Below, piece after piece: positions 1 to 64,000 of a stretch of 64,000 nt of DNA (position 1 is its first letter; every line of letters begins with the position of its first letter). Source of the DNA: Tetrahymena thermophila SB210 (Eukaryota; Ciliophora; Oligohymenophorea; Hymenostomatida; Tetrahymenidae). The notes below the pieces were generated by a model, which saw only the letters and a list, made by a program, of their open reading frames with translations, had not been told where the DNA came from and did not search any database. Where the stretch lies: positions 186,001-250,000 of the forward strand of contig NW_002476348.1 of the NCBI RefSeq assembly GCF_000189635.1, written 5' to 3'. A program made the position numbers and the translations under genes.

Positions 1-803
<803 letters not shown>

Positions 804-1570
804 TTAAATAAATAAATTATGCTTTTTAAAAATCATTAAATTATTTATTTATTCTTTTTAGTTTTTCATGATTTAAAAAAAGTTTGTTTGAATTTTAAAA
901 AATTTTAAGAATTTTTTATTAGAGTTAAATTTTAAAAAATAAAAATTTTTATATTTAAGTGAAGATATATTTTAGTTTAATAATTTGTATTTAAGTGAAG
1001 ATAAATTTTAGTTTAATCATTTATTTTTAATTAAGAAATAAAAATAAATTATTTTAAGAATTATGTCTAAAGTTAAAATATTTATTTTTTTTTATAGAAC
1101 TAAACTTTGATAACTTTTTGAGATTAAATAAGAAAAAATCTTAGATCAATTCCAGAATAAATAAATATTGAAGGATACTATTTAATCTTTATTTAGAACT
1201 AATTTAGTTTTCTATTTATCAATTTTTACTTTCTTTAAGAAAGTATTCTTATCAATTTTGATGTTAAATTTATTGAATTGAATAATTAAGGTCAATTTTA
1301 ATAAAATTCCTGTAATAAATTTTTTAATATCCTGATTAAATATTATTAGGAAATAGTAAAAAACAAAATCTAATCTGTGAAATAATATTAAATTTGATTT
1401 GATTTGACTTTCTCAAACTTTTTTTTCTAGAATATCATAATAAATAATTTTCATTTTTTCAAATATTTTTAATTATTTTTTTGTAATTTAAAAGCAAGAC
1501 ATTTTGATAGATAATATTTTTAAGTTAACAAACAAATTAAAAAAAAAATAATAATAAAATAAAATAAGAT
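804..1570. other. AT-rich intergenic region
   Basis: Spacer between the ABC transporter stop and the first GST start. It holds poly-A/T runs and a short direct repeat (ATTTAAGTGAAGATA, twice around 953-1003). No gene, tRNA or clear regulatory element was recognised. It must contain the promoter of the downstream GST, because the two genes point the same way. Confidence 0.6.
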
Positions 1571-2296
1571 ATGGCTACTCTTGGTTATTGGGATATTAGA
1601 GGTTTGGCTGAACCAATACGTCTTTTGCTTTCTTATTTGAAAGTCCCTTATACCGATAAATTGTACTAATTCGATAACAGTGAATGGGTTGAATAAGATA
1701 AACAAAATTTTGATCATAGCTTTCCTAACTTACCTTACTACATTGATGGAGATATTAAGATAGTTTAATCATCAGCTATACCTATATACATCATCAAAAA
1801 AAATAACAGATACGATTTAATTGGCTAAAATATTGACGGAACCTTTAATTAAAGAGAGATTAAAGTGATTGAAATGGTTGGGGTAGTTAATGATATTAGA
1901 ACTTAAATTATTAGACTTTGCTTTAATCCTGAATTTAAAAAATTGAGAGAAAATTATTTTGCAACTAACATTTCGGGATTGTTGAATGTAATTTAGTAAT
2001 TGACAATATTTTTTAATTAATTTTAATTTTATTAATAGAAAGTTGTAGAGTTTTTAGGACAAAAAGAATTCCTCCTTGACACCCTAACATATGCTGACTT
2101 TATTTTCTATGATACAATAATACTTCTTTCTTATCTATATCCTTAATCTTAATGCAAAGCATTAACTGACTACGCCAAAAGATTTGAAAACATCGACGGA
2201 ATTAAGTAGTATGTAGAGACTCCTCACTCATATGATAAATTATTCTTTCACAAAACCTATGCAAGTTGGTCAGGTCCTAATTCTGATTAATTTTGA
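1571..2296 (+). CDS. Glutathione S-transferase, mu-class-like (copy 1 of 3)
   Basis: Cytosolic GSTs conjugate glutathione to electrophiles. Two exons, 1571-1987 and 2039-2296, with a 51-bp phase-0 intron, give about 224 residues, the usual mu-class length. The N-terminus carries the mu-type thioredoxin-fold start LGYWDIRGLAEPIRLLL, whose Tyr is the expected catalytic residue. The glutathione-binding segment is FPNLPYYIDGDIKIVQSSAI. The second exon resumes with KVVEFLGQKEFLLDTLTYAD, the helical C-terminal domain. The alternative donor at 1996 would break frame, so 1988 was chosen. The protein ends with ASWSGP, a tail shared by the other two copies. It is the first gene of a same-strand trio. 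Substrate range is unknown. Confidence 0.92.
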
Positions 2297-5200
2297 TTTT
2301 TTTTACTTAATTTTATATGGCTTTTTTTATTTTTTATATTAGTAATAATATTATTTAGATTATAATTTAAAACCTTTAAATTTTAAATTTTTATTTTTAT
2401 TTAACTGTTAATTTTAATATTAATTGATTTAGCTAATCAATGTTTTATTTTTTTCTATTTCTTTACAAATTATTCTTACACTGATAAATTAAGACTGTGC
2501 AAATATTGAAAGCAATCTTCTTTTTTATTAAATCTATTTCATTAAATTAATTTTACAATTTTTAAATAAATAAGTTTTAAAAGAAAACAAAATATATTTT
2601 TTTAATTTTTAAAAATGTTTAAAAAATAGAAATAATTTTTATTTGTTTTTAATATCTTTTTAAGCTTAAAAGTAAAATCTAATAATTGTTTTAACAAAAA
2701 AAAATTTATTTTAAATAAATGTCTATCATTTTATAAATAGAAGAAAAATTTTGTTAAAATATCAAAGTCAATTTTGAATTTCTTATTAAAAACAATTTAT
2801 TCATAAATAGGATGAAAAACATTTAATTTAGAAATTTTATTCTTTTATTCAAATGTTTGTTAGATTTATTTAATTTTATGATTTATTTTTGTTTTAAAAT
2901 TTTAATAAGTTAATAAAAAATTCAGAAGTTTCTGGATTTAATTAAATAAATGTTCAAATTCAAATTTTTACAAACAAAATTCTTAGTAAATTAATTAGTA
3001 ATCTATATTTTTAAAAAATTTTTTTTGAAGTAGTAAAGTTGTTTTCTTGTAAACTTTCTAACAAAAGTTGATTTTTAAATTGATTTTAATCATATAATTA
3101 AGCGCATTTTGATTTATATTTCATGTTTCTTTAGATTGATTAACTATGTTTAAAAGCTAATGCTACTTTATTTGAATAATAATAAAACGTTTTAAATACT
3201 AGTTATCAAATAAATAAAAACTTACATTTTAACTTATTAGCTTTTTGTTTATTTGTTTATTAATTAAATTTACAGGAATATTTTTAAAAAATTCTTGCAA
3301 TTTTCATGTGAACATTCAACCAGTCTTAATTAAAATGTAAATAAAAATATATCTGTCTCTTTCTGATATATTCTATAAAAAATTAAACTTTAAACCCTGG
3401 ATATAGATAGATCTGATTGTAAGAAGACTCTCATTTTACAAAATCGACATATTTCTAAAATTCAGTTAATTTTAAATATTTTATATCGCTATTATCTTAA
3501 ATGTTGTATTTAAACTTTAAATATTAATAATAACTATTAGAATTATATATCAAAGCAATTTAATATAAAATAATTTATTTTCTAACAAGCTAAATTGTAT
3601 TCAAACTCAAAAATTTCTGTAAAATATTAAAGAAAATAGTTTTTTCATAATAGAAATATATTTTTTGATAATATTTATTTGCTAGAAACTCGAGTTGATA
3701 AGTTATAATTTTAAAACATATTTGAGATTTATTTAAAGTCTTCATAATAAAAATAAATTCTATTTTTGAAGTTTATTTGATTTTTTGATTTTAAATAATG
3801 TCGAGCTAGGTATCTATTTTTAAATTTAACCCTACACATCTGTGTTTATCAAGTTTTTTTGAACTCCAAAATGATATTTTAATCAGATTTAAAATACTTT
3901 CTTTCAATCAGATTTAGCTTTTAATATTTCCATTTATTTTTGATAGTATTTCACCTAATTAAAATTTTTGTGAATATTAATTGATAAAAAAATTTATTTT
4001 TAGGATAAAATTAAAATAGAACTTGAAAGTCGACCAACATTATTGAAAGGATTTTTAAAATTGATGAATAGAGGTATCATAATTATAGAAGAATAAAATA
4101 TTATTAGAAAGTATCTAAATTCATTTTTAAAATGTTTGATTTTTTATTATATTAGATTGAATGTAATGCTCTACATATTTTTAGGGTTTTTAGAATATTA
4201 AAAGGTTCGCTTTATTTTGGTAATAAAATTAAAATATTCATAACAAAAGAGAAAATAAAATTAAAAGTTATTTCTAATTTAAATTGTTTTTTTTTATATG
4301 TAAATGAGAAATCTCTATAATTTTCTAATATATAATGAATAAAAGTGTTTACTTTCAGCTGCAAGTATAATTTTTGATAGATTTGCGAAAGCACAAAAGC
4401 CGTCTTTTGTCGCTCACAATTAATAAAAAGAGCATATTAAAAATAAATTTTTCTTATATTTTTCTTAGAATATTAGACACATTAGAAGATTAGAAAAAAT
4501 AAAAAGTTTCTTTAATTATTCCTGTAATTTCTTTTACACTTTATAAATTACGACCACTTATTAGCTGAAAGTACTTTTTTTTTTAGTATAGAGAGCCAGA
4601 TTACATAAAATTTGAAGTAGACGTGATTTAATTAGGAAAAAAATCAAGAAAACTTCTCAAAGTGGGAATTATATTTAAATTTTGAATGTATAGCCTTCTA
4701 AATTAATAATTTAATTAATCTGATAACAAACAAATAAAATAAGAAACAAAAGTAAATGGTTTCTTTAAATTTTAGATTCAAAAAATGAAATTGAAAATAA
4801 GATTTAAGCAAGATATCAGCTTTGTCAAATATTATTCATTCTAAAGATACAGCAATCAATGCAAATTTTAACAATGTTAAAACTATCTTAAACACTAATG
4901 CCAGCAGGATTTTCTTGATTTGCTTTTATATTATGTTAAAATAAAAAAAGGCTTATCTTGAATTATCATGCTAACTTTTTGCTAACTACAAAAAATCATA
5001 TTTAATGCTTCATCTCTGTTAATAATCTCTTAAAATAATTTTGCTCGAAATGAAGATAATCAATTATTTATTACTATTCCTGACTCTAAGATTCTTTTCC
5101 ATTAAGGCAAATTTATCTTATAAAATAAGGGAGTTAATAAATATACAAACACACTTTATAAAACATCTAAATGATATTCAGCGATAATAAATAGCTTTGC

Positions 5201-7070
5201 TCTTATCATCATATTGAAAAGAATTTACGTTCTATCAATATGAATTGTGTATGAATAGAAAAAAGAATAGCTGGAAGAATTAAAGTATATACATGGACTT
5301 TTGTATGCTATCTGTTCATTAAGATCTTTAGCAAATATAAAATTAATTTGGCTAAAGAACTACAAAAACCAATAAAATAAATAAGGCTCACAAATAATCA
5401 AACAACATAATATACAAAATCGTGTATCAAACTTAGTCTTCTAAAGCTTATTCGTTTCTATAAATTGCGCAAAAATTAAGATATTAGCTACAATTATTAT
5501 TCAATGAATATAAAATAACTTTTATTTCAATAATAGTTCACACTATTTGTTAATAACCACCAACAAATCTATCAAATAATTAATCATATTCACATTCAAG
5601 TTATATAAAAACAATCTATTAAAAAATATATTTATAAAAACCTCAACTAACTAACTAATTAACTACTTAACTAATACTATATTAATTAATAAATTATTTA
5701 TTTGTAAATACATTCATTTACTTTATGTACATATTTCAACTTAACAAATTTTTAAAATAATCATCAACTATATTTCACATTCATCTCAATACATTCATTC
5801 ATTTATTCTTTCTTTCTTTTAAATTTCTTTTACTCTTTGTTTACGTGTTTTTTTGATTTTTTTACCTGTCTTTTAGCTCATCAGATGTAAGTAATATTGT
5901 TTGTTTTTAATTCCTTAAAAAATCTATGTAAACTTTTTAATTTTTTTACTAACTTCTGATGAATTACATTCTCTAAAAATTAAAATTTTCTTTTCAGATT
6001 CGCATGAGAAAATTAATTTGTTTGAATTTTATTTGGTAATGCGCTTTTTAAATCGATTTCTGTGTTTATATCTTAACACGAATAAATTAATATCCCCCTC
6101 AGTTAAAATCAAAATACATCTCACAAATTAATTAATAAATAAAATCAAAACACGTGAAATCATCTTGAAAGAAAAAAGTACAAAAAGTATTTAAATTTTT
6201 TGAATTCAGAATTGTCATCTTGGCATTCTCTCATTAACACGTATTAGCAGGAAATAACTAATTCTAAATACCATAAAAGAAAATGGAAAAAATAACATTT
6301 TGTGTGTATTTTGTCTGAGTGAAGAGAATAAATTTATTAGCTAACTTATTGAGAAATTAAAAAATGTAAATTGAATGTCAAATAAGTTTTTTTAATATAA
6401 TGTTTGAATAATTAAACTGATAATCAAAGTAATTTCAAGAATTAAGTTTTTTAAAACTAAATACTAAGTATATTTAATTAATATTAACAATATCTGTTTT
6501 TAAAAATAATATTTGTCAATTAATAATTTTTATATCTTTAAATTAAAATCTAAATATTTTATAAAAAATAATTATTTTAAAATAAATTATTTAAAATGAA
6601 TTATTAAATTTATTTCCTAATTATTATTTAATATTTTTTTTTCAATTAAATATTTCAAATTAATTTAATAAAAACGTTTTAAAAATTAATTTAATTTTGT
6701 TATTTTTCTTTTAAAATAATACAGTTTGAATAAATATAGTTTGAGACATATTTGACTTTATATTTTTATAATAAGAATTTTCTTTGGGAAAGAGTTAGTC
6801 ATTTTATATTTCTTAATTTTTAGAGTTTATCAGAAAATTTTCTGATTTTAATCTTGATTTAGAGCGTATTTTGGTTAATTTTGAATTTAATTTTTTAAAA
6901 AATATTCGCTAAACAAATAAATTATTTATCTTGCTTATTAATATAAGATATTTTTGATTTAATTTAGTTTTAATTAGATAGATAGATAAGAGACAGGCAA
7001 TACGTATTTCCTAAAAACAAAATATAATTCAAAAAATAAAAAAAGATTTAGATAAGTTATTTAGGTGAAA
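2297..7070. other. Long gene-poor region with weak coding-like remnants
   Basis: About 4.8 kb without a confident gene. Most is very AT-rich. Between about 4780 and 5900 the base composition is less extreme. Short open stretches in changing frames appear there, including a 55-codon ORF at 5050-5217 whose start looks like a signal peptide (MKIINYLLLFLTLRFFSIKA), and a Gln/Leu-rich open stretch around 5255-5510. These could be remnants of a decayed gene or chance ORFs, since only TGA stops translation here. A hairpin-forming GC-richer spot lies at 4385-4413. Short CTAA-type tandem repeats occur at about 5640-5680. Confidence 0.45.
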
Positions 7071-7790
7071 ATGTAGGGCACTTTTGGATATTGGTGGGTT
7101 AGAGGAAGCGCACAACCAATTCGTTTCTTATTGGCATATTTAAAGATAGAACATAATTCTAAAATATACACTAACTTTGATGACTGGTTTGCTATAGATA
7201 AACAAAATCTTGGTCTAGATTTACCTAATATCCCTTTCTGGATAGACAAGGATGTTAAACTTACAGAGTCAGCAGCTATACCTGTTTATTTAATAAAAAA
7301 ATGCAACAGACATGACCTTTTAGGCTAAAATAGAGATGGTTCTTTCAACTATAAAGAAGTATAAGTATAGCAACTTTTAGGTTATTTTAGAGACGTCAAC
7401 AGAGAGTTTACTTCAAATATATGCCCAAATAAGGATTTTGAAAATATTAAAGACAAATTACTCAATGAAAAAATGCAAAACATGCTTGATGTATTTAAAG
7501 CTTTTTTTAAAAAAAATATAATAAATTATTTATTTATTTTAAAGAAAATAGTAAAGATCCGTGGAAATCAATAATACCTACTAGGAGAAATTACGTATGC
7601 TGATTTTGTATTTTATGAAATATTAAATTACTACAAATATATATATCCACAAACCATAAATAAATCATTATAAGACTATATTAATAATTTCGAAAGTTTA
7701 CCAGGCATTAAAGAGTATTTGTTGCTTCCTGATATTGACCTAAAACAATTTTTACCTTCTCAATTTTACACTTGGTCAGGTCCCTAATGA
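7071..7790 (+). CDS. Glutathione S-transferase, mu-class-like (copy 2 of 3)
   Basis: Two exons, 7071-7490 and 7545-7790, with a 54-bp phase-0 intron at the same place as in the other two copies, give about 221 residues. The start is MQGTFGYWWVRGSAQPIRF: the catalytic-position Tyr is kept, but IRGLAEP of a standard mu GST is changed to VRGSAQP. The glutathione-site segment LPNIPFWIDKDVKLTESAAI is present. Exon 2 reads KIVKIRGNQQYLLGEITYAD and ends in YTWSGPQ before TGA. The intron resumes with KIV, matching KVV in copy 1, which supports the splice. Identity between copies is limited outside the GSH site, so the trio is an old duplication. Confidence 0.92.
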
Positions 7791-8167
7791 CGAATAATAA
7801 AACGAATATTTATTTGTTTATTTATAAAAATAGTTAATTTATTAAATTATTTTGTTTACTTTATAAAATCTACATGTTTTTTAAAATATTTAATTTATTT
7901 ACTAAAACAATTTTGGTAAGTATTAAAATAAATATTCATAATATCTACTAAAATATAAATAATTTATTACAAAAATAAACATTTGGTTGTCTATTTATTT
8001 TGTCAAGCAAATTAATTTTACATATCTTTTACAATATTTAAGATTTGTGTTTTTATGAATGATATTAATCAAATTATCTTTTAATATAACAAACAAATCT
8101 TTTAAATTAAATTGAATATCTAATCAAAATATTATCAATCAAACTCAAAAAATCAAAGATCTAAAAA
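7791..8167. other. Short intergenic spacer between GST copies 2 and 3
   Basis: 377 bp of AT-rich sequence. Nothing recognised beyond the A-rich stretch before the next ATG. Confidence 0.6.
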
Positions 8168-8883
8168 ATGTCTGAAGATAAGTTGATATTAGGTTATTGG
8201 CCATTTAGGGGTGTTGCTTAAACAATTAGATACCTTCTTGAATACTTGGAAGTTCCATACGAACAAAAAAGTTATATGACTTATGAAGAGTGGTTTGGAA
8301 AAGACAAAAAAGAATTAGGTGCTGATTTTCCTAATTTGCCCTACATTAAATAAGGAGATTTTATTTTAACAGAATCTTACGCAATAATTATATATCTATG
8401 TAAGAAATATAATAGATTAGATTTGTTAGGTGCAGATAAAAATGACTTAATTAGAGAGACTAAAGTTCATTAAGTAGCATCAGCCATCAAAGACACTGGA
8501 AAAACTATTGGTGATTTGTGTTTTAATCCTAAGTTCCATAGCGTTAAAGATGAGGTTTACACTCAAAAACTTTCATAAATGTTAAAAGTAAAAATATTTA
8601 TAATATTTATAAGTTAATTAACTGAATTTTAAAATAGAAAACCACTGATTTTTTGGGTGATAAACAATTTTTGTTAGGAGAATTAACTATCACTGATTTT
8701 ATGTTTTATGAGTAGCTATAATACTTCAAAAATATCTTCCCTGAAAGTATAACTCCTTAGTTATAGTAATTCATTGAAAGAATAGAAAACATTCCTAAAA
8801 TTAAAGAATTTTTAAATTCAGATAGAATTTTCAAAAAATAATTTCTTCCTCCTACCTTTGCAACTTGGTCAGGTATTGAGTGA
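8168..8883 (+). CDS. Glutathione S-transferase, mu-class-like (copy 3 of 3)
   Basis: Two exons, 8168-8587 and 8638-8883, with a 50-bp phase-0 intron, give about 221 residues. The N-terminus LILGYWPFRGVAQTIRYLL has the thioredoxin-fold Tyr, and FPNLPYIKQGDFILTESYAI is the glutathione-binding segment. Exon 2 begins KTTDFLGDKQFLLGELTITD and ends FATWSGIE. The intron falls after codon 140, as in copy 2 and one codon off copy 1. All three genes share strand, length and the WSG tail, so they are best read as a tandem family of detoxification enzymes. Separate promoters are likely, because the spacers are 377 bp to 4.8 kb. Confidence 0.92.
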
Positions 8884-10494
8884 TTTAGTAAAAATAAATA
8901 AAAATTATAAGGTTATAATCATTAAATTTATGTTCGTAAGTTAATTAATATATTTACCACAAGTTTAGAAGCAATTTCTTAAATAAATCTTAATAATTAT
9001 CATAATTTTTTGATATTTGATAAAAATCTTAAAATTTTTATTTTTAATAAGAATATCTTTTTTAAATATTTTTTTTCTTTGATTAAATAAATGATTTTAG
9101 GCTAATTATTTATCTGTAAAAAATTTACAGAAAAAATAAAACTATTTTCATTCAAGTTTAATTACAAAAGAGATATTAAAAATACTAAAATTTAATTTAA
9201 ATTTTTTATTTATTAAAAATTACTAAAAAATAATTAAAATTTTCTATTTTTGAACAAAAATTCGAGACAAAATATTATTAGAATATTTAATTGATTTTGT
9301 GTACATTTTTATTGAAATTATAATTTCCTAAATATTACCTTTTTTCATAAGATTAATTTTTTAATATATTTTTATTCATTTTTTTACACAGCTCTTTTTT
9401 CAAATATTAATTTTGTTTTTTATAAAAGGATTTAAATTATTGATAAAAATTAACTATTTCTTTTTCAATATTTATCTTTATTTTGATATCAATTCAATTC
9501 ATGTTTACTTTTTTAAGAAAAATAGCAGCTTTTTTTATTCTTTTTTCTAATATTTTTCATCTTTATATTTTTATAGAATGAAAATATTATCTTCTCTATC
9601 AACGATTTTATATTTTTTAGCAAATTTTTAAAAAACTTTTTCTAATAATTTTTTATTTATTAAAATCTTTCATAAATTTATTTTTCAATATTATATTTTA
9701 ATTGAATTTGTTTTCTTAATTTTCAAAAGAATCTTAAATATTATTTTTAATTATTAGCTTTATATAAAATAGTAATCAAATAAACAATTGATAATGAAAT
9801 TTTGAGTTTAAAAATTTATTATAAATTATTAAAAAGTATTCAATTGTAGAATTTGTATAATCATTTAAAATATTTGTAATTAATTTATTAAAGGATTTTA
9901 AGATCATAATAAAAAATGAATTAAATTTTTAAAATATTTATTTTTATTTTTGATTTAGCTATCCATACAAACAAACAAATATAAACGTTTTTGGTGATAA
10001 AGTGATTATTAAATTGGTTGGATGGCAAAAATTTCATTAAATTTATACAAGAATCGATATTCAAGCAAAAAATAAATAAATGATTAAGATTATTATAAAA
10101 ATGAAAATATAAATTAAGGTATTTTGGTTTTTTATTAATAAGCAATTGAGCTCGTTAAGAAATTAGTAATTTAGTTGTTAGGAATCAATCAATCAATAAA
10201 GAATTAAGTAAAGAAAAATACAATTAATTTAATAAATTTTACACAAATACCTTTAATAATTAATTAATTTTATAATTATACTATATTGGATGATTGTAAG
10301 TTTGACTTAGATTTCATAAAAGATTATAATTAAATAATATTTTGTGTGAATTCAATTAATATATAACTATTAGCAGGTAGTTTAAATCAATAGAAGTAAG
10401 ATAGATATATACTAAACTAAGTAAGGAATATCCAATAATTTATACTTAGTAGTTGAAGAAACTCTGGAAAGTATACTGTAATTATAATTGAGTT
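8884..10494. other. AT-rich intergenic region
   Basis: About 1.6 kb with homopolymer runs and no convincing coding signal on either strand. It presumably includes the promoter of the TTLL gene. Confidence 0.6.
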
Positions 10495-13400
10495 ATGAAA
10501 GAAGCTGTAAAATTTCCAGAGATTAGTAGCAGAAAAAATTCATCAATAACTTCAACTCAATAATAATTTGCTGCTATTATTTAGTTACAGCAAAATCAAA
10601 CTTAGCAATATTCTAACACTATTATAAATAGCAAATCTAGCAATATAGGGGAACAAAAAGAATAAATGAATACTTCAACTAATACCACAGTAGATCTCAA
10701 GTACGACTAATCATAAGTCTATTAATGGGAAGAAAATTAAAAAAAAAAGTCCTCTAATTTTCACAATATCAGCTATATCAAAAGTTATAATGACTCTGAG
10801 CCTGAAAGACCCAAGCAATTATTTGTGCAAAGAACTCATGTAGATGGAAAAGTTGTAGGAGAATAATTAATTTAACAGAAAGGTATAAAATATGTATTAA
10901 ATTTAATTTAAATTCGTTTAAGTATTTGCGAATTCTATTAAAAAAACAGACAGTCATTTGATTGATGTTAAAAGATTAATTTTGTGTTGTAAAAATTAGG
11001 TGAAAATTATTAGGGCTAACAAGAAAATATGAATGAATAAAAGTATTAGAATAATAACAATAAACATTAATAAAATTAAGGAAACTCTTTCAAAAATTAG
11101 AATACTTTGTAATCTATTTCAGATAAATACAAGGTGATAAAAGAGGATGGAAGTGATTAGGAAAATCAAATCAACAGAATTACTCAAAGCAATATATAAA
11201 TTAACTATAAAAACATACAAAATAATCCACTGTAGGCAATTAATAAAAACTAAGAAGAAAAATAAAAAATATCGCTAGTTCATAAAGGTAACAACAACCA
11301 ATAGCAGTTAGTTGTAGAGAGTAGTTAAAATAAATAAAAAACAGTATCAAATGCAAATGGAAATTACATTATTTTAAATTAAGGAAATCAGAATTACAAT
11401 ATGCAATAAAATTATAATTAGAATAATCAAACTGATTTTTACAATCAAAATAATTAAGCATATGTGATTGATTAAGATTAATAAGAGGAAGATGAGGAGG
11501 GAGTAGAAGGAGAATAAGATGATGAGATATATGATGAAGATGAAAATGATGATGAGGAGAATGAGGATGGAGGTGATGATGATGACGATGAAGAAGGTGA
11601 CGATGATGAAGATTATGATGACGAAAATGAGGATTAAGAATACCCTTTTTTAGTATTGAAAGACATTATAAATTTAAAAAGATAAATAAAGCCACAAAAA
11701 AAGATTATAATAGATTTATCTTTTACAAGATATGATGTAATCAGAGATGTGTGTGAAGAAGTTTTTTGTTGGCAAATATAAGCTAATGCTAATAATAGGA
11801 CAGATTATAACATTTAATGGATTGATAGTTATATCCATGAAGATGATTTTAGGAGAATGCTACCATTTCAAAAAGTTAATCACTTTCCTGGCAGTTAATA
11901 ACTTGGTAAAAAGAATCTGCTGGGTTAGAATCTTCTGAAGATGAGAAATATTTTCCCTTAAAATTATAATTTTTATCCAATCACTTGGGTTTTACCTTTA
12001 TAATATGAAGATTTAAAAATGTATCACTACTAGAACATAAAAAGAAAACCTTATTATATTGTAAAACCAGAAGCTTCATGCTAAGGAAGAGGAATATATC
12101 TCACAAGCAGGATAGATTAGTTGTAGTCAACTGAACATTATGTAGTTTAGGAGTATATAAAAAATCCTTATTTGATTGATAACTTAAAATTCGACCTCAG
12201 ACTCTATGTGCTAATTAAAAGCGTTTCTCCTCTGAAAATTTTCCTTTATTAAGATGGGTTAGCAAGGTTTGCCACTGTGCCTTATAAGCAGCCAAATAAA
12301 CACAATATAACAAACTTAATGATGCACCTTACAAATTATGCTTTGAATAAGAAAAGTCCTGACTTCATATAAAATGAAGACAGTGAAGAAGACGATATAG
12401 GACACAAGAGGAGTTTTTCTTCTATTTTAAAAGTAATCATTGAAAATATTATTTTGTCAAATAATCTTTATATAATTCAAGATTGATATTGAATAACTTA
12501 AAAATAATTTTTGTTCAATTTTATTAGCATCTGCATGATTAAGGTCATGATGTCCAAACACTTTTAATGGAAATTCGATAAATTATAGTGAAAACAATAA
12601 TCTCAGCCTAACCATAAATGAGTCACATTTATCGGACTTGCTAGCCAAAAAATGAGATGAATGAAATGTGTTTTGAAGTTTTAGGGTAAAATTTATATTT
12701 TTGGTTCATGTTCAATTTAAAAGTTTAAAAAAAAAAAAAGATTTGATATCATGCTAGATGAAGATTTAAAGCCTTATCTTATTGAAGTAAATCATACTCC
12801 TTCTTTTTGGACTGATTCTCCACTAGACTTGTAAGTGAAGAAAAACCTAATAATTGATACTCTAAACATAGTAAATGTAACAAATCAGACTAAGAGAAAG
12901 TATAAAATTATCAAAAATTTATCATGATCTTATTTTATTTTTAATTGGAAAATAAAAGGTATTTTGAAATGAGGGTTTAATAGCAAATAGCTTCACGATC
13001 ACTGTTTAGAAAGAAATATGGACCTGCTTTGAACACAGGACAGGAAGAATTTGATGAAGAATTAATTTAATAAGAATTTTATGAGTGGGAGGAAGACAAT
13101 ATGGGAGCATATATGAGAATATATCCCTCAAGTGATGATCCATTAAATTACACTCAATTTTTATAAGCTTCTGGAAGTACTCTTTCTGATTAACTTTAAA
13201 GAAAGAAGAGATTTGGAAATAACACTGAAGTAGTAAATGGTAATGGGAATGTATTTTAAAATTAATAACAGAATTAACAAGCTTAATAGTAAATAAATAT
13301 GATTTAATCTCAAAATAATAATGCAGTTTATCCTTATAACTATCAAAATACAATTGGCTCTTAAAGAAATCAGGGTGAATATCAGTAAGTTTATTCTCAT

Positions 13401-15356
13401 GAGTAAATGCTAAATGAATAATCTCCTTAAAGACCTCTTAAATTGAAACCTGTTTAGGCTAACTCTCACCAAAAGACAAACCCCGGATAAGGGAATATTA
13501 ATAATATAATGTAAGGGAATATTAATATAATGTAAGGTAATATTTCTACTGAATCGAGTAATTTTACACCTATCCATGTGTAGCAGCCTCATTAATAAGC
13601 TGGATTAGCTTTTTAGCAGCTTTAATAGTAATACCAAAATATGAATCAAAATGTATATTTACCAACAGGAAATTACCCTAATAACCAGTATAGAAATTTA
13701 AATGTACTACCATAGTGCACAAATGTAACTCCAGGTAAGCTAAGAGTTTCCCTAAAAGGGAATACAGTGAATGCTTCAGGAGTTTAAGCAAATAATATTT
13801 CAAACTACCAAATAACAGGAAGCGGATATTCAAACTTATCTGGTAAGAAATAGTTTAACAACAGAGCTGAAGCTTCACCTTTTCAGGCAAATAACTAAAC
13901 TCAGTAAAATTAATAATAATTCACTTATCTTGATGAACTGGAAGGCATAACAAACTTTACTTATGCAGAACCAACAAAACCATTGATAATAAATATGGAA
14001 AGCCCCACTCAAATAGTAAAAGGAAAGAAATCTGAAACAGGACCTACTATTTTCTAACAGAAATCATTAATCATAAACTAATAACCTAAGAATATAAATG
14101 GCTTAAAGTTACTTCCAGTAGATTAGACTAAAAACGCAAATCAAAATTACAATAATAACTCTATGAATTAAGGCACCATAAAAAAGGAATCCTCAGATCC
14201 AAGGAAAAACAGGATTGCAAGTAGTTAAAGTTTTCATCAAAGCAGTGCTAATCACACATTAAGTAGCACAAATCAAAGCAATTCACATAACGCAAACAAT
14301 TCAATGAGCACAGTTTAAAATGAAAAAGTTAATGAGTTTGATAAAAATAAAAAATCCCTAATTAATACATCTATTTTAGATATCTCTCAAATGAGCTAAA
14401 TGACAACATCAGGTAAAACACCTTAAATAAATTCAACCCTCAAAAATTAAAACAGCAACACATCCTTCAAAAAAAGAGAGCAACAAGCTTAAACAAATTC
14501 TAGTAAAGATGAAGAACTAGACGATTATCAATATAAAAAATCTTTAAAAAAGTAAAACCTCTTTAAATAAATAAATAATTGTTTGTCTTATTTTAAAATT
14601 TTTTATTTTTTTTTCTTAAATGATTTTAAATGGTGTAATATTTATTTTTTAGGCAGACAGCCAAAGCATTTTATTTTATTCTTTTTTACGAATTTCTTAA
14701 ATTTTAATTTACATTTTATATTATTTTATAGTTTATAGTAGCAGTAGTAAAGCTCAAGAGCAGGTTAGCTTAAATCTAACAATGATAATAAAAATCTTAA
14801 CAATAGCTTTAATGTAATTAGTAATAGTTAGTAGATCAATGGAGGAACTCACCACAGAGCAATCAGTTTAGTATCTGAGAAGAATAATTAGCAGATCTAA
14901 AAGTAATTGCAAGAAGATATGTATCCTCATAATATAAATTAAAACCTAAAACGATTAAATTCCTCTCTTCAAAACTAAAATGGGGATTAAAAATAGAACG
15001 GTACTTAATAATACGTTGGAAAGGTAGAGGAGAATATTTATTTTCCGTTTGGTTCTCCTTAAACAACAAATAACAATAAAATCAGAAATAAATCTGGCGT
15101 AAACCCAGTTATGGTAGCTGCATATTCAAATACTCACAATACAAGCAATTAACATAACAATAGTTTTAAATAAAATAGCAACACTCACTAGCATAATACT
15201 GGTCCTACACCAGTAATTCTCCCAAATGTAGTAATTAATAATTAAAGTAATATAAATTAGTCTAAAAAGATAGAAGGAATTAACAACGTGATAGTCCCAA
15301 AATAAATAGAAGAAAATGATATAAAATTACCGAAATAGAAACCTAAGCATGAGTGA
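10495..15356 (+). CDS. TTLL6-like tubulin polyglutamylase with acidic tract and long Q/N-rich tail
   Basis: Likely adds glutamate side chains to tubulin tails of ciliary or cortical microtubules. Six exons (10495-10882, 11000-12432, 12528-12685, 12741-12899, 12959-14551, 14732-15356) give about 1,451 residues. An Asn/Gln-rich N-terminus leads to a strongly acidic stretch at about 290-345. The TTL catalytic domain spans about 370-735: [54 protein letters not shown] and, across an intron, [17 protein letters not shown] and [15 protein letters not shown]. These match the TTLL6/13 group. The conserved order of motifs across three splice junctions supports the exon model. The last ~700 residues are low-complexity Q/N/S-rich, with a short QGNIN-type repeat. 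The 180-bp last intron keeps the frame open, so its removal is inferred from AT-richness and matching phase 2. Confidence 0.9.
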
Positions 15357-16939
15357 GATGAAATAATTTAGAGTTTTAAATAATAAATAAGCTTTATTTC
15401 TACTAACATTAACTGATAATTGAATTATAAAATAAAAATATTAACCATAATTTTTAAAAAACAAACTTAACTTACATTTACTTCTGATAATTTATAAGCA
15501 AGACTTATTTAATAAAATAGCTTTTATAAAAAATAATTTATTTCTTTTAATAAAGAAATATTTGTTATTTTACTGCAAATTTGTGTATTAATTTTCTGTA
15601 TATTTTAGTTTTTCATCTCTCTTACTAATCGCACAGTATAAATTATATTAATGTCCATAACTATTTTAAATTCAAATCTGTTAATTTTAAGACTATAAAA
15701 ATTAAAATCCTCTAGTCAGTTCTGTTTGTCTTTCTGTCTCTATAATTAGGTTTAAATAATTTTTAGTACTAATTATAAACTCAAAAAGCTTAATTAATTC
15801 TTCTATTTATGTCTAAGATCAAATTTATTAGGTAAAGAATCATTTTCTGATAAATTTAATAATTTTGTTTTTGATTACTCTTATTTGTCGTTATTATTAT
15901 TAGTCTAAATTTATTTGGTTTTTTTTCATCGTTTTTCATCAGTTTCAATTAAATAAACAATTTTGTATTATGATTTTTCGCTTGAGTTATTTTTAAAAGA
16001 AGACTTGCTAGGTTAATTAAATTAAACAATAAATAATTGTTTATTTTTAGAGAATCTACCTATAATTAATCAAATAAAAAATATTTTGATGTATTAATAT
16101 AAAGAAATAATCATAATAACATTTTAATAATAGATATTTTTTCATCTTTTAGGTTTATTTTTAGAATGATTATTTTGTTTTCTTGTTTGTGTTTATTTTT
16201 TTGTTCAGATCAAATTACTATTTGGTAAATATTAAAGGATAATAATATTCTTTATTGTCTTGCAAATAAATAGATTCCAAAATGAATTATAGTGCGTAAC
16301 TCAAATTAAAATTTTAAATTATTGTTAGAATTTACTTTTCCTTTTATTAATCGATGGGTTCAATCGATGTATGACGTTTTGCAAATTCATCTATTCGTCA
16401 CTCTATATTTTTAATATTTACTCTATTTTAAAATACAAATTTTTTATAAATTGCATCTCAATTACAAATTTTTGTTTTTAGATATTTTATTGTTCTTGTA
16501 TTGAGTTTTTTAATTTTTCTAAAAATAGCTTTTTAAAATTTTAAGAATTGATATGAAAAATTAAAAACATATTAGAGAACTTATTTTTTTCGCATATTTC
16601 ACATGATCGAAGATCTCTGAAAATTAGAATCTTTGATAAGTACTAGTCAAATATTAAAAAATTAAAAAGCTTTATTAATTTATATGAAAATTAATTATTT
16701 TCAAAATGTTAAATATATTATTATCTAAACTATTATTAACAAATAAGTAAATAAATAAATTTTCTTAACTCTTTTACTCACAAAATCAAAATGTATTTTG
16801 TTTATTTTTTTGTTAGTTCTATTTCATTTTCTTAGTGAATTAATAGTTTATATATGCTTGAAATTTCTTTTACTGTATAGAAAGTAGTAAGTATCTTCTT
16901 ATATATATATTAAAACAGTATTACAATCTATTATAATAG
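15357..16939. other. AT-rich intergenic region
   Basis: About 1.6 kb. A GC-richer spot at about 16350-16400 contains the ATCGAT palindrome twice in an AATCGAT-type direct repeat. No gene recognised. Confidence 0.55.
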
Positions 16940-17344
16940 ATGCACTCAAATAAAATGAGAAAATTAAAAATAGAAACTATGTTAGTTAAATTTTGTAATA
17001 ACCATCCAGTATTCTACGAAAAAATGAAAGAAAAATACAATCTCTTAAGTGTGTAATATATTTCAAATCCTATATTAAATCGACGTAATTTCAAAAGGCT
17101 GATTCTTTTTATATAAATGTTTCTAATGAAATCCCAAAATATTCATCAAGTTTTATCAAATACCCCTTTTACAACCATTCAAAGAAATTAATAAAAACAA
17201 AGATTGAAGGCATTTAAAAAAGGCCTCCCACTGAAAAAGAAATATAATAAGTAATTAAATAAATAAATAGTAATAGTTTTCAAAAAATCAAAAAAAATTA
17301 AGTACTTTCTTCGCAATAAGAATTATTAAAACACCGAATAATGA
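16940..17344 (+). CDS. Possible small basic protein (hypothetical), overlapping the KAT1 start
   Basis: An open frame of 134 codons runs from ATG 16940 to TGA 17342-17344 without an intron. The predicted product is Lys/Arg-rich (KMRKLKIETMLVKFCNNHPV, then ILNRRNFKRLILF, ending in Lys/Asn-rich sequence) with no domain that I recognise. Base composition is less AT-rich than the surrounding spacer, which favours coding. Its stop shares four bases (ATGA) with the start codon of the following aminotransferase. It could be a real short gene, an upstream ORF in the KAT1 transcript, part of an unrecognised 5' exon, or a chance ORF. Chance is a serious alternative in a genome with one stop codon. Confidence 0.33.
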
Positions 17345-19327
17345 GTCAAATTAATCCATCTAACAATATAAAACCATTACTCTAGCCAACTATAATTTAA
17401 TCAATAGTCCGCCTTGCTATTGACTAAAAAGGTAACAGAATAATCACATTAGCTCTTTATAATTAAATTTACTTAAAAACTCCATTATATGTCCTATCTT
17501 TATCATATTACAGCTTGCTTTCTTTTTCATATTTATTTCTTATATTTTATTGTCTATTCGCAGATATTAACTTAAAATTTCTTTTCAAAATATATCATAG
17601 CAATCAATCTAGCCAGTGGATTCCCTGACTGGGATACTCCTTAATTTGTGACTAAGAGTATCGCTAATGCTTCTACTAGCGGTGAAAATCAATACTGTTT
17701 ACCTGGCGGACATCCAATTCTTCGTTAACAGATAGCAGCAACATATTCAAAAAGTCTTGGTATTGAAATTAATCCTGAAAAGAATGTAAAATTTAATTGA
17801 TTTCATAGAAAATAATTAAAATTATTTAATAATTAATAAAATAAAATTTCTTATTTAAAAAGGTTTTTGTTGGTTAAGGAGCAAGTGGAGTTATTTTTGA
17901 TATTTATACAGCACTTTTAAACCCTGGTGATGAAGTGATAATTTTTGATCCTCATTATGAATTCCTCTCAAAAGAAGCTAAGCTGGTTGGTGCTGTAGTA
18001 AGACACTGTTCACTCGAATAACCTAGAGATCTTGAAAATGGTGTCTGGACTATCAACTTTGATTAGTTTAAGAGTTTGTTTAATGAAAGAACAAAAATTG
18101 TATTGATCAATACCCCTCATAACCCCGTAATAAGAGACTCAATTAATAATTATTTATATTAAATATTAATTTTTTTTCTATTTCAAATTAAAACAGACTG
18201 GAAAAATCTTTACCAAAGAAGAGCTAAATCAAATTTCACAAATAATCTAAATGTATCCCTAAGTTGTTGTTATCGCAGATGAGGTCTATGAGCATTTGAC
18301 TTTTGACAATAAAAGTCTTAATAGAGTTTGCTAAACTCCAGGGCTTACTGACAGAACACTATCTGTCTATTCTATGGGAAAGGTATTTGTTATTTAATTT
18401 TCTTGAAAACATATTTTTTAAAGTTTATTTTTCTATTTTAAATAATGAACAAATAATTCATTTAATAATATTCTATCTTAATTATTTAGATTAATAAAAA
18501 TTCATTTTAAAAATTAAAAAATTCAATTAAAATAAATATTTTTTTTATCAAAATTTTTTAATTTTAATTCAATAAAAAAAATAATTTCTTTCTTTTAAAT
18601 TTGGAAAATACAAAAATATTTAATTAAATCCTTCTAATTACTTTTTATTCATCTAATGATTAGACTTTTAGTTGTACTGGTTGGAGAGTTGGATTTGCAA
18701 TAGGACCAGAAGAATTGATTAAATACGCCATAGCTGCTCACTCATATACTTGTTATTCTATTAATAGGCCTGCACAGGTATTATTATAAGATTTTAGAAT
18801 TAATTTATTTATAACTATTTAATTTATTAATTTAGGTTGGAATCGCAAACTGTTTAAGAATAGCTGAAAATAATTATGAAGGTTTCTAAAATTATTATAG
18901 TTACTTCAGAAATATATTTGAAAATAACAGAAATAAATTGATTGAGAATTTCAATTTGTTAGAAAGCCTTGACCTCAAATTAAACAAACCTGAAGGTGGT
19001 TACTTTTTGATTGGGTCTTTCGAAAAGTTTGCTACTAAAATTCCTCTAAGATATTTTTATAAAGATTATATGAATGTAATAAATGGAGACTAAGAGATAG
19101 GTATTCAATATGAGAAACTTGATAATCCTGAAGTCAGTCTTGATGTAGCATTCAGCACATATATGGCTGTGGAGAAAAAAGTGGCTGTGATTCCTCTTTC
19201 ATCATTCTATGGATAGGCTACAAACGACTTTAAAAGCTATCAAGGAAGATACTTATTCAGAATAGCTTTATGTAGAAAGGAGCAATCCTACCAAGATGCT
19301 ATCAACAGATTGAAAGAATCATCTTGA
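17341..19327 (+). CDS. Kynurenine--oxoglutarate/cysteine-S-conjugate aminotransferase-like (KAT copy 1)
   Basis: PLP-dependent class I/II aminotransferase, KAT/CCBL type. Six exons (17341-17431, 17601-17785, 17863-18126, 18197-18382, 18664-18777, 18836-19327) give about 443 residues. Seen: INLASGFPDWDTPQF, FVGQGASGVIFDIYTALLNP, the active-site segments LINTPHNPTGKIFTKEEL and VVIADEVYEHLTF, and the PLP-lysine motif SMGKTFSCTGWRVGF with Lys242 as the last codon of exon 4. The C-terminal domain includes LNKPEGGYFLIGSF and GRYLFRIALCRKE, with the conserved substrate-carboxylate Arg. The other two copies share all five intron positions and phases, which confirms the model. The short N-terminus shows no clear targeting signal. 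Whether it prefers kynurenine, glutamine or another amino donor cannot be told from sequence. Confidence 0.92.
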
Positions 19328-19821
19328 ATTGTCTTAAAGAGATTAATTAATCTTTTAAAAAAAAAATATTCTTACTAATAAATTCTCTTTCACCAAACTA
19401 TATAAATCATCATAAATAATTATTAGAAAAATATATTTATTCTTACTATCATTCATTACAAATAATATGCTATATAATATATCACATTTAATTCTTTGTT
19501 TATATATTATTGTTGAATTTTCACATGAAATTCTTTGATTACTATTCTAATACTTTTATATATTTTTAAATTTCTATGCATTTACTAGTTTTTTTCTTTT
19601 ATTTCGCAATATCTAGTGAATTATTCATCAAAAATAGCTTGAAAATACGCAGTTTTCTATTTATCATCTAAAAAATTTTTATAAATTAATTAATTAAGTT
19701 TGATATCATTAAGATTTTATAATAATAAATGATTGGTAATTTAGTAAAAAATTATAAAAATCTTAAAGCATTTAATCTATTAAAATAATTCATTCCAAAA
19801 GGATTTTCAACCTAAAAAAAG
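19328..19821. other. Spacer between KAT1 and KAT2
   Basis: AT-rich, no gene. The last ~40 bp before the KAT2 ATG (AAAAGGATTTTCAACCTAAA region) recur almost unchanged before KAT3 (about 23288-23311), so part of the promoter/leader was duplicated with the gene. Confidence 0.6.
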
Positions 19822-21503
19822 ATGTCTTTAGATAGTTAAATAGATATACAACCATCAAAGTTTATGCAAAAGCTTATAAACCCCACAATTTTTGAATTGA
19901 TAGTTCCTTTGTCACAAAAATATCAATGTATTACTTAACAAATAATTCAAAAATAATTGATAATTTTAATCATATTAAAATAAAGCAATTAACCTGGCTT
20001 CTGGTTTTCCTGACTGGGAAACCCCTGAGTTTTTATGCAACGCAGTCACAGAAGCTTTTAAACTGCCTGAACATCAATATGCCCCTGTTGGTGGTCATCC
20101 TGCTCTTATTTAAAAGCTTTGTGAAAGATATTCAAAATCATTAAATAGAAATATTCTTCCTCAAAATGTAAAACAAATTCTATGAAATTAAAGATAAAAA
20201 AGTTAATTATAAAAAGATATCTGTTGGTTTAGGTGGTAGCGGAGTTATTTATGATATCTATACTGCATTTTTGAATGAAGGAGATGAATTAATTGTTTTT
20301 GAGCCCTTTTTTGAGTACCATTCTAAAGAAGCTAAATTATTAGGTGTAAATGTTAAAGCTTGCAGTTTAATTGAACCTGAAGATTTTGAAAATGGAGAAT
20401 GGCAAATTGATTTCAAGCAATTCGAGAGCTTGATAAATGACAAAACTAGAATGATAGTCTTAAATTCTCCTCACAACCCTGTAAAATTAACTGATATTTA
20501 TTTTTAAATCAAAATAATATTCTAAATAGAATTTTATAATAATGTTAAAAAAAACATAAAAAAAATTGAAATAACGTATTTTTTTAAATAAAATAATAGA
20601 CAGGCAAAGTTTTTACAAGAGAGGAGTACCAAAAAATAGCTGATATAGTCAAAAAATATCCTAAGGTCCTTGTTCTAGCTGACGATGTTTATGAAACTTT
20701 AATTTATGACAATAAAGAATTCCCAAGATTTGTAGATATTCCTGGGATGTTTGAAAGAACTTTATAAGTTTTCTCATTAGGAAAAGTATATTTTTCAACA
20801 CTTATAAAAATTAATTAAAAAATATTCTAAAGTTATTTAGTTGCACTGGATGGAGAATTGGTTTTTGCATCGGACCTGAGTAATTCATAAAAATAGTTCG
20901 TGCTACTCATGCTATCATTTGCTATAGTGTTCACAGACCAGTTTAAGTAAATTTACTAGTCTTAAGGTAAGTGTTTTATAAAGCAATAAAAAATAGATTG
21001 GATTTGCAAAAGCATTAGATGAAGCTAAGTCTAAGTATATGGGAACAGATGATAATTATGAAGTAAATATTAGAAAAAGATTTGAAAAAAATAGAAATGT
21101 AATTTTAGAAGGATTCAAAAATTTAAATGCTAATTTGAAGTTAAATAAACCTTAAGGTGGATATTTTATAGTAGGTTCATTAAAAGATCATGTAGGCAAA
21201 ATTCCTCGTAAATATTTTTTTAAAGACTTTGAAAATGTACCTGACGGTGATGCTTTACTTGGTGATACTCCTTTTGAAGAATTTGAATAAGCAGAAGTAA
21301 CACCTGACGTTGCTTTCTTCAAGTATATGATTATAGAAAAAGGAGTTACAGTTATACCAATGTCTTCATTTTACATTTAAGATGACGAAAAAAATCTAAA
21401 AAATATTAAAGGGAGATATTTCTTTAGAATAGCACTTCCTCGTAAAGAAGAAACAATAAATTCTGCTTTTAAAAAGCTTAATCAAACATTAAAACAGAAC
21501 TGA
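19822..21503 (+). CDS. Kynurenine aminotransferase-like (KAT copy 2)
   Basis: Six exons (19822-19927, 19986-20167, 20217-20480, 20600-20785, 20833-20946, 20997-21503) give about 452 residues. It has the same fold markers as copy 1: INLASGFPDWETPEF, SVGLGGSGVIYD, NSPHNPTGKVFTREEY, VLADDVYETLIYD, the PLP-lysine SLGK (Lys246) followed by LFSCTGWRIGF, LNKPQGGYFIVGSL and GRYFFRIALPRKE. It differs from copy 1 at many sites, and QGASG of the cofactor region is LGGSG here, so the two may differ in substrate or cofactor handling. It is much closer to truncated copy 3 than to copy 1, both in protein and in introns. The TSPHNP/TGK junction spans intron 3, which is longer here (119 bp). Confidence 0.92.
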
Positions 21504-21945
21504 CTCTAAAAATGATATTAAAAAAATTGTTATCTTTAATAATATTTATAAAAATTTATAAAAAAATGTTTATTCAATAATAAATTAATTTAATATTACA
21601 GAAATATTCTACAACAAATAAATTCTAAAATTTATTTAAAAAATTTTTATAAATCTTCTTCAGATTTTCTAAGTTTATAAAATTTAAAATAAAAACGATA
21701 AATTCGTTCTATTTTTTTAAAATTAATCATTCAATATTTGAAAAAAAATTTTTCGGATGTTAATATAAGAGAAACTATAATATTTTAAAAACATACTACA
21801 CTAATTTTCATTTTTTTATCACTTTTAAATTTTGATTGAATTAAAAATTTTTTACCAAAAAAATAGCATTTTGGTGAAAAAATATTATGATGGATGAGAT
21901 ATTATGAGGATTTAGACAATTTAAATTTTATTTAAATCAAATAAA
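21504..21945. other. Spacer between KAT2 and the kelch pseudogene
   Basis: AT-rich sequence without recognised gene content. Earlier exons of the duplicated kelch gene would be expected here or were lost; I cannot see them. Confidence 0.5.
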
Positions 21946-22600
21946 GATCAAGCATCAAGGAGTGTACTTACTTTTTAGGAAAAAGAGATGAAGATGGGAA
22001 TATTTCAAACACAATTATAATATTAAAAATAGAATAGAGTACAGCTGGCTGGATTTTTGATTTAAATAGATTGAAAAAACCATTTCGTTATGATAAATCT
22101 ATCAATTATAATTAATTATTAAATATTATAGTTATTTGTGGTTTTTAAAACGATGATTGCTATTTAAATGATAATCAATCCTTAATATAGAAAAGTAAAA
22201 ATAAAAGGCCACAAATTTAAAAACAAAGATTATTAAAATTTATTGATAATTGGAAAACTGAATCAATTGGCTTATCTTAGCTCATAGATTTAATTGATTG
22301 AGCCAAAAAAAATAGTAACATTATAAAACTATTTTTTTAAAATATTTGTTTATTTTAAAATTGGTGAAACTTTAAATTATTTAATAAATTATAAAGATTT
22401 ATATAAATATAAATTTATTCATCATCAACATAGCTATGAATAGTTTAGATTAAATAGAAGTAAACAAAATAAGATAAAATTAAAAAGTAATTTTCTGAAA
22501 ATGGAAAATAAATTAAAGCTTCTTCTTTAAATAGTAATTATGAAATTCATAACAATAATTATGAAGAAATACCATTTTAATTGTTAAGAATTAATTAGAG
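21946..22600 (+). pseudogene. Decayed kelch-protein copy (3' part only)
   Basis: This stretch matches exons 7 and 8 of the intact kelch gene at 27366-28100 in order and orientation. Shared stretches include GATGAAGATGGGAATATTT, AATTATTAAATATTATAGTT, ACGATGATTGCTATTTAAAT and TATGAAATTCATAAC, and the exon-8 region is also recognisable. The reading frame is repeatedly interrupted and several blade motifs are lost, for example GG of IYGGQND is changed. The kelch 5' half is not found. It lies between KAT2 and KAT3, which indicates that a KAT+kelch block was duplicated in tandem and the left kelch copy decayed. Confidence 0.8.
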
Positions 22601-23311
22601 AAACACAATTTTAATATTGTAAATTTTTTGCCGTTTACCCTTTAGTTAACCTGTTTTTCTTTAGATCTTTAATATTAAAAAAAATGCAGCTATTAAGAAG
22701 GTAAAATGAGTAATGAATTGGAAATTTAGTGAAAAAATTTTGATTTATACATCAAGAAATTGTTTGCTTTAGTTAAATACTTTATATCTTACATAATAAT
22801 TTTATTTCAATTATTTTTGATGACGCACTAAAAATAAAGACTGTAAGAAGAAAAAGTTTTAATTAGATTTTCATATTTTTAGAGTTAATTATTGTTTTTG
22901 AGTGTAAATTGGAATTTTATTACTTATTTATAAGAGGAGTGTTTAAATTTCACAAAAAAAATAAGTAAGTAAAAAATTTAATTTATATTAGCCATAAAAC
23001 TGATATTTCACTTTTTCTTTCTATAATTAAACCCTCCCAAATTATTTAATTCTTCATTAATGCGAAAATAGTTCTTTTTTAGGTGTTTTATTTCCCTCAT
23101 CAATCAAATAAATTTGTTCTTTTGTTCTGTTTTGTAGTGTTTAAAAAATTATATCCAAAAATAATATCTTTGAAAAACACAATTTTTAATTTAATATCTA
23201 AAGAAAATTAGACATTCGTTTAACTTATTTACTCATAATTTTATTTTTAAAAACTAAAACAAAAAAATTAATTAAAATATTCATTCTCAAAGGATTCTCT
23301 ACCTAAAAAAG
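22601..23311. other. Spacer before KAT3
   Basis: AT-rich, with a slightly GC-richer patch at about 22630-22670. No gene seen. Its last ~30 bp repeat the leader found before KAT2. Confidence 0.55.
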
Positions 23312-24876
23312 ATGTCTTTAGAAAGTTAAATAAATATATAACCATCTAAGTTTATGTAAAAGCTCATGGACCCTACAATTTTTTAAATGGTACTTCCTCT
23401 GACTCAAAAATATAAAGGTATTAATTTCCAAAAAACTCCAATTTCATTTGATAACTTTAATCTCTTTAAAATAAAGCAATTAACTTGGCTTCTGGTTTTC
23501 CTGATTGGGAAACACCTGAATTTTTATGTAATGCAGTTACTGAAGCTTTTAGACTACCTGAACATCAATATGCCCCTGTTGGTGGTCATCCTACTCTTAT
23601 TTAAAAGCTTTGTGAAAGATATTCAAAGTCTTTAAATAGAGATATTATTCCTCAAAATGTAAAATAAATGATATTAAATTAATGATAAAAAATTAAATTA
23701 TTAAAAGGTATCTATTGGTTTAGGTGCTAGTGGGGTTATTTTTGATATTTATTCTGCCTTTTTAAATGAAGGAGATGAATTAATTGTTTTTGAGCCATTT
23801 TTTGAGTAATATTCTAAAGCAGCTAAACTGTTAGGTGTAAATGTCAAAGCTTGCAGTTTGATTGAACCCGAAGATTTTGAAAACGGAGAATGGCAAATTG
23901 ATTTTGATCAATTCGAAAATTTGATTGATTAGAAGACTAGAATAGTAATCTTAAATTCTCCCCATAACCCTGTAAGAATTTATCATATGAATAATATAAA
24001 AATTACTATAACATGATTAATAGAAATTACAACATTTGAGATCTTGTTTATTTTTATCTAAAATAACAGACAGGCAAAGTATTCACTAGAGAGGAGTATC
24101 AAAAGATAGCTAACATAGTTAAAAAATATCCTAAAGTGCTTGTTATTGCTGATGATATTTATGAAATTTTAGTTTATGATAAAAAAGAATTCCCTAGATT
24201 TGTAGATATTCCTGGCATGTTTGAAAGGACCTTATAAGTTTTCTCATTAGGAAAAGTATATTTTCAACATTTATAATAATTAATTATAAAAATATTCTAA
24301 AGTTATTTAGTTGCACTGGATGGAGAATTGGTTTTTGTATTGGACATGAGGAATTAATAAAAATAGTTCGTGCTACTCATTCTATAATTACTTATAATGT
24401 CCACAGACCTGTTTAAGTAAATTTTTATTTAAAAAATAAATAATTTATAAAACAATAAAATATAGATTGGATTTGCAAAAGCGTTAGATGAAGCTAAGTC
24501 TAAGTATATGGGAACTGATGATAATTATGAAGAAAATATGGTCAACTATATTTATTTCGACACCTATACTCTAAGTATTTAAATCGACACCTATTTTCTA
24601 TCTACTTTAATCGACACCTCTTTCTATATTTTTAAATCGACACCTATACCTATAATTTTAATTCGACACCTTTAATTTTTAGCAATTATCTATAATTAGA
24701 ATATTAAATTTATCAGCTAGCTTTAAACCAAATTTTTAATAGATTATTTTATAAATAAATCTGTTTATTTTGTTATGTAAAATTATTAACTTTTCTATTT
24801 TAATTTTTCATTAATTTATTCAAGATAGTTAAATAAGCAAGATATTTATTGTATAGTTGATTTATCAAAATAATGA
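23312..24876 (+). pseudogene. Third KAT copy, truncated at its 3' end with a foreign tail
   Basis: Exons 1-5 (23312-23417, 23477-23658, 23708-23971, 24070-24255, 24303-24416) are intact and in frame, with all splice borders conserved and the PLP-lysine motif SLGK/LFSCTGWRIGF present. Exon 6 starts normally at 24466 (IGFAKALDEAKSKYMGTDDN) but leaves the KAT sequence at about 24538. About 145 residues of the C-terminal domain, including the carboxylate-binding Arg region, are missing. The frame runs on through a TCGACACCT minisatellite to TGA at 24874-24876, adding an unrelated low-complexity tail of about 112 residues. The clean exons suggest recent truncation. It is unlikely to be an active aminotransferase, though a dominant partner role in the dimer cannot be excluded. 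Confidence 0.85.
24558..24671. repeat. Minisatellite, five copies of a ~26-bp unit with core TCGACACCT
   Basis: The core TCGACACCT occurs at 24558, 24584, 24611, 24638 and 24663, spaced 25-27 bp, with A/T-rich variable sequence between. It begins about 20 bp after the point where KAT3 loses similarity to KAT2 and is found nowhere else in the window. It may mark a repaired break or the end of an inserted element. No transposase gene is visible near it. Confidence 0.85.
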
Positions 24877-25116
24877 GTTAAAATAAATTGCTTTACCTAT
24901 TTTAAAAAATATTTGCCTGAAGTTTAATAATTACTAAAAATCATAAATTATTTTTATAAATAAAATTAAAAGAATTTGGTGAATGGCGTTTACTTGTTTC
25001 TACTTATTTAATTAAAAATAAAATTCCTAAACAATTTTTGGTAAAATTCTAAATTATAGAAAGTTTTATATTTATTCCTACTTACTAGTTAATAGAGCTT
25101 CTATTAATTATTATAA

Positions 25117-28100
25117 ATGATTGATTTTTTAAGCAAATCTTAATCGAGCTGCAGCTCTAAACAAAAAAAGAAAGGATTTTTAAGCAACGATTATACGTTA
25201 TACTCTGCAACAAATAGAATATAAAGCCCAATGTGCTTGAATACTCCTAAATCCACATTTTTAGGATAAGATACTTTAGATAAGTAGAAGTTAAGATCAT
25301 CATCAAGATAAAATGAATAAACTTTAATTAAAAATATCTTTGATATTCCAAATAAGTGCTAATCCTCAAAATCATTTATAAATCCATCTTAGCATAAAGA
25401 ATAGCAGCTTGATAAAACTATATTCTTGGCAGCTGAATAAGAAAATGATTAAAAAATAAAAATCTTTAAGCAACCATCTTCGAAGAGTCTTTCGATTTAA
25501 AAATATAAAGAATTAATTTCAAATGCATCTCATTCCACTATGCATCTACCTGCATTAAGGATAGGTTAGCAAAAAATATCTGAATTTTCTCATTAAAGTC
25601 TTGATAAAACAATTAAAGATGGATTCACTTCATTTAGTTAGATCAAAATACAAAATTAAGATTACTTAATTAATCTTCATCAAAAGAGGTAAAGCATAAA
25701 CAATATTCTAGATATTTAGGATTTAGAAAACGAAAGATCGATTTAAAAGTAAAGATCGCTCCAAAAAAATAGAAGAGTAGATTACAAATAGTATGTATTC
25801 ATTTTTGGAATAATTTTACTTGAAATTAAAATCTTTTAATAACTTATAGTGACAATATTGAATACGTTTAGCTTGAATTAGAGCATAATAAAGCAATGTA
25901 AAGTACTTTTATATCCAACAATGAGCAATCGCTGATAAAGAAAAACAAAGAGACTTTCTTAAATTTAATATAAAGAGAATAAAAAATATCAAAAATGCCC
26001 ACAATCAGAAAGTATCCAATGCAGAGAAAGAAACAAATACAAAATATATAAAGTAAATAAATCTATTAAATTTTCTCCTTCATAAAAAATTACATTAACT
26101 TTGATAGATTAATAAGATTATAATAATGATGCACAGCACCAACAAGAATAAAAGAAATATCATCACGAAGGAATGAAGGATCAAGAATAAATTTATAAAA
26201 TTTACATTTACACTATACCATAAAATGATTGGAAACCTAGTGTTAGAGAAGGAGCTACAATTGTTGCAGATAAAAATAAGGCATATCTTTTCGGAGGATT
26301 AGGTTAGGACATCTTTAACTAAGTGGAGGTTTTAGATCTAGGTAAAATATCTTTTTTGGTATGTAATAAAAAAAACAGATATTTCCATAACTTATAACAG
26401 AATAAAATTTAAAATGGCACACATTAGACCACAATTCTACTAAAAATAATACTCCAGTTGTAAGATTTGGACATTCCATGCATTATTATAAAGGTTCTCT
26501 AATTGTTTTTGGAGGAGAAACCCATTTTAATACAAATTTTAAGTAGAAGTAGTGTCTTTGTGATATATTTGCTCTTAGCATCGGTAAGTTTTATAATCAA
26601 TCATTTAATGCCTAGTTTCAAAACTAAAATTTATATATTTAAAACAACTTGAAAACAAAAAGATTTATTAAATATTATAAGATTAAAAGAAATGGGCTTA
26701 GATAAATGTTACAGGAGATATTCCATAAGGTAGAAGAGGTCATGCCTCTTGTATAGTTGGTAGATGGTTGATTATACACGGTGGAAGTAATTTTAGAGAT
26801 TTTACTCTTTCTGATGTATGGGCATTTGATTTAGGTATTTTAAATCTTTAATGGTTTTTAAAAATTATTTTGATTTGAAGATTATATTTAAGTTAATAAA
26901 TATTAATTATTTTTATAATTAATATCTTTTAAAAAATTTAATCATTCATTTCGAGCAAATAAATACCATAAAATTTTATTCTATCAGCATTAATTATAGC
27001 AGAAAAAAAAAAATACTTTAATATATTTTAGGAAGAGGAGCAAAAATTTATGAGAAACAATAATTAATAAACTTAGAATTACAATATTTATTTTATTTTT
27101 GATCATTTTAATAATTTAAAATATTTTTTGTTTTTATTTAAGGCACATCTAGCTGGTAGGAAATCTCAACTATATGTTAAGATATAAGCAAAAATAAATA
27201 TATAGCAACTGGACACTCTTGTTGCTCTGTGTTTTATACAACTAGATTAAATAAGATTAGCTTATTTAAATACATAGATCCTAAAATTCCTAAATGGATG
27301 GCTTAAGTAATTAGCTAACTATAGCATATATTCATTTATCATTTTTTTATTATCTACAAACAAAGATCCCGCACGAAGGAATATACTATTTTGGCGGAAG
27401 AGACGAAGATGGGAATATTTTGAACACAATTAGAATATTGAAAGTAGACTAGAATCCTATTGGGTGGATTTTTCCAGAAATAGATGGTAAGCCTCCATCT
27501 CCTAGATATGGTCACTCTATGAATTATAATTAGTTATTAAATATTATAGTTATTTATGGTGGTTAAAATGATGATTGCTATTTAAATGATATGCATATTC
27601 TTAATGTAGAGTTTTTAATGTGGTATAAAGTAGAAATAAAAGGCCAAAAATCTATAAGCAGAGCTAATCACTGTGCAGTAAGTTATGACTCAAAATTATT
27701 GATATTTGGAGGACTCAATGAAGAAGGCTACGTCAGCTCATAGATTTAAATGATAGAGCTAGGTAAAATATGCAATTATTTAAATATATTTCATTTATTA
27801 ATATACATTTATTTATTATTTAATATAGATGAAACTTTAAGCCAGTAAATGTACGATAAAGACTTATAAAAATAAAAATTTATTCATGAACAGAGCTTTA
27901 AATAATAAAGACTAAACAATGAGTAAAGAAAATAAGATAAGGTAAAGTAGGAATTTTATGAAAAAAGAAAATCAATTGATGCTTCTGCTTTATATCGCTA
28001 TTATGAAATTCATAACTATAATTATGATGAAATTCCATTTTCGACCAAACTTATCTAAGAGGAAAAAGATAATTTATCTGTTAAGAGTTAAGTAGAGAAA

Positions 28101-28331
28101 TTAAACTTTAATAACTTTGTCAGTTTTATGCCTCTTCCAAATAAATCGAACGGGAACAAACTATCTCGTTTATTAAGCTATAAAAACATCAACTAAGCAA
28201 ATAAATTGCAAAACAAAAACTCAAATAACTAATCTAGCTCATCATTAGAAAGTAGCCATTCAAAGTCACCATCTCGATAATTACTATAAAAAACTGTCAA
28301 TACAATAATTTCTAATATGAAGCACTCATGA
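25117..28331 (+). CDS. Kelch-repeat protein with predicted six-bladed propeller
   Basis: Eight exons (25117-25790, 25850-26052, 26108-26341, 26401-26583, 26682-26834, 27143-27306, 27366-27762, 27829-28331) give about 836 residues. The first ~330 are polar and low-complexity. Six kelch blades follow at about 345-680, with double-glycine motifs AYLFGGLGQD, SLIVFGGETH, WLIIHGGSN, IYYFGGRDEDG, IIVIYGGQNDD and LLIFGGLNEEG, most with the expected downstream Trp (e.g. KKWAQI, MWYKV). The ~160-residue tail is charged and Ser-rich. Introns commonly fall right after the Leu-Gly/Asp codon that ends a blade, in phase 1, which supports the model. Kelch propellers are protein-interaction platforms. No catalytic or BTB domain is seen. 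A partner cannot be inferred. A decayed duplicate lies at 21946-22600. Confidence 0.9.
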
Positions 28332-29498
28332 AACTACAAAATATTCTTAAGATGTATATGTATGTAATCATAAAATAGAAATTTATGTGAGTTAAAGTTT
28401 ATGTATACTTAAATCGCACACATTTTTACGAGCCCAGCCATTTAATTCTTTAAGAAAAAATAAAAACATCAAATTGATTAAAAAATATTCTGAAATTATT
28501 CTATTAATCAAAAAAATAAAAAAGGGAGCTTGGCTTCTTTTTGATTGATTAAAATTTAAAATTAGGAAATTAAATTAATAGGAAGGTATTTATTTATTTA
28601 CTTTCAAATTTTGGGAAAAATTATTATTTACATTTTTAGATATTTTTGTATTAGTCTTTAAATAATTATTTATTTTCATTCCCCCTATCTAAAGATTTAA
28701 ATATATTTAAAATGTTAAAAATATGAAATAATGTTTAAAATACATTTATTCTTTTGATTTATGCGAAATTTAAGTATTTATTTATTACCTTTTATTCTTA
28801 CATATTGAGTTTTGACTATGCTATAATAAATTTCAATAATAAATTGAATAAGTAAAGCATCTATTTTACCTATTGCTTACTTTTTTAATTAACTAAAGAA
28901 CTTATTATCTCACAACGAATTAATACCTTTGGAATATTATTATTAGTTAATTCATTTAATAAAGAATTAAAATCCCTTAATTAGCCTTCGAAGTTTCTAA
29001 TCTACCTATTCTTTTAATGTTACCTATAATTAATAATATTCTTTATTTTTAAACTATCAATATGGTATTTTAAGAATAAATTTTTTGCATCTTTATTATT
29101 AACTATAAAAGAAATTATACTTTGCAAACAAGTAATTTTTTTCAAAACAGGTTAAATTAATTTAATAATTAAAAATTTTAATCTTCATACAATATTATTT
29201 GACAATTTAATTGCATGCTATTAATATTTTAATATAATATTATTAAAATAAGATATTTAATATATGTAAATTGATAAATCCTACATAATCTTAAATGATT
29301 GATTGATTGATTTACAAATATTTAGGTTTAGTGTTTTATAATTAATTATTTATTTAACATTTATGTATCTTAATAAGATTTTTAAATGCATTTTTGTTAT
29401 TTAAGGTTTTTGATAACAATTTTATTAGAAATTAAGGAGATATAGATTTTTCCAAAAAAGATATTTAATATTACATTGAGAGATTAGAATAAACAAAA
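28332..29498. other. AT-rich intergenic region
   Basis: About 1.2 kb. No gene or structured element recognised on either strand. Confidence 0.6.
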
Positions 29499-30416
29499 AT
29501 GAGTAATTAAATAGCAACAAAAAAAAAACAAGAGTCTAACTTTATAAGCAATTTTATAATGGGAGGACTATCTGCAGGCATTTCAAAAACAGTAGCAGCT
29601 CCACTAGAGAGAATTAAGATTATTTTTTAGACTTAAGATGTTCATCATATGGTTTAAAGTGGAAAAATGGAAAAGTATTTAGGCATAACAAATACTCTTA
29701 AACAGGTATATAAATAAGAAGGCTTATTATCATTATGGCGTGGAAATTTAATTAATGTTATAAGATACATTCCAACCTAAGCGTTGAATTTAGCTTTTGT
29801 TGACTTGAATAAAAGCTTGTTCAAATAATACGACAAAAATACACAAAAAGTAAAGTTTATGTTATCTCATATATTTGCAGGAGGCATGGCTGGAGCTTAA
29901 TCTCAAGTATTTGTCTATCCCTTTGAATTTGCTAGAACAAGACTTGCTGCTGATTTAGGATCTAAGTAAGAAAGAGAATATAACTCTTTGAGCTAATTTT
30001 TCAAGAAAATCTACTAAACTAGTGGAATTTAAGGATTTTACAAAGGTTTTTGGATTTCAATAGTCTTTGCCTTCGTTTATAGAGGAGTCTATTTTGGACT
30101 TTATAATAGTGGTAAAGAAATGTTGTTTAACAAGTAATCAGTTTTTGTAAAATTCTTGGCAGCTCAAGCTATTACAGCACTAGCAGGAACTATAGTATAT
30201 CCTATAGATACTGTAAGAAGAAGACTCATGATGCAGTCAGGTAGATCTGATATACTATATAACTCTTCCTTGGATTGCTTATAAAAAATATATTAGTAGG
30301 AAGGATACAAAGCACTCTACAAAGGAGGACTTTCTAATGTTTATAGAGGTCTTGGAGGAGCATTAGTTTTAGTCTTATACGATGAATTGCATGCCTTTTA
30401 TGAAAATAAATTTTGA
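29499..30416 (+). CDS. Mitochondrial ADP/ATP carrier (adenine nucleotide translocator)
   Basis: Exchanges ADP and ATP across the inner mitochondrial membrane. Single exon of 305 residues, the normal length for the family, made of three ~100-residue mitochondrial-carrier repeats. The carrier signatures are [26 protein letters not shown] and [16 protein letters not shown]. The last is the ADP/ATP-carrier hallmark RRRMMM with one change, Met to Leu at the fourth position. Other family features are WRGN in repeat 1, YKGF in repeat 2 and YKGG in repeat 3. The Arg-Arg-Arg triplet needed for nucleotide exchange is intact. Codon use is richer in G/C than the spacers, consistent with good expression. 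The Met-to-Leu change could mark a ciliate paralogue. Other nucleotide carriers lack RRR, so the assignment is firm. Confidence 0.93.
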
Positions 30417-32011
30417 AGTAAAATCATTACAGAATATATAAGTTAAATTCAATTTCAACAAATCTAAAATAAATAAATAAATTAATTAATTAACTGAATT
30501 AACGAAAATTACTTTTAAAAAAATTTATTTAATAGAAGATTTATTATTTTAAATTATCATTATTGATGACAAATATTTTCAATTATTACTTAACTTATTT
30601 ATGAAAAAATGATAATAAAGAAATAATTAATACCTAATTAGCAAAGTAATATTATGTAATAAATATATAAATAAATATAAACATATTTATTTTCATTTTT
30701 TTTTAAGTATCTTGAAAAATTTATTTGCTTGATAAATATTTTTGTTTATCTAACTAAGATGAGTTTAATCAATTTTATTATTTTGTTTGAAATACACATT
30801 TGTGGTAAAAAAAGGAGAGTTCTATATTAATTACTATGTAAATTATTATTTTTAAAGTTTATCAAAGTCGGATAACATTATTTGATTGAAACAAAAATCA
30901 GTAATCGTAAATATTTGTAATTTAATTTGAATAAATATTATACTTTGTATGAAAAGCATTAAAAATACTTTGATAAAAAACTACTTTTTTTCATATCCAA
31001 AATTTTTTAATTTCATCTTTTTAAATCTAAACGATATGCATATTTATATATTCCAGAAAAATTGAATTAGTCTTATTTAAATTTGTTTATTGCCATAAAT
31101 AATATAGATAATATTTTTTTGTGTCAGTTTTCTATTAAATGTTTACTAAATTAGCTAATTTTTGCTTTCAATAAATGTATAAAATAAAAATAACTTAGAG
31201 GCTAAATATATATTAATTGTTGTTTTGTTTAATGAATGACATTTTTTCATTGATTAAATTACATATAATAGCAAAAAAATAATAATAGACAAAAATAAAT
31301 AATTAATTGACTATTATAATAATTTAAAATGTTTGTCTGATTTCTCGAATCTTTTTGAGCTAAAAATAGAAAATTTAAAAGAAATTAACTATAATTATTT
31401 AAATGCTATTCAAGAATTTTTAAATATTTATATTCATATGTTGTACTTCTTTTTTTGTTGTTTTTTTTTTATATGAATAAAAAAATGTGGATTATCAAAA
31501 ATTAAAACACAAAAAATTAGACATTTATTGATTTTAAATAAATAAAGTTAGTTTTAACTTGAAATGTTGGGGGTGAGCATTGCTCTATGCTCTGGAGAAT
31601 TTAGTGATTTTAAATTCTAATCCAAGTTACTTTTTCCTTATTTTTAAATTAAAAGAAAAGCTGAGTAATAAATAAATAGAGAAATATAAAACTTCAAATA
31701 ATTTATTAATTTTTTGGGAATTTATTCAGTTTGTAATTAGTCGTATTTTAATCTCTTAGTTGCGCTCTATTTTTATTAGTATATTTCCACTCTTTAATAT
31801 TAAAAATAATCCTTTCTGAAGCGCAGAAATAATTAATTATAAAAAAAAAATTGAAAATTAATAAAAAAATAATAATCACCCCCTTAAATTAATATTAATA
31901 AATACTTTGAAACTTTTATTTCAAAAGACTTTAATTTACTTTTGATCTGTTTGATTGCTGAATAGCTAATACTCATCTCATAAACATTGAACTTTCTTAG
32001 AATTAATTAAA
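30417..32011. other. AT-rich intergenic region with one structured GC-richer island
   Basis: About 1.6 kb without a protein gene. At 31566-31626 a GC-richer patch stands out. It contains two adjacent perfect hairpins, GAGCAT/ATGCTC (31575-31592) and GAATTTA/TAAATTC (31597-31617), flanked by TTGG and CCAA that could close them into a three-way junction. This could be a small structured RNA, but no known family was recognised. Confidence 0.5.
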
Positions 32012-33237
32012 ATGAGCTGCACGGTTGAGTTGCATTATATCCCTAGAGTTAATGTTAATGAAGAGATTAAAAGTCTCTAAGGTAAAACATATTTTTAGTT
32101 TTAATTTGCTTTTTGTATTTTATATTTGCTTTTAAATAATTGTAACCAAAATTTATAATTTTTACACTTCTCAATTTACTTTACTATTTCTTACTTTATC
32201 TTCAATAAATAGAATCAGATGTTTAACAACGTATCGAGTAAAATATTTAAATTGATTAAGCTGCGGAAAATGAAAAATAAAAAACCAATGCCTCTGAATA
32301 AAACAATGCAGAAATAAGAATTGAAATTGATCCTATTGAGAATCAACAAAACCAAGACTAGGTACTAGAATAGCCATAGCTTAAATAGGAAAAGTGCATT
32401 TCCATAGAAACTGAACCTTAGAATGTGGTGACTGAAATGGCTAGCTTACCTTTTTAAAACATAACTAAATAAACACAGAAAGAATTCGAGGATTTAGTTG
32501 ATTATGATAAAAGCTCAAATGCTAAAAGCAAGTATTTAGTATTTCGTGAAATAAATATAAACACTTAGTAAATTCAAGAAACAAGCTCTAAGATAAAGAA
32601 GTCAAGCAACCTTTAAGGTTTGACTTTTTCTAATTTCAGTGATTTTAAACTCGCCCAAAAAAAGGCTATGCTGAAATCTGTTTTAGAAAGCATTGATACT
32701 ACTTAAGTAGCTTAACCTGAGTAATTAAAGAGGGAGTTTGTTAATTCCGATTACTACAGAGCCATAGAAATTTTTTCAAACAAGTTTTAAAATCTATACA
32801 GATGGAATATCTTTTTGCTGATATTCCAAAATCTATTGATTCAAGCTGCATTTGTTATCGGATTTGTTAAATATTATAGCCGCGATAGCAGTAAAGATTA
32901 ATTAATCGAACTTATTATTATTCTTTGTATTGCATTGAGCGTAGTTACTGAACTATTCTTAATTTACCGCAGTAAATATTTTTTATAGAAGGAGGGAAAT
33001 GACTATCTATTTATAATAGCTGCACTTGTTTAAGCATTTGCAGGTATAGTAGCAGTATCATTTGAAATGAATGAATCTTCGGCCTAAATAGCAACTTTAG
33101 CTTATCTTCTTTATCTCTTATCTTATATGTTCTACATCCTTTTCTTAATTGTCAGAATTCTTCCAAGATTCGAATTTTTGAAAGATACCTTCTTTAATTT
33201 CATCTACACAGAACCATAACCTTAAAAAAGAAATTGA
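32012..33237 (+). CDS. Four-span membrane protein, unknown function
   Basis: Two exons (32012-32081, 32213-33237) joined by a 131-bp phase-1 intron give about 364 residues. The first ~215 residues are hydrophilic, Gln/Glu/Asn-rich and probably cytosolic. Four hydrophobic segments follow at about 221-243, 255-276, 288-310 and 317-342: FLLIFQNLLIQAAFVIGFV, LIELIIILCIALSVVTELFL, LFIIAALVQAFAGIVAV and LAYLLYLLSYMFYILFLIV. A short tail ends at TGA. A Tyr/Arg-rich connector (SKYFLQKEGNDY) lies between spans 2 and 3. No signal peptide and no motif of a known transporter or channel family was recognised. The arrangement resembles many uncharacterised ciliate tetraspan proteins. Confidence 0.82.
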
Positions 33238-35015
33238 GAAGTATTTTTTAGAAAAAAAAGTGAGGAATTTTATTAATATCTGGTTTTTGCTTGAAGAGTG
33301 CTAAACTGTAAGAAGCCTTTTAAACAATTTACTCTTCTAGTAAATAAAAAGAAAAGCAAATTAATAAAAATAATAATCTGATCTTTAAATAATGAGTTTT
33401 CAACCATAGAAATTTAAATATCCATATTTAATGAGCATTTCTAGTAGTGTCATATTTTTATGAAGCTTGCAGAAATACATAGATATATACACAATAATAA
33501 CCATCTTCATTTCTTAACACAAAAGTTGTACTTAAATAAAACAAAAACTAAAAAAAAAAAATAAGTCCATTAAAAAAATTATAATAAATATTCTAAATTA
33601 TAAAAATCTTATACTTACATTTATATAAATCTATTATTTATTTTTATCATTTCACTATTACTGAGCATTTTTAAAATATACTTCACTTATCTATATTTTT
33701 TACATAAATTAATGAATGAATGCATTTTATTCATTTATCATTTTTAAAAATTCTTAAAAAGCTTAATTATTAAATTATCAATGTAACTTTTCTATCAAAT
33801 TAAATCTAAAAAACTTTTAATAAAATTCAAAATAAGTCCTTGTGTTATATACTATATTCATTTTACCTTTCATCTCAAATAGTTAAGCTAAATAATTACT
33901 TAGTAATAGATTTACTTTAAGGTAAAATTACACTGTGGAGATTAAATTGAAAATTTATTCTTGAATTTATGTGCAAAAAATGCATAAAATATAATGGTAC
34001 TAATTAATATATTTTCTATTCACAAATTTTACCTTAAATTAGATTTTTTATATTTTTAATTCCGATTTTATGGTAATACAAGAATTTAATCTACCCCTAA
34101 AGAATGTTAGCATAAATTAAAGTCTAATTTTTTTTTCCAGTAAACTAATATAAAAAGTAAATATATACTTTATTGAGTCTATTTCATTTTTCAGATTAAA
34201 AAAAAACCTCAATTTGTTTTAATCTATCACACAATTACACATAGTAAAAATTTTAAGAAATAGTACCAAATTACTGTAAATTAAAAAAAGGATTGCTACA
34301 ATTTTAAAATACTAATGCGTATTTAAAAAGAAATAAATGAACTAAATAAATTATCACTCGTTTTTAAGATTTTTTATTTGACTATCAACTCAATCATGAA
34401 AATAGAACTCTTTAAAAGACTAAATACTCTTTATCATAATAAAGAAAGTTGTTTTTTTATTGTAAATGGTTTATAATTCCTCTACTTATTAAACTTTAAA
34501 TTAGGTTTTGCTGTCTAAATTTAGGGTTTTTATAAATTTGGAAATGAATTCAGTTGTAATCACCTTAAAAAAATAATACTAATGAATTCTTATTTTCAAT
34601 TCAAATTAAAAATATAAAAGAAAAATAGAAATTAAATTCATCTCTGATTTACAGATTAATTTATGCAGATAATATAATGAATTAATTTCTTTTTGTAGAA
34701 TGTAAATTAAATTAAGTCTATCTTAATTTTAATATTGATTTCATTTTTATAAAAATGGTCAATTTTATCTTTTATTTTGTCTAATTTAATTAATTTATAG
34801 TTTTGTAATTACAAAAATAAACAAGAATTTAACTTTTAACATATTTTTTACTAACAAATGAATAAACGAATGAATTATTGAAGATTGAAATATTAAAAAA
34901 TAGAGAGTTTTATAAAAATATCATTGAATTTATTTAATATTTATTTAAAATTATTTTTTTGTATTGATTTTATATATTTATTTTTATTTATTTATCTATA
35001 TTATTGTTATTATTT
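33238..35015. other. AT-rich intergenic region between convergent genes
   Basis: About 1.8 kb between the 3' ends of two genes that point at each other, so no promoter is required here. It contains an inverted repeat, TTAAGGTAAAATT (about 33917-33929) and AATTTTACCTTAA (about 34025-34037), interleaved with a second pair around AGATTAAATT and AATTTAATCT. No gene recognised. Confidence 0.5.
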
Positions 35016-38000
35016 TCACTGCTTTTAGGGTTATTGTCCAAGCATTTATCTGTCTTTTTCTGTCAGGAAAATGCCTGCAAGTGTATTGAAAAATCCACCT
35101 TTTTTTTAATCTTTGTCAATTAAGGTTTGAGATGAAACCTATGAGCTTGGCTGATTATCTGGTTTTTAACTTATTGGAGATCTAAGAATATCATTTACAA
35201 GATTAATTTCATGAATTTCCTCACTGCCACTCTTCTTAGCTGGTTTATCAACATTTTATTCACTTTTTTGTACAACCTGTCCTTAGTTTTGAATTTATAT
35301 AGAAGACTATCTCTCAATTTGTGAACCAACTTGAGGAAGTGAAAGTTGCTTTTGCAATTGCTCATTTTAAATCTTTAAAGAATCTATTTCTTTTTACAAC
35401 TAATTTAATCTCTCAAAGTTTTCGGATTCATTCATTTTTTCTAAAAGTTCATCAAAGTTCATCTTTAAGTGTCTTTTCTCATCCTTCAATCAATCATAAA
35501 TAAAAATTAATAAAATTAAAGACTAATATTTTATAAATTACAGTGATGGATTCGATTTATTCTTCAGTTTCCTTTTGCAATGCTATGTATTTCTTTTATT
35601 CATTATCTAGTTTTATTAGCAATGAATCTATTTCTTTAGCGAAGTTTTCGTTTGTAGAATGTAGACCTTTGATTTGTCTTTCAATAACAGTGTTTGTGTT
35701 TTAGCTTGTCTACAAATCATTCTTTAACTTTATAATTTAGACTTCCAAAATATTAACTCTCTCTTTATAACTATCTAATTCTTATCTTGAATCTTAATTG
35801 TTTTAGCTTCCTAAATTACCTGAACGAACTTATCCTTCTGCTGAGTTTTCATTAAATTCATAATTTTCTTCTAATTTCTTATTTGAGTGGAGATCGGAAT
35901 CTTCATTTATTTACTTCTCCCATTTTAATTGGCTTTACAACTCTTCGATTTATCCACGATATTCGCTTTCAAGTTGTTAGTATTTTTCTTTCACTAATTG
36001 TATTTGTTTATCTTTTTCACTTCTAATTTGTTCCATTTGATCATTCAAATCTGTATTCAATGATTCTAAAGTGATAATTTTATTTGCAAATTCGTTTGTC
36101 TGCTCATCATTTTAACGATTCAACTCATAAATTTCTTTACTTAAATTTTCTATTTTTTCTCTAAGTTCTTTTTCTTTTCTATCATATTCTTCCTTGTCTA
36201 TCAACTTTTTTAAAAAAGAAATTATTTTAAAATATTTTTTTATCAATATTTACTTGATGGTTAGAAATTTTCTCTTCATATAGCTTATAGTTCTGTAATT
36301 CACTGTCTTTTTATTAGCACAAGAGATTGAGCTAAGAAACAGTTGAATTTAACTCTGCAATTTATTTTTCATATTCTGAGATAGTTGTATTATTAAACTC
36401 AAATGCTTATTGAAGTTCTTCCAGCTTTAACTTGTAAGAATTAATTAGCTCTTAATTGGAGAAAAGTGTTGTGGAAAGAGTATTTTTTTCTAAATTAAGA
36501 TCTTCGATCAGTTAGTTTTACTCTTGTATTTATTTAGATAGCAAGTCAACTTAATTAAAGTTATTTTAATTTTGATAAATTAAGTTCTCGTTTTAGATCT
36601 GAAGTTCTTGATATTGATTTGAAAGCTACTGATTCAACTAATTACTTTCTTCAATTTAAGCTTCTTTTTGCTTAATATCGTTTTGCATTTACGAAATATA
36701 ATCATGAATTTCTTACAATTCACTTACTTTAGTGTTATATTTTATATTATAATTATCTAAGCTCTCTTTTAATATCTTGATAGTCTCTTCTTTTTCATGT
36801 AAAACATCTATTTTTTCTTTAAGTTCTGAGTTCACCTCTTCTGTTGTTTTATTTATTTCTTATAATTTATTCTCTAATTCTAAGATTTAAGCCTCTTTTT
36901 CTTTAATTTGGTTTTCAAAATGTTAAAAGTCATTTTCTTTATTTTATTCTTTCTCCTAAAGTTCTCTTAATTATTAAGTTTTTTCTTCCAAAAGTTCACA
37001 AACTTGCTTCTTTTCAGCTAAGGCATTATCATAATTTTAAGCCATGATATTTTTCTCTTCAGCCAAGTTATCGCATTCTTAATAAAGCTGCTCAACAGTC
37101 ATTTTTTCATTTTCTATATCTTAATTTAAATACTTCATTTCTTATTCTAAATGCTCCTTTTAACTTTATACTTCAACCATTTTTCTATATAAAAAAAATA
37201 CTTTTAAATCAAAACCAAAAAAAAAAATCATCAAAAATTACTTGTTTAAAATCTCTATAAGTGATGTTAATTTTGGTTGTTGTAAGCTAGCGTGATGATC
37301 TTAATCACCAGAACTTCCTTTCTCTATTATTTATAAAACGATCTCTTCAAAAGCATCTATCTCTTTATCAAAAGCATCTTTCTATTATTCCATGCTAGTT
37401 TGTAAGCTTTCTATTTCCACTTATAAATTTTCCTTTTCTTAGATTAAAGTTTAATTATTTTGAATAAGATCTTCTTTTTCTTAAATTAAAACATCTCTTT
37501 CTTCGCTCAAAGATTATTTCTAGGTCTAAATCTAATCCAGCTATTCTTAAAGTTCGTCCTTTTGTAAATTGATTTCTTTTATTTCCTATTGAAAATAATT
37601 TTCATTTTTAGCATTTAATATATTTAAATAAAATAAATTACCAAAGTTAATTTTTCTATTTTTTCTTCCACTTCTTCCCTATAGTTGTTGTACTCTAATT
37701 ATAGATTAACCAACTCTTCATTCATATTTTATTCTATTTGCTCGTAGTTCTCATTCTTTTCTTAAAGCTATGTTAAATCATTTATATGATGAGAAATTTC
37801 TTGCTTCTTAGCAATCAGCTCATCTTGTATTGCCACTAAAGTATCCTTAAGTCTCATAATGTCTTCATTTAAAAGACTTTCCTTCTTATTTAAATCGTTT
37901 ATTTCTAGTTCTTTTTCTTCTAATATATTTTGCAATTCAGTTATCCTTTCTTCTTTTTCATAAGAAATATTCTGTAAATTTGTATTCTTTGCTTATAATT

Positions 38001-40038
38001 CATGGATAGCTCTATTTTTTTGTGTTATCTCTTGATGCAAAGTATCTATTAGCTATTATCTACTGTGAATCTACTCTGCTAACTGTTAATTAATTGTTGA
38101 TATAGATTGCATATTCTAATGCTTAATTCCAAAAACTTTTGCAGCTTACTCCTAGCTTTGTTTGCTTAATTTTTACAACTATTAATTAATTTTCTGTAAA
38201 TTTTCATTTTCTAGTTCCATATCTGTGTATTTCAGGAGTTTGTTCTCGAGTTAGTTTATTTTATCTACCATATTCTTGATTACTTCCATATTTTTATTGT
38301 CTTATTTACCCATCATGCATTGCTTTTTCATCAACTCAGTTTACAGTTGCTTGATCTTCTCAGATTGCTTACTGCAGAATTCTATTACACTACTGTCAAT
38401 AGTGCTATTAAGAGTTTCATCTTCAATAAGATGTCTTTCTTAAGCAATACTTTAGTCCATTAAATCCATATAGTCATGAGTTAGTTGTCTAATTTATTCT
38501 TCATATGAATTTTGCATTCTACGTATAATCTTTGTGTTTAATTTATTCTGCTTAAAAATCTCCTCTTTTAGTTATTTAAAGATTTTTTCAGCATTAAGAG
38601 AAGCCTGTTCTTATATGCGAGACTCTATCTCTTCAAAATCAATAAACTCAGTTTCTTTTGCAATCTAATCTGGTAAGGATTTGATAATAAACTGTATCTA
38701 ACTATTCAAGCTCTCCAAGATCTCAGAGATATTTACTTAGCTTACTTCTTGATTGTTAAATTGCAATCCTAGATTAGCATCGCTTGATAATTAATTATTT
38801 GATTCTATGTTTTAAATATTTTATTCAGTGCTATCGAAATTATTAGCTGTGCTATCATAATTGCTCATATTTTCCTCTACCTTTTACTATTACATGAAGT
38901 TAAAAGCTGCTGGACGAGGTTTTTATTTTTCTTTTTCTTTTGCTTTTGCTTTCAAATCTCTCGCATTTCTATAATTTACTGGTCTAGTAAGAGCTTATTT
39001 TGGATCATATGCCTAGCTGGGTGTTTGTGCGCCAGATCCTAAATTAGATACAGAATTATCAGCAGCGACACTATTATTTTAATCAGACTACTAAGCGTTT
39101 GCAGCTCCCTAATTAACTGGAATAATTGGAGGAGGTTCATCAAGAACACTATTTTCTTCTTGCCCTTCAAAAATCCATTGCTTTTTAATTGGACAGTATC
39201 TAAAATCATTAGAAACTCCTTCCAAATTAACTTAAGAAGCCCTGCTATCCTCTTTCTTGAATATATTTTTTATTTTACTTAAGAGCCCGCTTTAATTGGC
39301 AGCATCATTATTTTTACTTTCTTTTTTTTCAGTCTTTTTTGAAAAACCAACATCATCATCGTCATCATTTGTACTAATTGCACCCTGTGTTGAAGAGGTT
39401 TAGTTTTCTCCTTACTTTTCTTGTTGCTTATTCTTTTATTATGCTTCATTTTTATACTTTGCACTTTCAGAATCTGCTAAAGCTTAAATTTGCTCAGCTT
39501 TTTAATACAATGAAACATATTTTTTGAAGTGATCATCTATTTGATTTTATAATCTTATAAGATTATCTTCATTTATATTTCTTAATTAAAGCTTGGATTA
39601 AGAGAGTTAATTATCATACAAACTTCTTATTGAAATAATGTTCAATGAAGTATAATGGTTATTCTATTTTGCTAGCTCATCTATTTGACTAAAAGTGTTT
39701 TACAAACTTGATACTATTTCTTAAAAACATTTCTCATGTTATTATTGAATTTTTACTCTCCAATTATTTTCTATTTTACTATAAACTTGCTTTTAAATTG
39801 TGTCTTCAACTAATTTACAAACTTTATCTGATATAGCATTTATGTTTTTAAGTGTTCCTTCCTAAATTGTATTGCGATAATTTTTAAATATTTATTTATA
39901 CTCATTTAAATAATTGATTTGCCCAGAAAGAGTTGCATTTATCTAATCAAATAGCCTCAAAAGCTCTTTATCTAATTATTCAGTCTTTCCAAGAATATTC
40001 TCTTATCTGCTATTCTAGTTTTTCTGCTTGCTAGTCAT
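35016..40038 (-). CDS. Large coiled-coil protein, golgin-like, with Sec16-tail-like motif
   Basis: Five exons on the minus strand (40038-37642, 37585-37242, 37184-36254, 36204-35542, 35483-35016) give about 1,600 residues. All junctions keep frame (phases 0, 2, 0, 0). Residues ~1-240 are helical and polar. A Ser/Asn-rich segment with a run of Asp (TNDDDDDVGF) precedes the motif FRYCPIKKQWIFEGQEE at about 276-292, followed by DEPPPIIPVN. This resembles the short Tyr-Asp...Trp-Val...Pro-rich segment near the C-terminus of Sec16 proteins (inference). Residues ~470-1500 are almost continuous heptad-rich coiled coil. The end GGFFNTLAGIFLTEKDRQML is hydrophobic/amphipathic and stands apart from the coil. 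A vesicle-tethering or Golgi-matrix role fits; a cytoskeletal coiled coil is the main alternative. Confidence 0.85.
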
Positions 40039-40798
40039 AATCCTTTAAAATTATTATTTATAAATTAATAAGCTTTTTCTTTTTGATGAAGGATTGATTG
40101 TAATTAATATTTTTGCTAAATAATTAATTTAATTGTTTGATATATAAACAAATAAATGTTTGTATTTTCAACTTATTTTTTAATAGTAAAATCTAAGGGT
40201 ATTACCAGTCTTTTAAATACTAAGCAAAAACAAAATAAAGAGCTTTCTTCATAAAATTTAGCTAGCTCTTTGTAAAATAAAGAAAAACAAACACTCATTC
40301 TCCAAACTCAATATTTGATCAAAATTTATGTAAATTTTTTATTAATTAGCTTTTGAATTCTCTCTTTTTCAACACGTATAATTATTACATAAAATCAAAT
40401 AAACACCCATTTCTTTTATCACAATTTGTAATATAATATTTCAATAATACATTAAAATAATGTTTAGAATTTTTTAAACACACCTTTATTTTACATCTTA
40501 ATATTATTTTTTATTAGTTAATGTTTTATTTTTATGGTTACTTAATAATAATATAATTTAAATATCTTTTAATTTTAGTAAAAAAATTTGTTCATTTTAT
40601 TATTCTAAATTCAAATATTTATATATTTAATTTTTTCACTATTATTGTAATAAATCTCAACTATTAATAAGCAAATTTTTATAAGAATTAAAAAAAACTA
40701 ATACTATTTGATTATATATTATATAAATTTACAATATTATTATAAAATATTACTGATGAATTCCCAATAATATTTAATTTATTAGATATTTACAATCT
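40039..40798. other. AT-rich intergenic region
   Basis: Lies between the start of the coiled-coil gene and the stop of the first eEF1A-like gene, so it must hold the promoter of the former. No specific element recognised. Confidence 0.55.
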
Positions 40799-42106
40799 TC
40801 ACTTGTAATTTACAGATTTTATAATACCTATAGCAACCACTACTTTCATGTCTCTAATGATGAAACGACCAAGTGGAGCATTGTTGGCAAATGTTTCAAC
40901 ACAAACAGCCTTTCTAGGTTTGAGCTTTACTATTGCACACTCACCATTCTTGATGAAACTGGGATTCTCTTCAATGCTTGCTCCTGTTTTTCTATCTATC
41001 TTTTTCACGATCTCTTCGAATTCGCAAGAAACAGAGGCCTAGTGAACATTCACAACTGGACAATAACCTTTCTTAATACTTCCAGGGTGATTGATCACAA
41101 TAACTTGAGCTTCGAAGCTTTCACACTCTCTTGGAGCTCTCTCACCAACATAACCACAAACTGCTCCTTTAGAGATATCCTTATATTCTAAGTTTTTTAC
41201 ATTGAAGCCGATGTTATCTCCTGGCATTCCTTCACTCAACTTTGTGTGGTGAGCTTCAATAGATCTAACTTCTAATTTAGTGTTTGCCTTTCCTTCATAG
41301 GGTGCAAAGCATATTGACTTGTTTGTTTGAAGAACTCCTGATTCAACTCTACCAGATACAACAATACCGATACCATCAACCTTGTAAATACCTTGAATAG
41401 GAATTCTGAGATCCTTTTCAACTGGTCTGGTGGGAGGAGTAACTGAGTCCAAAGCTTCAAGAACAGTGTTACCCTTATACCAAGGCATACTCTCGCTCTT
41501 CTCAGTAAGGTTGTGACCAATATATCCAGAGATAGGAATGAAAGAGACATTTTTGAGATTGAAACCTATCTTTTAGAGATAGAGAGAGACTTCAGATTTG
41601 ATATTTTCAAATCTCTCCTCACTAAAGTTGACTAACTTGTCATCCATCTTATTGACACAAACTATGATTTGTCTAAGACCAAGAGTATAAGCGAGGAGGA
41701 CATGCTCTTTTGTTTGACCTCCTTGACAGAAACCAGCTTCGAATCCTCCCTTTTCTGCTGTGACGATGAGGATACCAACATCAGCTTGAGCTGTACCAGT
41801 GATCATATTTTTAACAAAATCTTTGTGACCTGGAGTATCTATGATGGTGTAGTTATACTTGTTAGTGTTGAACTTAAGCATGGTAACATCGATAGTGATA
41901 CCTCTGGATCTTTCGGCCTTTGTACGATCCATAACATAAGCAAATCCGAAAGATGACTTACCTTCCTTTTCAGCAAGAGCCTTGAGTTCATCAATTTTTC
42001 TTTAGTTGACTTCACCTAACTTGAAGACGAGGTGACCACAGGTGGTTGATTTACCAGAATCAACATCACCAAAAACAGCAACAGATAAATGCTACTTGGT
42101 AATCAT
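40799..42106 (-). CDS. Divergent eEF1A-like GTPase (copy A)
   Basis: Single exon, 435 residues, from ATG at 42106 to TGA at 40799. eEF1A delivers aminoacyl-tRNA to the ribosome. All G motifs are present: G1 [10 protein letters not shown]2 RGITID, G3 [16 protein letters not shown]4 VNKMD, G5-region PISGYIGHN. Domains 2 and 3 follow ([42 protein letters not shown]...[11 protein letters not shown]) to the end IIKSVNYK. Departures from canonical eEF1A are Asp for His in G1 (GHVDSGKST), Thr in DTPGH, Tyr-Ile for Trp-Asn in SGWNGDN, and loss of the Lys-rich C-terminal tail. It is therefore a paralogue, not the main eEF1A, though elevated G+C at codon third positions suggests good expression. It could act in translation under special conditions or in a moonlighting role. 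Confidence 0.92.
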
Positions 42107-43151
42107 TGTTTAAAATAGTAATTTTTTTTGCTAATTTTTATTTAGTAATTTATTATTAATTAAATTAATTACTTAAATAGAATGAAATGAAAAAATATTT
42201 TTAAAGAAGCTGAGATGTAATAAATCTATTTGATTTATGAATAACTTTAAGAATATTTTAAAATAGAATTGGATAAGCTGATGAATAATATAGTTTGAAA
42301 TAATTTAAGGATATCTTTATAGAATAATTAAATAATTAAGAATACTAACAAAACCTGATGATCATTAATAAAAAAATTTAATCAATGAGAAAATTTGTCT
42401 ATTTTTAGGTTAATAGAGTCTATATTTATTTAAAAAACTTAAATTTTTTCAAAGCTTGCTTAAACAATAATGAAAGTATTGAAAAAGTTTAAAGAACATA
42501 TGAATATCTAAATTTTAAAAAATAGTAAAATAAATTTTATTTATTCATTTTTTAAAATGTAAGAAAAGTATTAGAATTATATTAAGGATAATTTTTTTAA
42601 TAAAACAATTATTTAATAAATCTAATTATATCATTTTTTACTAGTCCATCTTGCATGTAATTTAGATGTAAACCATATTAATTTATTAAAATTTTTGATA
42701 TCTTAAAAATATAAAAAGATTTCATTTTTACCCAAGCCTCACTATTTTTGACAGATAGCGAGTTATGAGGAATAACAGAGTATTATAAATTATGATTATA
42801 ATAAAATTTAATTTTTTTAATATTAAAAAAGTTATTATCTTAATAATTGAATCATCATTTTTTATAAATTTAATTTAAACTTTTTTTAAGTGGCATTTTA
42901 TTATGCTTTAACTTTAAATATTATGGTATAATTTTATTTAAAATTATAAAGAGAATCAGAAAAATTTTTAATTTTAGAATATAAATATTTATTTAATTTA
43001 AATATAAATGATAGCTTAAATATAAAAAATTTTTAATTCTAACAAAAATTATTATTTCTTTTGTAAATTACTATATTTTACAAAAACATATAACTATAAA
43101 TAATAAAAACTATAAATATTATATTATTTATATATACTATTAATTTACTAT
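42107..43151. other. Spacer between the two eEF1A-like genes, partly duplicated promoter region
   Basis: The ~260 bp next to the copy A start (about 42107-42370) match the region upstream of copy B (44460-44720), with blocks such as TTTTTAAAGAAGCTGA, ATCTATTTGATTTATGAATA and GTTTGAAATAATTTAAGGAT kept. They are shared promoter/leader sequence. The remainder is AT-rich, with one GC-richer imperfect hairpin at about 42736-42773 (CCTCA...TGAGG enclosing CTAT...ATAG). Confidence 0.6.
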
Positions 43152-44459
43152 TCACTTATAATTAACAGATTTGATGATACCTATAGCAACCACTACTTTC
43201 ATGTCTCTAATGATGAAACGACCAAGTGGAGCATTGTTGGCAAATGTTTCAACACAAACAGCCTTTCTAGGTTTGAGCTTTACTATTGCACACTCACCAT
43301 TCTTGATGAAACTGGGATTCTCTTCAATGCTTGCTCCTGTTTTTCTATCTATCTTTTTCACGATCTCTTCGAATTCGCAAGAAACAGAGGCCTAGTGAAC
43401 ATTCACAACTGGACAATAACCTTTCTTAATACTTCCAGGGTGATTGATAACAATAACTTGAGCTTCGAAGCTTTCACACTCTCTTGGAGCTCTCTCACCA
43501 ACATAACCACAAACTGCTCCTTTAGAGATATCCTTATATTCTAAGTTTTTTACATTGAAGCCAATGTTATCTCCTGGCATTCCTTCACTCAACTTTGTGT
43601 GGTGAGCTTCAATAGATCTAACTTCTAATTTAGTGTTTGCCTTTCCTTCATAGGGTGCAAAGCATATTGACTTGTTTGTTTGAAGAACTCCTGATTCAAC
43701 TCTTCCTGATACAACAATACCGATACCATCAACCTTGTAAATACCTTGAATAGGAATTCTGAGATCCTTTTCAACAGGTCTGGCGGGAGGAGTAACTGAG
43801 TCCAAAGCTTCAAGAACAGTGTTACCCTTATACCAAGGCATACTCTCGCTCTTCTCAGTAAGGTTGTGACCAATATATCCAGAGATAGGAATGAAAGAGA
43901 CATTTTTGAGATTGAAACCTATCTTTTAGAGATAGAGAGAGACTTCAGACTTGATATTTTCAAATCTCTCCTCACTAAAGTTGACTAACTTGTCATCCAT
44001 CTTATTGACACAAACTATGATTTGTCTAAGACCAAGAGTATAAGCGAGGAGGACATGCTCTTTTGTTTGACCTCCTTGACAGAAACCAGCTTCGAATCCT
44101 CCCTTTTCAGCTGTGACGATGAGGATACCAACATCAGCTTGAGCTGTACCAGTGATCATGTTTTTAACAAAATCTTTGTGTCCAGGTGTATCGATGATGG
44201 TGTAGTTGTACTTGTTAGTGTTGAACTTAAGCATGGTAACATCGATAGTGATACCTCTGGATCTTTCGGCCTTAGTACGATCCATGACATAAGCGAATCC
44301 GAAAGATGACTTACCTTCCTTTTCAGCAAGAGCCTTGAGTTCATCAATTTTTCTTTAGTTGACTTCACCTAACTTGAAGACGAGGTGACCACAGGTGGTT
44401 GATTTTCCAGAATCAACATCACCAAAAACAGCAACAGATAAATGCTACTTGGTAATCAT
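43152..44459 (-). CDS. Divergent eEF1A-like GTPase (copy B)
   Basis: Single exon, 435 residues, ATG at 44459, TGA at 43152. The protein is essentially the same as copy A: I find one substitution, Thr to Ala in the VTPPxRPVEK segment, and a handful of silent changes. It carries the same unusual G1 Asp (GDVDSGKST), DTPGH and SGYIGHN, so these are properties of the ancestor and not recent errors. The coding parts are much more alike than the spacers, where only the ~260 bp upstream block is still alignable. The tandem unit is about 2.35 kb. Function as for copy A; the two probably give more transcript of the same product. Confidence 0.92.
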
Positions 44460-45287
44460 TGTTTAAAATAGTTATTTTTATTTATTATTTTTATTTAATT
44501 ATTAATTTAATTAATTACTTTGATTTAGTGAATAGAAAAATTATTTTTAAAGAAGCTGAAATGTAAAAAATCTATTTGATTTATGAATAACTCTAAGAAT
44601 ATTTTAAAATAGAATTGAATAAGCTGATTAAAAATAGTTTGAAATAATTTAAGGATATCTTGAAAGAATAATTAAATAAATAAGAAATACTAACAAAATC
44701 TGATAATAATTAATAAATCAAATTTAATCAATAAGAAAAATAGTCTAATTTGAAGTTGTAGAGTCTATATAATTAGGCAAAAACTTAAATTTTTTCAAAG
44801 CTTAAAAAAATTGCGAAATTAAAGATACTTAAATTTGTATATGTATATTAAAACTTTTCTTGAATTTTTTATTTGTTAAAAATAAGCATATTTTTAAACT
44901 AAAAATAGCAAGATAAAGTAAAAATCCAATATATTTTTGTTTAACAGATATAACTTTAATTAGGTTTATTTACAACATAGAGATTTTAACTAATATAAAA
45001 ATATATGCCTTTTTTATTATAGAGATGAACTGTGGATTAATCTTTTTTTAAAATTAGTCTCAAGTACCTTGAAATTATGTTAGAGCGCTTAAATGAGAAC
45101 ATAATTTTTTATTTGTATAATTTACACCTTTCAATAAAAAGTGAAAAAATATTCCAAACCCAAAAGCCTAATTATAAGATTTTACCATTATTTAGTGAAT
45201 ATAGATAAGCTAAAGTATTGCTGTATTATATATAATTCATTTATTTTATTATTTTTTATTTAATAATTTAAATGATTGTATTTTGGT
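44460..45287. other. AT-rich intergenic region, promoter side of eEF1A-like copy B
   Basis: The first ~260 bp are the duplicated upstream block shared with copy A. The rest, up to the stop of the VHS/ear gene at 45288, is AT-rich without recognised features. Confidence 0.55.
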
Positions 45288-48200
45288 TCATTACTTTAGT
45301 AAGAAGTATATTGTATTTATGAAATGTTCTGCTAATTGCTAGTCAAATTATTCAACAGTATTCTGTTGAGATATAGCAAATTATATTTACATTTTTTAAA
45401 GTGGTTTAAATATGAACTTAAGCATATACTCACTATTTTCTTTCTAAATGAATGAAACTAACCCGCCAACTTTAAAATCACTTATTCCAGCAATATGCTC
45501 ATCTTTTTCAAAAGGAGTTAGTTCAATCAATTATGGGAAATATTTCATAATACTAAAAGAATTTTTAAGTATATTGGTAGAGTACTAAAATTCTTAAGAC
45601 TTAAATATATATTTTTATTGAATGAATTACCATTTCTATTTGAATATTGTTATATTTACATCTTTATAGACCATAAATTTGTTAATCATAGCAGGGAGAA
45701 CTAGTTAGACTTGCTAATCTTTTCCATTTTGCCTAATAAATTTAAAATTATTTGAAACCAAAATGATTAACTTAAATTGCTTACGTTAATAATATCGATC
45801 CCTCTGGTAAATTAAATGGGATTTTTATAATTTGAATCAATAGGTCTACTTTAACTTTGTGTTCTGATGGTATATCACATTTAACAACAGTCGGATTCAT
45901 TTTTACAACAACATCTAATTTGAAATTTAAATTAATTAATTGTTAATTTTTTTCAAAATATGGAGTTTATTATACCTTGATTTTCTATGTTGATGTATGA
46001 TAAATGGGTGATTTCCTGCTTAGAAATATTTAAAAAATGCACTGTTATTTTTAAGAAATGTTTTTTTGTTTAGCTATAATGATGGGATGTTAGTGTTCCA
46101 ACTTTCAAAATACTACTTTAAGAGATAACCCCTTTATCAGATAGGCATGATTTTCTGAATCTATCAAAAGAAGAGCTTTCTTTATTATCTTGCTCTAACA
46201 AGTTTGATAAAGAAGATTTTTAAAATTACTTCAAATAGTTTTATTGTATTAAATTATTAAATTTGAGAAGTTAGCCTTTAATATTGTTTGATTTATTTTT
46301 GTTGTTGTAGTAATCATCAGGTTTTTGAAATGGATAAATTAACTACTAAAAGAAGAAATCACATTTTTATCTTTCACTTGGAGTTATTGTAGAAGATTGC
46401 AAGTTTGTTGTTGTTGTAGCAAAGTTTTCAGTTTCATTTAAATTAAATGTTTGCTGGAAAGAATTAGGCTAAAGAGTGAGTATCATTCCACTATTGTTTA
46501 TTTTTTGTAAATTTTATTTTGAAGAATTTTGAGATTGACTTCTTTTAGTTAAAAAGGTAGCTTAAATAGCATTTTATGTGTTGCTTAGATTGTTATTATT
46601 GGTAATTACATTAATATTTTAGTTGACTGAATTTTATTATTGAGGATTTATATTAAAGCTAGTATTGTTGTGAGTACTTAAATGATAATCATTATTTTCA
46701 ATGTCAAGATAAAGTGTATTATCTTAAGAGTCCTTTTGTTCTGCAGAGAGGTTTAAAAAATCACTTGAAACTCTACTGTCACATCTACTATTATTCCTGC
46801 TTTCTTATCTGCTTCTTGACTGACCAAAACCATTACTACTACTTTAGAAGTTATTAGCTTAATTAGTGTTGTTAAATAATCCCATTGTATTAGAAAAGTA
46901 TTGGCTGTGGCTTGTTGTTGAATTGCCAGAATGAATTGGTGTTTTGCTCCTCAAATAATCACTCAAATTTAAATAGTTCTAAGAATTATTTGAGTAATTA
47001 TGCATATTACTTTTACTTCTTATTGTTGGCCTCTTCCTGTAAGTGTTATTACTTGACTCCTTTAAATTTATTTATTTTTGAATATTTTTAATAAATAAAA
47101 TTTAGATTTTCATTTTAAATTATAATTTAAAGTTTAGAAAAAAAATATTGAATTACTTCTTCGATGGTGTTGAGACCTCTTTAATTTTTAACACTTTAAG
47201 GAATTTGCTATTATGCAATCATTTAATCAAGAGAAAATTTTCTACTTTATGGCGTTTAAGTAGTTGGTTCTGAATGGAGAACTTTTTATACTTGAATTTA
47301 TCCAGAAGCATTAAAATCATTTTTAGTATTATTAAAAGAGGTATTAAGAGTATTATTTTAGTTTAAATAGCCTTAAGCTGCAAATAAATCTTACATAAGT
47401 TTGTGTTAATAATAATTAGATGCTTGAATTTAGTTTATTTGATCACTACTATTAGTGGTGATGTTAGAAAGCTTTAGCATTAAAGGGTTCAAATTTTGGG
47501 TTAAGCTGAGCTAATTCCTGGAAACAGAGATATTAGGCTATGTAGATTATTCTTCTGAGATAGAATCTCTTACATAGATAGGTGGTTTAGATGTAGGAGT
47601 TGCCTTTGTATCTATCTAAATTAATTGATTGTATTTATAAACAAATTAATTCATTTCTAGTAAATATTCTAAATTTTACTCTCATCATATCTTAACCATT
47701 ATAGCTAGAAAACTATGTAGATTTTAATGTCTAATCAAATGTATGAATGACGTTCTAGTTTTCAGATGTTTGTATTTCCAGATGATCTCTTTTGCTATTT
47801 TCATTCATAAACCAAAATATTAACAAAATTAATAAATCATATCAGTTAATAAATAAATAAAGAAAAAAATAAATAAATAAATAAATGAGAAAGAATAAAT
47901 TTTATGTTTTATACCTTTTTGGTCTTTAGTTTTCTGTTTAAATAGGCTAAAATGATTAAATAATTTTGTTTAGTTAGTCAATTTGCTGTTGTTGGAATTA
48001 TAATTTTTCTTCTATTTCTACTTGTTAGGATTTATTTTCTCCTGTTTATGAGTTGTTAACAGACCTATAAGTTAATTTAGAATTTTTGTTTTCTTCGATT
48101 TCTCTTTTGAGAGCGTTTCTTTCATTTTAAAGCTCTTATATTTGAGACTTCAACAAATTTAATTCTTCTTAGTTAAATTATCTATCAGTTGACATTGATC

Positions 48201-51200
48201 GAGCAGACTTTTATTACTGTTACTATATACTATTTAAATCTCTAATCTTTATATTTTGCTGCTCAAGCTTGCTATTAAGTTATTTTGATTCTTCTTTTAA
48301 GTCTTAAATAAGATCATTTAGCTCAGCATTATTTTGATTCAATTAATCAATATATTCTTTTTTAGCAAGAAGATCCTTCTGCAATTTAATATTTTCCAAT
48401 TCTATCTTTTCAATTTTTAAATTGAATTCTAATCTTTCATTTTAAAATTTCTGATCAACATTAATAGATTCCAATTCTAGTTGCTGATGTGAGACTGCTT
48501 TTGCTCTTTCATCGCTTAATTATTAAAGCAAATCTTAAACTTTATTTTTTAACTGATCTCTTTCTATCTAAACATTATTCAGCTAAGATTCTAGGTCTGA
48601 TAAATATTCGTTTTGTCTCTTCATATCGTCCTTTAAGATGGTGATCTATTTAGAGAGTCTTTCATTGTCAGCTTCGTATTTCTCAATTATAGTTCTTTTA
48701 CTCTGCAATTCTTACACCATGCTTTAAGTTTTTTTACTTTCAGACTACTTCTATTCATCAACAACTAGAGATATTCTTTTTGAGTGTTCAACATTTTCTT
48801 CTAATATCCTATTTTACTCTTCAATATCGTGAATCTAATTTTGTAAGTCTTTTATTTTTTCATTAAGCCTGAGCTTTTCTTTATCACTTTCATTTTCTTT
48901 TTAAGCTTTCTCCTTTTCACTCTCCTTATAAATGATAATATATTTAATAAGAAATAAATAAAAAATTGAATTTATCTTACTCTTATTCTTTGCAACATTT
49001 CATTTTCTCTTTTTTCATGAGAGTCCACCATTTCTTAATAATGATTTTTAAATTAATTCAATTCCTATCTAAGTTAAGAATTTTCAGACATAATCAGTTG
49101 ATAATCAGTCATTTATTGTTAATTTTATATAGTTTTATTTGTCAATTATGAAATTTTTTCTAAAGCCTGTTCCAGCTTCTAATGTAAAATATCCTTCTCA
49201 TCTATAATTAGATTTCTTTCTCTCTCTAAAACACTTATTTAATTTTCTAACTTTTCAATAGATATTTTTTACCTTTCACTTTCTCTCTTGTGCATCTAAA
49301 TTAAAATTTATAAGACATTTATATTAACTTTGAATGAATTAAATTAATTACTTCTTTCTCATCTTTATTTATTTTCACTTCTTTTTCAATTAATTCCTTT
49401 TCTTTTTCTTTTGCACTTAAGAGATTATTTAATCTTTAAATTTCCATCTGCTTTTCTTCTAAATTTCTTTGACTTAAATTTGCGTCTTCTTAGTTTTCTC
49501 TAAAAGATTTCATTTATTCTTTATATTAAAAAACGAATTATTTACATTTTCTAATTTTAATTATTACATTAATTATTGCTATCTACCCTGAAGGCTGGAG
49601 TGTTATTTGATGAGGAGAAGTTACTGCTACTATTATTTTAGATAACACCCCGGCTGCTATTGTTTGTTGTATTAAATTAAGAACCAAATTTAGGTTAGAT
49701 GTTATCTTCTTGCTTGTTCGATTATATAGCACTTGGATAATTGCCAAAACTATCTCTAGGATTTAAATTTTTACTGTTATCCTGCTTATTTAGATATACA
49801 ACATTATCATATTAGATAATATTTTTAGATTCATCTTTAATATTTTCCTTTTTATCAACCATTTCTCCATAATCATTGTTATCGTCGTACCTTGTTGAAG
49901 ATTTTCTCTCTTCTGATTACTATTTACTATATTTCTTTTCACTCGATTGATTATAATAATAAAGTCTAGGTGATTCTTCTTTTTATTTAGTTTTTTTATC
50001 TTTTGCAGAATTACTATCTTCAATAGTAAATCCACTACTTGAAATGTTTGATCTTTGCTTACTACTAATTTTTGAATCTCCATAATCAATTTCATCTATT
50101 TCTTCTATTTCTAAGTGGTGATTTGCTTGATTAGATTTAGAAGGCAAAGCAGTATTTTATTTTGTCTTTTTTTCTTGCTCTTCCTCCTCAAGTATTATTT
50201 ATAAAAGTTCCTTATTGGTAGTTTCTAAAAATAAATTTCTTAATTTAATAAAATCAATATTTTTCTATCTGTAAGATTTGTATGATTTCTACACTGATAT
50301 AGCCTTTATTTATAAATTAGATAAGTACTGTTTGTATTTCATTTCTAAATTTTTATATTAAGTATTAATCAGCTGTATAAATTCAAATGATTTATCAACA
50401 AACAAATCCACGACAGCAAACTAGCTTTCGAGTTCTATTAAATTTAAAAGATAAAAACATTATTTATAAAAACATAATAATAACTTTAAAAGACATTTTT
50501 ATTATTTAAATCTAATTTACCTTGTTAATTAATATTTTAATCACTTTTTTCATTGCTAATATTGACTTCAATTTATAAAATGACACTGTTAAACTTACTT
50601 ATCAAATCCTCTATTTCTTATGAGATGTCTCTTTAATTCCCTTTTTCATTGTTTTGTTATTTTTAATCCTATACTTATTCAGTTTATGGATTGGAAGACT
50701 ATTGTTACATTTCTTTTAAAGCTTATTTAAAATAATTGATTTTTTCAGGAAATTTAACACCTAATTCTACAAGTGATTCATAATATTACAAATAAGAAGA
50801 GATTTCGCTAGGATTTTCTAAATTATTTTGATATAAATAAGACCAAAATAAGAAACACTCCAAACTTAACCTCACTAAGCTATTTCCAATAATTTACATT
50901 TGCTACTCTATTTGATGATTTATTTACATAATAAAATTATAATCTTATATAGATATTCTATAAAAAAAAACCTGCTTTTTCGCCATAATAAAGAGATCCT
51001 CTATCATCATTTTAGCTTTAGTAATCAAATTTTGCTATTTAAAACATTGAATCTAAAATTGTTTTGTGCTTATTTAGCTTATTAATCATATCGATATTCT
51101 TCGTATCCATTGACTCTTTTAAGAGCTATTACATAATAAAAAAAGCTATTCCAAAACTGAATATTTTCAAATTACTAAGTAAATTAAATGATTATTTTAA

Positions 51201-51511
51201 AAAATTATTGATATTTTACTCTCAAAGAGTTAAGAATAGCAATTGGCTTAACTGTTGAGTTGGTTAAACAATACTCAGTAGTTTACAAAACTAAATTTAT
51301 TAATTCCCTAATTTTTTAAAAATGATTGACTATTATTTGTAAGAGTTGAATCTTCAAAATTATATTTTTTAATAAATCAAAATGATGCATTAACAAATTG
51401 TATTTACTGATCACCAGAGCTTATTGAAGATTTAATTTTTTTTATATTAGACTTATATGTTTCTAAATCGCTAAGAACATCATTTATAAGATCATTAACT
51501 TTTTTACTCAT
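45288..51511 (-). CDS. VHS-like domain + coiled coil + alpha-adaptin-type appendage (putative clathrin adaptor)
   Basis: Thirteen exons on the minus strand (51511-51408, 51307-51220, 51125-50972, 50907-50521, 50434-49568, 49518-49352, 49295-48981, 48924-47915, 47794-47680, 47615-47157, 47059-45976, 45914-45785, 45732-45288) give about 1,774 residues. Residues ~30-180 look like a VHS-type helical domain: PIAILNSLR/LLKESMDTKN, RGSLYYGEKA, VRLSLECFLFW, and the typical YESLVELGVKFPE ending. A second helical region (~240-330) could be GAT-like. A polar linker precedes coiled coil at ~535-1030, then an Asn/Ser-rich region. Residues ~1545-1774 match the alpha-adaptin ear: NPTVVKCDIPSEHKVKVDLL, QVQLVLPAMINKFM, IFKQKW, then a platform-like end. 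Phases agree at all junctions. The first four exons were chosen among competing frames because they restore the VHS pattern, and intron 3 would use a weaker GTTTT donor. Confidence 0.78.
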
Positions 51512-54329
51512 ATTTTATACAGTATAACAATCCTAAATTCTCTTTTAAGCTTTTCTTGAAAAAAGAATAATTGATCCGTTTACTTTTGATTGTACAACTA
51601 ATTGCAAATAAATTAAAATACATCAATTTTGAATGAAATGAATGTTTAGATTTTTTTGATTTGATTTAATTAATTTACAAATTTTTTTGAATTTTTGTTC
51701 TAATTTTGTTAAATACCAAAGAAATCAAACAAAAATCACCAATGATAAAATTAAATATATTAAAATGCCCAATAAAAAATTTATTTATTGATGCACTGCT
51801 ATTAAAAACAATACCAAGAATAACAAACAATTTTAAAATATTTGTTTTGAACAGATAACATATTAAAAAATAAATTAAATTTTATCATATTAATCATTTA
51901 AATAATATTTAAAATGTTGAATAAAATAATATTTTTAAAGTTCAATCATATAAATTTCATTTAAAAATAAATATTAAAATACTGATTTTTAATTAAAAAT
52001 AATTCATTTGTATTAATTTTATATTGCAACTATTAAATTGAAAGTTAATTTATATGTAGATATAAATATATTAAAATTTATGTTAGTAAAATTAATTTTA
52101 ATTTTATTTAAAGATTTTTTACTTAAAAATAATTTTATATTAAAAAAAACTATCAATAATAAAAAATAAATGATTTCAATTACAATAAATAATCATTTCT
52201 ATTTACCATTTATTTATTGAGTTGAGAAATACAAATATATATAGCCAATCATATCATACTAAAAAAATCAAAATTAATAAGAATACTAAAATTGAACTTT
52301 TATATGCAGCTATAATTTCAGAAGAATTGTTTGATGAATTTTAAACAAAGCAATTTATAAATTATTATACTTCTTATGAAACATTAGAGTAATATTCGTC
52401 TATAAGCTATTATTTAAGATTTATTTAACATTAAAAGTCTACTGCTTGGCAAGAATCTGACTCTATTTAATTCCATTTTTAGAAAAATTATTAATTGCTG
52501 TAAAGATTACTACATAATTTATTTTGAGAACATTAAATAAACTACAGCCATTATTAACCACAAGATTACATATATTAGTCATAGCTGCTACTCTAAAATA
52601 AGCAATTCATTACGCTTTAAAATAGCGTATTTTACATAGTTTTTCTGCTAACAATACTCTTATAATCTTTAAATTACTTCTACACCAATACCTTTTAATA
52701 CTAGGCAAAATATGCATTACAAAGACTAAAACCAGATTGTAAGGTATTACACTAACTTAATTATAAGGAACATTATCCTGAAGCAGTACTTAATAAAGTC
52801 ATATAATTAATATTTTAATCACAATTTACTATTGCTAACATTAATATTAAAATGAAAAAATATAATTTCCTCATTTTTTCTTAATTACTTCCCTACAAAT
52901 AACTTTGATATGTAATTTGAGTATTATATATAATTTATCTTTCAATTCTTAAATCTAATAAATCTTATCAGGAAAATGAAATTATAGCCAATACTGAATT
53001 TCTTTTATAATATAATTAGTATTTTTCTACATAAATAAAGATAAAATGTTTCTACATTAAAAAATAAACATTTAAAGAAAATTTATTTTTATTATATTTT
53101 ATAATTTTATTTTTTCTTAAAATGAAAATGAATATTGTTTGTTGAGTTTCTAAAAACATATATTTTTAAATTTATAATTTCCCTTTTTTGTAAATAAAGA
53201 ATATGCCAAAATAGAAGATAACACTTTTCAATGATTTACTGTAATCTCAATAATTAAAAACACATTATATTAATAACACTCAAAAATGAAAATGTTTTTC
53301 TTTTTTTTTAATCACTTACCTATATTTAAAAATAAAAAGTCTGTGTTGATTTTTGATAGTTGAGAATAGGAAATCTCAACAAACCCATTAACCAATATCT
53401 TGATTATAAACTAATAAAATTTTTTCATCATTTTAAAATCAAATTTCAAATATATATTTATATATGTGTATGTGTCTGTATGGATTTAGCAATACAAGTT
53501 TTAATTTTTAATATCTGTAAAGAAACTTATCAAATTCAATTTATATTTTGAAAAAAATATATAATTATTTTTTTAATATTTAATAATAAATCACTACAAA
53601 TAAATTATATTTACTAAATACTTATTGAGGTTATAATTTTTTATTATTTGAGAGTAAACCCCCTTACTTATTTTAGCTAGATAAGAAGCAGTGTACTAAC
53701 TAGAAATAAAAACTTTTTTTTCATATCAATACTATAATATTTTAGAAGTATTCAAAAACTATGAATTAATTTAATAAACCAAAATTATACAATCAAAATA
53801 AATAAATAATAAGTTTATTAATATTAATTTTATTATTTTATAATTGAAATAATTGTAAAAGTTAAATAATATAAAAAAAATATTTGATTCTTAGATGATC
53901 AAATATCAAATAAATAAATAATTATAATAGATAGATTTAATTCATATTATTTAAAATGGTATCCTTGTACAGACTGCGATCCTTACAAAGTTGTAACTAC
54001 AATCAAAAAATTAATTATTTAATATAAAATTTTTTTGTTATTAACTATTTTTTACCTCTTAAAAATTTACATTGATATCAAAAAACAAAAAATACATTAG
54101 CTAGTAATTTGAAAAGTCTGAATATATAATTTCGTAAAATTCTTTAGATAATATAGTTCTAATTTTAAAATCTTAAAAAAGTAGAAATGAAACACTAATT
54201 AAGTGAATGTTTTTAATGAATTTTTATCTGTATTTTCATAATGATCTTAATAATAATCAAATAAATAAAGAAGATTTGATTTTGTGTTTCATTTAGAATT
54301 TATTAGTAATTTTAATAATAACTAAAAAT
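51512..54329. other. Gene-poor AT-rich region with ORF remnants at 52170-52920
   Basis: About 2.8 kb. Between roughly 52170 and 52920 composition is richer in G/C and two frames are long and open. One gives an ATG-started 183-codon ORF (52304-52855). The other is more protein-like (SEELFDEFQTKQFINYYTSY, later ALQRLKPDCKVLHQLNYKEH) but is interrupted by one TGA near 52523 and has no good start. It could be a decayed gene or one with an unrecognised intron; no family recognised. A TATA/TGTG microsatellite lies at about 53450-53475, followed by AGCAATACAAGTTTTA, which is echoed in the cathepsin upstream repeats. Confidence 0.4.
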
Positions 54330-55879
54330 AGTATTTGTTTGTGAATATTATTTTATAAAAAATTTGTTTTTTTTTTGAAGATAATTAATTTTAATTAATA
54401 ATAGGAAATAATATAAATAACTAACTAAAATAATTGTCCATAAAAATATATTTTTTATCTAACCAGTATTTAGCTTTATTTATGCAATTTTTAGAAAGAA
54501 GAATTATCTATCCTTCTTATTTGTGCAATTAGATACACTAATGTATTTAACCTGAAAATAAATAAAAAAAAATGAAAAAATTTGTTGTATTTAACTTAAA
54601 CCAACAAACATAAAATTTATCAATAATTCATGATTGGATATACTGACATAAAAAATCTGAAATAAAAGCATGGTAAATTAATCAGGGTAAATATTAGATA
54701 AATAATGTACATTTATTTTAAATTTAACAACTTATATAAATGGCTATATTTTGTTCTTTGGTATTATATGATTAAAATGTTCGTTCATATGAAATAATGG
54801 GTAAGACTTCTTCTCCTCACGAAGTACTTTTTTATTTAAAATCATTGTTACAGTTAAAAAATTTAACATAAATTCATGAGTCAAAGTAGTCTATTTCTAT
54901 ATTTTATTAACAAAGTTTACAAAGTAACTACTCCTTAAATACAAAAATAGCTCAAAAAAAATGATTTAATTTTTGAAGAAACAGTTAAAACAAGCAACTT
55001 ATTAAAAACTAATAATATTTTTTAATCATAGTATATTTATATATATGAATATAGCAATACAAGTTTAGATTTTTTGAACCCAGTAAAAATAGTAATCAAA
55101 TACAATTTATTTGAGCAAAAAATCTAAAGAGCATTTTTATAAATTGTTATCATATACCAAGTGTAATATATAATATATTTGTGTAATTATTCAGTAAATT
55201 AAAATAACCTTCACTATTCTTTAAATAAAACATAAAATATAAAATATTTTTTCTCCTTGTTTTATCAAAATGTATTAATTGCACTATTTATTTTAATAAG
55301 ATTCTATTGGAAATTTCAAAAAATGTATGTAATTAGATAAGTTAAAAGATATAATTTTAAAATCTATGATAAAAAATAGATTTAAAATGGCCAATTTTCA
55401 TTTAAAGAAAATTAATGTATAAAATTCTATTTAATTGAATAAGCTAATTAAATCAAAATCATGATGAATCAGTTTTTTATTCATAAATTAATCTATATTT
55501 TTTTAATTTGCCAGAAATTAAATTTTTATTTTTGTAGTTAAAGGTTAAATTTTCGTTCATAATATGAAAAAATTCAAATTACTTATTTATCTATAATATA
55601 TATCATTTTATTTTGAGATTTATATGGGAATACTTTAAAATATTTTAAGTTTTTACTACTTTCTACTTTCATAATACATATTATATTCTAGCTATTATTA
55701 TTATTATTACTAAAAGCAACACATCATACTTATAAATGTAATAGATTTTTTTCCCACTATTTTAGGCGAAAAGTGATTAATAAGTAATATCACCAAAGTA
55801 ATCAATCTACTCCACAAATAAATTGTTATAAAATTCAAAAATCATAAACATTACATTTAAAAATAATTTTAGTTAGTAA

Positions 55880-55942
55880 GTGGTGATCTAATTTTTATAG
55901 TAGACTTAACTTTAAATAAATATATCGCAATTTTTTCACCAC
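55880..55942. repeat. Conserved stem-loop candidate upstream of cathepsin copy 1
   Basis: GTGGTGA (55880-55886) can pair with TCACCAC (55936-55942). Right after the second arm lies AATCATA-AAAAAA-TATGATT, a second perfect hairpin. Both are kept in the right duplicate at 59025-59095 although the intervening bases changed. Confidence 0.45.
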
Positions 55943-56303
55943 AATCATAAAAAAATATGATTATTTTTACAATAATTAAATTCAAAAAATTTTAATTATT
56001 GAGGTATAATTTAGCTACATTTATAAGTAAATAGCCAAATAATTAAGTTTTATAATTAGACATGCAAATTAGTACTAAAATTTGATATTTTTTTATTTTT
56101 AAGATCATTTAATTTTTGAAATTCAATTTTTTAATGGTTTGATAATTAAAAATTGAATCTCAAAAAGTCAAATTTATAAATTCATTCAAATAGGTTTCTT
56201 TCTGTATGTTAATTAACCTAGCTTCTCTTTAAATACTAATTTTCTTAAATGAAAATATAAATAATAAATAAATAACTAAAAAAAATATAAAAAGTACTAA
56301 AAA

Positions 56304-57317
<1,014 letters not shown>

Positions 57318-57499
57318 TTAAATAAAAATTTACATTAAATATTTGAATTATTTTAAACATAAGCTAAAGTAAAATACTTATAAACTATATATCATTTTAA
57401 AGTATTATTAAATTTTTTTTGATTAATGAATATAAAATATTATTAAATTATTTTTCAAGGTACGATAGTGTTAATTGCTATTGGTATTTTTTAATATTT

Positions 57500-60570
<3,071 letters not shown>

Positions 60571-61001
60571 AAATAAATTTTGATTACTTTAAATAAAAAA
60601 ATCTATCTCATTCAAAACTGAATGAAAAATCTAGCTTTATTTTTTGTTGATATTTTTACTTTAAAGTAATAATTTAATCAAAATTTAATTAAGAATATTA
60701 ATAATAAATAATTTTCATAATATTTATGTAGTTTTATTTGAAGGAAACCTAAAAATGTTTAACTTTTAGAGTTTAGAATTTTAAAAGTAAATTTAATTTT
60801 TGAATTTTTTATTTTTTATTAATAATTTATTTTCTTACTAAAATATGAATTATATTTATAATATAAAAACAATAATAAAATCTATCTATCTATTTTTATT
60901 TTAGGTTAAAAAAACTTTTTCAAAATAATATTGAATAAAATATAATATATTCAATTATTCAAACATTTAATACTTATTCATCTTTTTTCACAAGCTATTT
61001 A

Positions 61002-64000
61002 TCATTAGAATTATGTCCCAAAGACAACTAATCTTTTTGATTTAAGACACTTGCTTATAACTTTGAATGTTTGTGATTAATTCATTTAGCTAAGAATTTT
61101 ATAGTAAATTTGTGTAAATTTTAAATAAATATCAAATAGAATAAGCTTTTAAATTAAAAATTATCTCTTAAATCAATAAATTAAATAAAATTAGTGGAAT
61201 AAAAAGATAAAAAATAAATCAAATAAAAGCTATCAAATAACTTCAAAGAGCTTTTTTGTTTTATGTTCAGTTTTATAGTTTAAAATATGAAAAAATTAAG
61301 AAATAATATGAAATAATAAGATTAATTAATTATAAAAGCAAAAGTTGAAAATAAAATGATGAGTTAAATTAATAAAGAAAGAATAAAAAAAAGCAAGCAC
61401 AATAAAAAGAAAAAGTAAAAAGAGCTTTATTGTTTTAAATTAGTTTTTATCATTAAAAATATAGCAATCCAAAATAAATAAACTGTTTTTACCAAAGCTT
61501 AAGTGTCAAATTTGAGAGATTAATGCAATTTGCTAAATCATAACCTAAGCCTGATGCATATTTGTCACAAATTTAATTGTCACTTTTTAAATATTGAAGA
61601 AAAAATATATCATTAAATAGTTAATTAGAAGGAAAAGGAAGAAATAATATGAAATAATAAGATTAATTAATAATAAAAGCAAAAGTTGAAAATAAAATGA
61701 TGAGTTAAATTAATATAGAAAGAACAAAAAAAGTAAGCACAATAAAAAGAAAAAGTAAAAAGAGCTTTATTGTTTTAAATTAGTTTTTATAATTAAAAAT
61801 ATCACAATCAAAAATAAATAAACCATTTTTACCGAAGGTTAAGTGTCAAATTTGAGAGATTGATGCACTTTGATAAAGCAAAACCTAAGCTTGATGCACC
61901 TTCGTCACCAATTTTATTGTAACTTTTTAAATATTGAAGAAAAAATATATCATTAAATAGTTAATTAGAAGGAAAAAATGAAGAAAAAATATGAAATAAT
62001 AAGATTAATTAATAATAAAAACTAAAGTTGAAAATAAAATGGTGAGTTAAATTAACAAAGAAAGAACAAAAAAAAAGCAAGCACAATAAAAAGAAAAAGT
62101 AAAAAGAGCTTTATTGTTTTAAATTAGTTTTTATAATTAAAAATATCACATTCCAAATCAAATAAATTGTTTTTACCGAAGGTTAAGTGTCAAATTTGAG
62201 AGATTAATGCACTTTGTTAAAACAAAACCTAAGCCTGATACACCTTTGTTACCAATTTAATTGAAACTTATTAAATATAGAAGTAAAAATATATCATAAA
62301 ATAGTTAATTAGAAGGAAAAAATGAAGAAAAAATATGAAATAATAAGATTAATTAATAATAAAAGCAAAATTTGATAATTAAATGATGATTTAAATTAGC
62401 AAAGAAAGAATAAAAAAAGCAAGCACAATAAAAAGAAAAGGAAATAAGAGCTTTATTGTTTTAAATTAGTTTTTATAATTTAAAATATCACAATCCAAAA
62501 GAAATAAACTATTTTTACCGAAGTTTAACTGTCAAATATGAGAGATTAATGCAATTTGCTAAACCAGAGCCTAAGTCTGATGCTCCAATTGCATCAATTT
62601 TATTGCCACTTTTTAAATATTGATGAAAAAAAAATATCATTAAATATTATTAGAAGGAATAAAAGAAGAAAAAATATCAAATAATAAGATTAATTAATAA
62701 TAAAAGCAAAAGTTAAAAATAAAATAATGAGTTAAAAAAACAAAGAAAAAACAAAAAAAACAAGCATAATAAAAAGAAAAAGAAAAAAGAGCTTTATTCT
62801 TTTAAATTAGTTTTTATAATTAAATATTTCACAATCCAAATCAAAAAAACTGTTTTTACCGAAGATTAAGTGCCAAATTTGAGAGATTAATGCAATTTGC
62901 TAAAGCATAACCTAAGCCTGATGCACCTTTGTCACCAATTTAATTGCCACTTTTTAAATATTAAAAAAAATATATATCATTAAATAGTTAATTGAATGTA
63001 AAAATGAAGAAAAAATATGAAATCATAAGATTAATTAATAATAAAAGTAAAAGTTGAAAATAAAATGATGAGTTAAATTAACAAAGAAAGCACAATAAAA
63101 AGAAAAAGAAAAAAGAGCTTTAAATTAAAAATATCTAAATCCAAATCAAATAAGCTATTGTTACTTAAGGTTAAGTGTCAAATTTGAGAGATTAATGCAA
63201 TTTACTAAGGCAAAACCTAAGCCTGATGCACCTTTGTCACTAATTAAATTGCAACTTTTTAAATATTGAAGAAAAAATATATCATTAAATTGTTAATTAG
63301 AAGGAAGAAATGAAGAAAAAATAAGAAATAATAAGATTAATTAATAATAAAAGAAAAAGTTGAAAATAAAATGATGAGTTAAATTAGCAAAGAAAGAACA
63401 AAAAAAAGCAAGCACAATTAAAAGAAAAAGAAAAAAGAGCTTTATTGTTTTAAATTAGTTATTGTAATTAAAAATATCACAATCCAAAGCAAACAAACCA
63501 TTTATGCCTAAGTTCAAGTGTCAAATTTAAGAGATTAATGCACTTTGCTAAACCAGAACCTAACCCTAATGCGCCTTCGTCACAAATTTTATTGTAACTT
63601 TTTAAATATTCAAGAAAAAATATATCAGTAAATAGTTAATTAGAAGGAAAAATGAAGAAAAAATATGAAAAGAACAAAAAACAAGCAAGCACAATAAAAA
63701 GAAAAAGAGCTTTATTGTTTTAAATTAGTTTTTATAATTAAAAATATCAATATCCAAAACAAATAAACAGTTTTTACCTAAGGTTAAGTGTCAAATTTGA
63801 GAGATTAATGCACTTTGCTAAACCAGAACCTAACCCTGATGCGCCTTCGTCACCAATTTAATTGTAACTTTTTAAATATTGAAGAAAAAATATATCATTA
63901 AATAGTTAATTAGAAGGAAAAATGAAGAAAAAAAAAAACAAAAAACAAGCAAGCACAATAAAAAGAAAAAAGAGATTTATTGTTTTAAATTAGTTTTTAT
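61002..64000 (-). CDS. Leucine-rich-repeat protein encoded by tandem 90-bp exons (5' end outside window)
   Basis: The minus strand carries eight 90-bp exons at 63867-63778, 63597-63508, 63254-63165, 62949-62860, 62608-62519, 62266-62177, 61922-61833 and 61582-61493, then a terminal exon 61089-61002 ending in TGA. Each 90-bp exon is phase 2 at both ends, starts after AAAAAG or AATAAG, ends before GTAAAA (one GTAACA, one GC donor), and encodes one 30-residue LRR of the form N-x-IGDEGASGLGSGLAKC followed by INLSNLTLNL, similar to ribonuclease-inhibitor-type repeats common in Tetrahymena. The terminal exon encodes ISKCLKSKRLVVFGTQ and also starts in phase 2. Any number of exons can be gained or lost without a frameshift. 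No exon contains a frame break. N-terminal domains are outside the window. Function is probably protein recognition; unknown otherwise. Confidence 0.85.
61240..64000 (-). repeat. ~340-bp tandem repeat array: LRR exon plus intron units
   Basis: At least eight units repeat with a period of about 340 bp (two shorter, ~305 and ~270 bp) and run off the right edge. Landmark words recur in each unit: AAGTGTCAAATTTGAGAGAT (exon part) and GAGCTTTATTGTTTTAAATT (intron part; altered or shortened in the unit near 63115). Introns are 250, 254, 252, 251, 215, 253 and 180 bp; the last one before the terminal exon is 403 bp. Introns are nearly as similar between units as exons, so whole exon-intron units were multiplied recently. 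Confidence 0.9.

Follow-up and report, generated by a model that had tools for sequence, protein, structure and literature searches.

A Tetrahymena gene that appears to combine a VHS-like head, a long coiled coil and an AP-2-alpha-type ear lobe

Gene structure and profile comparisons show that one predicted gene, lying in a 64,000-nucleotide stretch of the Tetrahymena thermophila SB210 genome (the window), combines a VHS-like head, a coiled-coil rod, a low-complexity hinge and the first lobe of an AP-2-alpha-type ear. Its product is probably a rod-like adaptor or tether in membrane trafficking, not tetrameric, of the kind described as KAE in Toxoplasma gondii and KIC4 in Plasmodium falciparum, a reading to which we assign a rough probability of 0.63. 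That head, coiled coil and alpha-type ear occur in one protein had been proposed in an earlier note made from the letters of the window alone, and this proposal is supported, the second lobe of the ear excepted.

Results

Gene structure and surroundings

The features of the gene are collected in Table 1. The hand-built chain of 13 exons splices to an open protein of 1775 residues when read with the ciliate code (table 6). Its 12 introns are all of the GT..AG type, measure 46-120 nt and have a GC content of 13%, compared to 26% in the exons. The single 13-exon gene suggested by the earlier note was thus borne out, at a length of 1775 residues where its numbering implies 1774, and the four peptides quoted there were all recovered on the minus strand under table 6.

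Table 1 Features of the gene and its predicted product (coordinates in the window; residues of the 1775-residue protein)
Feature	Residues	Window position	Strand	Basis or remark
Whole gene, 13 exons	1775 aa	45288..51511	minus	Ciliate code (table 6); TGA stop 45290-45288
Exons 1-7		51511-51408, 51307-51220, 51125-50972, 50907-50521, 50434-49546, 49499-49352, 49295-48981	minus	
Exons 8-13		48924-47915, 47794-47680, 47615-47157, 47059-45976, 45914-45785, 45732-45288	minus	
VHS-like domain	1-176	50726..51511 (exons 1-4, introns included)	minus	Profile A3 versus VHS profile A7
Peptide YESLVELGVKFP	158-169	50782-50747	minus	Table 6
Helical segment, at the place of GAT in GGAs, TOM1 and KIC4	205-310	50238..50641	minus	Periodicity
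N/S/K-rich stretch	311-540	49548..50237	minus	Composition
Coiled coil	541-1031	47917..49547	minus	Hydrophobic periodicity
N/Q/S-rich hinge	1032-1490	46259..47916	minus	Composition
Pre-ear short motif LIYPFQKPDDYYNNKNKSNNIKGQL	1463-1487	46268..46342	minus	By eye
Ear, first (Ig-like sandwich) lobe	1524-1633	45717..46159	minus	Profile A1 to AP-2 alpha appendage, E 3e-16
Peptide NPTVVKCDIPS	1591-1601	45897-45865	minus	Table 6
Ear, junction (LPAMINKFM...FKQKW) and second lobe at platform position	1634-1775	45291..45716	minus	Junction P 1.1e-5
Peptide VQLVLPAMINKFM	1636-1648	45710-45672	minus	Table 6
Peptide FKQKW	1658-1662	45644-45630	minus	Table 6

A first, crude gene finder gave its top score to a 15-exon model that omits parts of the head and the ear; this model was rejected because it leaves out stretches common to the relatives. 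A second, better-trained gene finder returned the 13-exon chain as one gene save for a 60-nt in-frame intron within exon 13, an agreement that is not independent, as the finder had been trained partly on the introns of the window gene itself. The relative on contig C160 keeps the residues at which this 60-nt intron was placed. Run over the whole window, the second finder continued the model into the next gene. The C-terminus at the stop codon of Table 1 was accepted because the same C-terminus is common to the family alignment. Comparison by hand moreover showed the first three introns to be identical in place and phase in the window gene and the C160 relative, and exon 12, of 130 nt, has an equal length in the relatives on C160 and C214.

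Just downstream of the gene, two genes with an identical start run downwards from 42106 and 44459 on the minus strand and appear by eye to be tandem elongation-factor-1A-like copies. On the plus strand of the window, the adjoining predicted genes at 16854-19327 and 19729-21503 read by eye as tandem class I aminotransferases, and those at 22-2296 and 7071-8883 encode predicted proteins with glutathione-S-transferase-like parts (by eye). The model at 22-2296 also contains an ABC-transporter-like part, and the gene finder has probably joined the two parts in error.

The ear

Searched singly against Pfam and PDB, the window ear gave no significant match. A profile built from the window ear and its ten relatives in the same genome (A1, 11 members) provided a different result. 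The best 7 of the 19 PDB sequences retrieved at E up to 10 are AP-2 alpha appendages (E 3e-16 to 4.1e-15), followed by AP-2 beta (0.0029-0.023), an unrelated adhesin (0.026) and the GGA2 ear (0.09), and lower down by AP-1 beta (0.1), the GGA1 ear (0.53) and coatomer (>3). The Pfam model Alpha_adaptinC2 matches six of the eleven ears singly (E up to 1, best 1e-7), the window ear not being among them. A profile search of the ear, as the earlier note had advised, hence leads to the AP-2 alpha appendage.

The match of the ear profile spans the first lobe and the junction, and the junction (LP..NKF....F...W) resembles the beginning of the platform of mouse alpha (P 1.1e-5). The tryptophan of the junction is followed by 113 residues in the window protein and by 98-113 in ten members, compared to 98 in mouse alpha (93 in the compared piece plus 5) and 121 in the AP-2-alpha-like gene on C86 (likewise counted from the piece). 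Past the junction, the second lobe (alignment A6, 10 of the 11 members, without C278) gave no significant local match to either of these platforms. When the sequence was shuffled with the junction kept, 1137 of 3000 trials reached the score for mouse and 1933 of 3000 that for C86. Anchored global alignment gave z = 2.7 for mouse (none of 200 shuffles as high) and 1.6 for C86 (14 of 200). The Pfam platform model Alpha_adaptin_C matched nowhere in this genome or in the control genomes, so that a blank scan with it does not show absence, and an AlphaFold2 prediction of exon 13 alone is meaningless as a model (mean pLDDT 39.8). We infer the second, platform lobe from its place and size; likeness in sequence is not demonstrable. 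Of the bilobal alpha-type ear proposed earlier, the first lobe and the junction are supported by the profile and the remainder of the second lobe is unsupported by sequence.

A separate AP-2 alpha

An AP-2-alpha-like gene with an ear of its own, separate from the family, is present at C86:173644-177557; it was recognised as alpha by eye from its N-terminal sequence. The family ear profile matches the C86 ear at 77.4% (P 2e-5). In a rough tree of ears, mouse AP-2 alpha is the partner of the C86 ear (94/89) and C160 that of the window ear (88/96), in a topology that has long branches (with a long-branch warning), unsettled bootstrap values and seven of ten inner branches open. The ear on C214 was considered as the true AP-2 alpha and rejected, as its gene model is that of a family member and the AP-2-alpha-like gene lies at C86. 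Genes on C172 and C329 read by eye as gamma-adaptins.

Of the 33 matches to the adaptin trunk (Adaptin_N) listed for the genome, where the best candidates were scored, none falls on the window's contig, C188, and the trunk does not appear among the Pfam matches of window residues 1-338. The window protein thus resembles AP-2 alpha (PDB 1w80, 1b9k and 1ky6; C86) in the first ear lobe and the junction, and differs from it in that a trunk was not found and a VHS-like head stands in its place.

The head

The window head, too, gave no significant match when searched singly in Pfam and PDB. The Pfam VHS model matched none of the 12 heads singly at E up to 1, which slightly lowers our confidence in the VHS reading, and in a scan of the genome it matched only C91 and C309, neither a family member. 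The best single Pfam match of any head was to PP4R3 (1.6e-4, one head). Support for the VHS-like N-terminus suggested in the earlier note is instead derived from profile-profile comparison. A profile of 9 of the 12 heads (A3, without C214, C184 and C391, and including a hand-corrected C160 head with one surplus residue at the first splice) matched a VHS profile (A7, the C91 protein of the same genome and five PDB chains) at 94.5% over 120 columns, with P 7.6e-8, including the VHS-typical end Y..L...G..FP. A profile of all 12 heads, with the C160 and C214 models uncorrected (A2), gave 94.2% and P 1.1e-7. The controls were two profiles from the same family, of the middle segment and of the platform, which reached 0.07% and 0.06%, respectively.

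Searched against PDB, A3 retrieved seven sequences at E <= 0.38, all of them VHS or VHS/ENTH and each weak (0.034-0.31): TOM1 twice, HRS, GGA2, STAM1, STAM2 and the "hypothetical protein" 1vdy, which we take to be an Arabidopsis ENTH/VHS protein. The cut-off of 0.38 was set after the A2 search, in which a designed repeat protein appeared at 0.40 and cytochrome c peroxidases followed from 0.41. In that search TOM1 ranked first (0.0039) and non-VHS sequences began at 0.40, among the best 60 of 106 sequences at E up to 10. Comparison of the head profile with the lone VHS protein C91 gave P 0.047, compared to 0.68 for an adaptin-trunk control, a value too weak to count by itself. The N-terminal fold is thus predicted to be of the type found in GGA, TOM1, HRS and STAM, of which the last three are not known to carry an ear.

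The middle region and its motifs

Residues 541-1031 show a 3.5-residue hydrophobic periodicity of 0.80, compared to 0.18 when shuffled (none of 200 shuffles as high), and contain 0.4% proline and 0.2% glycine. The coiled coil of about 500 residues noted earlier is therefore retained at about 490; as a measure of head-ear spacing it falls short, because two N/Q/S-rich stretches flank the coiled coil and place the ends about 1,350 residues apart. From its composition, the stretch of residues 311-540 is probably disordered. The pre-ear motif LIYPFQ.P..YY was seen by eye also in C160, C214 and C114.

For residues 205-310 the periodicity is 0.69 versus 0.24, with 4 of 200 shuffles as high. GAT was not supported for this segment by two family alignments, one of which (A8) contains 9 of the 12 middle segments: profile comparison gave 0.3% (P 0.18), the segment aligned poorly across the family, and in a PDB search none of the 24 sequences among the matches listed was named as a GAT protein.

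The clathrin box L-[LIVMF]-x-[LIVMF]-[DE] has no match in the whole window protein, and the designation "clathrin adaptor" of the earlier note is dropped accordingly. NPF, DPF/DPW, FxDxF and WxxF motifs were likewise not found in it. The only coat-like motifs there are three copies of D[FL][GF], for 0.3 expected (4 of 300 shuffles contain as many); these motifs may act as ligands for ears or for other components of the coat. The same motif occurs 12 times in the long Q/N-rich middle of C391 (1.2 when shuffled, none of 300 as many) and four times in C134 (0.8 when shuffled, 1 of 300 as many). A search for an Eps15-like partner with the EH model gave a sole match, in a gene reading like an EF-hand calcium-dependent kinase.

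These data bear on whether the protein is a GGA-type adaptor, working with Arf and clathrin at Golgi or endosomes and carrying a modified ear. Such an assignment would account for the order of a VHS-like head and a C-terminal ear, and for a helical segment at the position of GAT. GGAs have a single-lobed gamma-type ear, a GAT domain and clathrin boxes. An ear of this type was not found here, because the ear profile meets AP-2 alpha at 3e-16 and the GGA2 ear at 0.09 and because a further lobe-sized segment of 113 residues follows the first lobe and junction. Neither GAT nor a clathrin box was detected, and a coiled coil of 490 residues is, to our knowledge, not a GGA feature. We consider a GGA-type function improbable. 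Judged from its sequence, the window protein belongs neither with the GGAs nor with the AP-2 alpha subunits.

Paralogs and the integrity of the gene

Relatives were sought in the window's own genome (101 Mb, in which the ciliate telomerase RNA RF00025 is present with 161.9 bits and E 7.9e-29); C-numbers denote its contigs. Ear relatives were found on C160, C214, C114, C13, C209, C184, C391 and C134 (E 4.4e-24 down to 0.0058), and head relatives on C334, C389, C278, C160 and C178. Gene models add ears at C278 and C178, giving eleven ear loci with the window included. The C334 head led to further head-like places at C221:132860-133348, C221:152653-153132 and C130:119970-120125.

Upstream of the ear, and on its strand, a head-like stretch was detected at 10 of the 11 loci. 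The profiles for this 10/11 scan contained all 11 ears and seven of the ten heads; the three heads outside them scored 3e-8 (C391), 7.8e-4 (C214) and 5.3e-3 (C184). No head was found within 9.5 kb of the C134 ear, and no ear was detected within the 9.5-kb stretches around C334 and C389, which are head-and-coiled-coil genes.

One may ask whether two neighbouring genes, one for a VHS-like coiled-coil protein and one for an ear protein, have been wrongly joined. Head genes with no detectable ear (C334 and C389) do exist, and the gene finder made false joins elsewhere. Against this, the window gene forms a single open splice chain with low-GC introns, and the gene models of relatives likewise span head and ear. 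A false join is unlikely, since the order of head before ear on one strand recurs at 10 of these 11 loci; we leave it only a very slight chance.

Two observations concern individual relatives. Recoding at an in-frame TGA between the head and ear frames of C278 was considered and rejected, as the TGA has AT-rich surroundings and lies inside a predicted intron. Upstream of the family gene on C209, the model is fused to an open stretch that is transposase-like by eye, likely a false join.

Discussion

Comparison with KIC4 and KAE

The two known proteins were compared by their published descriptions, in the excerpts used here. KIC4, of the Plasmodium K13 compartment, is described as VHS, GAT, hinge, Ig-like appendage and second appendage lobe; it is called a GGA/AP hybrid seen in no other protein, with KAE named as its homologue (PMC10718435). 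The window protein shares with it an N-terminal VHS(-like) domain, a long foldless region, an Ig-like appendage followed by a lobe-sized segment and, going by the KIC4 domain list, the lack of an adaptin trunk; KIC4 differs in having GAT and a last lobe read as beta-type, and a coiled coil is not mentioned in the excerpts (PMC10718435). Toxoplasma KAE (TGME49_272600) has a conserved alpha ear in a protein otherwise unlike AP-2 alpha, contains coiled-coil motifs, resides at the AP-2-lined micropore and binds Eps15L via WxxF through its ear; its depletion causes a strong growth defect (PMC10105704). It is like the window protein in being large, with a C-terminal alpha-type ear and a coiled coil, and in existing alongside a separate AP-2 alpha. 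Conversely, KAE is described in these excerpts as having no other conserved domains and as part of the K13 complex (PMC10105704), whereas the ciliate protein carries a VHS-like head and belongs to a set of at least eleven ear-bearing paralogs. According to the same source, the split between AP-2 alpha and KAE extends to all alveolates, and K13 is apparently absent from ciliates.

The features that connect the window protein to KAE and KIC4 are thus, as predicted from its sequence, the first lobe of an alpha ear, carried by a protein lacking a detected trunk in a genome with a separate AP-2 alpha, together with an N-terminal VHS-like domain and a coiled coil. The term "ciliate-specific" used in the earlier note is not upheld, since the published KIC4 comes close to the "GGA-like plus bilobal ear" pattern (PMC10718435). 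What appears to be new is the VHS-like head in a ciliate member, the at least eleven ear-bearing paralogs and the head-only relatives; no description of a ciliate VHS-ear protein was found among the papers listed in literature searches, as judged by titles and abstract openings.

Possible function

In a protein of the KAE/KIC4 kind, the coiled coil would oligomerise into a rod, and the VHS-like head would bind sorting signals, ubiquitin or membrane at endocytic sites of the cell surface, in ciliates most likely the parasomal sacs. On its flexible hinge the ear would recruit accessory proteins with short ear-binding motifs, for which AP-2 alpha in animals and the KAE ear with Eps15L in Toxoplasma offer precedent. 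By analogy with the latter and its WxxF contact, recruitment as by AP-2 is plausible. The adaptor would work beside AP-2 and not inside it, and the paralogs may serve different membrane sites or cargoes. As for clathrin in such systems, Plasmodium AP-2 has been argued to be clathrin-independent in the part of the source drawn on (PMC7042695), and a 2025 paper indicates clathrin involvement by its title (PMC12742282).

Several results weigh against the KAE/KIC4 assignment. The window head and ear singly match nothing significant, the Pfam VHS model misses all 12 heads while one of them matches PP4R3 at 1.6e-4, the second lobe is unrecognisable by sequence, Alpha_adaptin_C matches nowhere, and GAT, the clathrin box, the NPF, DPF/DPW, FxDxF and WxxF motifs and an Eps15-like partner were not found in the searches above. 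Moreover, KIC4 is dispensable in blood stages, with an endocytosis defect not detected according to the excerpts of its description (PMC10718435).

The protein might alternatively be a long tether or cytoskeletal linker that reuses head and ear with no cargo-sorting role, its coiled coil acting as a stable collar that anchors endocytic sites at the cortex. Most of the protein does consist of coiled coil and low-complexity sequence, the missing clathrin box fits, and the Toxoplasma K13 complex is described in the excerpts as a stable ring situated where the pellicle has gaps (PMC10105704). The fact that both head and ear align among the family members suggests, however, that the two ends serve in binding, and we regard a purely structural role as rather unlikely, with the adaptor or tether of the KAE/KIC4 kind remaining the preferred reading.

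Implications

With at least eleven ear-bearing genes of this kind in a ciliate, the design would seem to predate parasitism. Tentatively, and at somewhat less than even odds, VHS plus alpha-ear adaptors could be an ancestral alveolate invention in which an AP-2 accessory hub was taken over before K13; it would have diversified here, giving head-only relatives besides at least eleven genes with an ear, different cortical endocytic sites each having their own hub, and KIC4 would be a reduced remnant of a free-living toolkit. KIC4 and KAE belong to a feeding-pore complex tied to the artemisinin response, and the KIC4 domain set is held to be unique in the excerpts considered (PMC10718435). If the assignment proposed here is true, the combination of VHS and alpha ear would predate the split of ciliates and apicomplexans, its function could be learned in a genetically tractable organism, and the finding would bear on how AP-2 functions are divided among alveolate proteins.
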